DNA from: Symbiodinium sp. CCMP2592 | Taxonomy: Eukaryota; Sar; Dinophyceae; Suessiales; Symbiodiniaceae | Direction of reading: 5' to 3' | Assembly (NCBI GenBank): GCA_905221615.1 | Contig: CAJNDT010003435.1 | Span: forward strand, 249,437 to 313,436 | DNA: 64,000 bases | Shown here: one piece after another, positions 1 through 64,000 of the stretch | Position numbering within the stretch: the stretch's first letter is position 1 | How the letters are laid out: each line of letters starts with the position of its first letter | Position numbers and translations under genes: made by a program | The notes under the pieces: model-generated | What the model was told of the DNA's origin: nothing | Database searches by the model: none | The model's input: only the letters and a program-made list of their open reading frames with translations

Positions 1-1
1 A

Positions 2-31
2 GGTAATGCAGGATTTATATCATCAACCGTA
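2..31. mobile_element. MITE-like family A, right terminal repeat only
   Basis: The window begins inside a family A element. These 30 bases match the right arm of the copies at 8464-8568 and 54716-54820 (arm beginning GGTAATGCAGGATTTATATC) and end in CCGTA. The rest of the element lies outside the window. Confidence 0.75.
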
Positions 32-102
32 TGTGCTCTCCTGTTGGATCTTCAGCTTCGAGAACTTCTAGATTCAACGCCTTAAACCCTAAAGCCAGTA
101 GG

Positions 103-240
103 ACCCACACTCGAAACCTAAACCTTAAACCCCAAACCCTCAAACCCTTAAACCCCCAATCCCCTAAACCCCAAACCCCTAAACCCCCAAACCCCTAAAC
201 CCCCAACCCCTAAACCCAAACCCCTAAGCCCCAAACCCTT
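103..240 (+). repeat. Degenerate interstitial telomere-like array
   Basis: About 140 bases of CCCTAAA and variants (CCCCTAAA, CCCCAAA) on the plus strand. The heptamer type is that of plant and many algal or alveolate telomeres. The array is degenerate and internal, so it is not a functional chromosome end. Confidence 0.85.
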
Positions 241-682
241 TTAAACAACCCTGAAAGCCTCAGAAAGCCCTGAGGTCTCCGAGTCGCTTGGAGTTCCAGG
301 CGCCATGGTCATGAAGGCGCAGCGGCGGGCTTCCCCAAGAAGCGCGAGACTTCAAAAAAGAGTCCTCCTGATACATCCCTTAAAAACAGAAGGCACCTGT
401 CAAAGGAACCCTTAGAAAGACCTAAGAGTTGTGGCATTGTAGCTTCAAGTCATGATATTTAAGACCCCTTTCAAAGGAACCCTTTAAAACCAGCCCTTGC
501 AAGGAGCCCTTAAACGCCCTACCTACGAGCGCCAAGACTTCCGAAGTGCAAGCTGGGTGTGTAGAAACCCTGAGCTTCACAAGCCCAAGACCTTTTGGAG
601 CCCTCCTTAATTCTTAGAAGAGGGTTTTGGGGCCCACTATACTCTGATTATAATAAGGAACCCCCAAAAGAGTATACTCAAT

Positions 683-757
683 TTGGGAGCTTCGGAAGAT
701 AGGGGGCCCTAACATCGCACCCCAAATACTAGGACCCCCCAAAATCGGAAACTCCCA
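683..757. mobile_element. Foldback element, family I copy 1
   Basis: Short hairpin with GGGAG-TTCGGAAGAT on the left and ATCGGAAACTCCC on the right. It resembles the longer copies at 40508-40614 and 45611-45714. Confidence 0.6.
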
Positions 758-776
758 CATCCCAGGCAAGCCCGAT

Positions 777-854
777 GGCCCCAAAGTAGTTCCTTTCGGG
801 GGTTCATATTTAGAGTTGTATAATGTAACCCCAAAAAGGAACTACTTTGGGGCC
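777..854. mobile_element. Foldback element, family J copy 1
   Basis: The left arm GGCCCCAAAGTAGTTCCTTT pairs with AAGGAACTACTTTGGGGCC on the right, a nearly perfect 20-bp terminal inverted repeat around an AT-rich loop. The second copy is at 62002-62080. Confidence 0.75.
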
Positions 855-1400
855 TTAGGGCAAGCCCTGACTGAAACTTTTTGGTCACGATAGACTGGAG
901 CCTCCAGGAGATTTAGCTTTAAGGTAGCCTCGCAGCTGCCCCACAATCATCAAAGCCACAGCTGACGAGTTTGATCTGGCAGTCGGGTCAGGGTTGAGGG
1001 TTCAGAGTTCGCGGATGAGTGGCTGATGGACGGCGGTTTAGCTCAACCTACTTGGACTTGAGCTTTTGTCATAGGATCTTCTTATTATTATACAGCACAA
1101 CCTGAAGTTGTAAAGGCCCACACAAGAAAGCGTGGCATGGTAAGTTTAGGCATTAGCCAAGCGAGTTCTTCCTCGCCTGCAAGAGATCTATGGCATCGAC
1201 TAGGATCGCATAATCATAAACAAGAAAAGTTAAGGTATATAGCTGAAAACAGGAATTACCAATGAGGGCATGAGGGGATCAGCATAGTTCAGAAGCCGCA
1301 TCCTGTCTGTTGCGCTTGAATTGCTGCTAAGCTGCGCTGCTGTCAGGTTGTGCCTGGAGGGCCGGCACAGCGAGCCGGAATGAGGCAATTCGTGCTGCTC

Positions 1401-1510
1401 CCCAAAGACTCCAATGTCCCTTAATTAAGGAATATTCCTTAAACCATATAGATCCTACCATTATTTGAGGAGTATTATTCCTTGCTTAAGGGATAGTGGA
1501 GTCTTTGGGT
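1401..1510. mobile_element. Foldback element, family D copy 1
   Basis: The arms CCCAAAGACTCCAATGTCCC and GGGATAGTGGAGTCTTTGGG are inverted repeats around an AT-rich centre with GGAATATTCC. Copies at 38497-38603 and 63048-63164 share arms and interior. Confidence 0.75.
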
Positions 1511-1660
1511 CCTATAATTCTGATGGAGCTGAGGGTTGCTTATGTTGCAGTCTATGAAGAGTTACGGTACGATGATTCTCTATTCCCTCAAGGGTAGGGA
1601 GGTTTCAGAGGGGATCTTCGGGCTGTTTTAATCCGAGTAAGAGGCTTCTGGTAGTTCGGT

Positions 1661-1691
1661 TCATAACCCTAAACCCTAAACCCTAAACCCT
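1661..1691 (+). repeat. Short perfect telomere-like array
   Basis: About four CCCTAAA heptamers in perfect register, isolated in unique sequence. Confidence 0.8.
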
Positions 1692-3645
1692 ATTCTTGTC
1701 TCTACTGCCAGGGCTTTAGGGCTTTAGGCTTGTATGATTTGTACGTCCGGCCACCGGGTTGCAGCGTTTTGATTTAGGATCTCATAGGGAGACCCTTTTT
1801 TTTTGGGGGGGGGGGGGTAGGGGACACACTTCCTTAAATTAGCTTTATTAAGTCCTTATTATAAGTTTTACGGCCCCCCGTATCCCCCTCCCCCTACCTG
1901 TGATGATCTCTAGGCTTTCACAGGACAGGATGAGTGATTGCCGAGCGGCGACATGATAGTCCGAATGCAGACCAGGTTTCGCAGATCCTCCGACAGCTTC
2001 AATAGGTCGATGCCCGGAAGAAGGCAGTATCTCCTTTGAAAGGGTTTCTGATTATCATAGTTACGTTCTTGAGCCCTAAACTAAACCCTGAACCCTAAAT
2101 CGTTTTTATACATTATAGAGAGAGGAGTGGAGAAAGCTGACATGCCAGGGCTCTTCGCAGCGGTCAGCTCGGCGACGTCACGCCCCGAGCAGGACATCCA
2201 CAGAACAGGACTTCTGAACAATACTTTGGGAATATCGTTATAGGAAAAATACAGTTTCGTAATAACAAGAGTATACAATCCTACTGAATGAATGTTTTTA
2301 TCGCTTTCAATAATTCGCAAGCGCTTGGCGACCATTTGTCTTGGTCGTGGGTAGACTGCGGAGTAGGAGGAGCAATACGGGCTTGCACTGCGAAGAGCCG
2401 CTGAAGTCTGCAGCGTACGAATCGGGGGTGTAGCTGGATGCAGCTCTCCGGGGGCATCATCCGGCCTAGTGTCGGTAATGAGGGGCAATGGTTTCGGGTA
2501 GTTCGACATGTTCGCCAAGAGCACTCAGTCATCCCAAGTTCATATGTGCAGCACAGGCTCACTGACGAAAAGCCCTCCTTGACGTAACTTCGATAAGGTA
2601 CCCGAAACTACTTGAAGGTTCATGGGCAGTCACAAGCATGTTTATGGTTAGTTATTCTGCTAGGTGCCAAGTGCACTGAGATGTACGTTTATCGTATTCA
2701 TAGCCATGCCGCCATACTTAATAAGTCCCCCGACCCGTTAAGTAGGGCCTCTTTGGTGGCAACTTAAGGTAAAGTTCCTTAAGCCCGCTTTGAGGTCATC
2801 GTGAAGATGGGCTCCCGACCAATTGCCAGCTCCAGTGACGTCTTCCGCTACTTGGATCAGCGGCCCGGCGCAAGCAGTCAATTCGACAGAACAAGCACAC
2901 CAAAGGTTCCTGGAAATGGATCTCTAAGGGTTCTTATTAGAAGGGTTTAGGGTGCATGGGGTCGCGTGGGTAGATGCTCCTGCAAAAGAGATACACTTCT
3001 TTACAAGCGGATGTGAGCCCAAAGCGGGACCGACACCGTGTCGAACTACTGACATGATCAGTTCGCATGGCAAGAATGATCAGCGCACCAGTGGCCAAAC
3101 AGAGCAAGCCGAACTCCTTGTACTCCACGCTTAGAACCTGAAATCTGCTTGAAGTAGATACTGCTTCCTTCTTATGACGAGTTCAATGCTCCTACATAAA
3201 CTATACATCCCAAAACCTGTCTTTCAGTCAAGGGATAACTTGGGATCTCCCAGGAAACAGGAACAAAGCCCAAGCCCCTGCCAAAAACCGTTAACAAACC
3301 TAGAACAAGAACGACTAAGCTTCTTCAGCCCTAAACCCTAAAGCGCAAAGCCTTACCCTATAAGGTCTGAACCCTAAACCCTATAAGCCCTGCCAGGAAC
3401 GCCTACAAAGCCGATACAACCTTTGAAACTTCGCTCAAGTCTGAGGCGGCAACCTGGAGAGCTTGTCGTGATGCACCGGCCTGAGGCATAAGGACTTCGA
3501 AAGTTAGGGTTTGGGCGGGTTTAGGGTTTAGGGACTAGGCACCAGTGGCTAGGATTTACGGTTTTCCTATAGACAGCTAAATAATGGAAAGACCGTAGTA
3601 TAGTAATATAGGAGGTCGAGTTTAGGGTTTCCTCACTAGCAGAGA

Positions 3646-3733
3646 AGGCTAACTAATTACCAATATTGTTCCTTCGAGTTCCTTATTATATTTATACTAT
3701 AGAGGAGCCCAAAACCCAATTGTTGACGCCCCA
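3646..3733. mobile_element. Foldback element, family F (divergent)
   Basis: It matches family F in order: TAACTAATTACCAATATTGTT, then TTCCTTATTATA, then a pyrimidine-poor arm ending ACGCCCC. The terminal arms have diverged. The better copies are 39152-39252 and 59037-59138. Confidence 0.5.
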
Positions 3734-4479
3734 ACATTAGCGTCGAGTCGTAGAACTTCTGGGTCATCAGCCAAACACCTTAAAGCTTAAATCCCATCCC
3801 AACCCCAAGCCCTAAGCCCGCAAATCCATACCCCAAGACAACCCCCCTCCGCCCCTGCAAGCGCAGAAGGTCGGTGCAGCGAGCTTCCTCGGACTTAACG
3901 AGTGACGATCCAGACATCGCTGGCGACTGAGCTCGGAGGGAACCCTCAAACGTTTAAAGGGTTTTGGAGGGATTCATGGGGATGTTATGCGGATTTTATG
4001 GGGGTTTGTACGGGTTCAATAACGGTTCTGGTTAGGGTTTAGGGCAGGAGGGTATCACGGTTTCGAGGATTCGGGCATAGGGTGTAGGGATTTGAATTTT
4101 CTGCTGACCCCAAACCCATGCATGTGACCTTTGCAGCACCTCCGGTCGCTAGGGCGAAATGCCGGCTCTCCTGCCTGAGCCACCCTCCATTGATACTTGT
4201 CCCGGGCTCTGGACTGCAAGCACTGCAAAAGAGACGAAGCCGCAAGCACAGTTGAGGTGGACATTACAGTACGCCTGGGCCGATCCAATTCAAAGATGGT
4301 GGTCACTTAGATGATCCGCCGGGGGCCCTACCAAGAGAAGCCCCGCGGCTTTTTCCGCGAGGAGTGTCGGAGATGTGTTTTATAATTTTTCAATTCCACG
4401 AATGATACCTGTGGCAAGGGACCCTTGCTTGTAATTACTGGTGATCCTTCTTGGCCAAGGAAAGCCTCAAAACTTGATC

Positions 4480-4558
4480 TAGGGGCCTTCACAATGGCCC
4501 ATTACTATAATTACATTAGGGAACCCCAAAATACTATAGGTAATTATTTAGGCCCTTT
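4480..4558. mobile_element. Foldback element, family F, reverse orientation
   Basis: Bounded by AGGGGCC and GGCCCTTT. It contains ATGGCCCATTACTATAATTA and TAGGTAATTATTTAGGCCC, the reverse complement of the family F layout. Confidence 0.6.
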
Positions 4559-5794
4559 CGTAAGCCCTCCTCTTGCCATCCGTAAGGAGCGCTTCCCAGC
4601 GACCTCACGGCAAGACGGCAAATTTTCAGCTGGTGCATCTTCCGAGGATCTGGTGCACCGGAGCTTTTGAAGTTTTGGAGCAAGTGCCAAATACCAGCAC
4701 AGGTTTCTGAACAAGTAGTGTAAATATCGCCGGAAAATCCCGATACATAACATCTAATGTTTGATTAGGTCAACTAGTATATATGTCGTTCGGGCCTGTA
4801 ATGAGACTGCAATGGCTGTCGGACAGCATGGAGGGAGCAGCATGGTTTGTGGTAGCTTAGACACTGAATCCCCAAACCCCTCTAAGAACGAGTTTGTGCG
4901 TGTAGGCGGGATCGCCAGCCTAATACTGCCACTTCGCTTGTTGTGTGAACTGTTGGTCATTCTTTGAGCTCGAAACGCTTGTGCCCCCATGTCGAAAGGC
5001 AGTGCACTAAGCAATCAATTATTCAAAAGCGCAGCCACTTGGTCGGCACATATCTTGAAGTTGTCCCACTTGGGGAAGCAATCTTGCGATGCCCTTGGCT
5101 CATTTGAGAAGCTGTTGTGGCCCCACAAGTTGTCTAGTGCTGGAAGCCTCGAATGCTGGTAGCCCTTGTCGCTAAAGCCGCTGCGAATATCCAGCAACCC
5201 CTCTGTTTTTTCCTCGCAGTCCTTGCGAACCTAAACTCCTAAACCCTTGAACTACCTCCCATAACACGTTTATGACGCCAGTAAACCCTGAGCCCGACCC
5301 TAAGCCGATGGAATTCCCGTAAGTCCCCTGACCCATCGCGATGCGTCTGACACCTAAACGAAGCTCTTAAAACCCACCTGATATAGCACTTGTAACACCC
5401 AGGTAAGGGTTAAGGCACCCCTCATACAAACCTATCGGAACCCCTATACAACCTGGCAAAAACGTTTGAAACCGGAGAAAAGCTCGTTCTCCACCTCGAC
5501 ACACCGCCATAAACTCGTCCTGCCGACGAGGAGCTGCTCTGACAGCATCCTCCGGCACCGGCGACTGGGTCTCTGCGTCGTGGGACGGCTGGCGAAAGGG
5601 GCAGCAAATCTGCCAAGAAGGTTGTTTTTGAATCCTTAAAGCTTACAAACCCTATACCCCAAATCCTCGGGGCTAAGGCCTGAACCCCAAACCTTGAACC
5701 CTCAACTCGGGCGCTCCTCCAAGGATTCTAGACGAAAAGGGCCCTGTACTGGTGCTGCGATGATCTGCGATGTAGAGTGTCATGTGGTTTTGAA

Positions 5795-6040
5795 ATATGG
5801 GAGTTACCGAAAATAGAGGACCCTAATTGAGATAAAGCTATGTAGTATGGAACCCCGCAAAAAACCATACACACTCTAAGCCCGAAGCCCGACACCCTAA
5901 GACTTACAACCCTGACTGCTACATGTACATCATAACCCTTACATGACCTTAAATACCTGAAGGCTTCAGAACCCTGACATAAACGCCAATATGGGAGTTT
6001 CCGCAAATTAGGGGTACCTTAGTTTGGGGTCCTTAGAATC
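5795..6040. repeat. Rearranged family I element
   Basis: Two half-elements lie in the same orientation. One starts at about 5795 (GGGAGTTACCGAAAATAG) and the other at about 5993 (GGGAGTTTCCGCAAATTAGG). The second corresponds to the inverted right half of family I, so the copy appears split by about 150 bases of unrelated sequence. Confidence 0.45.
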
Positions 6041-6582
6041 AAGATCCTACTGAGCATTTAGGGCTTACGGATGAACACGGGTTCTTGGGTTTGCGAGAGA
6101 ATTGCGTGAAAGTTAGGTTTTAGTGCTCTAGGGTTTAAATTTGGGAGTTTGGGCTTAGTATGGTGTCGGAGAAATGTTCAAGACTTTTTGGGTTCAACTT
6201 TGTCAATAGGGCTTCGTGCAGTCTAGTAGAGATCTGCTTACGGTCATGTTGCCAGCCTTGTTCATGTCGACCTCCGAAACCCTTCCTGCAAAGCCTTTGT
6301 TCAAAGAAGGCGATGTGAGACAGACGCTTCGATCCTCTTTCGAACATATTTTCGGCATTTACACGTGTAAGGCAGTTTTTTGTAGTCTGGCCTTTTGGGT
6401 TCATCTTCCTAGTTCGGTTGTCCTCCAGCATGAAATAGGGTCGGAATACTTAACACGAGTGGCCCCTTATGGTTTCTAGTAGTATTGAAACAGTATCCTC
6501 ATGATTGGTTACAAGACCTCCGCATTCTGTTCATTCGACCTCGTGCCCTTCACCTGAACAAAGGGTCCGTGCACTTTAGAAC

Positions 6583-6652
6583 AATTATTATTATTATTGT
6601 GATTATTCTTATTATTATTATTATTATTATGATTATTATTATTATTATAAGA
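6583..6652 (+). repeat. (ATT)n microsatellite
   Basis: About 70 bases of ATT repeats with scattered substitutions. The asparagine- and isoleucine-rich reading frames across it are artefacts of the repeat. Confidence 0.9.
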
Positions 6653-6741
6653 GGGTTTAGGGTCGTGCCCCAGTTGCTGCGGGACTTTGACCACAGCGCT
6701 GCGCATTAACAGCAGTAGCTCCTTGATAGGATTCCTGTATA

Positions 6742-6833
6742 GGACCCTAAACCCTGAACCCTAAACCCTGAACCCTAAACCCTGAACCCTGAAACCCTAA
6801 CCCTTAAACTAAACCCTGAACCCCTAAACCCGT
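6742..6833 (+). repeat. Interstitial telomere-like array
   Basis: Alternating CCCTAAA and CCCTGAA units over about 90 bases. Confidence 0.85.
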
Positions 6834-7305
6834 CGAACATCCTTACAATAAGGGAAACCGACTAAAAGGCCCACGGGATCCCCATAAACGCCTTCAATCG
6901 AATTGAAAGCGTATGGAAACCTAAATTAAGGACAATTAGTGCTGGGGTTCCCTATACATTACTCTTCAGGATTGAGGCTAACGGGTTTCCAACTTTGGGC
7001 TTCTTGTACTGTATCATGATGACCTTCATGTCTCATCGAGACGCCTGCATGCATCGCCCTACATGAGGCTTGGGCATCGCACGTGCTCTAAACCCCAAAC
7101 CCGGGGTTATATGTCGGATTAGACTTTTCTGGGATGTTCTAAGGGCTATCAGAGGCCTGAGTGATTATCCAGACTATTCCTTAGGGTTCCATAATTTTCG
7201 TTGCATGTTTCGATGTTTCCACTGAAGCCCTGCAGCACCGAAGCCTCGAACCTTCGAGCCTAAACCCGTAGAGCCACAGCCCTCTTGACATGACACCCTG
7301 TAGCC

Positions 7306-7400
7306 AAAAGCCTAGAACCCTGAACCCTAAACCCCCAACCCTGCCCCAAAACCCCTACACCCTACATCCATCAAGGCCTAAACCCTAAAGCAAAGTCCTC
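7306..7400 (+). repeat. Degenerate telomere-like array
   Basis: Scattered CCCTAAA, CCCTGAA and CCCCAAA units. The surrounding 200 bases carry further diverged copies. Confidence 0.7.
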
Positions 7401-7481
7401 AGCCCTAAAACTCCAAACCCTAAAGTCCAAAGCCTATAGCCCGAAACCCCAATGGGGCTTTCAGCCCTAAAGCTCTAAGCA

Positions 7482-7568
7482 TACCTTTGGTTAGTAGGGA
7501 ATGGAGGAATGGGGTACAACTATAACTACTATTACTACCAGTCTTCCATTCCCTACTAACCAAAGGTA
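7482..7568. mobile_element. MITE-like foldback, family B copy 1
   Basis: The left arm TACCTTTGGTTAGTAGGGAA and right arm TTCCCTACTAACCAAAGGTA are perfect inverted repeats around a loop of AACTACTATTACTACC type. At least three other good copies lie at 33621, 36418 and 41906. The flanking TA is compatible with a TA target site. Confidence 0.85.
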
Positions 7569-7818
7569 AGTTGTAGGATTATTCAGGCCCTGTATTATAG
7601 TACCCTTATAGATCCCTTATAGTAACCGTTATAGACCCCTTTATAAGTAAGGATTCGGTCCGTTTACGTTGCTGTACATTTCAGGGCGCTGCTCGCGAAT
7701 CCCAGGTCCATGTCGTCAAGCTTTGTCCTCGGTGCGGGCATTTTCCCAAGCCCCCATGCGATTTTCATCTCCCAGCCTAGAAGATGAAACGTTGAAAGAG
7801 TAATGAAGCCAGGGGGTA

Positions 7819-7885
7819 TATATATATATGTGTATACGTATATATATATATATATACATATATTTATTTATTTATTTATACATAT
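7819..7885. repeat. (TA)n-rich microsatellite
   Basis: Alternating TA runs with TTTA units and interspersed TGTATACG. Confidence 0.85.
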
Positions 7886-8463
7886 ATATTTATGTGTACC
7901 CGCTATCTATGTGTACCTAAGCTTGGGTCGATGTGTGTTCAGTGGTCCTTACGTACATCCGCAAATCAAATGAATGTGTGCAGGTATGCGTTTGCGTAGA
8001 AATGTACGGCTGATGACACGACATGTCATCGCGCGTGGGGCTTGAGGGGCTCCCAGTGGCTAGCTGGCATTGTATCTACGTCTGAAGCCCATGTCCTAGC
8101 TGTGCTTCAGAGATCGTTCCCGACTCTTGTGTTTGATTTCGGGCTGCCGAGCTCGCTCGGTTTCCTGCGATGCGGTGTCTGCAAATCCTACGCCTAAGCT
8201 TGGTGGGTGAAGGCTCCACGGTTTAAGACTTTCGAGGGTCCTTGTTACAGGTATACGGTAATACCGTGTAACAATACCTCTACTACTATAATAAAATACC
8301 CCTCTTCTTATTCCAGAGGCCCTTATATCAGGCTTTTTGAGGCTCATACCTTTTGGGATCTCCAGCTCGATCCAGCTTCTGTGGGGCTTCCGCGGATTCC
8401 TCGGAGCCTGTGGCGTGAAACCCAGAAGCCCAGCAGAACAGGGTTGTGGGGTCCCCGGTACAC

Positions 8464-8568
8464 TACTGTTGATGATATAAATCCTGCATTACCCTAAGGG
8501 CCCTAAACTATGGGAATTGTGGTATATTCCCTACTATGGGTAATGCAGGATATATGTCATCATCCGTA
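8464..8568. mobile_element. MITE-like foldback, family A copy 1
   Basis: 105 bp. The left arm GTTGATGATATAAATCCTGC and right arm GCAGGATATATGTCATCATC are inverted repeats. The interior carries CCCTAAACTATGGGAATTGT and GGTATATTCC. It is bounded by TA-C and CCG-TA. Confidence 0.85.
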
Positions 8569-9260
8569 TCACCATGTTGATGAATCTGAGTATCGTCACG
8601 TTGGGGATCCCTAGTATCATCATACTGAGGACCCCTAAAGGAGAATAACAATAGTAATACGGGTAATTCTCCAGGCTTCTACATTATGAGCCCCGAAGCC
8701 TGAAACCCTACGACCCTATCGCCCTAAACCCCACCCCCTACGGCGCCAGAAGCTCTGAACGCCCTTGAGATCGAAAACCCTCAAGCCGCGTCTCTCGACC
8801 TCTCTACCGGACGCGTGCAAAGCTGGAATCCGAAGAGGTTTCGCCCGCAGCTTCAATTTTCAGTCGTGGTGTGCCATCCAGATGCAAAGACTCGGACTCC
8901 CCCAGAACCCTAAACCCCCTCCTAAAAAAGCTCCGATTCGCAACACCCCCCCCGCCCGAAGACAAAGAAGACTGGAGCGCCTAAACTCTAAACACTCAAC
9001 CTCGAAGGATTCAAGATCCCTAACCCTAAGGATCGAAATAGCTCAAAAGCCTTATATAGTATGGTCTTTGGGCCCAAAAGCCTTAATATATGAGTCCTTA
9101 AATCTGTAGGGTAAAATCTAGCTACTCCAGGCCCCTACATAAGTGCTTCCCAACCTCCCAATAAGACTCCCTGAGGCTCAGCACGACGCTGCAGATGGAC
9201 CTAGTGAGTTTTTGATCTTCTATCCTAAACCCAAAACCCTAAACCCTATCGGCACTTGAT

Positions 9261-9480
9261 CTGTAGATCTTCTACCCTAAGCCCCCTAAACCCTAAACCC
9301 CTAAACTGTAGATCTTAGATCTTCTACCCTAAGCCCCCTAAACCCCTTGAGCCCTAAACCCCTAAACTGTAGATCTTAGATCTTCTACCCTAAGCCCCCT
9401 AAACCCCTAAACCCTAAACCCCTAAACTGTAGATCTTAGAGATCTTCTACCCTAAGCCCCCTAAACCCCCTTAAAACCTA
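9261..9480 (+). repeat. Tandem repeat, about 60 bp x 4, with telomere-like units
   Basis: Four units begin at 9261, 9306, 9367 and 9427 with CTGTAGATCT, followed by TTCTACCCTAAGCCCCC and a few CCCTAAA units. The first unit is shorter (45 bp). It looks like a locally duplicated telomere-like segment. Confidence 0.85.
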
Positions 9481-9575
9481 AACTCCTATAAACCCTAAAC
9501 CGTTTTTTTTTTTTTTTTGGATGGCTGCCCTGCCGGTCAGTACATGCTGATGTGGAGCTTCGGCCTCCCTTCGGG

Positions 9576-9715
9576 GTTTAGGGTTTAGGGTTTAGGGTTT
9601 AGGGTTTCGGGTTTAGGGTTTAGGGTTTTGGGTTTTGGGTTTAGGGTTTCGGGTTTAGGGTTTCGGGTTTAGGGTTTCGGGTTTTGGGTTTAGGGTTTCA
9701 AGTCCCTTTAGGGTT
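9576..9715 (-). repeat. Interstitial telomere-like array, TTTAGGG strand
   Basis: About 140 bases of TTTAGGG with TTTCGGG and TTTTGGG variants. It points opposite to the CCCTAAA array that ends just before 9500, so the two arrays face each other across about 75 bases that include a T-tract. Confidence 0.9.
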
Positions 9716-11146
9716 TATAGGGTTACTGTTGGAGCGCGTTTCGGGTTTAGGAATTCGGAGGCTTCAGGTTTCGGTTTTGTAACGATTGTAATGAGTTTCG
9801 GGTTTAGGAGTTCCAAAAGCGTGGGACGCGCTCTGAGTCGCAGATGGGACCGTTTTAAGCAGTGGGAACGGCAGCAGCTTAGGTTGTGGAGTTTGGGGGT
9901 TTACAGTCGGGGTTCCTGTAAATCTTGGGATACACCACATCATAGTCGTAGACTTTGTCTCCGTCATCAGTACGTGCCCTTCAGCCGATCAGGACGGCTC
10001 TGTACCCTCGTGGACAGGATGCAGATGCAATGTCGCGGTGGAGTGCCCGAAACCATCAGACGGATCTCCTATTTCAGGCACTCACCTTTCGAGGGCCGGA
10101 GGAATACTTTGGCTCTCCTTTATAGCATTTTCCGGCGTGAACTTGTTTGGGCTTGACTCGGCACTCAGTGGAGTGTGGTGGTGCAAGTCGAGCTCACAGC
10201 TGGCTCGCAGGCGCCCGCACCGCCCCCACGCCTTTTAAAGTTGGGGCCAGCCGTGCCCGGCAGCTTTTCTCAACTGTCAGCAAGTGAACGTATACTAACC
10301 GAAAAGTAGCGGGGTAGGAACCCGTAAACCTTTGTCTCATCCGAAGCCCTGCGAAACAACATGGCATCGTCTTGATGTCTGGATTCTGGCACTTGCAATT
10401 TCTCTATCTGAACTCTATCTATCCGTTTGTTTACGCATGCATCTCTGTTTGTTGAATGCATGCATGGTGCATAGGCTGTTGAACACAGGTTCACCTTTTC
10501 GCATGAATGCCGACATGTAGATGGGCCGATCATTTGCCATCTCCATCGCTCTTCAGGAAGCAGAATGGATGCCGGCCGGCTTAGAATCCTTTGCGAATTC
10601 GTCGACTACGCCATATATTTGGCCGCACAGCTATGACGGCGAGTTTTCGGGATTTTAAAGAGTTGTTCTTGACTCATGTCTGGTTTTGAGCCGCCAACTT
10701 CGATTCAACAACGCCCGAAAACATTGTTGAAAGGTTGCAGGTGGACAGTCACTCATGCACAAGCTAGTGCAGTGGTTCGCGCTCACTGCAACCGTGTACA
10801 GAGGAGGAGCGCCCGATCAGGTTACCATCTGTTGAAACAGATCCTGGACATGCTGTCTGCGTGGGATGTCTTGCAGAATCTCGATGCAGAGAGGCTCTCC
10901 TCCAAGCTTCGTGCCCTTCGACAATCCGACCAACAGTGCCGACTACCCAAGATTTGTAAGAAGCATCGCGCTACGGGGATCCTCTTCTCTGGCCCCCCCG
11001 GAAGGCGTTGAACCCCTGGAACCCCACGGTTCTTGGGATGTTGGCCAAGACCTGAGCCAGGCGAAAGCCGTGTGACAAGAGATCGCAGCGTTCCCTCAGA
11101 TGCGCTTCCTTCTCAATTAGTGAACTAAATCGAACATAGGCAGCTT

Positions 11147-11232
11147 AACAATCACCTCTACTATTTTGGGTTCCTTATTATGGTTAGGGTATAATGGGCC
11201 CCATAGGTCTACTTTAATTATTAAGGCCCCTA
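11147..11232. mobile_element. Foldback element, family F (diverged left arm)
   Basis: It shares ACTATTTTGGGTTCCTTATT, then TATAATGGGCCCC, then AATTATTAAGGCCCCTA with the better family F copies. The left arm is eroded. Confidence 0.5.
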
Positions 11233-11419
11233 TATTACTCTGTATCTACAAATATGTACACTAAACCTGTTCAGTATCCAAAACGGCACTATGACAGTTC
11301 CCCGAACCTGTTTTTTCGGTGCTGTTCAAGCCCTCGAAAGACCTTAATATAGGGGTTGGATCGAATCTAGGGTTCCTTACTACACATGATTGTCGTATAA
11401 TGTATCCCGAAGCCCTAAT

Positions 11420-11517
11420 ACAGAAGCCGAAACGATTACCAATATTGTTACTTAGGGTTCCGTATGATAACTGTACTATAAAGGAGGCGAAACCCCTATT
11501 CTAATTATTGAGGCCTC
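11420..11517. mobile_element. Foldback element, family F
   Basis: ACGATTACCAATATTGTTAC, then a TATAGT-like stretch, then CTATTCTAATTATTGAGGCC follow the family F order seen at 39152-39252. Confidence 0.6.
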
Positions 11518-11576
11518 TTGAGTATTCCAAATATGAAGGCCTCTATATAAACATGACCGAAGCGAGACTTAACCCC

Positions 11577-11672
11577 AAGTAAACCTACTTTTTTAAGGAC
11601 TTATATAAATAAAGAAATCATATTAGGGAACCTTAAAGGTAGGTTCCTTAGGGTCCAGGTATACCTTGAAAT
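11577..11672. mobile_element. Foldback element, family M copy 1
   Basis: AACCTACTTTTTTAAGGACT through AAGGTAGGTTCCTTAGGGTC is the reverse complement of the element at 53186-53272, including the TTATATAAA and AATCATATTAGGG interior. Confidence 0.65.
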
Positions 11673-12330
11673 CCCCACAGCCTGAAACCCGCAGCCCTTG
11701 AATGTTTGTTGAATTTGAACTTGGTTCACGGTCACTTCAGCATAGACTACATCCGTGCGATATGTACCCATACTCCGTGCAGGGTCTGTAGGACGCTCGA
11801 CAAAGCGAGGGGCTTGTTGAGGGCTTTTGGAGGTTTAAGGTCTATAGAGTCTAGAGTTCAGGCAATTTAGGGGCTGCTGCTGGACCCTATGGCACAAAAC
11901 GTTAGCAGAACCCTTGCCCATTCTAGGTAGTCGGGCAGTCCAGAACCAAAAAATCCTGGCAGTAGATGTTCAGATCATGCGAGTAGCCGTTTAGCCCAAA
12001 GAATGTTGCATACGTGCCAACACTTGGATGATATTCACCTTGAAAAGAGACAAGTCAAGCAGGCAATGTAGGGAAGCCATCGTATCAGTTGTTTTCTCCC
12101 TATGTTTGGACATCATCAACGGACTCATCGGCAATGTGACGGAGGACTGGCTGCCAATGAGTGCTGTGAGTTTCTTTGCAAGGGTGTTGCATGTGCAAGG
12201 GTAGACAGTTATGTAAGCGTCTCAAACAGGGTCTGAATGACATCATTGTTCGTGAGTCTTGAATGAGGAAGCTGTTAGCCTCAGAACCCAGTCATCTCAT
12301 CAACCAGTCAGTTCGCCATCTTCTCAGAGC

Positions 12331-13476
12331 ATGGCATCTGAGGCTATGCAACCATCGCAACATGCAAAACGGGCAAGCATGGCGAACACTTGGCTCGCCA
12401 AAGTGAGCAACCCAGCATCGCAACAAGATGACAGCATTGATGGTTCCGATGATGCAAAGCGCCGCGAGCAAAAGTGGAACAATCTCCATGCAACACTGCA
12501 GGAGAAGAAGCTCAAGTCAGCTGGAGTTCAAGACAGCTCAGCAGGACCCAAGGATAGCCACCCGCCCCCCCCCCCCCCCGGCACGGTCGACGTGGATGCG
12601 AAGATCAAGGGCTATCGTGAGGCAAGGGACAAGCAGCTGCAGACACAATGTCCAAACATTTGCGTGGCATCAGAATCAGAAGTTTCGTCCTTGCCAAACA
12701 CGGTTGACATTGATGCAAAGATCAACGCCAGCCGTATGGCGAAGCAAGAGAAGGATGAGGCAGATCGGCAGAAAAAGCTCCAGGCACAACGGGCAGCGGA
12801 CGAAGAGCGCCGTGAGAAGCTTCGGGCAAAGGCGGAGGCAAAGGAGGAGGAGGAACGGGCAGCGCTGGCCATGAAAGCAGCACGGCTGGCCGAGGCGGAG
12901 GCGCAGGAACAAAGGAGAGTCGCAGAATATATGGCACAGCAGGAAGCGATGGCGCGGCAGCGAGAGAGAGAGCAGGAAGCGATCCGAGCAAAAATTGCTG
13001 CCGTGGCAGCTGCGAGAGAAGAGGAGATGCAACATGAAATTGAGCGCCGAAACTTGCCTTCCGAGCTTCTGCCATTTTTGCGTTCCACTCCTCACGGTGA
13101 AGACTGGGATACCAGAGTGGCCACCGCGAAAGTTCGCATGGAGGAAGAAATGCAGATGATAAAAGAACTTCGTTGGCGCAACTTGTCGCCTGAGCCAAAC
13201 CTTTTGTCAGAACTACGCTCCACTCCTTCAAGTGCAGATTGGAATACCAGGGTCGTCGATGCCTGGCGTGCCGTTGAAAAGGCATCAGGAAGAGATCCAT
13301 ACCCAGATCGGTGGACCCAGGACGAGGAGAGCCAACTGCAGATGATGATCATGTGCGATGCGCACAGTTTTGTACAGTTCAACAAGCGTGAAATCGAGTG
13401 GTTGCAAAAGAAGAAGCGATTTTGCTCAATGCGTGATCACAGTGCTGCTCCATGGGCAATTTATCAGCAGCCCTAA
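12331..13476 (+). CDS. Coiled-coil protein of unknown function (host gene)
   Basis: This is the only long, clean host reading frame in the window. The frame opens at 12256. I take the first in-frame ATG (12331), giving 381 residues; an upstream exon is possible because no ATG lies between the frame opening and 12331. Visible features are a Ser/Gln-rich start, a proline run (about residue 79) and a twice-used TVD-[VI]-DAKI motif. A long Glu/Arg/Lys/Ala-rich helix, surely a coiled coil, follows over about residues 135-245. Then come two copies of a motif of the type RNL-x-LR-STP-x-DW-x-TRV, about 50 residues apart, and a basic C-terminus. I recognise no catalytic motif, signal peptide or membrane span. 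The lack of introns is compatible with a retrogene. A possible polyadenylation signal AATAAA lies at about 14006. Function is unassigned; a cytoskeletal or scaffold role would be a guess. Confidence 0.7.
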   Translation: MASEAMQPSQHAKRASMANTWLAKVSNPASQQDDSIDGSDDAKRREQKWNNLHATLQEKKLKSAGVQDSSAGPKDSHPPPPPPGTVDVDAKIKGYREARDKQLQTQCPNICVASESEVSSLPNTVDIDAKINASRMAKQEKDEADRQKKLQAQRAADEERREKLRAKAEAKEEEERAALAMKAARLAEAEAQEQRRVAEYMAQQEAMARQREREQEAIRAKIAAVAAAREEEMQHEIERRNLPSELLPFLRSTPHGEDWDTRVATAKVRMEEEMQMIKELRWRNLSPEPNLLSELRSTPSSADWNTRVVDAWRAVEKASGRDPYPDRWTQDEESQLQMMIMCDAHSFVQFNKREIEWLQKKKRFCSMRDHSAAPWAIYQQP

Positions 13477-14089
13477 AGAAAAGTACAGGACTGCCAGACG
13501 TAGTTGAGCTGGTCGGTACACCTGTCTTTGTTCCTGTTGCCGGCAGCTGGAAATCTCATCAGCAGTAGCCTGGTGGGGAAGCCAGTGTCAGAGATGGGAT
13601 GTGCCAAAGGCAAATCTCAAGCAACTGAACAGTTTTCAAGCTAGGATATCCGACGTGCCACTGTTGTCCGAAAGAAGATGATCGAAGATGCATGATGTGC
13701 CGGACTGTGTGAGGATGTGCTCAGCGACACTAAACTTGTTCACCTTGTCGAACTGCGAGGATTCAGAGGATACCTATTCGTTCCTCATCACGTTGCCTGC
13801 CGTCCATCTGGACTGGGGTTAAGAGTGCAGTTCACCCTAAACCCTACCGTGATTGCGAGCGTCTGTGCGTGGCCGCGTGCGGTGTTGACTTAAATTGTTC
13901 CGCTTACCCCACCGCAACCTGCCACATTATCCTGCGTGAGGAGTCCGACAAATTCCTACCTCCACAAGTGCCATGGGTGGTTCGTGTGCTTTCGCTTGTT
14001 GCGCAATAAATCTTATATACCTGAAAGCCAGCGCAAATCCTGCCGTGACTTGAGTCGAAACAAACTATAAAGCTCATTAAAGCCAATGT
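13477..14089. other. 3' flank of the host gene up to the viral element
   Basis: No coding frame is apparent. Composition changes from mixed to AT-rich between about 13990 and 14090. A single AATAAA at about 14006 could serve the upstream gene. One CCCTAAACCCTA stretch lies near 13837. I could not find an inverted repeat or target duplication marking the left end of the viral element. Confidence 0.5.
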
Positions 14090-14312
14090 TTGTTTAAATC
14101 CGTACAAAATCATCTACAAAGTAGCACAAAAGCAGGCCCAGAACAAAAAGCAACAAGCACCGCACAACATCAAGTCTCAAAAGATGAAGTGGGTTTTTTG
14201 AGGCTAGTATTTGCATTAGGTAACAAGCTATGTGTAAAGCATTGGTTTGTTTTTTATTTACACAGTTTATTTCAATAATCTTCGGCTTGGCTAGTTTTGG
14301 AAGGCTTTCATT

Positions 14313-15046
14313 TCACTGCTTCACCATTTTTTGGTATCTACAGAAACCGCGCGTCCAGAAGCTTTCCCCTGCACTATCCGTCACTGATTCAGTTCGTAGC
14401 ACTTCTAGTTTTACATTTTGTTTTTTTGAATACATTATATGTTCAATACTGTTGGGTTCTTGTCTGTTTTCAATGTAGTCACATATCTTCTTTATAATAT
14501 TGGATATTGGTTCAATATGGGAGTTAATATAATCACAAAACCGTTGTTTAGTATCCGATCGTTTCTTAAATGTTTTGTCGTATTCTGTTTTTGCTTTATT
14601 CCGCAATTTGGTAAATATGTTTCTATACCATCTCTTCCATTCCATAGTGAATTATAACAGTTCCTAATTTCTTTATGGATTTTCTGATTGTAAACACCAG
14701 TGTCGCCATTTAGTATATGATTTACAACTTTTTTGTATGTTGGGAATAGGTTTAAATTCACATAATAATAAATGCTCGTGTTTCCTTGTTCTTTTGCACT
14801 TTCTCCATGTTCTTGTATTGTATACATATGTTTATCTTCAACTGCTTCAATGGTATTCTCAAACTTCTTCATGCTACAACCGTAAACGTGACTTTTTAAT
14901 GTTTTTAGTGTTGCACATGTCTCGCATTCAGTGTAACTGAATCTGCATATTGTTTTAATCGCACTTGCGGGTATTGGCAAGCTATACAAGTTAAGATTTT
15001 CTTCTTTACGACACATACTGATTTTTTCATTTATATATGTTTTCAT
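14313..15046 (-). pseudogene. Viral-element gene of unknown function, frameshifted
   Basis: One gene appears split into two overlapping frames, 15046-14492 then 14645-14313, with a frameshift near 14640. The N-terminal part has a cysteine cluster (C-x7-C-x2-C-x12-C around residues 34-58) suggesting metal binding. The C-terminal part is Lys/Arg/Asn-rich with a helical stretch around KKICDYIENRQEPN. It lies next to the integrase at the left end of the element. I do not recognise the family. It does not show Walker motifs, so it is not the missing packaging ATPase. Confidence 0.6.
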
Positions 15047-15204
15047 TTCAATGAATTTACGAATTCATTAATGATTTCTTCCTGTTCTTCTTCGGTGAAC
15101 ATTTCGATTATAATATAAGTAGATATTTCTTCTTTAAATACTTTTCTGAAGAATGTTTATTCCAAAGAATATTAAACCGTCAATAATTCGAATCTCAAAT
15201 AAGG

Positions 15205-16076
15205 TTAGTCCATACCCTCCACATAATAGTGACTTTGACTTAATGTCTTTTCTATTCTCTCAACGGTATACACATTTTTACTATAATTTCCGATCCTTTC
15301 TTTCTCATTCGGTTTTCGTTTCCTAAATATTTTAACTTCATCTCCACGATCTAACTCTGGATATATCCTATTCCGTTTACCACTACTAGCAATATTCAAC
15401 CTGACGGCAAATTAATTACTTGGTTTTCGTGCTTCTTTTGGTGTGAATTTTGCAGCGGAATGTATCATTTGGTTATCATATGTCAACAATATCTCGTGAA
15501 TATAATCAGTCCATTGAATATTACTTTTGCTCTTTTTCTCGTCAGCCTCAACTCTTTTATATAGCATGTCCTTAAAAGCTCTGATCGCCCTCTCACTGAA
15601 GTTTGCATGTGCCCTTGTCCTGTGGTGCTCTATTTTCTGTTCCTTTAAGTATGTTTGATTAGCTTCAGATAGAGCGCCTTCATCATCAGTATAAATCATC
15701 TTAGGTTATTCCCCATCTTATGCAAACACTCAATCATTCCTGAAGCCAGATCTTCTTCCTTCTTGCCCTTTATTGCTACCACATGCATAAACTTATCAAA
15801 GACATCTGTCATCATCATACCAACCTTAAACTTTTGATCTTCCAGATCATTTATAAAAAAACAAGTCCATCTGATACTCGTATGCCGAATGTGTTGCTAC
15901 AAAACTGTTCTGTCCCACAGGTTTTCTTTTTGCCTCAACATTCTTCTTGAAAAACTCATTGACATCGTCAATAGTTATACTTTTATCTTTCTCTCGTGCT
16001 TCCTTTAAGGTCCTCTGTCTGCTCCCATATCCCGGCGATCGTAATACACATCATTAAGTGTTTCTTGTTTACTCAT
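15205..16076 (-). pseudogene. Retroviral-type (rve) integrase of the viral element, disrupted
   Basis: Expected role: DDE-type strand-transfer integrase that inserts the linear viral DNA into the host chromosome. The start ATG is at 16074-16076. An N-terminal region with VYYDRR and TLKEAREKDKSITIDDV resembles the N-terminal region of Polinton integrases. The core shows the acidic residues in order: YQMDLFF (about 15865), IYTDDEG (about 15685) and NFSERAIRAFKD (about 15592). The tail after 15400 is a basic, beta-rich segment (RGDEVKIFRKRK) as in SH3/chromo-like integrase C-termini. Breaks: frameshifts near 16020, 15860 (a seven-base homopolymer) and 15700, plus an in-frame TAA at 15412-15414. 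The three acidic residues survive, but the gene cannot make a full-length protein as read. Confidence 0.88.
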
Positions 16077-16123
16077 ATAACTACAATACAAAAATATTGA
16101 TGTAATCTTATTTCTCAATTAAA

Positions 16124-16434
16124 TCAGCTGTCTTCTGTTCTCATGGACATCACAACTTTAACATTATTCATGTCATACTTCGGTCCTTTCTTATTCTGAC
16201 TGCTGTTGAACTCTGCCAGTTGCTCTTCGGTTAAATCCTCTATTGTGATATTGATATTGTTGTCTTTTAAATATTGCTTTAACTTCTTCTTTTGAATGCA
16301 CTTGAAAGCAGGGTCACTTTTTTCTGCATGTACCCTTCCTCCTGTCTTCGCTTGTAGTAATACAGTCGGTTGTAAATTGCCAACTTTTCTCTTATCTCTT
16401 CTATTGTCATATCCTTTGGGGTTTTCATAGACAT
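16124..16434 (-). pseudogene. Small viral-element gene of unknown function, one frameshift
   Basis: ATG at 16432-16434; the frame remains open upstream to 16497 but without an ATG. A frameshift near 16315 moves the reading from the frame containing MTIEEIREKLAIYNRLYYYK to that containing KKLKQYLKDNNINITIEDL, ending at TGA 16124-16126. The product would be about 100 residues, highly charged and helical. It sits between the integrase and the divergent replication gene. No recognised family. Confidence 0.5.
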
Positions 16435-16574
16435 ATTACTGTACAATGTATTATAGTAATTCGTTAAGAAGTGATTTTTCTGAACATGAAATCCCAATAA
16501 AATATTCAGTTTGAAAAACTTATCTCCACAAAGACATTTAAATATAAAATATGTTACAGTCTAAGTATATTGGC
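16435..16574. promoter_or_regulatory. AT-rich divergent intergenic region (putative promoters)
   Basis: About 140 bases between the start of the minus-strand gene (16434) and the likely start of the replication gene (16575). It is strongly AT-rich and must hold promoters for both directions. No defined motif can be named. Confidence 0.4.
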
Positions 16575-19063
16575 ATGAGTAAGACAATGCGGTGTGAAAG
16601 CATTAGAGACAGTGTATGGTTTTTATAAAGGCAGACTTAAAAGTGCAACCAAAACAAAAAACAAACATATCATCGGTTTATTCGATGACAGAAAAATGGC
16701 ACAGTTCACGACAGCTGACAAACTAATAAGGAACTTCATCAATGCCAAGACAGACCAGCAAAAGCAGAAGGCAAGCGACCAATACAACAAGGTATACGAT
16801 AAACACAAGGAAAAGAAACCACTAGGAGAACGAATGCAAACAGCTAAGCGTGACAACAAACCCACAGAAATCCGCAGACGACTAACACAGAAGACCGAAG
16901 TTCAGCGAATGCAGAGGAGGGTGAGAGCGGAACAATCAGAGGAAACACATGCATTTTCCGTAGACCTTATGTCCTTCAAATTTAAACCCCCCACGGATAC
17001 CATCAAAGCATCCTTCAAAGACAGCAAGGGTAGACCACTAATCTCGATCTGGTATGAGACCAAGAGAGCAACTATACAAACAACAGGTTATACAGAAGAC
17101 TTATCTGGCAGACGTGTGTTTCAATATGAGACCAAAGACAGGTATGTTTTCAAGAAACTATTGAAGACAATAATGTTGGACCCAGATATGTCGGCTTACT
17201 GGAGAAGAGCACCAACACTGTATCTAGAAGTTATGCCTTTGACAGTCTACGGGAAGCATTGTCTTATCAACAGCAGGTGGGTGGAAAAATCAACAAGGTG
17301 TCATCGTTTTATGATGAGGAGGTAGATAATGGTAACGATGATGTGGGTGAGTATATAGAGAAGGAGAGTGACAAACACTATTATTGCCTGACTATCTCTG
17401 ACAGAGCCACTCTACGAAATGGATACATTTACATAAAGGAACTTCTTTTACAACACCAGAACCACAAAATGCATGAAGGTTATAGCACACTGATCGCTAA
17501 CCACATAGATGTATGGAGTGTTAAAACCGATGCATTTACGATCAGGAAGGACCACCTCAGTCTAGTAAAGAAGGTTCTACAATTCAATGATCATATCGGC
17601 GGGTGGAGACATGAAAAGGGTAATCATATAGTAGACCCGAGAGACGCGCACAAGGCGAAAGTGAACAATTTAATGCTCATACCCGTGTCAAAAACCGATC
17701 CCTTGCCTATAGAAGATGAGTGGGATACCAAGCAGATTGCAGAAGACATCGATAAGCACAATCCTCTAATGATACGTTCTAAATATGCAGGAGGAGGTAA
17801 GTCACATATCGCCAAATACTTTAGCAAACTTGGTTGCAAGACTTTGTTCGTAGTTCCACAGAACAAGCTATCACAAAACATACCAGATGATGCTGTAATT
17901 AACGACAAACAAGTTTTTCTCTATACCTGTGGGCGATGGAGACAAGCTTCCTGAATTTGATCACAGCCAGTATAATGTGATAGTTTTTGATGAGATTTAC
18001 ATGACCGGACTGCGCGTTCTGAATTGCATAAGAGGGTTTTGTGAACAACAACCCAGACAAAGTTATCATAGGAGCAGGTGATGTGAAACAGCTTCCACCT
18101 GTGTGTGATGATCTGACTAATACAAGGAATGCTGGTGAATACTCTGATGAATGTATAGATCAGACTTTTAAGTATAATTTTTGCTTAAGGTGTGTAAGCG
18201 ACTTGGTCCCAAGGACGACCCAAAGGCAAACACAAACAGAGAAGAATTAGACAGCATGTATGACGATATGTGAATACATCGTATTCCATTAGAAGAGATC
18301 GTGCCTAAATTATTGTAAAATGACAGATGATGTTACAAAGGCATTACACAACATCGCCTATACCAACATGAGATGTCTGAATGTGTCTGTTTATATAGGA
18401 AGCACTTGGGCAAGAAAGATAAATGCGAAGTGGGTGACACATTCATATGCAGAGTGTATAAACAATTGGGTAACCAGCGGTTTAATGTGAACTACAGGTA
18501 TCGGATCATAAGTGTGACACTACCAGCACTTACACTAGAGAATGTAAAATCCAAGCAGAAGTTCACTACTGACATATACACATTAGTTAAGCACTTCGGA
18601 TATGACTACTACACTGAAATGCCACTCAGCACAGGGTGCATCCATAGACGGTCAAATCATAGTCCATGAGTGGGAGATGAAACACCTAGTAACTCGTGAA
18701 TGGATATGGTGTGCCCTTACCAGAAGCACAGACTTTAACAAGGTAAGGTTCTTCAAAAGTGCAACCAACCAGAAGGAATTAAACGAAGAAGCTTTAACAA
18801 AATACATATCAACTAAGATCAAGAATCACCAGATGCAAGATGAGAATGCCAACAGGGTTATAGATGTTGGCAAATATGTTAATCACGAGTGGTTTATGAA
18901 GCGGCTGACTAACACATGCTGTAACTGTGGTTGTCGTTTTGAACTTGATATTAAGAACGGAAACCTAACGAGTAACATGACTGCACAAAGATTAGATAAT
19001 GAGCAACCGCACCATATAGACAATTGTGAGGCATGGTGTCGGGGATGTAACACAAGTGCTTAG
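16575..19063 (+). pseudogene. Replication protein: PolB-palm-like segment, SF1 helicase and HNH-like zinc domain (multiply frameshifted)
   Basis: The longest gene of the element, read in at least six frame pieces. ATG 16575 is followed at once by a shift into the frame running 16594-17325, an N-terminal basic helical region of unknown family. The piece 17259-17954 contains SVKTDAF (17517-17537) and GGWRHEKG (17599-17622). This resembles motif C and the downstream segment of divergent family B polymerases; I infer this, and recognisable A and B motifs are missing. Helicase motifs are clear: Walker A AGGGKSH (17787-17807), Walker B VIVFDEIY (17975-17998), motif III GDVKQLPPV (18076-18105), then HSAQGASIDG (about 18623) and ALTRST (about 18712) for motifs V and VI. 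The C-terminus has CCNCGC (18917-18934) and RLDN, H, NC, WCRGCN, an HNH/endonuclease VII-like zinc domain. Expected role: unwinding and copying viral DNA. Inactive as read. Confidence 0.85.
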
Positions 19064-19084
19064 TAAAAAACACTAGTGTGTTTT

Positions 19085-20412
19085 TTTATTTAATTCTTCT
19101 TTAGTCTTATATTTAAAACGTTTTCTACCTATTATCAACGGTTTCTCTATACAGTTTTTGCAATTCTTTTAATGCTTCTTTCTGAGCAGTAGGAACACCT
19201 CTATTAGACACCCATTTATTATAGAGAATTCATTATAGAGACTTCTATACTGTCTATAAGTTGTAGTGATACTGGCGTTTTTATTATTAGCATCTTCAAA
19301 GGTTTCACGTAGTTTCTGAATTCCTATTTTACTTGGCATAAACAAGGGTCTCATATTCAAGTCTTCTCGTGAAACATCTTCATCTTCTCGGGCACTTTCC
19401 TTTAGGTTGGTCCTCTTTAGTTAGTCTGGTTCGCGGTCTTCTTGGTGGTTGTTCATCTGCTTGTCTTGCAAAACCGTCAGGTCCGTCAGGTTGTCTTGCA
19501 GAACCTCGTGGGAATTGAAAGTTTCTTGACGACGATGATGATGATCCACCTTGTGGAACATTTGGTATCGGTGCTGGTAATGCTGGTTGCTGAACTGCAG
19601 GGGGTAGTTGTTGTTGAGTAGCACCCACATTAGGTTGATGAGATTGTAAAACAATAGATGGCGGTAGCTGTGCTATATTGGGGGTTGCCCTCCATGGATT
19701 ATTAGGCGGTGTTCGGGGTGCTTCTAAATCGAGACAGGGGCGAGGTTGTGGTAAAATCCTTCTCATGACTGCATCGCCTATACCACTTAACACTGGTTCT
19801 GCCAGTCCTCCTGCCACCGATGTTGTTAGATCATGCCCTGATGCTAAACCACCTGCCAATATTTCTGCCTACTCTCATGGAGCCTCTTCCTAGACTTCTT
19901 AATATTCCGTCTCCTTGCTGTTGTTCTCGTTCTACCTCTTGCTGGTGTGCCTGAACGATGTCCTGTTGGTTTGCTTGTCGTGTTTCTTCTGCCCTCTGCA
20001 TAACTCCCTCTAATTCCGCCCGTGCAATTTCTTCTTCTGTGTCAAGAAACTCGTCATTGCCATATTCTTCTTTTGGAGTGCCGATATTATACATTTCAGG
20101 TCGCGCTGGTGTGTCTGTTCCTCCTTCTGCTCCTGCGTCCCACAATGCCCTATGAGTGAGATCGTTGTCCGTAGCATACTGTCTTAACATGTGATCTCTT
20201 ACCACCCGTTCATTAATTCTTTTTTGCTCTGCTTTCAATCTGTCCAAATGGTCACTACCATCAAAATACGATCCTTTATTACTAGCCTTGTAAAATACTG
20301 CATCTCTGTTGGGAAAGGGTTTCAATGCTTCTTCGTTATCATTGACAAGTTCCAAGATGTCTTCATATCGTGACCTTCTATGAAGTTGTATCAGTGTTTT
20401 ATTTCGTGTCAT
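19085..20412 (-). pseudogene. Pro/Gln-rich virion-like protein of the viral element, frameshifted
   Basis: ATG at 20410-20412. The first frame (to 19831) encodes a charged N-terminal region followed by a glutamine-rich helix (about residues 125-170) and a basic Gly/Arg stretch. A frameshift near 19860 leads into 19859-19380, with a glycine-rich hydrophobic patch (VAGGLAEPVLSGIGDAVMRR) and a long Pro/Gln/Ser linker. Further shifts near 19370 and 19140 lead into short helical pieces (MPSKIGIQKLRETFED and PTAQKEALKELQKLYRE). It is the last gene of a minus-strand block that starts with the penton gene, 26 bp after the coiled-coil gene, so a structural or packaging-associated role is likely. Family not recognised. 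Confidence 0.6.
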
Positions 20413-20438
20413 TCTGTTATATATTCTTATATAGAAAT

Positions 20439-20795
20439 TTACGATTTAGAAATTTTATGTTCACCTAATGTTTCCAAGGTTTGCATTCTGTTTCTTAAAT
20501 GCTCTATAGATGTCTCTGGAATTCTTGGGTTATGCATTTCTGTTTTTAACCTGTCAATTTCCATTGCGTAATTGTCTTTCATTTGCCCCTCTAATAGTCT
20601 TCTCTTCATTGCTAGATTTGCTACCCGTGCTTCTCTGGCGTCCATCTCCTTTTTCAAATTCAACAAACAATCAATATTAGGCTCGTGATCGTGGAAGTTT
20701 AAGTCAGATGCTTCATTTACCACGGGATCCTCTAAGGACTTGTGTTTCTTCTGTTGCTTTTGTTGTCTACATTGGTATTTGTTATATAAAACCAT
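20439..20795 (-). CDS. Small coiled-coil protein of the viral element
   Basis: Intact frame of 118 codons with ATG at 20793-20795. The first 20 residues are Lys/Gln-rich. The rest is helical with heptad-like leucines (for example LKKEMDAREARVANLAMKRR) and ends in a basic tail. It lies between the zinc-binding gene (49-bp gap, filled by a TA run) and the Pro/Gln-rich gene (26-bp gap), in the same direction, so the block is probably co-regulated. Function unknown. One of the few unbroken genes in the element. Confidence 0.6.
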   Translation of the reverse strand: MVLYNKYQCRQQKQQKKHKSLEDPVVNEASDLNFHDHEPNIDCLLNLKKEMDAREARVANLAMKRRLLEGQMKDNYAMEIDRLKTEMHNPRIPETSIEHLRNRMQTLETLGEHKISKS

Positions 20796-20802
20796 TGCTA
20801 TC

Positions 20803-20836
<34 letters not shown>

Positions 20837-20844
20837 CATATTAT
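20796..20844 (-). promoter_or_regulatory. TA-run between viral genes, possible promoter
   Basis: The 49-bp gap consists mostly of TATATA alternation immediately upstream of the ATG at 20795. AT-rich stretches at such positions are typical of promoters in this virus group, but the run could also be a simple microsatellite. Confidence 0.4.
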
Positions 20845-21417
20845 TTACCTAGATTTTTTAGGACGGGATTTAAACATTGCTTGACACATACTATTTGCCT
20901 TTTCCTGTTTTCTTCTCATTATTTCTTGGTTCATGGTTCTCATATGTAACTGATATAGTTGAGCCTGTGTCAAATTGTCATAAGGTTGCATGTTTGGAGG
21001 CGGTGGCAGAGGAGGACTTTGTCCCCCCTCAAACCTAGGTCTCGGGGGCATTGCTTTACAAACTGGAGGTGGGGCTTGTTGTGGAATTGTTCCATGTGTC
21101 TCTGCACTTACTGGTTTTACTGCACCTTCGGTTTCACATTGTTTTTTTCTCACTGGCTTTTCAATTATATTACTTGGATTACCTTCACATGTGTCTTTAT
21201 GAGTATACCTAGCCGTCTTCATTGTAATAGTCTTGTGACAGTCCTGACACTCTGTCCTTTGCTTTGCAACCTCTCTGATTTTTACTCTGGAAGGTTTTAG
21301 AGTTTCATTCTTGTGGTCCTCTGCCGTTTCAGGTTCCATTTCTTCTATGGTTTCAGGTGGTTCTTCTGGTTTAGGTGTTTCATCAACGGGTAGCATTTCA
21401 ATGTTTTCTTCAGTCAT
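20845..21417 (-). CDS. Zinc-binding, proline-rich protein of the viral element
   Basis: Intact frame of 190 codons with ATG at 21415-21417. An acidic Pro/Glu-rich N-terminus (about residues 1-45) is followed by a compact cysteine/histidine cluster: ECQDCHKTITMKTARYTHKD then TC, i.e. C-x2-C followed by H and C about 13-18 residues later (about residues 56-77), which looks like a single zinc finger. Next comes a Pro-rich linker (PPPPPNMQPYDNL) and a basic Met/Lys/Arg-rich helix at the C-terminus. Its ATG overlaps the end of the penton-like gene by a few bases, so the two are tightly linked. A virion, DNA-binding or regulatory role is possible; the precise family is not recognised. Confidence 0.65.
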   Translation of the reverse strand: MTEENIEMLPVDETPKPEEPPETIEEMEPETAEDHKNETLKPSRVKIREVAKQRTECQDCHKTITMKTARYTHKDTCEGNPSNIIEKPVRKKQCETEGAVKPVSAETHGTIPQQAPPPVCKAMPPRPRFEGGQSPPLPPPPNMQPYDNLTQAQLYQLHMRTMNQEIMRRKQEKANSMCQAMFKSRPKKSR

Positions 21418-22350
21418 ATATATATATATGATGTTCTAGATATTTTCTATTTAAAATCCATGTATTCAGCATAATGAAGAAGTCTCTACATGTCCTGATT
21501 GTGAACAATGTGGAGAGAGTGACATTTATACCATTTAGATCTATAACATTCCCTGCTCCATCCGTTATTCTAAATGTTAACATTTTGATGTTTCTTTTGG
21601 ATACATTTATACAGTCAAAATCTGTTATTCCATAACTGTCGCTAATAATACCTGCAAATGGTGCATTAACTGGGACTTTTTTGAATATTGCGATTGAAAA
21701 AGCAGAAGGGCTGTGAAAATTCTTATTAGACAATTCAGGACAAGAAATATAATCATCAGGACAGTTTATCAGATTTATAGACCCTGTTGACCAAGGGGAG
21801 GATGAAGTGAATGCGTCAACAAGTGGTGTGGTGAAACCCAAGACGTTATTAATAGAGTTCAAGTTATTAAGATCAACGGAATTGGAGAATGAACCAACAA
21901 AAGTAGGAACATCTGTATCAGTCAAGGGTATAAACACGACTTCGCTGTAGCTAGAAGATATTGTAATCTTATTCGTTAAAGTATCATATATAACAGAATA
22001 AGAGTTAGTCCTTCTGCCATTATCAAAGAAGGCATCTAATTGTGTTTCCATGGCTGAGGCTAGATCAGGAGCAGTGTAATTTCCTACTGGTATCTCAATT
22101 CTTCTATATGTTATTCCTTGGGGTGTGGCAGGTGGTAATATCTGATGTCTAAATTACAGGTTCTGATTGTTTGTACTGATTGAACACCATGCATTGGGAA
22201 TAGCTACCTTGTGCACTTGCATAATGGTATTATCAGGTATGTCGAAGGTGTCCTGCAACTCTATTTTTCAATCCGAAGTTGATTTACTGTCAGAAACTCT
22301 GTATTGGGAATTATTATAAACTTTTTGTATGTTAAAGGTCGGAAACTCAT
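21410..22350 (-). pseudogene. Minor capsid / penton-like protein, disrupted N-terminal half
   Basis: ATG at 22348-22350, stop TGA at 21410-21412, about 310 codons. Features typical of the single-jelly-roll vertex protein of Polinton-like elements: an early HKVAIPNAWCSIS segment, the motif IEIPVGNYTAPDLASAM (around 22090-22040), and near the end FRITDGAGNVIDLNG, followed by a hydrophobic strand. Breaks: a frameshift near the start (between about 22350 and 22270), an in-frame TGA at 22268-22270 and TAA at 22154-22156. From 22051 to the end the frame is intact (213 codons). It is transcribed divergently from the major capsid gene, 40 bp away. The penton assignment is inferred from motif pattern, position and size. 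Confidence 0.75.
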
Positions 22351-22390
22351 ATTAATAACAGATAAAATATTTGTATGAATTATTAATATA
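22351..22390. promoter_or_regulatory. Bidirectional promoter region between penton and capsid genes
   Basis: The 40 bases between the two divergent ATGs are almost all A/T and contain ATTAATA near one end and TATTAATA near the other, an imperfect palindrome. Both capsid genes must be transcribed from here or from within each other's 5' ends. It is a plausible shared late promoter. Confidence 0.55.
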
Positions 22391-23782
22391 ATGACAAGAG
22401 CTCAGTCTCAATTAGACAACATGCTGAAGTCTAACGGGAGAATATCTAAATCTAACGGAAACGAATAGTTAAAATTTGTAATCACGGGTGAAGATAATAT
22501 TTATATTGATTTGTCCAGTGTTTGTTTGTTCTTTGATGTTGTCAATACATCCGTTACTGCAGGTCAGTACTTGCGCCCTTTAGGTGAGAGCCATGCATTC
22601 TGTTCCAGATACAGATGCAATGGAGCAGGACAACAACTAAACGATGTTGATAATTGCAACCAAGTGTGCGAAGAAATGAAATCATTCACAAGCGAAGAAG
22701 TGGGAAATTTAGACGATATTCAAGAAGGTTGCTTAACAAGATACGACAGTAGAAATAACCGACTGTTTGCTTACACTATAGAAGCACATGATGCAACAGC
22801 AACAGCAGGGGCAAATCAAAGAGGCGTCGTTCTACCGAAACTAACACGAATTAATACTACAGGAATTGAACAGGGTAAGTTCGTTCGGATGGGGCATAAG
22901 CCTTGTTGTGGGTTCGTTCAATCTGGATATTATCCTCCAATTCGGTATTGTCCTCTGGAATTTATTTTTGAGATTGTTTCAGATGCAGGTGAGCCAGTTA
23001 TCAGACCAGCAACACCAGTTGCAGGAACTCAAGCCGCGATTGATGAAAACGGCTTATATTTTACAACACGCAATACTACCACAAGTTGGTCAATTCAGAA
23101 CTGCATCCTAAGATGTGAATTGATACAGGTGGACAATACCGTCAACAATAACATAGTTTCACATTTATTGAAAGGGGGTAGGCTTAGAATGGTTCATCCC
23201 GCCTATCGCAGTTTTTCTAAAACCTTCACTGCACGAAACACAGAGATCAACATGAACACAGTTAAGTCTTCAACTCGATTGTCTCAGATGTTCTTCGCCT
23301 TTAGCAACAGCAATATCAATAATGACAACACGGCAGGTAATTATGACAGATTGAGATGGAACTACTTTTTCCATCCCATGGCTGTGTCCATTGATAATCT
23401 GGAAGGTGTGATCGACAGCGATAGACACATCTCGGCGCAAATACAAATAGCAAACAAGAAGTTCCCAGAACAGGAAATATCAAGTATAGCTGAGTTTATG
23501 TATTTCTTGAGAAGAGCAGTCAATGTAATGAGCCCCTATTATGATGGCTTTAGTATTGGCATCTATCGTTATGCTAATGATAAATTTATACGCGGCATAA
23601 ACTTCGATAAGCAGCCTGATATGCATTTCACAGGTTCCAACACGAAAAGGGGCTCCTTAATCACTTTTAAAATCAAAGGAGTCAACCAAAACTTCGTGCT
23701 AGGAATTGAAAGAGTTTTCATAACAGCCGTGTCAGAACAGATCTTTGAATTATCGGAGAGCGCCTCGACTGTTCTTGACTAA
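22391..23782 (+). pseudogene. Major capsid protein (double jelly-roll), single in-frame stop
   Basis: Forms the pseudo-hexameric capsomers of the virion. ATG at 22391, stop at 23780-23782, 463 codons, a normal length for Polinton-like capsid proteins. The frame is continuous except for one TAG at codon 26 (22466-22468). Diagnostic segments: DNIYIDLSSVCLFFDVV (about residues 35-51), then SHAFCSRYRCNGAGQQLNDV (about 67-86) in the first jelly roll; in the second, YDGFSIGIYRYAND, then HFTGSNTKRGSLITFKIKG and the C-terminal QIFELSES-type ending. The fibre gene follows 63 bp downstream. The frame is remarkably clean compared with neighbouring genes. The TAG could be a real nonsense mutation, a sequencing error or, less likely, readthrough; a shorter product could also start after it. 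Confidence 0.9.
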
Positions 23783-23845
23783 ATAAAGTTATCATCATAC
23801 GTCTAAATTGTTTAATATTGTTTAATATTGGCTTCACTTAACAAT

Positions 23846-24757
23846 ATGACTACAATCTTCGCAAATGAGATATACAAAGTATTTAGCAAAGGTGTAAGTG
23901 AAATAAGTGAACAGGTCGCCGCTACTGAGTATGTTGACAACGAAATATCCAATATTAATGTTGGATCTGGAGGCATAACACAACAGGATTTAGACGATGC
24001 GATAAATCCGATTATAACAGTTAATGACGGTCAGACTTGAGAAATCACTGATATTACTAATAGTCTAGCTAATAATTTCCAGACAGCAGCACAGCTTAAT
24101 ACAAATTTTCATAATAAGACAGAGGTAGACAACGCTATCGGTGTTGTGGATGGTAAAGCACTTACTAATTTCAATGCTATAAATGCCATAAATGCTAATT
24201 TAACTAATAATTACCAAACTAATACACAACTAGCAGCCAACTATTACAATAAGACCGAAATAGATGCTAATAACTGGATTGATGCAACATCATTAGCACC
24301 ATATGAGTTTAACTAAATAATTTAGGTATTGGTGTTATTGCCGGTGCTAATAGATTATCAGTCGGCGATGGCAACTCTAATTTAGTTTTCAAGCATCAAC
24401 AACATTTAACAATGAGATTTTAGTTTATAGTAGAGGAAGAATATACCAACAAGGAAACGTTAATTCATCATGAAGTTTTATATCAACAAACGAACAAAAC
24501 TTTTCAATACAAAATAATAGAAACGCCGACCCACAATCATCAGACATATATTTACAATTGAATGATGTAGCAGGTATTACATTAAACAGACCTACTACTT
24601 GTAATGAAACGCTTGATGTAATAGGTAATTTCTGCGCCGAGAATGAATTTCGTGTAGGTCTTGGAGCTACTGGTTCACCCGAATTTCGTGTCTTAGGTAA
24701 TTCGCTTGATTTCTATGAAAAGCTTAGTATTACACATCAAACAGCAGTAGGAGCTGA
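23846..24757 (+). pseudogene. Fibre-like protein, broken and truncated at the element's right end
   Basis: ATG at 23846. The frame runs to an in-frame TGA at 24038-24040 and continues open beyond it to 24316; later segments are in other frames, with more shifts near 24320, 24410 and 24470. The protein is Asn/Thr/Ile-rich. It contains short repeats of the type NYYNKTEID and NFHNKTEVDN, similar to trimeric shaft repeats of phage and viral fibres. A final segment, GLGATGSPEFRVLGNSLDFY, looks like part of a tip or trimerisation domain. The coding signal stops abruptly at about 24757, where CCCTAAA-like host repeats begin, so the 3' end is missing. Role inferred: host attachment. Confidence 0.6.
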
Positions 24758-27700
24758 GCCGGAAAAGCCTGCAAACCTTAGGCCCCGAACCCTAAATCCC
24801 CGAGCCCTCAACCGGAGCCTAAGATGCTCCGCAGTTCATTGCCTATTTGGGTTGCAGCGAGCTGCAGCAATTCACTCTTATCTGCTACACACCGGAGGTC
24901 TCCTATCTAAGTATGCAAGAACGTGCGTAAGCATGTACGTATGGGCATATGGGTGCATACTCTTTCAGTCAGAAAGTTGTCAAACAGGCTTGAGTCGAAG
25001 AAGTCTCCCCCGCACCCACGGGCCGCATGGCGCCTGCCGACGACGGCGAGCAAGAACTCGAGGCTTAGGGTTTAGGGTTTCGGGATTTCCGTCTGTTCTT
25101 ACTCACTTGCTCTGGTTTTGTCGTGGGGCCAGAGGCTTGCGGCGGAACTCGCGAAACGGTTCTGAGGTTTCCAGTTTGGGGCCTTCAGCAGCGGCTAGGC
25201 GTCTAGGCCTTAAGCCAGCAACCAGAGCTTTAATTCCAACATCCTCAACCCTCTCGATCGGGTCACAAGGTGGGATCACGGTAGGTAGGATTAGGGGATT
25301 CCGTAAAGAAGGACCCTGGTGCAGGATTGCCGCAGCTGCCTTGATCCCAACTTTAGCTCTTGGATTCTGGACTCGCTCTGCACGGTGTCGGCCTCTGGTT
25401 CTTCGACCCTGGACCCTAATACTTTCTCTATAGTCTCCTTAGTTTTTTTAATTTTTGTGCATATGAATCTCAAGAGAATATGAAGAATATCAGTTTTAGT
25501 TTGGTTCTAAGGGGAATTCAGAATATTTTCTAGGCTCTCTATGCAAGTGCTTGAGGTTTGAGCTTTGGGGTTTAGGGTTCAATGGTTGAGGCATCTACTA
25601 GGTGGCACTCTGGGAAGCTTTGGAATTTCCCTTATGGTTCCTAGAAAGGTACCTATTCATAAATACGTTTCAGGGCCCAGTTTACTAGTAGAGGGGGCCT
25701 TTCCACCAGGGTTTTGGGGCCCATTCTACTATAAGGCAATAGGCTAGAAGGAACACCGAAAAAGTATGAGTAGTTTTTTTAGGCCCCTACATTTATTTGT
25801 TGAGAATCTCCCCTGTACCTGCAGGAAGCTGCTGACAACTCGCGGTTCGTTGAGGAAGATGATGACCCAGGTGGGGGAGCTCCCGGACCCCTTTCATCAT
25901 GAGGACTTCTAAGGAGGGTAAGTTTAGGGTTTAGGGTTTTTTGGGTAGGGCCCTAATAAGGATCATCATGAGCTTCTCGGCTTTCTCAGCTTTCTTGATG
26001 CTCAGGTGCAAGTCCTGCGATAGACAGCAGATGAAAAGGGGTGAATATGTAGTTATAGTCAATGGACGCCCAAAGGCTTGCCAATGTTATATCATTCGGT
26101 TCGTTATGGTAATTATACTGCAATATACCCCCCCAAGCCCTATTCTAGGTTTTCAGAACCCCTACAGTAACCCACCGTACAGGAAGCCCATTCCAGTTCC
26201 CAGACCCCTGGGAGGATCTAGAAAAAGTAGATCCCCTAATTTGGGGCCCTATACTACTAAGGGTACTTTATAGGAACCCCCATTAAGAAATCTGCTTTTT
26301 CGATCCTCCCGGGGGTCTGGGTTGTTAAGGCCCGCGGTTTTCAGATGGTTTAGGTTCTTGGGTGTCCGAATTTTGGAGTTGCCCTCGGGACCCATCGGTG
26401 GACCATCAAATGTCCTGGAGCGCAAACCCAGCACCCCTAAACCTTAAACCCCAAACCCTAAACCCTAAACTCTAAGCCATAATTATTGCTACTGTTGTTC
26501 TGGTGCAGGGCCTCACATCTACGCAGTGGATTGCCCGGCTGCGCTTCGGTCGCAAGCCGTGGGAGTTGTGCTTCCGTGATCAAGGTAAAGACAAAAGCAA
26601 TATTTACTAGGGTTCAGGGTTGAGGGTGCAGTGATATTAGAAAGAGCTGCTAATCCATAATGCCATAAATGACAAGTTAAGCCGAGATGAGGTCGGGCCG
26701 CCGAAAACGGTGCAGGGTGGGGAGATCTAGAAAATGAACAAGCAGGCCCGCCGTAATTAAGCCTCAACATCCTGCCGAAACGAAGCACCCGATCAACGTT
26801 TTTGACACATGACTGCAACGGCCGTGCGCACTTCAACAGCAAACCCCAAACCCCTAAACTCCTAGAGCCCAAAAAGACTTACAGCCCTAAACCTAAACCC
26901 CTCGACCCCCAAACCCTAACCCCAAACCGTAAATCCGAATGCCGAGGTTTTCCTGAGTCCGAACTGGGCCTCGGCGGAAGAGGTCGCAGATGTCGTGGAC
27001 TGTGGCGATGCCTTTGATGTCCCTGCCGTGCCAAGGCCTTAGGTGGGAAGTGAATCTGTAAGGGTTCCATAAGGGATCTACAATCTTAGATGTTTTAGGG
27101 GGTCAACATGGTTTCTCTAAGGATCATATGACTTCTATATGGGTTACATCTACTACAAGGGTTTCAGGAGTTTTGTATGTGTTTTTTGTGGGTTCCACGA
27201 GGAGGATCTTTAAGGGTTCTGGAAGAATTCTGTAAGGGTTCCATCCGCGTTTTAAAAGGGTATATACTAGACTGAGTCTACAAGGGTTGCACATGGGATC
27301 TACAAGGGTGCTACACACGATCAACAAGGGATCTAGGAAGGTTTAGGCTGAGGGATTCGTTCCTGCTCTTGCTTGGGGTTTGGGGTCGGAGTTCGGCAAA
27401 ATCTCTCCGGCAGCTGCACTTTGTATTGTGTGGAGAATGGGCAAGTATTTTGTGCAACAGGGCTGGAGTCACCAGAGTCTGTAGTCTAGGCAGGACATAC
27501 ATAGACAATCAGAAATGCATTTGAAACACCGACAAAGCAGCCCACAAATGCACAAACAAGCAAGCATGCAAATGTACGCACGATTGTTTGTGTTTTGAAG
27601 CTCGCGCAGAACGAGCGGCAGTGACCAAACAGTCCAGCAGCATACGCACACAAGGAAGCACGGGCAAGCATGCACACAACAAAAACACAAACAGCGCCCG

Positions 27701-28660
27701 CTTGGCAGTGCAGTCCCAGATGCCTGAAGAATGTCGCGGCAACAAGACTCCAATGGGCATATCCTGCTTTCGACAGTGATGCTTTTTGTAATGCAGGTCG
27801 TATGATAAATCTCGAGTCGTATATGAATGTCACTACATCTTATCTTGACATAACATGCCATAACGCAGTACGGTATGCTGCGTTCCACCCCAAGGTCCGG
27901 AGCCTTCTCGCTCTGCGCGCATGTTCGGCGGCCCGCGGAGGGCGCAGCAGAGGGCGGAAGGACCTCCGAGCTTTAGGGTTCAGGGTTTAGGATTCAGGGT
28001 TTAGGGCCGACGGCCCCGAAACCCTCAACCCTAAAACTGCCTAAACCCCCGAACCCGAAACCCTAAGACCCTAAACCCCAAACCAGTTTAGGGTTGACGA
28101 CTTAGGATCTTTAGTAGGGTGTAGTCTTCAATGCAGGGGCATTGCAATGCACCCCGCACCTTCAACCTCAAAAGCCCCAAACCTGACAGAAGCCCAGGAA
28201 GCTCCTCCTGCAAACCCAAATAGCCGGCTCCCCACAGGCTAAGATTGTGTAGTACAAAAACGGCTACATTTAACTCCTGGAAACCCTTATTCTAAAAGGG
28301 GCTACTGAGGAACCTAGACGACAGGATCCTCTCCAAAGGGGAGCTCCCAGACGGCTGGCTCTTTTCAGCTGCAGCCACGGCGCCTTGGCGGCGCAATTCT
28401 CCCTGGTGCTTCGTAGGGAAAGGGGGAATGGATCCCTAAAGTATTCCCTGTATAATCCCCAGTAATAGTCCACATAACCCATTCCCCCATTCCCTACTAA
28501 GAACCAGACAGAATTGGATTGACATGGGAGTTTGTACACTGGGCATTAATAGTTACAGGGTCTTACCATGTTATCGACGTTTTGACAAGGATGTCTATGT
28601 AGGATATTGTCTGGGACGTTACTCTGAGCTTATCATGGTCTATAGTTTATAATGGGAGTC
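24758..28660. other. Host tract with no recognised gene
   Basis: The AT-rich viral composition ends at about 24757 and degenerate telomere-like repeats begin directly. A reading frame crossing this junction (24558-25433) is chimeric and not a gene. The tract holds small TTTAGGG runs (25064-25084, 25925-25940, 27970-28000), a diverged family F copy (about 26068-26165), a diverged family B copy and degenerate AGGGTTCY-type repeats (27060-27320). Confidence 0.5.
28409..28505. mobile_element. Foldback element, family B, diverged copy
   Basis: TCGTAGGGAAAGGGGGAATG on the left pairs with CATTCCCCCATTCCCTACTA on the right. The interior differs from the standard family B loop and is longer. Confidence 0.55.
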
Positions 28661-28701
28661 TGAAGAACTAGTGTCATGTTCCGAAGTGCTCATCTGTTCT
28701 G

Positions 28702-28932
28702 CAGCACCAGCAGCACACAGCACCAGCAGCACCAGTAGCACCAGCAGCACCAGCAGCACCAGCAGCACCAGCAGCACCAGCACTACCAGCACTACCAGCC
28801 CACCAGCACCACCAGCACTACCAGCCCACCAGCACCACCAGCACCACCAGCACAACCAGCACCAGCACCACCACCAGCAACACCACGACCACCACCACCG
28901 CCACCGCCGCCACCACCACCACCACCACCACC

Positions 28933-28964
<32 letters not shown>

Positions 28965-29042
28965 GAAGAACAATAACAAGAACAAAAACAAGAACAACAA
29001 CAACAACAACAGCAGCAACGCAGCACCAACGACAAGAGCGGC

Positions 29043-29080
<38 letters not shown>

Positions 29081-29165
29081 CGACAGCAACCACAGCAACA
29101 ACAGCAACAACAGCAACAACAGCAACAACAGCAACAACAACAGCAGCAACTACAACAACAACCCG
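28702..29165 (+). repeat. Compound trinucleotide repeat (CAG/CAC, then CCA, then CAA)
   Basis: About 460 bases of triplet repeats: CAGCAC units to about 28860, ACC units to about 28945, then CAA/CAG units to the end. The Ser/Thr, His/Gln and Leu/Cys-only frames across it are consequences of the repeat, not genes. Confidence 0.92.
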
Positions 29166-29891
29166 CACGCCAGAGCAACCCTAGCTCTTAAAGATTTCAG
29201 CAACGTTAATTACATGACGAGGCTCTGAGACGGTTTCAGGAGCCTGCAGCTCAAGCCGGGGGCGGGCTGCGTCCTGGACGCAGAGGGAGGTTTGAACTCC
29301 TCCTACGTCGTTCGAGGGCTATCCGGGGAGCTTGAGAGGAGCTGGGCACACCAACCCAGCTCGTCGTCAATTACGGGTCCACCCTCGCCCAGCCTGTCGG
29401 AGGCTTTGTTTACAGGGCGGAGTTCCTGATGGCCTTTGCGGTGCGTGGCCGAAGCCTGACCGCTTGCAGCCTCTCTGGCCTTAAGGCAGGAATCGGAAAC
29501 ATACAGTCTAAGGCAAACCCGTCTGCACTGCCAACACACCTAGTCAGGAATCTGTGAAGCGTGTTAAAGCCCGAAAACCAGAACTGAACTCTCCTGCAAT
29601 CTTAAATCTCGGATTCCACAGCTCCGAAGCTCTACAGTAAGTCTTAGGGGCAAGACGACGAGGAGGAAGAAGGCGAGCCGGAGCAGCACAGGAGCTGCAG
29701 ACACCTCCTTGCAATGAGGAACTTGCTGTGTTGCTTGCTGCCGTCATGCTCACGATGCGTACCGGGCTCAGCTGTCTTTTCGTTGCCCGAGAGCTGTTGT
29801 TCATGTCACCGTGTGGCTTCTGAGCGATCTGTCCATGCAGGCAACCAATGTGCTAACTTGCTGGGCAGGCGAGACGGAGCCAAGGGACCAG

Positions 29892-30195
29892 CATTCTTGT
29901 TGTTCTTCTTATTGCTTTTCTTGTCGTGATTTTTTGCCGCTGATGCTCGTCTTGTTGCTTTTACCACGGTTGTCATCGTGTTCATCCTCATTGTCGTTTG
30001 TCGTTGTCGTCGTCGTCGTGGTCGTTGTCTGTTCGTTGTTGTTGCTGTGGTTCTTGTTGGTATGCTGCTCTTGTCGTGCCTGTTTCACCTGGTGTTTCGA
30101 TTGTTAACAGTGTTTCTTCCTTACTGTTCTTCCTCGTGGTGGTGGGTGGCGATGGTGGCGCCGTCGTCGTTGTTGCTGTTGCTGCTGCTGCTAGT
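29892..30195 (+). repeat. Degenerate GTT/GTC/GCT triplet-rich tract
   Basis: Loose triplet periodicity (GTTGTC, GTCGTCGTC, GTTGCTGCTGCT) over about 300 bases. Reading frames across it are low-complexity. Confidence 0.6.
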
Positions 30196-30597
30196 CTGCT
30201 GCTGTGCAAAGTGTGGACAGGGGAGTCGCTGCGGGAGTCGCGGCGAGGGAGGGGGAGTCAGGGAGAGAAAGAGGGAGTGTGGGAGAGGGAGTGGGAAATT
30301 GTCACTATGGAGAAATGCGCGAAGACTTGCAAAGAGCTCAAGTGGAGGAGAAAAGACTTGCAAGTGCCAGCAAGGTGGTAGGCAGTCCACGGCTAGAACG
30401 TGGGCTCCACGCGTTCCGGAACTGCAGATGCAATTGTTCCACAGATGCCAACTCCAACGAGTTGGCAGGAGAAACGAGCGGTCCACAACTCGAGTGCGGG
30501 CTCGCACATGCTAGTGGGAGTTGAAGCCGGCCATGGCTCGGACATGAGCATCGCACACAAGCAAACCACAGAGCCGGATCCGTCCGTCACTTGACAG

Positions 30598-30870
30598 GAG
30601 AGGGAGAGACGGCGAGAGAGAGAGAGAAAGAGAGATAGATGGACAGATAGATTGGGAGAGAGCGAGACACAGACAGAGAGACAGAGAGATGGAGAGAGAC
30701 AGAGACAGAGAGACAGAGAGACAGAGAGACAGAGCGACAGAGAGACAGAGGGACAGAGAGACAGAGAGACAGAGAGACAGACAGACAGAGAGGGAGAGAG
30801 AGAGAGAGAGAGCGAGAACGTGAGAGAGGGAGAGAGTGAGTGAGTGAGTGAGACGGGGAGGGAGAGAGAC
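30598..30870 (+). repeat. GAGA/GACA microsatellite
   Basis: About 270 bases of GAGA and GACAGA units. The Ser/Leu-only frame on the minus strand comes from this repeat. Confidence 0.92.
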
Positions 30871-30886
30871 AAAGCTTTGAATCACT

Positions 30887-31378
30887 GTGCCAGACCTGAA
30901 CGACGGCTATGTGAAGGATGTGGTGGGTGGGAGCAGTGGGAGCATCCCCGGCGCCAAGATCACGATGACAGTGGATGCCAGCACGCTGGAAATCCAGAGC
31001 ACCATGGTGTGGACAGAGGCCCCACACGACGTGCACGTCCACCTGCCTGCAGCTCCCACAAGCTGGGTGTTGCATTGGACGGCATGGCGGGGTTGGGTGA
31101 CCGCGTGGCCTGGCAGGAGGGCGGGACCTACGCGGACGAACTGGGCCGCATGACTTGCAGGCGCACGGAATGTGGCGGCGACTCCCAGGTGTACGGCGGC
31201 CTCATGTAAAAAAATGTACGACAGCCTCGCGGAGCAGGCCACGGAGAGCGGCTGGTCCGAGGCCAACAGCAGCAGCGTCCAGGAGGTCCACAAGGCCGCT
31301 TACTTGGATTCTCCCCGAAGGGATACTGAGCCCTCCCGCCGCGAAAAGGCGGGGCGCCGTCGGCAGCGAAAACTATTT
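30887..31378 (+). CDS. Candidate host coding segment (exon or gene fragment), frameshifted
   Basis: Immediately after a GA microsatellite, the plus strand becomes rich in G/C at third codon positions and reads as plausible protein: DLNDGYVKDVVGGSSGSIPG, then AKITMTVDASTLEIQSTMVW to about 31060. The reading then continues in another frame (GVALDGMAGLGDRVAWQEGG, to about 31205) and a third (MYDSLAEQATESGWSEANSS, to 31378). It has no ATG start that I trust and no recognised family. It could be exons of an intron-containing gene, a decayed pseudogene, or a gene with assembly indels. Confidence 0.3.
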
Positions 31379-31619
31379 TAGAGCCGATGCTCGCGATTGA
31401 TTAATTATCTTGCCAACTTAAACCCTAAACTCTAGAACACTGTACCACTCAACTATGAACCACCCTAAACCCAAACCCTACACTCTAGAACAGTCCCCGC
31501 TTGGCCACAAGACATAAGGATGGAAGTATGTGTTGAGCTCTGGCCTGGGAGGCTTCGGGGCTCAATACAGGGCCCTTAAGGGATCTATAATTATAAAGGA
31601 TCTATAGGATTTAGGGTTT

Positions 31620-31725
31620 AAGGGACTCCAATATCCCTTATACAATTAAGGAACCTACCTCAAATCATGTCAGGGATTCTATTGTAATTCAAGGTATATT
31701 CCTTACTCAAAAAAGTAAACCCTGG
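31620..31725. mobile_element. Foldback element, family D, diverged copy
   Basis: GGGACTCCAATATCCCTTAT and AAGGTATATTCCTTACT match the family D arms and interior, but the right end has decayed to CTGGCAGTCTCTG. Confidence 0.5.
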
Positions 31726-33620
31726 CAGTCTCTGTGTACGAACATGGTATACAATGCCCGAAACCTTGTTCCCAAAGGAGACATATCAGTCCCAATGTAA
31801 GTACATTTGGCATAGTGTACCCCGAAACCGTATGCTGTTTACCGTGGCCCCTAGCATCAACTTTATTATGAAATCCCCACATGAGGGCACGAAATGATCT
31901 GAAACCCTAAGCACTGAACCCTAAACGGTAAACTAAAGCTTGCGTCCTAAACCCTACACCGTGAAGCCTACACCCTAAACCCTGAAGCCCCCAACCGTTC
32001 TCTACTCCTTGTAAGCCTCATCCCTGAACCCTTAAACGTCTAAACTTTAAAACCCTAGACCCTAAACCTCTAAATCCTTAAACCCCTACGCTGAACCGTG
32101 AACCCCACACCCGAAACCCCACCCCACTGAGTCGCCTGTGCTCAGGTGAGCTTCTCCGTTGCGCCGACTCCAGAGCCGGCGAAGGCGGCTTTTGGCTGGG
32201 TTCTTGTTAAGGGCTAGCGGTTTTTTATACAGAATAGGACGTGCTTTATAAGCTACCATAAGAAGGAACCACATTTTTAGTATAAATCCCTACTACTGTT
32301 GGTGCAGCTGTCGGGACCAGGGCTGAGGGCTCTTTTTTGTAGATGGCGGCCGTGCAAGAGGACCTTACTAAAGACCTTAATAACAGATAAGCAGATAAGC
32401 ACAAAACAAAGACAAGGAATCACACATACAAATAACTTAATAGATAGGTATATAGATGAACAGATAAACAAACAAGTAAACACATCTATGGTACCCGAAA
32501 CCTTAAAACCCGACTGTACCCTCTAAGCCCCAAACCCTAAACCCGAATCTCAAATCCGACTTGCGGCAGGTGGAGGAAGGTGCAGAAGATGCCGGGGACG
32601 AAGCCCCCCAGCCCGCGGCTGAGAATCTTGCAGATCGTTCGGTTTAGGGTTCATGCTCATAAGAAGGACCTAGTAAGTCCTATTTAAGGAAGCAAAGTCC
32701 CCTACCCCCCCTTCCCCTACCCCCATAAGGGTCCGGGGACATTAGATCGAGAGCAAAGAGAGCGGAGGCTTTGGGGCTTTAATCATGGGTTCTATGCGAG
32801 GCTCCTTTCAGGAATATACAGGGTTTTTGAAAGGGTCTATAGAGGGCTGTTGGCTGGTGGGGTGTAACCAAGTAAGGTTTTTAGGGAGTTTAGGATTTCA
32901 GGGGCCTGGGTTGGAGGGAACTATGATGCGGCATCACGGTGGGTGCCTCCTACTTCGGGGAAGCCCCGAACCGTGATAAGGAAGAGCCCCGGAATGGTCC
33001 CTTACAGTCCCAAATGTGCATGACATAGCCCAACCCTATTCCAATCATTCACGCCCCTAGAGTGGCTAAGTTGTATGTGCACACTTGAGCCTTTCTTGGC
33101 CTGGTCATTCGTGTCTCTTCAACCTACACTCTTGATTTGCCGGTTACAAAAACACATGAAGCTGCTGCGTTCAGTGCCGTAGCTGACACACCCAGTTCCG
33201 TTCAAACACCCAAGGAGCCCTTCCTCAGAGGCCTGAACGCGTCCAACCAAGAGTCCGAAGACAAGCCCTTCTAAAGCTCCCAGGAACATGTCAATTCCCA
33301 GTCTGGAGCCCTCAAAGAGGCAAGCATTCAACCAACACCCCCGGAGGTTCAAGAGCCTTGAATAACATTTAAGAAGCTTGTCTAGCGCCCTTGTCTATTT
33401 TGTCTTTTATCTTATTATCCATTTGTATTCTCAATACTGGATCATGCCATATCTGCTATATTGTAGTACATTCGGCTTTTCATTAAGTTATATTTTGTAT
33501 AGGGCCCCTTGAAGAGCCCGTGAAGAGCCACCGCTCTTGGGCGTCTTGGGTCGCAGGCCTCCAATTGAGGCGGGACCGCCGACGCAGGTTGCAGGGTCCT
33601 CAGCGGCTTTAGGCCTTTGA

Positions 33621-33712
33621 CTTACCGGTTAGTAGGGAATGGAGGAATGGGGTACAATTATAACTACTATTACTACCATTCTTCCATTCCCTAATTACTA
33701 AACAAAGGTAAG
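33621..33712. mobile_element. MITE-like foldback, family B copy 2
   Basis: CTTACC-GGTTAGTAGGGAATGG on the left, CCATTCCCTAATTACTAAAC and AAAGGTAAG on the right. A few substitutions and a small insertion lie in the right arm. Confidence 0.8.
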
Positions 33713-35407
33713 TTGATGCTTTAGGGCTTTGAGGGTTTGGGGCTTTGAGGGTGTAGGGTTTTGGGTGTAGAGTATGTAGGGTGTGTAGGTTGCATGCTCA
33801 TAGGGTGTGTGTGTGGCTAGTAATGCTACTCCCTTATACTGCTACCCTGCTCGCAGTGCCGCCGTGTGATTGTTGTCCATGTTCACAGGATGCATGCTTG
33901 TCGGACCATGGTCCATCAGGATTCCTTGTAAGGCTTACTTTAAGGAGGACGTATGTTAAGGACTACTACAGGGGCTAGAAAATGGGTTCCTATACATATG
34001 GGTTGCTCTCGGAAACCGGTTTTAGAGGATTTGGGGCTTGGGCTTGGAGCTTTAAAGGAACTTATGCTCACAGCGGAAGGGTTCGGAAACACTTCCAATA
34101 ATATGGGACTCAAACTGAAGCCCTAAAGCCCTAAACCCCAAAGCTCCAAACCCGAATGAACTAAGATCCCAAACCCTGAAGAACCGTAAATCATAAATGC
34201 CTTTTTGAAGCTCCAAATCCTTCATCCGCAAAGCCTAAACTAAACCCTGAACCGCTACAACACAAAGGCCTAAGCCCCGAATCCCGAACAAACAAAACCT
34301 CTTAAACCCCTACCAGCTTAACCCCACGTCCGCATGCCGTATGTCGATAGCCTTAATCCAAAACCCTGAACCGCTAGAACCAAACTTCAGCAACAACCAG
34401 ACCCGGATGACACCAAACCCCACAGAAGCCTTGACTACTATTATACTGCCATTGCTATGAGTATTGTTATAGAACCATCTAGGATCCCTTCCGGGAGTAT
34501 CTGCTCTCTGAGGTCGGCAGCACGGCCGTCAATGATGGGTAGCGCCCGGCCTGTGTTGCAACGGGAGCCCACGCCTACGGAGTTATCGCCCCTTGCACTG
34601 AAGGAAGATTGCAATGGTATAGCCTTACTGATACACAAGGAGCTGAGGAATCTAGCTTAGATTTTATGTTCATGATCCAAGGAATATTCCCTAGTTGAGG
34701 TGTAGAGGGTGAACGCATCCCCCTGTATGTGGCAGGGAGTGGCATCATGTTGCTGCCGCTGCCTCAGAGACAAAGCGTAGCGAAGGATTCGAAGGTGGCG
34801 TTTCTATACCGCAGATCTGACATGAAGGCCTCCTCAACCGAACAGCCATGCCAACAAGATTGACCCGGGCATGAAGCCATGATCACGGCACGTCTGAAAG
34901 GATCCCTGGCACGGCATGTGTATGTTCTGAGCCGAAGTGGGAAGTACAGAAAGCCAGGCGCCCCAACTAGACCCCGCGAAAGCCCTGTTAAGTCATAAGG
35001 GTTCAGGTGGCACCCTGATTTTCAAGGACGCTTACAGCAGCGCCTCCCTTTTGTAGCAGAGGCGGTCATCGAAGGCGGTCTCGTCTCGCTGTTTGTGGAC
35101 GGATGCCCCGACGGTGCTCAGCCTCAGAGTTTTTTGTTTTGGGGGTTCAGGGGGCCTCAGAGGGTTGTAAGGGGTTTTATGGGGTTGCAGGGTTGTTGGG
35201 GTTTGGGTGACGTTTGGGGGTTTCGAGCTTATGTTTTGAGGTTTTCTAAGGAACTCAGCATAGTACATGGAGAGCCTGCAGCCCGTGCCGAGGTGAGGCC
35301 ATTGCGTTGGAGGCTTGGGAATGATGACGATTGAGATATTATATCGCCTGGTGTGCCATCATGTTAAACTATCTTATGCTATGTTACGTAGACGACGCAG
35401 AGAGGAA

Positions 35408-35474
35408 GAGAAAGATCAGGTAAGGAGAGCAGAGAGAGAGGGAGAGAGAGAGCGAGAGAGACAGTGAGCGAGAT

Positions 35475-35524
<50 letters not shown>

Positions 35525-35568
35525 CGAGATAGAGAGAGAGGGAGAGAGAGAGAGCGAGAGAGACAGAG

Positions 35569-35618
<50 letters not shown>
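35408..35618 (+). repeat. (GA)n microsatellite
   Basis: About 210 bases of GAGAGA with occasional GACAGAGAGCGAGATA units, ending in a pure GA run. Ser/Leu frames on the minus strand are artefacts. Confidence 0.95.
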
Positions 35619-35621
<3 letters not shown>

Positions 35622-36204
35622 GTGCATCCCTTCACCAGACGGGCTGCTCCCGCGGGGGCATGCCCTCAAGCCTGGGGAAAGGAAAAAACGAGCGAACCTT
35701 CTCGCTTTGGAGACCTGTGTTTGCAGGTCCATGCTGCGCCGGGTCGACCGCTCTTGCAGGGCTGCTCAGTGAACCAAGGGCTGCGACTCTCTTGTGTTCC
35801 ATGACCCTGCCGCAAGGACAAAATCCAATACTCGTCTTTGTGGATAATCGTATACACTGAAAGTTACACCAGGAAAATTCCTGAAGCCCTAAACCCTTGC
35901 AGTACTTCCCAAGAAGAAAACAAAATGCTGAGGCTCGGGCCAGCAGAGGCGGAGATTGCATCGGGTGCTGGCGTGAAGGATGTGCAGGCAAAGACCGCGC
36001 CACTAGAAGGGCTTCTTACCCTAAACCTAAAACCCCTGAACCCGGACCCTAAGCCCTTCATGTGTTTTTAAGGGGTATCAGGGGTGTTTATAGCGGAACT
36101 GTTTGGGGTTTCTGCAAAGCTTTATCAGGTTTCGATGGGGTTTTGATATCAGGGCAAGGAGCAGACTCGGCTCTGGGTTTGCAGTTCAGGGTTGACGGTT
36201 TTGG

Positions 36205-36316
36205 CTAGGATGCCCAGTAGTACCCTTATTCCCTTTTTGTAGTCCTAGGTTCCTTATAAAGTTACCCAATACCAAAAAGAGAGGCCTTTTTATTCTTAGG
36301 TTAGTGGGTATCCTAG
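36205..36316. mobile_element. Foldback element, family G, diverged copy
   Basis: Ends CTAGGATGCCCA and TGGGTATCCTAG are inverted. The interior keeps TACCCTTATTCCCTTTTTGT and the CAAAAAGAG-CTTTTTATTC order of family G. Confidence 0.65.
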
Positions 36317-36417
36317 TTGGGCTTGAGGTGTCAGGTTGCAGATTTTGGCTTCGGAGTTCGAGGCTTTCGGGGGTTCCAGATGTTGGGTTCGTGTCTTCAG
36401 ATCATTCAGGCTCTTTG

Positions 36418-36509
36418 ACTTGCGTTCGGTTAGTAGGGAATGGAGGAATGGGGTACAATTATAACTACTATTACTACTATTCTTCCACTCCCTACTAACC
36501 AAAGGTAAG
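36418..36509. mobile_element. MITE-like foldback, family B copy 3
   Basis: GGTTAGTAGGGAATGGAGGA on the left; CTCCCTACTAACCAAAGGTA on the right; loop of ACTACTATTACTAC. Confidence 0.85.
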
Positions 36510-37369
36510 TTTGAGGGGTGGAGCAAGAGCCGATCATAGGATTTTAGGATTTTAGGGTTTAAGGGCACATCTCGAGAGATCGGCTGATGTGAGTTGACTC
36601 TTCTGGAGATTGTCATGTATTGAGGTGTCTTAATGTAAGGACCGATCACTCCACCTTAACCTTACCACCAAACGGTTTTATAAGCCTCTACTGAAGCAGC
36701 CCTAATAGATCCTTAAGCCGTAAGCCCTAAACCCCACACCTTGCCTAGACCCCAATGTAGCACCAAACTTTAAACTGTTTGCCTCAAATGCTAAACCCTA
36801 AACCCTAGACTCTAAACCCTACACCCCCAGAGGATTGGGCAGTCATCAAAAAAGTGGCTAAAAAAACAAAGCCCTAAACACCAACCCTATTTCGCGAGAC
36901 CTTCGGCGAGGCTTACGCGTTTGCCCTCACCCCTGAGCAGATCGAAGGTCTCGCGACTGGCAGCAAGGTGCGGACGTCTGGTAGAATCGCTACTGGTGGG
37001 GTTCCCTTAGTAGCTGAGTGGATACACTATACATTTTCTGGGATACAACTGAAAGTGTACACTTTTTGGGGCGTATGAACTCAGCAATTCGGGTTCCTGT
37101 TTAGGAACTTGATGCTTTAGAGCTCCGGGCCAAACCCCAGCGCTGTTTTAGTTGTCAAAGGGAGATATTCGGAGTACTTTCTACGCATTCTCTATGTATC
37201 TCTGTATCATCATTCCGTATCTTCTCTAGTTTTCGCAGTAGTTTCCCTGACTTCCTGTTGTGATCCTTCTTCGTCTGTTGCAAGAGGGCAGCGGGCTCCA
37301 AGCGCAAGAATCTGTCGAAGTGGTCTTTTTGGGTTGTCCTCAGAAGCTGCTCAACATTCAGAGCGTCAG

Positions 37370-37419
37370 TTTAGGGTTTAGGGTTTAGGGTTTGGGGTTT
37401 AGGGTTTAGGGTTTAGGGT
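37370..37419 (-). repeat. Telomere-like array, TTTAGGG strand
   Basis: Seven nearly perfect TTTAGGG heptamers. Confidence 0.9.
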
Positions 37420-37869
37420 CAGTGTCTCACCGAACCCTATACACCCGAAAGCCTGAGCCCTAAACTCAAAGCCCAAAGAAGAGAAGTCAGCAGCGAAAAT
37501 GTAGCTATGAGCAAGGGCTTAGGGTTGAGGGTTTAGAACCTTAAGCCCCAAACCCTAAGCCCTAAAACCCTAAACCAAGTTGCATCCCCGACCCTGGAGG
37601 TCCCGAGATTTGAGGAAGCTGCAGATCATGCAAAGGTAAGATCCGAACAAGCATGCTAAAGACGGAAGAAGAGATACACTAGTTTGTTGTCGTTACTTCC
37701 CTTATTATCATGTATGTTCGATCAGGAACTGCATCGCTACTCAGCCCCCCTCCCCCCCCGCATATCGAGCGGATCATCGATGTAAAATCGAACCTTTCCG
37801 ACAAGGACCTCGGAACCGGACTGTCCCTCTCGTTGATGCCAGAGCAGGTCGACGGCTCAGGGCGCCGGA

Positions 37870-37997
37870 TACTTGGAGGATCATGGGACTTAGGAAGTAA
37901 GGTTATAATTAAGTACCTTAGTTGGGGTTATAAGCAGTTATAAGTATAGTTACCCTAGCCATAACCTTACTTACTAAGTCCCATGATCCTCCAAGTA
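37870..37997. mobile_element. MITE-like foldback, family C copy 1
   Basis: 128 bp. TACTTGGAGGATCATGGGAC on the left and GTCCCATGATCCTCCAAGTA on the right form a perfect 20-bp inverted repeat. Inner sequence AAGGTTATAATTAAG is also partly palindromic. Confidence 0.88.
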
Positions 37998-38285
37998 GGG
38001 GGGAGGGGGAAGGGGAGGGGGGGGTGTTCGAAAGGAGGGTCCCCTGCAAGGTCGAGTCGAGTTGTTTCGGGAATCTATGAGGGTTTTGATCGAGCTCATA
38101 GGGCCTTGTAGGCTATTTGAAGGGTAGTGTAGGGCCTGCATGGTTTCGGGTGTTTTTTTTTTTTTTTTGTCCTCTAGGCTTTTTGATTGTTTAGGGCTCC
38201 CTTCACAGTACCTTACATTCTGCTACCACTAGAACATCAGCGGAACGAACAGGCAGCAGGCCCGCAAGTTGCCTAGCAAGCCAGG

Positions 38286-38402
38286 AAACCCCAAACCCTA
38301 AACTCTAAACCCAGAACTCCAAGCCTTAAACTCTAAACCCTAAACCCTAAACTCGAAACCCCAAACCCTAAACTCTAAACCCTGAACCCTAAACCCTAAG
38401 CC
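38286..38402 (+). repeat. Interstitial telomere-like array
   Basis: About 115 bases of CCCTAAA, CTCTAAA and CCCCAAA units. Confidence 0.88.
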
Positions 38403-38496
38403 CACGTGGTTTCATGCTTCCAGCACAGCGCGGTCTTCTCAGTGTGAACCTGCCAAGGTCACCGAATACCGGAATCTGAAGGCCCGTGGTCTAGTT

Positions 38497-38603
38497 CCCA
38501 GAGACTCCACTATCCCTTAATCAAGGAATACACCTTAAATTATAGTAGTGATAGTAGGATCCCTAATATGATTCCTCAATTTACGGATATTGGAGTCTCT
38601 GGG
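38497..38603. mobile_element. MITE-like foldback, family D copy 2
   Basis: CCCAGAGACTCCACTATCCC pairs with GGATATTGGAGTCTCTGGG, around an AT-rich interior containing GTAGGATCCCTAAT. Confidence 0.85.
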
Positions 38604-38864
38604 TTTCTGATATGTGAGTTTGTTGTGTCAAGCCAATGCTCCTCTGTCACGTTGCTTCTGGAGCTCATGCGAAGCAATGCCGCCTGATGTGTCTCAAGCG
38701 CTGGAGGCATGATTCCTGTTTCAATCCTTCCGTAGCTGAGATGTTTGCTTTATCGGGGCCATTGAAAATCTCAGAGCCGCAGCTTTGAGAATAGCAGCAT
38801 GCTCCGTCGAAGCGGCAGCAAGACATACGTAAGGTATCATCAGCCCTAAACCCTACACCCTTAT

Positions 38865-38971
38865 CCAAAGGGTCCAAAGTACCGATATAGTAGAATGTAG
38901 GGTTTCCGAATTAGGAATTACTGTTATGACTTAGGGAAGTATCCCCCATAACAGTTCATAGGACCCTTTGG
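38865..38971. repeat. Foldback with CCAAAGGGTCC arms
   Basis: The 11-bp ends CCAAAGGGTCC and GGACCCTTTGG are perfect inverted repeats. Inner parts pair weakly (ACTGTTATG and CATAACAGT). Possibly a distant relative of the element at 47572-47706. Confidence 0.55.
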
Positions 38972-39151
38972 GTTATCACTTTACATAGCTTCAGCACACG
39001 TCGGATAGCCTCGTCTGCCCGGCCTTTCCAATGGTGCGCTGCTCAGGGTGTCATTCTGCGGTTTAGGTTTTGAGGGTTTTGGGCTTTCGGATTTTTGGGT
39101 TAAGGGCAGTTAGGGGTTCAGGTTAGGGGATTGAGGGTTTTGGGCTGTTCA

Positions 39152-39252
39152 TGTAGGGGCCTAAATAATTACCAATACTATTTTTGGGGTTCTTTATTCT
39201 GAATATAGTATAATGGGCCGCAAAACGCTATTCTAATTGAGGCCCCTATATT
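39152..39252. mobile_element. Foldback element, family F copy (best example)
   Basis: TAGGGGCCTAAATAATTACC on the left and CTAATTGAGGCCCCTA on the right. The centre has CTTTATTCTGAATATAG and TATAATGGGCC. Confidence 0.75.
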
Positions 39253-40507
39253 ATATAGTTTTGAGCCTGGGTCAAAGCGCCTTTGACTCCAGAGTCATGG
39301 GGTCGGTGGATGCATTATTCCCAAGATCACCAACTCTGAAGATAGTGTACTAGCAGCACAAGCTTCGGGGAGTACAACTTTGTCGCTGACAGCTTTGGGA
39401 TAAAATTTTGCAGCATATTCAGTCCTCCTTGATCTTGACCGATTGTCTTGTGATTGTCGTTGCCCGCGTCGCCAGCGATGCTGCTGTCTCCGAGGCGTGC
39501 CCTTTGTGCTTCATCCCACCAGCAGTTGCGTCCTTACTTCACAGCTCGACGCGGCCGGCATTCCACGGACATGCGTCCTAACTCGTCGAAGCTGTTGTTT
39601 ATGCGTGCTGTCGTGTTGGCATGTCATCTGCGCTGGACAAAACATGCCCCGACTCTAGAATCTAGACAACTGCAGTACAGTTACAGGATGACATTGTCTA
39701 CAAGAATGCTGCGTTCTGATTCATACAAGATTGTTACATAGAAACTTGTACAGCCTGATAAGATACTAGAAAGGTAACGCAGGTAGGGTCACCCGCAGCA
39801 CTTGTTGCTTGGCTGGAGCAAGGTCGCTGGCTTGTGGGGTTCAGCCGCAATGCTGGCAGGAGCCGGAAAGGTCAAGGAGGAGACTGGAGGGACTTTGTCA
39901 TCTTATTTTGTCTATATGATGACTTCTTTGTAAGTCTAGTTTGACTAAACTGTACCTATACCACGACTATATTTACCTACTATTCAGCAGTACACCTTGC
40001 TGAACGAGGATTGTCGCCACGGCTCCAGTGCATATCATATCCCCATGGTTCCATCCTCTGCAAGCCGGTTTTTGCATGCAGCTCGAAACTGAACCGAACC
40101 CCAAACCGTAAGCCCTAAACCACAGCAGCATCGGAGTGCAAGCGAAAAGGACAACGACGCGTGCTGCGAGTGCTCGTCGCAGGCAAGCTCCAGCAGCTCA
40201 GGCTCCCGCAGACAAGCCAAGGGTTGGCAGTGTAGAGGTTTGTCACTGTTACCGTTATTGTCATTATTTATATTGTTGTTCATATTCAATAGTGTTGACT
40301 AAATTTGTATTATTCATACTGTTGTTCATACTAGTCAATAGTGTTGACTAATTTTTGTTGTTAATATTTTTCTTTATACTGTTGTTATTATCATATTGTT
40401 AGAATTATGGAGAGTACTATTGCCGGTGGGACCTGGGGGATCGGGGTTCGTCGCGGCAATGTGCAGAAGGTTGCATCTCCGACTCTCATTGTCACGAAAG
40501 AGGCTCC

Positions 40508-40614
40508 TGGGAGTTTCCGAAGATAGGGGACCCTTATGTAGCACCCCCAAATAGTAGGACCCTTATTATAAGGACCCCCTAAATAACATACCCCTGTTTT
40601 CGGAAACTCCCACA
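40508..40614. mobile_element. Foldback element, family I copy 2
   Basis: GGGAGTTTCCGAAGATAGGG pairs with CCCCTGTTTTCGGAAACTCCC (arm sequence shared with 45611-45714). The loop contains TAGGACCCTTATTATAAGGA, itself a small palindrome. Confidence 0.8.
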
Positions 40615-40664
40615 TTGAGCTCGGCATGGCAAGGGATGGCCCCCCCGCGCTGTAGCAAGTAATG

Positions 40665-40760
40665 CAGGGGCCTTATACATTGATTAGAATAAGGTTTGTG
40701 GGTTCCGCATTATAGTTACAGTATAATATACCCCAAAGCCTCTTCTTGGTTGTTAAGGCC
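40665..40760. mobile_element. Foldback element, family F, reverse orientation
   Basis: AGGGGCCTTATACATTGATT, then GGGTTCCGCATTATAGTTAC, then GGTTGTTAAGGCC. Diverged arms. Confidence 0.5.
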
Positions 40761-40881
40761 ACCACAGTAATAAGCCTCTGCTTAGCAAAACCTTCGTGCT
40801 TCGTGCGTGGAAGCAATGCTACGCCATTTTCCGACGGTTTTCTCAGTTTCCTCGGACACCTGGCTGCCTGATGTTCAGAGT

Positions 40882-41005
40882 TACTTAAAGGATCATGGGA
40901 CTTAGTAACTAGGGTTATAATTAAGGTAACTGTACTTAGAAGTACTTCTAACCCCAATTAAGGTACTTATAACCCTACTTACTAAGTCCCATGATCCTCC
41001 AAGTA
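40882..41005. mobile_element. MITE-like foldback, family C copy 2
   Basis: TACTTAAAGGATCATGGGAC on the left and GTCCCATGATCCTCCAAGTA on the right, with inner TTATAATTAAGGTAACT and AGGTACTTATAACCC pairing as a second stem. Confidence 0.85.
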
Positions 41006-41698
41006 CTACAGGTGTTTAAGGATTTCCTCCTGGCCTAAAGACTCTGAACTCCAAATCCAAAACCCTAAATCCACACGCCTAAAGCCCCCAACCACAGACA
41101 AACCCTAAACCCTAAGCCCACAAACCCTAAACAATCAGGGCTCCCGTTCCGCAACGGCGCCGCGCTACTGGGGCTTGGCGGGGCTCTCCCACTGGCGTCT
41201 CGACGGCCTCGGGTTTGGGGTTTGAGGTTTAGGTTTTCCCATTTTAGAGTTTAGCAGTCTATAGGGGCTTTGGGGTTTTGGGTTTGGGGTCTAAGGTTTT
41301 GGGTCTTTAGAGCTTATGTGCTTCAGGAAGTTTTTTTTTTTTTTTTACGGGTGTATGGTCCGGGGGTTTACGGCGTGAACCAGAGTTCAGGGCTTAGGGG
41401 TTTGGGTCTCTAGGCTGTGCTAAGATTGGGGAGAGTGAGGCAAAGGTATCAAGCATGTTTTGGAGAATGAAGGGGGCCTAACAGACCCAGAGTAGTAGGG
41501 CCTTCATTTTAGAGATCTGTGTTTCAGGTTTTGGGTTTTGGGATCTAGGGGTTTAGGGGTTTAGGGGTTGGGGTGTAGGGGTTTAGGGCTTAGGGGTTTA
41601 GGTTTTAGAGTCCCAGCATCAAGCCCGCTCAGGCTTACCTCGGCTTCAGGCGCTGGCCACGACATCCGACGACAGCAGTCAGAGTCCTAGATCCTCTC

Positions 41699-41811
41699 CT
41701 AGGACCCAGAGTAGGCCCTTATTCCCTTTTTGTTAGGGTTTAGGTTCTCTTATAACACCCTTTAACCCAAAAAGGGCACCCTTTTTTCTCCTAGGTTACT
41801 CTTGGGTCTAG
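41699..41811. mobile_element. MITE-like foldback, family G copy 1
   Basis: GACCCAGAGTAGGCCCTTAT on the left, CCTAGGTTACTCTTGGGTC on the right. The middle has CCCTTTTTG paired with CAAAAAGGG. At least three related copies exist. Confidence 0.8.
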
Positions 41812-41905
41812 TCTCACTTGTTGAGGGTTTGGGGGCGGAGATGAGAGGAAGGGAGAAGAGTGACCCAAAGGTCCTGAGCCGTCAAACCCCCAACATCCAA
41901 TTAAA

Positions 41906-41996
41906 CTTACCTTTGGTTAGTAGGGAATGGAAGAAGGGGGTACAAAGATAACTACTATGACTACCATTCTTCCATTCCCTACTAACCAAAGGTAAG
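41906..41996. mobile_element. MITE-like foldback, family B copy 4
   Basis: CTTACCTTTGGTTAGTAGGG and CCCTACTAACCAAAGGTAAG are perfect 20-bp inverted repeats. Confidence 0.88.
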
Positions 41997-43358
41997 TGAG
42001 AGGATTCCGTTATATACTGGACTACCATGTTGCACCCCAGAACCCGATTCTGTTTGCTCAGGACCCAAGGAATCTTATTGGACAGGTTTTCGTACCCTAA
42101 GCTCCTATACCCCCAACCCTCAAAGCCTAAACCCCAAAGACCCCAAAGCGTGCCCGAGTTTTTCGATTGCTGCAAAGAGGTCGCGGCCCTGTCGGCGAGC
42201 TCTTTGGCTCTTGGACTCTGCATGGCCCAGCTGGCCTCCCCGGAGGCCTTCAAGCTTTGGGGTTTTGGGGGGAGTTTGAACCCAACAGCATGAAAAAGAA
42301 GGGTGATAAGAGGCTTTAGGTAGTTCAAGATGGGTTCCAGGGGGTTCTGAAGAGGCGAAAACCAGGCGCCCAAGTTCGACGGATTGACATCCGACATCTG
42401 CATCCTCCGACAGAGTTTCCGTGATATGTCGATCATGTTTGGCTTCATTTCAGCATCATGAATCATGTGTGGTAGTTTCCGAAGAAAGCGGCTCCTCATG
42501 TACCATAGGATCCTTACAAAAGTACCCGAAGAAAAGGATGAAACTCCCTAAACCCTAAACCGTTGCAGGTGCTCCGGCTGCCGAAGTCTACCGAGCGAGC
42601 TGCGCTGTTAAACTAACCCCGGCATCCGCGAAAAAGTCTCTTAGTGATGGGTCTTTAGGGTTTAGGGTGTAGTTGAAGGGTTCGGTGTTTCAGGGCTTGC
42701 GCTTTTTTTAGGTTTTCGGTGGTTGTCAAGACCGCAGTAGAATAAGCAGTGACTGCTTTCCGAAATTATGCTTTGAGCCTGACTGTGTGCCAGCTTTGCA
42801 AGGGGTTTATGAGGGTTCTCAGGATAAGCAAGGGCGTTGCAAGGGTTCTACAAGGGCTTCATATATACTGGGCGATACATCAGTGACATCGGGTTGCAGC
42901 CGTCACAAGTTCGGGGAGCCGGTTCATTGGTACATCTGGTTCATGCCAGCCATGTGCCTCTAGTGCTTGGGCTTGTTGGATCGCACCTCTAGCGTTTCAC
43001 AATGAAGTGCCCAAAGTAGGTAAAACCTGAAGAACCCTAATTCACTCAACCCCGAACCACTGAACCCCTTTGAAGCCAGAAAAGCCTTAAACTTTAAACA
43101 CCCAGCCCTAAAACCTGAACCACAAAGCCCTACACTCAAACCCCGCCAAGTTTCAGTCATCTTTTCTACTAGCAAGGGGCAAGTCGAGCTCTCTGGGTCC
43201 CTCAACCCTAAGCCCCTGTACATAAATCCTGCGCCTAAACACTTTACGCCCGGACCTGGAGAAAAGGCCACTACATAAAGCAAAAACAAGACACTTTGAC
43301 CCACAACCGCACGGCAGGCAGAGAACGGGGCAGATGATGAGGGCCTGGAAGGCTGCTT

Positions 43359-43615
43359 CGGTGGATGATATAAATCCTGCATTACCCATAATAAAGAATA
43401 TACCATTATTCCCACAGTTTAGCGTCCTTAGGGTACCCATAATAAGGAATATACCACAATTCCCACAGTTTAGCGTCCTTAGGGTACCCATAATAAGGAA
43501 TATACCACAATTCCCATAGTTTAGGGTCCTTAAGGTACCCATAATAAGGAATATACCATAATTCCTATAGTTTAGCGTCCTTAAGGTAATGCAGGATTTA
43601 TATCATCAACCGTTA
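43359..43615. mobile_element. Family A MITE with interior amplified to four 51-bp tandem units
   Basis: The usual family A arms (GGATGATATAAATCCTGC on the left, GCAGGATTTATATCATCAAC on the right) flank four tandem copies of the interior, each about 51 bp and beginning ACCCATAATAAGGAATATAC. Ordinary copies have a single interior and are 105 bp long. The units differ by a few substitutions (for example CACAGTTTAGCG versus CATAGTTTAGGG). Confidence 0.88.
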
Positions 43616-43695
43616 GACCTAAACTGTCGACTTTGGGTTTAGTCGAGAGGCTTCAATAGGAAGAGTGGGGCCCTATGAGGATTCGATTAGAATCT

Positions 43696-43820
43696 AGGAA
43701 TCATTAGAACTAAGGGTTATAAGAATCATTAGAACTGAGGGTTATAAGAATCATTAGAACTGAGGGTTATAAGAATCATTAGCACTAAGGGTTATAAGAA
43801 TCATTAGCACTAAGGGTTAT
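43696..43820 (+). repeat. 25-bp tandem repeat x 5
   Basis: Five consecutive 25-bp units containing AATCATTAGAACTGAGGG and ending GTTAT. The first differs in two positions, and the last two have AGCACTAAGG. Located about 80 bp after the amplified family A element. Confidence 0.92.
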
Positions 43821-44000
43821 GGGGTGTGGGTTATGGTCATGCGGGGGCTTCAGGTTGCATGATATACCCCTATATTGGGACGATTAGGGGGCAGTATTCT
43901 TACGAAGTATTCAGCCTTCTATGTTCGAGCTCTGTAAAAGAAGCTGTTAGGGTTTGAGGTTTGAAGGGTTCAGGGTTACGGAAGTTCAATGGTTTAGGGA

Positions 44001-44113
44001 TGCTTGGAGATTCAGGGGTAGTTATACGTGGGGTGATAAGTCCCCTAATATGCGTTAGAAGTATAGATACCCTACTTATAACCCTACTGATAACTACCCC
44101 TGAACCTCCAAGT
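44001..44113. mobile_element. Foldback element, family C-related, diverged
   Basis: GCTTGGAGATTCAGGGGTAG and CTACCCCTGAACCTCCAAG are inverted repeats. The layout and ends (CTTGGAG/CTCCAAG) match family C, but the arm interior differs. Confidence 0.65.
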
Positions 44114-45399
44114 GAGGCTTTCAGGATTTCGCTTGGATGTTTCAGGGAAGCCTCTGCCGGGTTTGAGCGGCTTCGCGTTGTGGGTTTTCTGATGTGCGGG
44201 GTTTTTTGGGGGGATCCAGGAACCTACTGTTTTAGTGGTTAGACCCTCTAATTAAGGGGTCAGAACCTGCTATTTTGTTGGGTTTGGGGATCCAGGTCGG
44301 TGCTAAGGTTTACAGTTCCAGTGGTTTCAGGGCCCTCTAATGTACAGTAGAGGTTCAGAGGCAAGGGCCCAGGGTCCCCGGGGTGTTGCGGCCTCGGGGA
44401 AGAATATCGCTGAACTCATCCGGGGCTTCTTACGTGGCGCGGCTTAACAAAGGAGATTTCTTAAGCCTGAATCCCTTACAAAACCTACAAGGCTTGAGAA
44501 ATTGCTGCATAATTTTAAGAAGGTGTTGTAACAGCTTGTAGAGCCCTTACAAAGCCCTGAGCAAACCTAGAAAGCTTATAATGACCCTAAACCCTGAAGC
44601 CCTAAACCCATCCCGAAAACCTGAACCTCCCGAGCTTGTGTCAGCTGCGCGGTCCCTGCTCGCGTCTGCTGGGCTGGGCGATCGCCTCGGCCGCGCTTTC
44701 CAGCAGGAGGCAGTTTAGGGTTTGGGGCTTTTTTTAGGTTTTTTCAGGGTTTCGAAGGGATAGGGTTTAGGGGTTTAGGGTTTAGGGTTTCGAAGGATTT
44801 TTCAGGCTGTTTCGGTTTCAGGTACCGTAAACGCTACCAGAAGCCCGAATTAAACCGTGAACCCAGACCCTAGAGCCCTGTTAATGCCCTGGCGATATTG
44901 CTTGCCGTCACGCAGAAGCTGGAAACAAAAGCAACGCATGGTGCGTGTTGCTTTAGAAAACGAGCCATGCGGGGTTATGACGGTCAATGCGGCTTTATGA
45001 GGGTTTGACAGGCCGCTAACCAGCAAAATCGATCACGATGAGAGTTTTGGTCTTTCCGATCCAAGCCAAAAGCTGCGCCTTGCTGGAAAGTCTTTTTGCA
45101 GGGAGTGCCTTAAGCCCCAACCCCTTTGGCAGTGTTGTGCTTACCTAAAAACCCAAAAGTCTGTAAAATAATGGCCCAATACCGAATAACAAAAAATCTT
45201 ATACATACACTTGCGGTCCAGGTTCTATCGATATGATGTTGACTACTGTCATCAGTTTTGCGAATATAGCCGGAATGATAGCGACGCTCTAGCTAGCAGT
45301 GTCTACTCATACTTATCAAGCCCTAAACCCTGAACCCTGAACCCTACATCATGTCCGACACTCTCCTACATTGTCCATTGCTAGCCGCCCAGCCGGGTT

Positions 45400-45480
45400 G
45401 TATGTAGGATAACTGTTGTTCTAACCCCATATTAGGGGACTTATAACCCCATCTAGAAGTACCCACGAACCTCGAAGTAC
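45400..45480. repeat. Partial family C-related element
   Basis: TAGGATAACTGTTGTTCTAA and AGAAGTACCCACGAACCTCG resemble the inner and right parts of family C, without a good left arm. Confidence 0.35.
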
Positions 45481-45610
45481 CTTTGGCAGGTGGTTCTGGA
45501 TCTTTTCGATGATCTGATGACCTATGCCGAGGCCAGACCTGTTCATGCCATTCTCAGCACCTTAGCCGTAGGGTGGAGTAGGTAGTCTTTATAACTGTTT
45601 CGGGGTGTTA

Positions 45611-45714
45611 GGGGAGTTTCCGAAAATCGGGGAGCCGAATATAGCACCCTAAAAAGTGGGATCCTTATTCCAAGGACCCCAAATTAAGGTACCCGTGATT
45701 CTCGGAAACTCCAA
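45611..45714. mobile_element. Foldback element, family I copy 3
   Basis: GGGGAGTTTCCGAAAATCGG pairs with GATTCTCGGAAACTCC. The loop contains GGATCCTTATTCCAAGGACC. Confidence 0.75.
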
Positions 45715-47038
45715 CTCCCTTCAAACCCCGATATAGTCCCAAAGCTCAACCTTGAGTTCCATAGGATGGTGGACAAGTACAACAGAAGCCCAAAAGTTGG
45801 AAACCCAAAAACCTCACCCTTAAGAGTAATGTATAGGGAATCTCAGCACTATCTGGCCTTAATCCGGTTTCCAATTTTATGGGGTTTACTGCAAAGGAAC
45901 CCCCAAACCCTATAGATCCTTTAAAGGGTCCCTTATAGATCCTATTAAGGAACCCCTACTGTAAGTCGCAGTGAAGATGACCTTGCAGTCGATGTGCCTC
46001 ACCACACGGAAGACAGCGGTCATGGTCCGAACCTCAACATGGCTTCGTCCTTCAGCGCTGCAGCTCACAGCTGCTGCGGGGCTGCCATTCAATCGACTCA
46101 GCAGACGTCTTGAGGTTCGGATTCTGCAGGAGATTCTGGAGATGATGTGCCTCGTCTGCGGTATGTTCCTGCAGAATTGGAAGGTCGGGAGCAGGCTTGA
46201 TGAGTTAGGTGGTGCAGTCGAATCGCGGCAAACGGATCCATTCCTTGATGTGTCAGAGGCCACGACACATGAATGAGTGCATACTGAAGCCTGTTTCCTC
46301 AGCAACACAGTATTTCGGAATATGGCTCGTGCGCTAACATAAGGCATCTGAAGTCGAAGTCTGCCAAGCGCCTGGGTTCGGGCCCTCGAGCGCGTGGGAG
46401 TCGACCTGGGTCCTGTTGCATGCTTCAATCGCTTCCAGGGATGAGGGTTCATACGGTTTAGGTCTTCATAGGGTCTTCTAGGGGGTCCCAATGCAAGCAC
46501 ATTGCTGGAGAGACCCAGTTGACATCTGCATCGCCAGGGATCGGAGAAGTGATCATTCCGATGCTTTATCTTGAGCAGTGTCCTGAGGAGAGACGTCATC
46601 CATCTACGAGTGCTTCCAAGAGTTCAAGAGGTGGGGAGCATCGAGACAGTGGCGAATGGTAGAAAGGTTTCAGTCAAGTAGCCTATGCCCTTGCTTCGGT
46701 CGCTTCGCGAGAGTAGGGCAGAAACAGCCGAGTGCCTATGCAGTAGGTCTGCAAGTCTGTCGTCCCTGTATGACTATAGCACGTAGACTATGCCCCTTAA
46801 ACCGAGTCTCTAGTCATGGGGGATCCTGTGCCCTAAACCCTCAGAGCCCCAAGAACCCTAGCAAAAAACCATATTTTAAACACTTTTGATGCCCCCCAGA
46901 TGAATTTCCTGATAAGACTCCAGTAAATCTGGAAGGCCCCGAAAGAATATGGCGAACCCGTATTAAAACCTTAGGAAAGCCTCGCAAACAGACTTCGCTT
47001 ACAAACAATCAAGTCTTTGAAGCCCTTCCAGGCTCCCT

Positions 47039-47214
47039 AAGCCCGAAGCCCTAAACCCTAAACCCGAAACCCCTAAACCCTTAAACCCCTAAACCCCTAA
47101 ATCCCAAACCCCTAAACCCCTAAACCCTTAAACCCTAAACCCGAAATCCCTAAACCCCTAAACCCTAAACCCCTAAACCCTGACCCGGAACCCCCAAACC
47201 CTAAACCGCTAGTT
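47039..47214 (+). repeat. Interstitial telomere-like array
   Basis: About 175 bases of CCCTAAA and CCCCTAAA units, one of the longest arrays in the window. Confidence 0.9.
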
Positions 47215-47571
47215 ACGGAAGGCTCCTCCTCGCGCACTCTTTCGCCGCCACGCAGACGGCAAGGAAGATCGTAGACAGGGAGAAGGCTCGGAGGGTGCCG
47301 CCTTTTGTTTTAGAGATTAGGGATTCGGGTTCTGTAATTAGGGCTGAGGGATTAGGAATTGGGCCTAGGGTTCAGGGTTTAGGAATTTAGGGCCTAGGGA
47401 TTAGGGTTTAGGAAGTAAGGTTTTGGGGTTTAGGGTTTCGGGATTGAGGTTACGCCTGCCATGAATCTGGGGGATTTACATACGTTTCTTAAGACGGCCT
47501 TTCACTTCTTGAACAAGGTTTTGAGGGTAGTCTGTTCATGAGGTCAGGCAACCGTTTCTATGATGTTCTAT

Positions 47572-47706
47572 TCCCAGAGGGTCCAAGTACCCAAATAGCA
47601 GGGTCTCAAGGTCCAAAAACCATTCAGAGCATGGATTTGGGGACCTGAAACAACCCTAAACCCTAAACCCTAAACCCTACTATTTGGGTACTTGAACCCT
47701 CTGGGA
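47572..47706. mobile_element. Foldback element with a telomere array in its loop (family K)
   Basis: TCCCAGAGGGTCCAAGTACC and GGTACTTGAACCCTCTGGGA are inverted repeats, extended inward by CAAATAG/CTATTTG. The loop holds four perfect CCCTAAA heptamers directly against the right arm. Confidence 0.8.
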
Positions 47707-48717
47707 TTGGGTTCTATATGAGTGTGGAAGGCGCCTTACAGGTTCTGGAAACATGAATGTTCCTGAAGGACCAAACGACCCTTAAAAGTAGGGGCCCTAT
47801 ACCCTTATACTATGAACCCCTGTATGGTATATGAACCTTAAACCCTTTTAGGGTTCATTTCGTCCTTAAGGTTTATGGATGTTGATCAAACGCTGATCCA
47901 GCAACTCAGACAACTTGGAGTATTTACAGATTTGCGCCGTTTTTGGGGGTTTAGGATTTTGGATGATCCAGCAACCCTAGACTAGAAGCTCACAAAGCGA
48001 CCCGAAGTAGCGTTTAAATAGACTTCGCAGAGAAACGGTTTTCCAAGTGCTCGCAATCACTATTTCAGAGGCCAGGAGTTTCTGTCAGTGCTGAACACAG
48101 GGAGTGCTCCAAATCCGAACGAGATGCCTTGCTCTTCTGTCTCACTCAGCTGTATTCCCTTACATGGGATCGTTGGAAAGTTCCCTCATCCGGAACCCAA
48201 AAGTCACAATAAACGAAGAGAAAACTGACACCAAAGATGAAAAGAAAAGCAAGGTCCCGGCCGACGCGACCTTGGCACTCGGGGTGCGGAGCTCAGGAAG
48301 CCTCGCGCAGCCCGGCTTGCAGGGGCCTGTCCTTCCAACTGTAGAGGTAAAGGCCATAGGGCTTGGGTTTAGAGTTTGGGGTATCAAGTGATGTTCCGGT
48401 ATCAAGGTACGGCTGTGTGCAAGCCCTCGTCAGCGCAGCGGTCTGACTGATCAGAAACACGATCCCTCCGCACAGGAAGTTCTACAACAGTATGTCCCCA
48501 AACCTGGATGTAAGTAGTTCGGTCCTCGCATTGCCAACCTGTCATAGGCTTGCTTTAGGGATCGAAGGCTTAAGATCTTGGTTTCGGGTCTTGGGGCTGC
48601 AGGAGAGGATTAGTGCTTAGGGTTTAGCGGGGGGGGTTGTTGCCCCAGCCACCCCTGTTCCCAGTCGTGCCATCCTGACAACAAAACCACCACCACGACG
48701 ACTGCTACGACGACGAC

Positions 48718-48799
48718 TACCTGGACCCCCAAAGTATGTAGAATAAGAGCCTTTTATAGGTATTGGGCCATTATTTTACCTACTTTGGGGGTTTAGGTA
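48718..48799. mobile_element. MITE-like foldback, family E copy 1
   Basis: TACCTGGACCCCCAAAGTAT pairs with TACTTTGGGGGTTTAGGTA. Interior TAGAATAAGAG-TATTGGGCCATTATTTTA. Confidence 0.8.
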
Positions 48800-49901
48800 C
48801 TGAACTGTATTATACGACTGGGAGGTTCGATGTGTTCGCCATCGTGGGATGACTGAAAGGGGACACACTGCATGCTGAAACTTCGAAGCAGCAAGCGGCT
48901 AAAAAGGAGACAGAGCAAGTCTTAGATCAATACCTGCATCCCAAATCCTGCGCTGCCTAAAGCTGTAAACTTCGAAACCTTAAACCCAGCCGAAAACCCT
49001 ACACCCTGAACGCCAAAGGGTAAAACCCTAAAGCCCTCAAGCCCAAAGCCTTGCATTGCTAAACCCTACAGCCCCTCAGCCCTTGAACTCCTCGAGCCCA
49101 AAATCCTTATCGAGCCCTTAGCCCTCATAGAGCGAACCGCCCTACACCCTCAAAAGAGCCCTTCACATAATCATCGAAACTCGCGCACCCTCCCCCCCCC
49201 CCCGCGTCCTGCCCCCTGCGTGAGGTCTTCACTCTCTCAGAAGTTCGTCTACTCACTGAGTTCCTGACAGGCCTGTGCCATTCTCCTCAGGACTCTAGGG
49301 CTCTGCTGGCTTCGCCAAGTTGTCATCAAAAGACAAGGGGGATCGGACTGAAGTGTTTAAGGGTTCCTTGAAGGGTTCTTCAAGGGTTGCTTTAGGGCTT
49401 CTTTCAGGGCTCCTTGCGGGTGCAGGTTTGGGAGTACGCTATTGACTTTTACTGGGTTTGAGGACTACCTAGCGGGGTTTAGGGTTTGAGGGTCTAGGCT
49501 GATAGGACACGAGTCCTCATTCTTTGTATGTTGATGTTTATGCTCATAATTATGACGATGATGATGAAGACGTTATCGATCAACCAAACTCTGCACCCCT
49601 AAGCCCGCGACGATGTGACAGGGGCTCTCTTCCAGCAGTTCCTCCTGTATCAGTGCGTGCTCGTCGCGCCCCAGGCACGGACAAGTCTACCAGAAGTGTT
49701 GTGTTCAGCATTGGCCGCTGACTGCACAGCTAGCATTTGCTCGAGTGTCTTCTTGTGCTGTTCAACTGCAACGATACTGAGCTTTCTTGCCGCTGTGCAG
49801 GATAACATCACTACCATGGTAGAAGTTAGCGTGCCGCCGTGGATGCCCCAGCAGATGTGGCATGGCCTTTCGGTTTTGGGGCTTCGAGCTTGGACCTGTG
49901 C

Positions 49902-50006
49902 TACGCTTGATGATACAAATCCTGCATTACCTTAAGGACCCTAAACTATGGGAACAACGGTATATTCCTTATTATGGGTAATGCAGGATTTATATCATCC
50001 ACCGTA
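49902..50006. mobile_element. MITE-like foldback, family A copy 3
   Basis: 105 bp. TTGATGATACAAATCCTGCA on the left, TGCAGGATTTATATCATCCA on the right. Interior TATGGGAACAACGGTATATT. Confidence 0.85.
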
Positions 50007-50484
50007 GTTTGTCTGACGGGAGCAGGAATGTACAGGCCACTAGCCGACCGCATGTCAGGCAGAGACGACTCCAAAATCCTTTGACTAAGGGGAACTAAGG
50101 GTCATGCATGGAGCAGGGGGCGAGCCTGGCAAACGAGGGACCTGTGGCAGATTGGCGTTCGTGAGTAGTAGGACTCCTGTTCTTCTTCTTGTTGCTGCTG
50201 CTGCTGTTGGTGTTTGGGTTGGTGTCGGGGTGTCCTTAGCCCATACGCTCATGGTATATTCCTGGGGGTACTGTACTGTAATTAATCTTTCCGTTATCCT
50301 AGACCCTCAATATATCATGCTATCTCCACTAATGAACCCTTAAAGGAACCCTAGATAAATCGTGATTACATCATCTTATAGAACTGGATAGTAACTCGGA
50401 TAGTATATCCGTAAATGAACCCTTATCAGGAACCTCGAGATTCCCCGATAATATCATAGCATAATTACTAAGCAGCGTTTACAT

Positions 50485-50572
50485 TAAAAACCTCCCTTAA
50501 AGGAACCCTTGAACTCCCTAAACTCCCTTGAAGGAACCCTTGAACTCCCCAAACTCCCTTGAAGGAACCCTA
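50485..50572 (+). repeat. Short tandem repeat with GGAACCCTTGAACTCCC units
   Basis: About three units of roughly 33 bp, built from AGGAACCCTTGAACTCCC and AAACTCCCTTGA. They belong to the dispersed GGAACCCTT-type motif. Confidence 0.75.
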
Positions 50573-50666
50573 GCCTCCTGACGTTCTCCGAGGCCCGCGC
50601 TGCCGCCAAACCTGCAAACAGCGAAGCCGAAGCGCCGCTCCCGGCTCGAGCAGTAACGTTGTGTAG

Positions 50667-50750
50667 GGTTTGGGGTTTAGGGTTTTGGGGTTTGGGGGTT
50701 TAGGGTTTTGGGGTCTAGGTTTTAGGGGTTAGGGTGTAGGGGTTGGGTTA
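50667..50750 (-). repeat. Degenerate telomere-like array, TTTAGGG strand
   Basis: TTTAGGG, TTTGGGG and TTTTGGGG units over about 85 bases. Confidence 0.75.
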
Positions 50751-51217
50751 GTGTATAGTTTCGGCACTTCTCCTGTCAGATGTGGATCCAAGTATGTTGG
50801 GATTCTGAGCCGAGCTCTGTATGACAGTGCCTCCGTCTCAATTTTCAGGCATTAGTGTTTGGGATCTAGATCCGAGTATTTGTCGGCCAGGTTCCTGCAG
50901 TGCGTCTCTTTGGCTCGTGCACGTGGATGGAAGCACGACAGGTTCCACACAGGGTTTAGTGTTCAACCATGGCCTAAGACAGTTCGAACAGAACTTTGTC
51001 GTGTGCATATGGTGTTTCAATCGCAAAAGAAGGGCCATATCACAACAGGGTCAGATCATACTATAGATGTAGAGCGACCTTACACAATCCTTCTAAAATC
51101 GCAACACTGTCTCAAGCTCCCAAGCCTCGCATGCCTCCAAACCCTAAACCCGAAATCCTTCCTGAGGCCGAAGGGTGCCAAAAATCCCAAGGCGGGCATC
51201 TGTGTATTCTACACTCC

Positions 51218-51219
<2 letters not shown>

Positions 51220-51262
<43 letters not shown>

Positions 51263-51305
51263 TCTCTCTCCCTATCCCTCTCTTTCTCTCTGTCTCCCTC
51301 CCCAT
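51220..51305 (+). repeat. (CT)n microsatellite
   Basis: About 85 bases of CTCTCT. Ser/Leu frames here are artefacts. Confidence 0.95.
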
Positions 51306-52328
51306 CTCGCCCTGTGTGCGTGCGCCCAACTTTGAGATCTCGGCACCCGACCCTTTCAACAGCGAGTTTCCCGAAACTGCCTGCCACTCCGAATGATGAA
51401 CCCCGATACGAGACGATATTGGCCAACTACGCCCTCAAAATCATAAGCGAAAGGACGATTGGCTTTACAAAGCGATGGGGATCTGAATGGACAGATGCAG
51501 TCTACATGAGTTTACATTCGGGTACCTCAAAATTGCCCCTCCCATGCACGTTTCTCTACGACCGGTGTTCCAAGTGACTTTTCTTCTCGGTACATATTTA
51601 GACAGGAGCTCACTGTGACAAGAAGCCCTGCAAGAGACACCGATTGTTTAGATCAATCTTCTTGACGGGCTGACGTTGGCAGTGTCTTCTTCCAGGTCCT
51701 TAAATCGCTGGGGCCCGAAATTCTATCACAAGCTTTGCATAAGCAGAGGGGCACCAGAACGCTGAGGCTGAGCGCTTTGCAAGTTGTTCTGAATTAGCAG
51801 TTAAGTTCTAAACTTTACACGGGCCCATCACTGCCTGACAGCTGACAGCCTCTAGTAGGTCTCTAACCTGTCACCGAAAAGCAGGTTGGGATCAGGGACA
51901 GCGGCATCAGGAGGCGGTTTGGGGTTTGGGGTTTAGGAATCATCGCGACTTTGGCGGTAATGCATGTTGGGTCCTCGTGGAATGCGAGCGGGAATGTATT
52001 CAACTTGGCATTCAGCAATTGAGGCTTGTGATGTGCATTCTGCCAGCAGAGGCGTGAGCTCATTGTTGAATATGGAAGCCAGTGATCATAGTATAACTTA
52101 CCCCAAAATGATCCTCAATCGTTTTATATGGAAGCCAAGCATGATAGTATACTCGTCCCCCCAAGTACCTATTCTGAGCACTAAGGCTCCCGTTGCACCT
52201 TTGGAGCAGGTCGAGACGGCTCAGCCGTCCGGATAGCGGTTTCCCCGAACACCAAAATTCAGCAACCCCGAAGCTTCACAGTCCATAACCTACCGGCCCC
52301 AACCCGGAGACCTGATCGAAAATCAGAG

Positions 52329-52418
52329 TACCTAGACCTAGACCCTCAGAAGTAGATAGAATAGTGGCCCCAAACCTATGAATGGCCATTATTCTACATA
52401 CTTTGTGGGGTCCAGGTA
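52329..52418. mobile_element. Foldback element, family E copy 2
   Basis: TACCTAGACCTAGACCCTCA on the left (diverged) and CATACTTTGTGGGGTCCAGG on the right. Interior GGCCATTATTCTACAT matches other family E copies. Confidence 0.65.
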
Positions 52419-52822
52419 AGTAGAACCACTGGGGGAACCCTTAAGGGTGTGAGGAACTGAACCCCTAGGTCTTCCCAAACCCTCAACAAACCAATGCCCC
52501 AATACCCCTGAAGTACGGAGTATGCTTTATTCTCAATAGATAGTACGGGACTTTATCTTGTGGTCTAGGGTATATTCCTTAGGCTCTGTGGGCGCTTTAG
52601 AAGCTTTATGCGAGCCTTATCATAACCCCATCGCGCGCCTTACGCACCCTTTATGCGATCCCCCAGAAACCTTTTCATGCTGGATCCCTAAACCCGAACC
52701 CCCTATAAGCCCTATATAAGTCCTAAACCCTCTATAAACTCTCCAGGCCCTATATTTAAACCCTAAACCCTAAACGCCGTTCTAAGCCCGCTAAACCGTA
52801 AAGCCCGTTGTAAGCTCTGTTC

Positions 52823-52950
52823 ATGGGTAGTTGTCAAAATTACGGCCCTTGTGGGGTACCCTAAGTAATTGGTGCCGTACTATAATAGTGGGGTAATAGG
52901 TGCCGTACTATAGTCACCCAAGGGACCATAATTTTGACAACCACCCTCAT
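52823..52950. repeat. Long hairpin with GTTGTCAAAATTA arms (single copy)
   Basis: ATGGGTAGTTGTCAAAATTA and ATAATTTTGACAACCACCCT form inverted arms, extended by GGTCC/GGCCC-type pairs. The loop has two copies of GGTGCCGTACTATA. No second copy in the window. Confidence 0.7.
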
Positions 52951-52961
52951 AACTAACAGCC

Positions 52962-53080
52962 AACAGGGGGGGACCCTTAATAAGGACCCCTAGGTATATA
53001 CCCTTAATATAGCTATTATATACCCATGATATAGCCCATTATAGGGTAAGGGTCCCCATGACGGGTCCCTCCTTTTCCGC
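52962..53080. mobile_element. Foldback element, family H copy 1
   Basis: GGGGGGGACCCTTAATAAGG on the left, CATGACGGGTCCCTCCTTTT on the right. The interior TATATACCC / GGGTAT stem is rearranged relative to 57163-57280. It begins only 12 bp after the preceding hairpin. Confidence 0.7.
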
Positions 53081-53185
53081 TTTGATATAAGCTCTGTTCA
53101 TAATTAATCCGATGACAGGACCGACTCATTTCGTCGGCCCTCGAAGCTTTCGGGGCAACCCGAGGCCTCTCGTGTAGGGTTTACC

Positions 53186-53272
53186 TGGACCCTACGGAAC
53201 CTACCGTTTTAGGGTTCCCTAATATGATTTCTTTATATAAGTCCTTAAAAAGGTAGGTTACGTGGGGTTAAG
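53186..53272. mobile_element. Foldback element, family M copy 2
   Basis: GGACCCTACGGAACCTACC-type left arm and AGGTAGGTTACGTGGGGTT right arm. Interior CCCTAATATGATTTCTTTA equals the reverse complement of 11577-11672. Confidence 0.65.
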
Positions 53273-53877
53273 GTAGGGTCTACATTTTGTGGCTTGGGGT
53301 GTAGATGGGTGTACGTAAAGCGGGCTTTGGGGTTTAGGAGTAGGGGTCAGTAGGGTTTAGGGTCTATCTGGGGATCCAAAAATATAAAGCCTACTGTTTT
53401 GAGGGTTCTACCCTCTAGTTAAGGGGTCATGAATAACTAGTTTGTAGGGTTTAGGGTCTAGGGTTTGGGGTTTAGGCCTTAGGGTTTGGGGCTTATAGGG
53501 CCTACAGGGCTTATCGAGGGTTCAGGTGGCAGGTTCGACGGGTGCAAAAGACGCCCAGAGGCTTAGGAGTTTAGGGCTTTCAGGTTTAGGGTTTAGGGTG
53601 TAGGGCTTAGCTGGGTTGAAGTGCTCTAAAATCTCAGACTTCTTAGACTGGTTTTGGGCTTGTTTGTGGAGGATTTACTGAGGGCTCTATGATTTCATTT
53701 ATGAGGGTTCTTCGAGGGTTCTGTGAGGATTTTATATGGGTTCAAAGGGTCCTAGCGGATTCTATGAAGGGTACATTGGGTTTCGAAACAGGCAGGCTCT
53801 ACACTTTAGTGTCCCATAAGGGCGGTTACAAATGGTTCTAAGAGGGTTTTACAACGGTTTTGGACTCTGGGCTTGGA

Positions 53878-54300
53878 TCCTAAGGGAACCCTGCACCCTA
53901 AAGCCTAAACCCTAAAGCCTAAATCTTAAACCATAAACTCTAAACCCTAAAGCCTCCACCCTAAAAAGCCTAAACCCTAAAGCCTTAACTAGGGCCTAAA
54001 CCCTAAACCTTGTCAGGCTAGTGATGCAACGCCTTCGGCAGCGGCTGAGCCGGGTCGGGTCCTCGGAGATGAAGATTGCAAAATGGTTAGGGATTGTGGG
54101 CTCCAGGTACTCGCGGTTCCAAAACCCAAACCCTACACCCCTAAACCCGAAACCCAAAACCCGAAACCCAAAACCCCAAACCCTAAATCCTAACTAGACC
54201 CCAACCCTCTAATTCCGATCTGTAAACCTAAACCCTAAGCCTAAAGCCATCGAAAAACCAAAACCTGAAACCCTAACCCTAAAACCCTAAATCCTACCCG
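53878..54300 (+). repeat. Clustered degenerate telomere-like repeats
   Basis: Two CCCTAAA-rich blocks (about 53880-54015 and 54120-54300), separated by about 100 bases of unique sequence. They include CCCGAAA and CCCAAAA variants. Confidence 0.75.
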
Positions 54301-54715
54301 AAACCGGGATCCTTGAGGAGTTTTTGGGAGCTGCTTCTTATGCCAGGCTCCGAAGGCTGCATGAAATGGAGAGATGTTTGGAGAAGTATCGCTTTTGTTC
54401 TGATTGCTGTAATAGTTGTGGTCGTCGTCGCTACTATCACATTGTTGATGTTGGCCGTGATCTGTGCTACGAATAACACTCTGGCACTTATGTTTAATCG
54501 TGACCACTCTTGGCACTGACGTCAGCTTGAGCTATTGACAATAGTATTCTTTTCCTAGAAGGCGTAAACCCTAAACCCGATAAGCCCTAGAACCCGAAGC
54601 TAGTTTCCGCAAGGAAAGGGTGTTGGACTGCCTGGGCCATGTTGTGCCATATGACTGCAGGCCCCCGAGCTCCGAAATCCCAAAGCGCCAGGCCCCTTTT
54701 GTTCCTGGGAGCTCC

Positions 54716-54820
54716 TACGATTAATGATATAAATCCTGCATTACCCAAAATAAGGAATATACCATAATTCCCATAGTTTAGGGTCCTTAAGGTACTGCAG
54801 GATTTATATCATCCACCGTA
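54716..54820. mobile_element. MITE-like foldback, family A copy 4
   Basis: TAATGATATAAATCCTGCAT on the left, CTGCAGGATTTATATCATCC on the right. 105 bp, standard interior, in the orientation opposite to the copy at 8464. Confidence 0.87.
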
Positions 54821-54907
54821 TGCTTCAGGCGCCTCTTTGGACGAGACGCTGTCGCAGCTGCCGCAGGAGAGCCCGCGTAAGCAGAGTTGTCAGGGATGAG
54901 ACGGTTC

Positions 54908-54995
54908 AGGTCTTAGGGTTTAGGGTTTAGGGTTCAGGGTTCAGGGTTTAGGGTTTAGGGTTTAGGTTTTGGGGATTTAGGGTTTCGGGTTTGGG
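54908..54995 (-). repeat. Telomere-like array, TTTAGGG strand
   Basis: About 12 units of TTTAGGG with TTCAGGG variants. Confidence 0.9.
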
Positions 54996-55130
54996 GTAAA
55001 CCAATGCTTATGATTCTCAAGTAAGACTCAAAGAGTCGACGGCGTGATTTGGTTGCTTGCTGGCCCCTTGTTTGCTGCCGCTGCGTATTGCGATTAGTAC
55101 TGTCACTGTTCTTGTTGTTATGACTATATC

Positions 55131-55139
55131 TATATATAC

Positions 55140-55188
<49 letters not shown>

Positions 55189-55532
55189 TATATAACATAT
55201 AACATATAACATATAATATATAATATATAACATATAATATATAATATATAATATATAATATATAATATATAAAATATACTATATAATATATAATATATAA
55301 TAGATAATATATAATATATAATATATAATATATAATAGATAATATATAATATATAATATATAGTATATAATATATAATAGATAATATATAATAGATAATA
55401 GATAATAGATAATAGATAACAGATAATATATAATATATAATATATAATATATAATATATAATATATAATATATAATATATAATATATAATATATAATAAT
55501 AATAATATATATATATATATATATATATATGG
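55131..55532. repeat. Palindromic AT-rich repeat block
   Basis: About 400 bases of TATAATA/TATAACA minisatellite, flanked on each side by a 30-40 base TA run. The outer flanks CACTGTT...TTATGACTA (about 55105) and TAGTCATGATAACAGTG (about 55536) are inverted, so the whole block can fold as one large cruciform. Tyr/Ile frames across it are artefacts. Confidence 0.85.
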
Positions 55533-55674
55533 CAGTAGTCATGATAACAGTGTAACAGAGAGACTTGTCCTGCTGCCATTGTGGCTATCACTGCGGAGGA
55601 CTTGTCCGTCGATGCCCACCATGAGGAAGCCACGAAGGTTGCGGAGGTACAGCCATGAGGAATGTACAAGTTGA

Positions 55675-55800
55675 GTTAGGGTTTAAGGGTTTAGGGTTTA
55701 GGGTTTAGGGTTTAAGGGTTTAGGGTTTAGGGTTTAAGGGTTTAGGGTTTAGGGTTTAGGGGTTTAGGGGTTTAGGGGTTTAGGGGTTTAGGGTTTAGGA
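55675..55800 (-). repeat. Telomere-like array, TTTAGGG strand
   Basis: About 125 bases of TTTAGGG and TTTAGGGG/TTTAAGGG units. Lies about 140 bp after the palindromic AT block. Confidence 0.92.
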
Positions 55801-56568
55801 GTGTTGACACGACTACAAGTAGCTTCAGTCGCTGCTTGGGGGATTTTCTTGACTCTCCTGCTGCCGCTGCCCTTGAACAGCCACTCTGGCAAGGCATGTG
55901 ACCGTTTAAGGCTCATGGTGGACGCTTGAGTGATCTTGGGTGAGCATCCCTCTCCGCGACAAGGCGACGGCGGAGAACTTCATCAAGCGCCATGACGAGG
56001 CGGGTGGGAGCTTAACCTCAGATCCCGAGCATCGGGTGCAGCATGATCGATGCCCCTGCGGATTTTCCATAAGTTCATGTACCCTGAGCAAGCAAGATCT
56101 TCGCATCCAGCATCCAATGCAGGCGTTGAGGCCACCGTGAGGACTGTGGCAGCTGCAGTTGCAGTTGCACGGGATGTGGGGTCGGGGTGGTGGGGATAGC
56201 AGTCGCAGCAGTCTCCATGTCGCAATCTGCATTTCCCCGTGCTGATGTATTTGCAGCACCGCTCTGCAACGCCGGAGTGCAAAGCTCCTGCCCTTTGGCA
56301 GCTTCGGGCAAAGATGATCCGGACAGGGCAGGCTGTCAGTCTCACGTCGACGGCTGAAAGGGGGCCGTTGAGTGCATGCGCTTCCCATGGCGGAGAAATT
56401 CGAATCTCCGGCTTTCCGGGCATATCCTGCGTCTGAAAATGTTCCTCCCGACTCGGCTTCTGCATGACTTGACGAACCGGAAGATGCACTCTACCCTGAT
56501 CCTGAAATTATACTAGGGAACCCACAACTGTAGTATTGGCCCTTATATTACATAGCCTTATAGCCTCG

Positions 56569-56675
56569 GACCTAGAGTAGGCCCTTATGCCCTTTTTAGG
56601 GCTGAGGTTCCCTCGTCAGCCCCTTTAAAGCAAAAAGGGCACCCTTTTTTATTCCTAGGTGACTCTTGGGTCTAG
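56569..56675. mobile_element. MITE-like foldback, family G copy 2
   Basis: GGACCTAGAGTAGGCCCTTA on the left, TAGGTGACTCTTGGGTCTAG on the right. Interior CCCTTTTTAGGG and AAAAAGGGCACCC. Confidence 0.8.
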
Positions 56676-57162
56676 TAGAAGGCTAGTTCAGACAAGCGGC
56701 TGAGTGCATGGCACGACTTAGACTTGACGTCTATAGGGACAGATTCCGGACGTGGCTGTTTTGCCAGCAGGCGGACCGTCGTCATCGAACAGTCATCCGA
56801 TTCACGACCGCAATATCATTCCTAGGGGCCTGAGTGATTCGTATATAATAGCCCCCTTGTAATACCTATATGAAATGTTTCTCATACTATCATCATGTAT
56901 ACTTATGTCCTTGTATCCTTACTGTAGCATAACGCTGAAGTACATCCGAAGGCCTATTCGAATAGTTCCCATACCCACCAATCAGTCTTGAAACCACGTT
57001 CAGCAGGCGTGTAAACATAGGCTAAGTCATATTCCCGAAAATAAAAGGGTATTGGGCTCAGCGCTTCCTTTCGAGCCCCATGCGCCGCTGGGATGCCGCG
57101 GGGGCTGGCCCCTGCTTTGTGCCTACGCCAGCTCCCAAGACATCCTTAGGCTGCTATAATCA

Positions 57163-57280
57163 AAGGGGAAAAGGAGGGACCCTTAATGGGGACCCCTACC
57201 CTATAATGGGTATATACTAGCTATATTAAGGGTATATACCTAATTAGGGGTCCTCATCAAGGATCCCTCCTTTTACCCCT
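57163..57280. mobile_element. MITE-like foldback, family H copy 2 (best example)
   Basis: AGGGGAAAAGGAGGGACCC pairs with GGATCCCTCCTTTTACCCCT. Inner GGGGACCCCT/AGGGGTCCTC and GTATATACTAGCTATATTA extend the stem over most of the element. Confidence 0.85.
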
Positions 57281-57594
57281 GGATATAAGGGTTTTTTCCA
57301 GTCCTTGTGTTTAAGTTTGGGAAATAGTGTCCGAAACTTGGAGGTCGGGATGATTATCAATACCATTCCTGTAAGACAGCATCGGCAGGAAGGAAGTACC
57401 GCTGTTTGCTGATGTTTTTGTACGGCTTTTTCGGGGTTTCACGGTTTCACTTCTTTGAAAAGACAATATTGCGAGACACAAGCGGGCGAGATCACGATGA
57501 ATTTCAGCAGAACTCAGTTGGGTTGGTATAGGGAGTGCATCGCAAGGGCACGTGTATCCGTGCAGATGAGAGCACCGCGCCACATGATAACATA

Positions 57595-57810
57595 CTGTCT
57601 TAAACCCCTAATAAAGCTCAAACTCTAAACCCCTGCAACCCTAAACCCCTAAAGCCCTGTCTTAAACCCCTAATAAAGCCCTAAACTCTAAACCCCTGCA
57701 ACCCTAAACCCCTAAAGCCCTGTCTTAAACCCCTAATAAAGCCCTAAACTCTAAACCCCTGCAACCCTAAACCCCTAAAGCCCTAAGCCCTAAACCCTAA
57801 AAAAGCACGA
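57595..57810 (+). repeat. 62-bp tandem repeat x 3, telomere-like content
   Basis: Units start at 57595, 57657 and 57720 with CTGTCTTAAACCCCTAATAA and contain CCCTAAACCCCTAAAGCC. A CCCTAAA tail follows. Confidence 0.9.
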
Positions 57811-58705
57811 AACCCTTATAAACCTTCCAGACATGGTCATGAAATTCAGGCGTCTGAGGGCCCTGAGGGCTTCTAGGCGTCGCAAGCCTCAGAGCACGAC
57901 TAGGTAGGGCTTTGGGACATTTTATATTTTCCCTTATTGGGCTTAAGAGGATCTTATTTGCTATTATTTTTCAAAGGCTTTAAAAGCCCCACCTAGTTTG
58001 AACATGGTAGTAAGCCCTAGAGTCCTGGTAGAACCCTGACACATTAGCCCTCGCAGACGTTCAAGCAGATCTCTGAAAGCTACAATTAAACCCTAAACCT
58101 TCAACCCTAAACCCCTAAACCCCCAAAACATAAAGTTAACCCTAAACCTCGTAACCCCTAAGCCCTGAACCCTGAAGTTAACCCGAAACCCACAAACCCT
58201 TGAAGTCCTTAAGGAAGCCTTCGCCTTAGAGGAGAGCCCGAAAGCCGGGTCTCTCCCAGGGTGTTACTGCCGGGCCATCCTAGCACCTCAGTCTCGGGCC
58301 CAGCAGCGACAGTGCTGAACATGGGGGGGGGGGGGGTCTTAGTATACTTAAAGGGTGCTATGTAGGGGTCTATGATAGGATCCCCTTTAAAAGGCTTCTA
58401 TAGGGTTCTAGAATGGGGGCCTTAGGAATTCGAACAGGGTTCCGTATAGGAGGATTCCTCTGCAGGGGTTCCGTCCCTTCCTGCCTTTAAGCGGGTTCCA
58501 ATAATAAAGGGTTCCTTACAAGGATTCCTTTAAAGGGTTCCTGAAAAGGGTAAATATAAAGGTGTAATTAAAGGCCCCGTCCTAAGTTGGGTTTTGGGGT
58601 GGCAAATTACAGCAAGTAGAAAGGTACGATGGGGCTCTTCTCAAAGGGTTCGATGAGGATTGAGGGGTTAAGGGGTTCTACAAGAGTTCTGTGCAAGGGT
58701 TCGAT

Positions 58706-58789
58706 TACCTAAACCTCCCAAAGTATGTAAAACAATGGCCCAGTACTTGTAAAACGCCATTATTCTACATACTTTGGGGGTTCGATTAG
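58706..58789. mobile_element. MITE-like foldback, family E copy 3
   Basis: TACCTAAACCTCCCAAAGTA on the left, TACATACTTTGGGGGTTCGA on the right. Interior AACAATGGCCCAGTA and GCCATTATTC. Confidence 0.75.
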
Positions 58790-58925
58790 GACTTCAAGCG
58801 GATGTTAGGGTTTTGATGGCTCAGGACCTTTTGGTCGCTCTTTTCCCTTCCTCTCATCTCCGCCCCCAAACCCTCCAGAGGCCTGAGACTGGGACATGAA
58901 CCCTGAACCCTAAACTATACTATAG

Positions 58926-59034
58926 GGACCTAGAGTAGGCCCTTATTCCCTTTTTTGGGGTTCAGGTTTTTCTTATAAGCCCCTTTAAACCAAAAAGGGC
59001 ACCCTTTTTATTCCTAGGCTACTCTTGGGTCTAG
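58926..59034. mobile_element. MITE-like foldback, family G copy 3
   Basis: GACCTAGAGTAGGCCCTTAT on the left, CTAGGCTACTCTTGGGTCTA on the right. Directly followed by a family F element. Confidence 0.82.
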
Positions 59035-59036
59035 AT

Positions 59037-59138
59037 ACTATAGGGGCCTAGATAATTACCCATACTATCTTGGCGGTTCCTTATTATGATTATAGTACAA
59101 TGGGCCCCAAAACTCTATTCTAATTATTCATGCCCCTA
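59037..59138. mobile_element. Foldback element, family F copy
   Basis: ACTATAGGGGCCTAGATAAT on the left, AATTATTCATGCCCCTATG on the right. It starts within 3 bp of the end of the family G copy. Confidence 0.75.
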
Positions 59139-59739
59139 TGTGACCCGTTTTCCCTTCCCCCCAATAGGCTCCGGCGCTTCGCAGACGCAGCGGCGCTCGC
59201 TGCGCACGAGCGTGCTGACGAGCAACTCGCCTGGTTGAGAAGCCCGTGACTACGAGCTGCTAGGCCCTGAAAATTTCCCAAAGCCCTGAAGCCCCAAGTG
59301 TCAGGGCTGCATTTAATCGAGGCTATAGTAACCAACGTGAGGCGCTCAACCTTAAATCCTATCTCACTGGACTCGCAGCATGCTAGGCTCCCCGAGCGCG
59401 CTCGGAACAAGGGCATAAGCTGCTTGTCTGCAATGGACTGGCTCCCTTCCTTGGGCTAGCCGTCATTGATCCGCTGTTCTGTTTGGGCATGTGTCTGCTG
59501 GATGAAAATCTTCAGCTTGGAGAAGAGGCTGCTTGCTTTGGGGGCTGCTGGTTTAGGTTTGGATGGCAGGCTTCAGATCTTAGTACTCTTGTTCTCAGGG
59601 TTGTCACCCCTGTGATAGCGGTCTGCTGTCCAATTCCATCCTGTCTGTGTGCTTTATGACGAAATACCCGCGATTGTTGAGGCCAAGTACCTGTCCCCAA
59701 AACGCAACAAGACAGGTTGCTGTCACAGTGCGGATCTTC

Positions 59740-59875
59740 TTACCCTGAACCCCAAACCCAAAACCCTCGAATCTAAAGCCGAAACCCCTGAAATCTAACG
59801 CCGAAACCCTGAACCCTGAAACCTTAAACCCTAAACGGTAAAACCTGAAACCCTAAACCCTAAACCCTTAACCCT
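59740..59875 (+). repeat. Interstitial telomere-like array
   Basis: CCCTAAA, CCCTGAA and CCGAAAC units over about 135 bases. Confidence 0.8.
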
Positions 59876-60016
59876 ACAGCCTAATCCTGTCTGCACCCTT
59901 TTGTGACAGCCGCCCCTGGTGCCTCAGGGCTCGGGCTCCTAAGCTCCTCGTTCCGAGGCTCGGCCGACCCGTCGCCGGGCCAAGTGGTGGAGCTTTTTGG
60001 GACCGAGGCGGGGTGC

Positions 60017-60097
60017 TGCGGTTGATGATATAAATCCTGCATGACCCATCATGAGGGAGATACCATAATGCCCATAGTCTATAAATCATCAACCGTA
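60017..60097. mobile_element. MITE-like foldback, family A copy 5 (internally deleted)
   Basis: CGGTTGATGATATAAATCCT on the left, CTATAAATCATCAACCGTA on the right. About 80 bp: part of the interior and inner right arm are missing. Confidence 0.75.
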
Positions 60098-60579
60098 TCA
60101 CAAACCTGAAGCGGTTTATGCTAGAAGGAGAATAGGACTTTAGAAGGGCCTTCTGAGGTCATGGGTGCTCTTGTAAATTTATAGAGTACTTCATGAGGTC
60201 ATTGCCAAGGGGAACATGACAGAAATTGCAAATCCGTCAGCTCAGAGCTGTTCTTAACAATCGTGCTAGTAATCATGATAACAACTTGAAGATCGTCTGG
60301 CTGCCTACGATACGCGGAATCTGGGGGAAGTTTCCTTCATCTGGTTCCCTATGCGGAGGCAGCAGCGGTGCACCCATGAGCATCCTTTGCACGCCCTCGC
60401 CGTCCCAGGTTCTCACCCCAAACCCAAAACATACAAAAAAAACCGAAAAAAAAACGCGTATTTCCCAAACCTCAAGCTCCAAGCCTCCTCTCCCTTAAAG
60501 TTTGCTGCGTTGGTGGCTTTTCGGCTCCCGACACTCAAAACCCTAAGCCTAGGCTAGTGGATCCTGCAATCGGAAAAGG

Positions 60580-60712
60580 CCCTAACCCTAAACCAGCCCT
60601 GAACCCTAAATCCCAAACCTCTAATAACCCCAAGTTCCTAAACCCCAAGCACCTAACCCTAAACCCCGACACCCACACCCCTAAACCCTGAACCCTAAGC
60701 CCTAAAGCCTTG
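60580..60712 (+). repeat. Degenerate telomere-like array
   Basis: CCCTAAA, CCCCAAG and CCCTGAA units over about 130 bases. Confidence 0.75.
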
Positions 60713-61833
60713 GCTATAGAGGATGTGGAGTCCTTCCCACGGCTGCAGAAACCTTTTGTGGACAGGACCAGCCAGCCCGCCTAAGCTAAAGGCCCCACTT
60801 AGGGCGTTCAGGGTTTGGGGTTCTTTTTGGCGTGAATATCTAATAACCGCAGTGGGTTTTTCGGATGCCGCGTCATATCAATGATAGAGGGACTTTGAGG
60901 GGACAGACTGACTGGTCGTTCTTGTGTATCAAGCAAACCCTGTGCGCTTAAACCCTCAAGCGCCCTAACTAACCCAATCCTTACGCCCCAAACCCTTGCC
61001 AAAAGTCAGCATATCCTTACACCTCAACTCTGCTCGCAGCCTTCATGCTGTAGTTTCAAAAGGGTTTGGGGTTAAAGACCGCAACGATGAGGACTCTCTT
61101 TCGGGGATACAGGATCCCGTTTTGCAAGGCATAGCAGAAATCCCTTCATCGTGATGTTCTAAGGCTTGTGTGTGCGCGTGTTTTTGCGTTTTGTTGGGCC
61201 GTTGGTCACAGCACTGAGTTTCCACTAATCCTGGGCATGCACTCTTCTAGAACGTGTTTTACAAACCCTACAGGCCCTTCCGAAACCCGTTCCACATGGT
61301 TGTGAAATACTTCCAAGACTTTCTCAAACCTGGTAAATCCTGAAATATCCTACACCCCTACCAAAAAGTTGCAGGATCTGGCTGTCCGCAAAAGCTGGAA
61401 ACGGTGGAAGCCCAGCACCGAATGCGCCTCGGTTGTGACTTTGGATTTAGGGGCTTATGATTTATATAGGGGTCTAGGGTTATAAAGGTTTAAGCTTTCT
61501 GCTTTCTTCTCAGTGTCAGCATGCAGCATATAGAATGTCTTTGGCGGTAACCCTTCAACCCAATGCCCTTGAGCCCTAAACCATTCTAAACCCGAGACCC
61601 ACAACCCCGGAACCCTGAAACCCTAAGCCCTGAACCCCTGAAAAGCTAAACCTCTAAACCCTTCAACCCGAAGCCCCCCTCTCCACCCTGGACCCTTACA
61701 GACTCACAGAGGCAAACCGACGGCCGCACCTGCCCACTGGACCTGGCTATGGTGGCCACGGCGGCAACGTGATTCTGAAGGCGAACTTGATGGCTTAAGG
61801 GGGGGTTGAATGGTTCATAAGTCTTTGAGGGGT

Positions 61834-61902
61834 AGGGGAAAAGGAGGGACCCTTAATGGGGACCCCTACCCTAGAATGGGCGATATAATGGGTATATTGA
61901 GG
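61834..61902. mobile_element. Family H element, left half only
   Basis: AGGGGAAAAGGAGGGACCC and CTTAATGGGGACCCCTACCC match the left half of 57163-57280. The right half is missing after about 61902. Confidence 0.7.
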
Positions 61903-62001
61903 GGTGGGATGTAGCGCATACGTGGTCTCCTGATAGTTTCAGAGGCCTCAGGCTGAAGCTTAGGTGTCGTTCCAAGATGTGTGGTGGGCTGGGTTACCCT
62001 A

Positions 62002-62080
62002 AGGCCCCAAAGTAGTTCCTTTTTGGGGTTCATATATAGAATCCTAATAGGTAGTCCCAAGAAGGAACTACTTTGAGGCC
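62002..62080. mobile_element. Foldback element, family J copy 2
   Basis: GGCCCCAAAGTAGTTCCTTT and AAGGAACTACTTTGAGGCC are inverted repeats. The loop TTCATATATAGAATCCTAAT differs from copy 1. Confidence 0.78.
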
Positions 62081-62759
62081 ACTGGGTGGTCTCATGAATC
62101 ACCCAGAACAATCACACCAAGCAGGTACTCTGTGTAGCTGCGAACGTGCCAGTCGTTCGAACTGACGATGCTCGCTCACTCCCGACATGATGCAGTATTG
62201 ATCCTAAGTTCTTAGCCCTAGATGTGGCAGGCGACGACCCAGATCGAAAGCTTTCTGGAGGCTTTGCTGCAGAAGTTGGCAGCAGCGCAGTGGGGGAACC
62301 CACCTGCAGACTGCAAGACCATTGACCCCTTCAATTGAGGATATACTTAGGCTCCAGGCTTGAGCCTTAACCTATTTGTACGAAGGAATGTCTACGAGGG
62401 AGTCTTCATGAGGCACCCTTGTAGTGAGGGGAAATTGGACACTATCAGACCCCACGTAGCTTTTTGTATAACAGTTCTTTCGAAGGATTGTAAATCCATT
62501 GCTATGTGTCCCCTTCATACATCCCTTACAAAACCTTGCAAATCTTGATTGTCCAACCTCGTACAGTAAATATCCCATTTCAAGCCTGACAGAGTCCCGA
62601 AGAACTACCTAAAGAAGGGACCGACACTTTAAATCCTAAACCCTTACTTAATGCACCCCGTTTTCCTCTTCGCTCGGAAGCATTCAATGAGGATGTGCCC
62701 GAGAAGATCAACGCAGAGCACGGCGGAGACGGACCTGCGGTATTATCATATCGGGGCTA

Positions 62760-62844
62760 TACCTAACCCCCCCCAAAGCACTTAAAACCTTGGCCCAATA
62801 CCTATAAAAGGCCATTATTCTACATACTTTGGGCGGTCCAGGTA
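62760..62844. mobile_element. MITE-like foldback, family E copy 4
   Basis: TACCTAACCCCCCCCAAAGC on the left, ACTTTGGGCGGTCCAGGTA on the right. Interior TTGGCCCAATACC and GGCCATTATTC. Confidence 0.75.
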
Positions 62845-63047
62845 GGCTCTACGAAATCAGAAGCTTCGGGCTTAGCCCGAACCTGGAACCCCGAACTCTA
62901 AACACACCCGAAAATCTGCTGTTGGGTTTAAGGCATTCAGCTCCCAGGACACGACTCATCGCGCGGGAAGTCAGGGAAGGACTATGTGCTCCAGGTGCCA
63001 TGGAGCCTTTGTCCTTCTGTCACACCCAGACAACCCAGTAGAATAGA

Positions 63048-63164
63048 ACCCAGAGGCTCCAATATCCCTTCACTAAGGAAACATCCTTAAATGTTAAATC
63101 GTATTAGGGATCCTACAATAATTTAAGGTATATTCCTTAATAAAGGGATACTGGAGTCTCTGGG
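63048..63164. mobile_element. MITE-like foldback, family D copy 3
   Basis: CCCAGAGGCTCCAATATCCC pairs with GGGATACTGGAGTCTCTGGG. Interior TATTAGGGATCCTACAATAA. Confidence 0.85.
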
Positions 63165-63514
63165 AAGCCGGAATGACCACCAATACTATGCTCACTTTGC
63201 CCCAGGGCTCCTTCCTGATTATTGACTTTAGTAGCACAACATTTTATGCCCCAAAGCCCTACGCTAAGAAGAACAAGGCCCCTAGATGGCCATTTCCTCG
63301 GCAATATGCACCTGAACTCACCTCACCCTACGCGCCAAGTTTCCGCAACCTCAACCTCCTCCTAGTAGTAGATGTATAGCCCCTATATAATCCCTATATA
63401 ACCAAACAGGTTAACCTTGAGTTCCAAATGATACCCGACAAGTAGGTCCTTAATTCGGACAGGTGCCGCTGGGGACGATCATCCGGGAACCCTGGCTGCA
63501 AACTACCGTGACCC

Positions 63515-63625
63515 TGCTTGAAAGGATCATGGGACTTAGTAACTAAGGGTAGCTAGACTTATAACTACTTCTAGCCCCAATTAAGTTACTTACAACCATA
63601 CTTACTAAGTCCATAGACCACCGAG
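63515..63625. mobile_element. Foldback element, family C copy 3 (right arm eroded)
   Basis: GGATCATGGGACTTAGTAAC on the left, ACTTACTAAGTCCATAGACC on the right. Inner CTTCTAGCCCCAATTAAGTT matches copy 2. Confidence 0.75.
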
Positions 63626-63739
63626 CCCAAGCCTTGCTTTGCTTTGTCAACAGCTGACACAGTGCTTGCTTGAGACAAGGAGCGGGTCTTCAGTGGCGAG
63701 CGCACGCCCGAAGGCCACTGGGTGATATCGTGGCGGATG

Positions 63740-63905
63740 TATAGGGTTTAGGGTTTAAGGTTGAGGGGTCAGGGTTTAGGGTATAAGATCCGCAGCTCCG
63801 GACCGGGAAGCACAGTCATATTTACAACTTTGATAGAAACCATACTTACTAATCCTAACCCCTAAACTCTAAACCCTATAAACCCTAAACCATGATCCTC
63901 CAAGC
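63740..63905. repeat. Telomere-like arrays and a family C fragment
   Basis: A TTTAGGG-strand array (63740-63786). Then a family C right half (ACCATACTTACTAA and CATGATCCTCCAAG) is interrupted by a CCCTAAA-like array (63857-63888). Confidence 0.6.
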
Positions 63906-64000
63906 ATGGTTTCGGCAGTTGAGGTCGCCGCATCTTCCTTCCGCAGTTCCGGTACCAGCGCCTGGGCAGCGGCGGACGGTTTAGGGTTTAGGTTTTAGGG

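What the first reader, a model, noticed from the sequence alone, without database searches (positions are those of the whole stretch)
14090..24757. Endogenous Polinton-like / adintovirus-like provirus in a protist genome
Seen: an AT-rich, gene-dense 10.7-kb block with integrase core acidic motifs, SF1 helicase motifs, a double-jelly-roll capsid frame of normal length, a penton-like gene and a fibre-like gene. Known: this combination is the hallmark of Polintons, Polinton-like viruses and adintoviruses. Inference: this copy may belong to a lineage defined by a helicase/HNH replication protein, with no visible packaging ATPase or protease.
Basis: partly seen in the sequence, partly recalled or inferred. 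Interest (0 to 1): 0.88.

Follow-up and report, generated by a model that had tools for sequence, protein, structure and literature searches.

The report
Broken polinton-like provirus in protist DNA
A stretch of protist DNA holds the decayed remains of a small integrated DNA virus of a kind already known from many protist genomes, so it is a useful but ordinary find rather than a new type of virus.

Summary
The finding is real. An AT-rich block at about 14050-24740 (37.6% GC against 49.1% outside) holds a double-jelly-roll major capsid gene, a penton gene, a fibre remnant, an integrase remnant and a polymerase-helicase-HNH gene. Capsid and penton are confirmed by sequence relatives and by fold. 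The helicase gene is a Tlr1-like replicase (protein-primed polymerase palm, superfamily 1 helicase, C-terminal HNH); an unbroken 1294-residue relative (locus L001) has the same order with the HNH at the same place. Helicase-HNH replicases are in print for polinton-like viruses. The integrase rests on motifs only; profiles do not find it. The capsid is not of normal length: the first 43 codons of relatives have no counterpart and a stop follows. Penton, fibre, replicase and integrase are interrupted too, the polymerase motif A region is missing, and no terminal inverted repeats were found. No packaging ATPase or protease is visible, but in so damaged a copy this says nothing about the lineage. 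Verdict: a dead copy of a polinton-like virus rather than an adintovirus; a new member of a known kind. The host is not identified; a dinoflagellate is the best guess.

The parts
14050..24740 (.). AT-rich provirus remnant as a whole
   Evidence: two-level GC segmentation, 37.6% GC (measured over 14090-24757) against 49.1% in the rest of the window; no inverted repeat above shuffles between the two ends
15205..16435 (-). integrase remnant in five open pieces (16435-16124, 16050-15847, 15896-15696, 15705-15412, 15411-15205)
   Evidence: frames; ordered D, D, E and Y...H...P.EA motifs in 15705-15412; no profile match
16579..17220 (+). open frame just before the replicase pieces, perhaps its N-terminal part; unassigned
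   Evidence: frame; no Pfam match; BLASTP with the L001 replicase E 0.53
17193..19054 (+). Tlr1-like replicase remnant: end of the polymerase palm with motif C, superfamily 1 helicase, HNH; pieces in frames 3, 1 and 2
   Evidence: 129 relatives of the piece 17130-17951; tblastn mapping
18902..19054 (+). HNH nuclease part of the replicase
   Evidence: piece 18587-19060 aligns with L001 protein residues 1147-1288 at E 2e-31; weak PHROG endonuclease VII match, E 0.0087
19169..21435 (-). frames of unknown function (21435-20845 with a C-x2-C...H...C stretch, 20801-20439, 20445-19831, 19868-19380, 19420-19169)
   Evidence: frames; no Pfam match above cut-off
21494..22345 (-). penton gene remnant, two in-frame stops
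   Evidence: 71 relatives of the open part 22153-21413; tblastn extent; stops; fold of relative P0184
22445..23782 (+). double-jelly-roll major capsid gene, N-terminal part missing, one stop near the start, then 437 open codons
   Evidence: 60 relatives; tblastn extent; stop; fold
23816..24740 (+). fibre-like remnant with two NKTE[IV]D repeats, interrupted
   Evidence: frames; repeats; P0060 matches 24113-24268
14313..15064 (-). two overlapping frames of unknown function at the left end
   Evidence: frames; no Pfam match above cut-off

Best explanation
It is a dead, partly deleted copy of an endogenous polinton-like virus in a protist genome, probably a dinoflagellate's. In intact relatives the virus would insert its DNA with an rve integrase, copy it with a protein-primed polymerase-helicase protein (Tlr1-like, with a C-terminal HNH nuclease), and pack it into an icosahedral shell of double-jelly-roll capsomers, pentons and fibres. 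Shown here: identity and fold of capsid and penton, order of the replicase parts in an unbroken relative, and the damage in this copy. Inferred: integrase and polymerase activity, fibre function, formation of virions, the host.
Against: Integrase pieces match no profile. No terminal repeats, no ATPase or protease seen, so this copy alone lacks several marks of the kind. The signal for loss of selection is modest. Host not identified: no spliced-leader relic, own genome not searchable.
Confidence: 0.85

Rival explanations
1. The copy is intact in the organism and looks broken because similar copies were collapsed in the assembly or because of read errors.
For: PMC10120064 (passage of section 7 seen) warns that collapsed short-read contigs of such elements carry false frameshifts; relatives form large clusters (272 member sequences for P0001; 147 for P0184).
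Against: Whole stretches are missing, not only frames: capsid residues 1-43 and the polymerase motif A region have no match in the window, and no terminal repeats were found.
Confidence: 0.12
2. A truly reduced lineage without packaging ATPase and protease, spreading as a capsid-coding satellite or transposon.
For: Only one P-loop in six frames, that of the helicase; no Pfam match to an ATPase of packaging type or a protease in the frames scanned.
Against: The block is 10.7 kb, below the 14-40 kb given for such elements (PMC10120064 and PMC12220804), and has demonstrable losses in other genes, so the missing genes are more simply lost from this copy.
Confidence: 0.06
3. A Polinton or adintovirus in the strict sense, with a free-standing protein-primed polymerase.
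For: Capsid, penton and probable rve integrase occur in both groups.
Against: The replicase and its relatives join palm and superfamily 1 helicase in one protein, the Tlr1-like form described for polinton-like viruses and transpovirons (PMC11071308 section 10).
Confidence: 0.04

Closest known systems
Endogenous polinton-like viruses of dinoflagellates, 'Dino' capsid group (PMC10120064, passages seen)
   Same: Endogenous low-GC element with double-jelly-roll capsid; three distant capsid relatives bear the source name Skav, which I recall as Symbiodinium kawagutii
   Different: The group's sequences could not be compared; the window's clade is 37-43% identical to the Skav-containing clade and set apart by a long branch
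Tlr1-like helicases of polinton-like viruses and transpovirons (PMC11071308, abstract and section 10)
   Same: Palm with altered motif C, superfamily 1 helicase, and an HNH at the C-terminus, as reported there for some members
   Different: In the window it is broken and lacks the motif A region
HNH-helicase polinton-like viruses of Rhodomonas, Cryptomonas and Symbiodinium (PMC12220804, passages)
   Same: Helicase with HNH beside an rve integrase; 12 such Symbiodinium elements reported
   Different: That paper calls the HNH N-terminal; here and in L001 it is C-terminal
OmPLV of Oxyrrhis marina (PMC12721341, abstract, results and discussion)
   Same: Low-GC endogenous element in a dinoflagellate with fragmented replicase genes
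   Different: OmPLV has helicase first, then a full polymerase with exonuclease, and a tyrosine recombinase instead of an rve integrase

Membership tests
Polinton-like virus | double-jelly-roll major capsid protein | tested here: met
   relatives, folds
Polinton-like virus | penton (minor capsid) protein | tested here: met
   relatives, fold of P0184; relative P0197 matches Pfam DUF5901 above cut-off
Polinton-like virus | packaging ATPase and capsid protease | tested here: inconclusive
   neither seen in this copy; the copy has lost parts of other genes, and no intact copy could be read
Polinton-like virus | rve integrase or tyrosine recombinase | tested here: inconclusive
   integrase motifs in one frame; no Pfam or NCBIfam match
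Polinton-like virus | terminal inverted repeats | tested here: inconclusive
   none above shuffles between 13601-14900 and 24201-25400 (score 26; 100 shuffles mean 23.5, largest 31); the ends may be lost
Tlr1-like helicase | protein-primed polymerase palm joined to a superfamily 1 helicase | tested here: met
   motif C and P-loop in one 274-residue frame shared with relatives; motifs A, B, C and Walker A in the L001 relative (by string search). Motif A region missing in the window
Tlr1-like helicase | vOTU and priming domains before the palm | tested here: inconclusive
   Cys and His stretches located by eye and string search in L001 only; the window frame 16579-17220 shows no significant match to L001 (E 0.53)
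Polinton / adintovirus in the strict sense | free-standing protein-primed polymerase with exonuclease domain | tested here: inconclusive
   not seen in the window; the replicase found is the helicase fusion, but the copy is damaged
Published 'Dino' capsid group | clustering with the group's capsid sequences | not testable with these tools

The most novel reading that the evidence does not exclude
The window's capsid clade (16 of 60 relatives found, 74-91% identical) is a separate, amplified lineage of polinton-like viruses that has given up its own packaging ATPase and protease, keeps the HNH as a fixed working part of its replicase, and spreads as a capsid-coding satellite of a helper virus.
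Probability: 0.06. Interest if true: 0.65.

Novelty: new member of a known kind. Interest (0 to 1): 0.27.

Why it matters
It adds one well-delimited, decayed locus to the record of polinton-like viruses in protist genomes, with a capsid clade set apart from the Skav-containing clade by a long branch. The replicase comparison supports the C-terminal HNH as an old, shared part of this protein, since it sits at the same place in L001, about 35% identical; whether it is a passenger or works in replication can then be tested. It also warns against reading a gene set off one damaged copy.

Tried and rejected
Rejected: a capsid of normal length; a strict Polinton or adintovirus as the better name. 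Introns as the cause of the broken frames were considered but not tested; missing stretches and in-frame stops make them an unlikely sole cause. By eye the frame 16579-17220 looked like the N-terminus of the L001 protein; BLASTP gave E 0.53, so it stays unassigned.

Led nowhere: six viral-contig scans for the capsid, the capsid alignment, the replicase alignment, two replicase relatives and an integrase frame gave no confirmed relative; tblastn of the capsid in phages; Pfam, PHROGs and NCBIfam gave no match above cut-off, or for PHROGs only matches at E 0.0087 or worse, for the window frames given; PDB sequence searches gave nothing better than E 0.67; the dinoflagellate spliced leader has 0 matches at up to 3 mismatches; no terminal repeats. 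Five paper searches: no listing or passage that I saw names this locus; that does not show it is unpublished.

Full report
What is there. Inside it the frames fall into four groups: minus-strand frames at the left (14313-16435, the larger part an integrase remnant); plus-strand replicase pieces (17193-19054, perhaps from 16579); minus-strand frames from 22345 down to 19169, beginning with the penton; and plus-strand capsid and fibre (22445-24740).

The capsid gene is not intact. P0001 matches only from its residue 44, at 22445; residues 1-43 have no match in the window, and the matched frame has a stop at its residue 8. Twenty-two of 294 comparable positions carry changes private to the window, 7 of them at positions at least 90% constant in the distant clade. 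For P0001 to P0005 together the figures are 21 and 3, for P0006 32 and 3. This fits loss of selection but is a modest signal.

Replicase. The 274-residue frame 17130-17951 has 129 relatives at E<=0.01 among 352 candidates, 120 of them listed. Its invariant or nearly invariant columns include KTDA and the P-loop GxGKS. It holds an unbroken protein of 1294 residues with polymerase motifs A, B and C at residues 550, 663 and 786, Walker A at 883 and the HNH at 1243-1287, located by string search with motifs I recall. Pfam sees AAA_30 and UvrD_C_2, both below their cut-offs. Window pieces align in order to residues 618-1288 in frames 3, 1 and 2; the first part, before 17193, is poor and holds stops. 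The helicase-HNH piece alone aligns at E 2e-31, 36% identity over 145 columns. The parts of P0084, P0066 and P0115 that precede the shared stretch have no match in the window better than E 0.045, and that one lies in the integrase region; residues 1-617 of L001 have none better than E 3.5. So the motif A region is gone from this copy. That the palm of intact proteins may still be active although motif C has lost its first aspartate is the view of PMC11071308 (section 10).

Integrase, fibre and the rest. One minus-strand frame carries in order a TDxxG, a glutamate 30 residues after the aspartate, and a Y...H...P.EA ending. The pattern occurs once in the six-frame window and in 0 of 20000 shuffles of the frame. 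It was written after seeing the frame, so the control shows only that the order is not a matter of composition. Profiles do not support it. I recall these motifs as typical of rve integrases. The fibre frame has two NKTE[IV]D repeats, no Pfam match above cut-off, and relative P0060 links capsid and fibre sequence. A six-frame search of 14050-24757 finds one P-loop, that of the helicase.

How it works. In intact relatives the likely cycle is integration by the rve integrase, protein-primed copying by the palm with strand opening by the helicase, and packaging into a shell of capsomers, pentons and fibres. Identities and folds are shown; activities are inferred from the families. As it stands this copy could not do this: replicase and integrase are in pieces.

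What is known. [quoted passage not shown] PMC11071308 (abstract and section 10) describes such helicases as carrying polymerase, vOTU and further N-terminal domains, with HNH or GIY-YIG at the C-terminus. PMC12220804 (passages) reports HNH-helicase fusions, described as N-terminal, in 12 Symbiodinium elements among others, and beside rve integrases in Rhodomonas. PMC12721341 (abstract, results, discussion) describes OmPLV, a different dinoflagellate lineage. PMC11071213 and PMC13037468 were seen in passages only. The element is a new copy of a known kind.

Host. The window has many degenerate TTTAGGG-type arrays and no match to the dinoflagellate spliced leader. Only the Skav names, on distant relatives, point to dinoflagellates. 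The own genome could not be searched. A dinoflagellate host is a guess.

Noticed in passing
L001:1-4856: A contig filed under a Cyanobium assembly (JAIXOF010000124.1) encodes an unbroken 1294-residue Tlr1-like replicase and a C2H2 zinc-finger-like protein; probably a misbinned polinton-like virus fragment.
   Followed up: partly
window 1-64000, e.g. 9574-9698, 47035-47207, 55676-55799: Degenerate TTTAGGG/CCCTAAA arrays are scattered through the host DNA, as if telomere-like repeats were spread internally.
   Followed up: no
window 55125-55530: A long TATATAA-type array makes a second AT-rich kilobase, without viral matches in the tblastn of 251 relatives.
   Followed up: no
proteins P0042, P0045, P0048: In the three Skav proteins the capsid follows an N-terminal stretch of 200 or more residues with a GHSLAS motif that looks lipase-like; shown for P0042 and P0045, lengths for all three.
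   Followed up: no
window 12256-13476: A 406-residue open frame rich in Glu, Arg and Ala lies just left of the provirus; Pfam gives nothing above cut-off.
   Followed up: no
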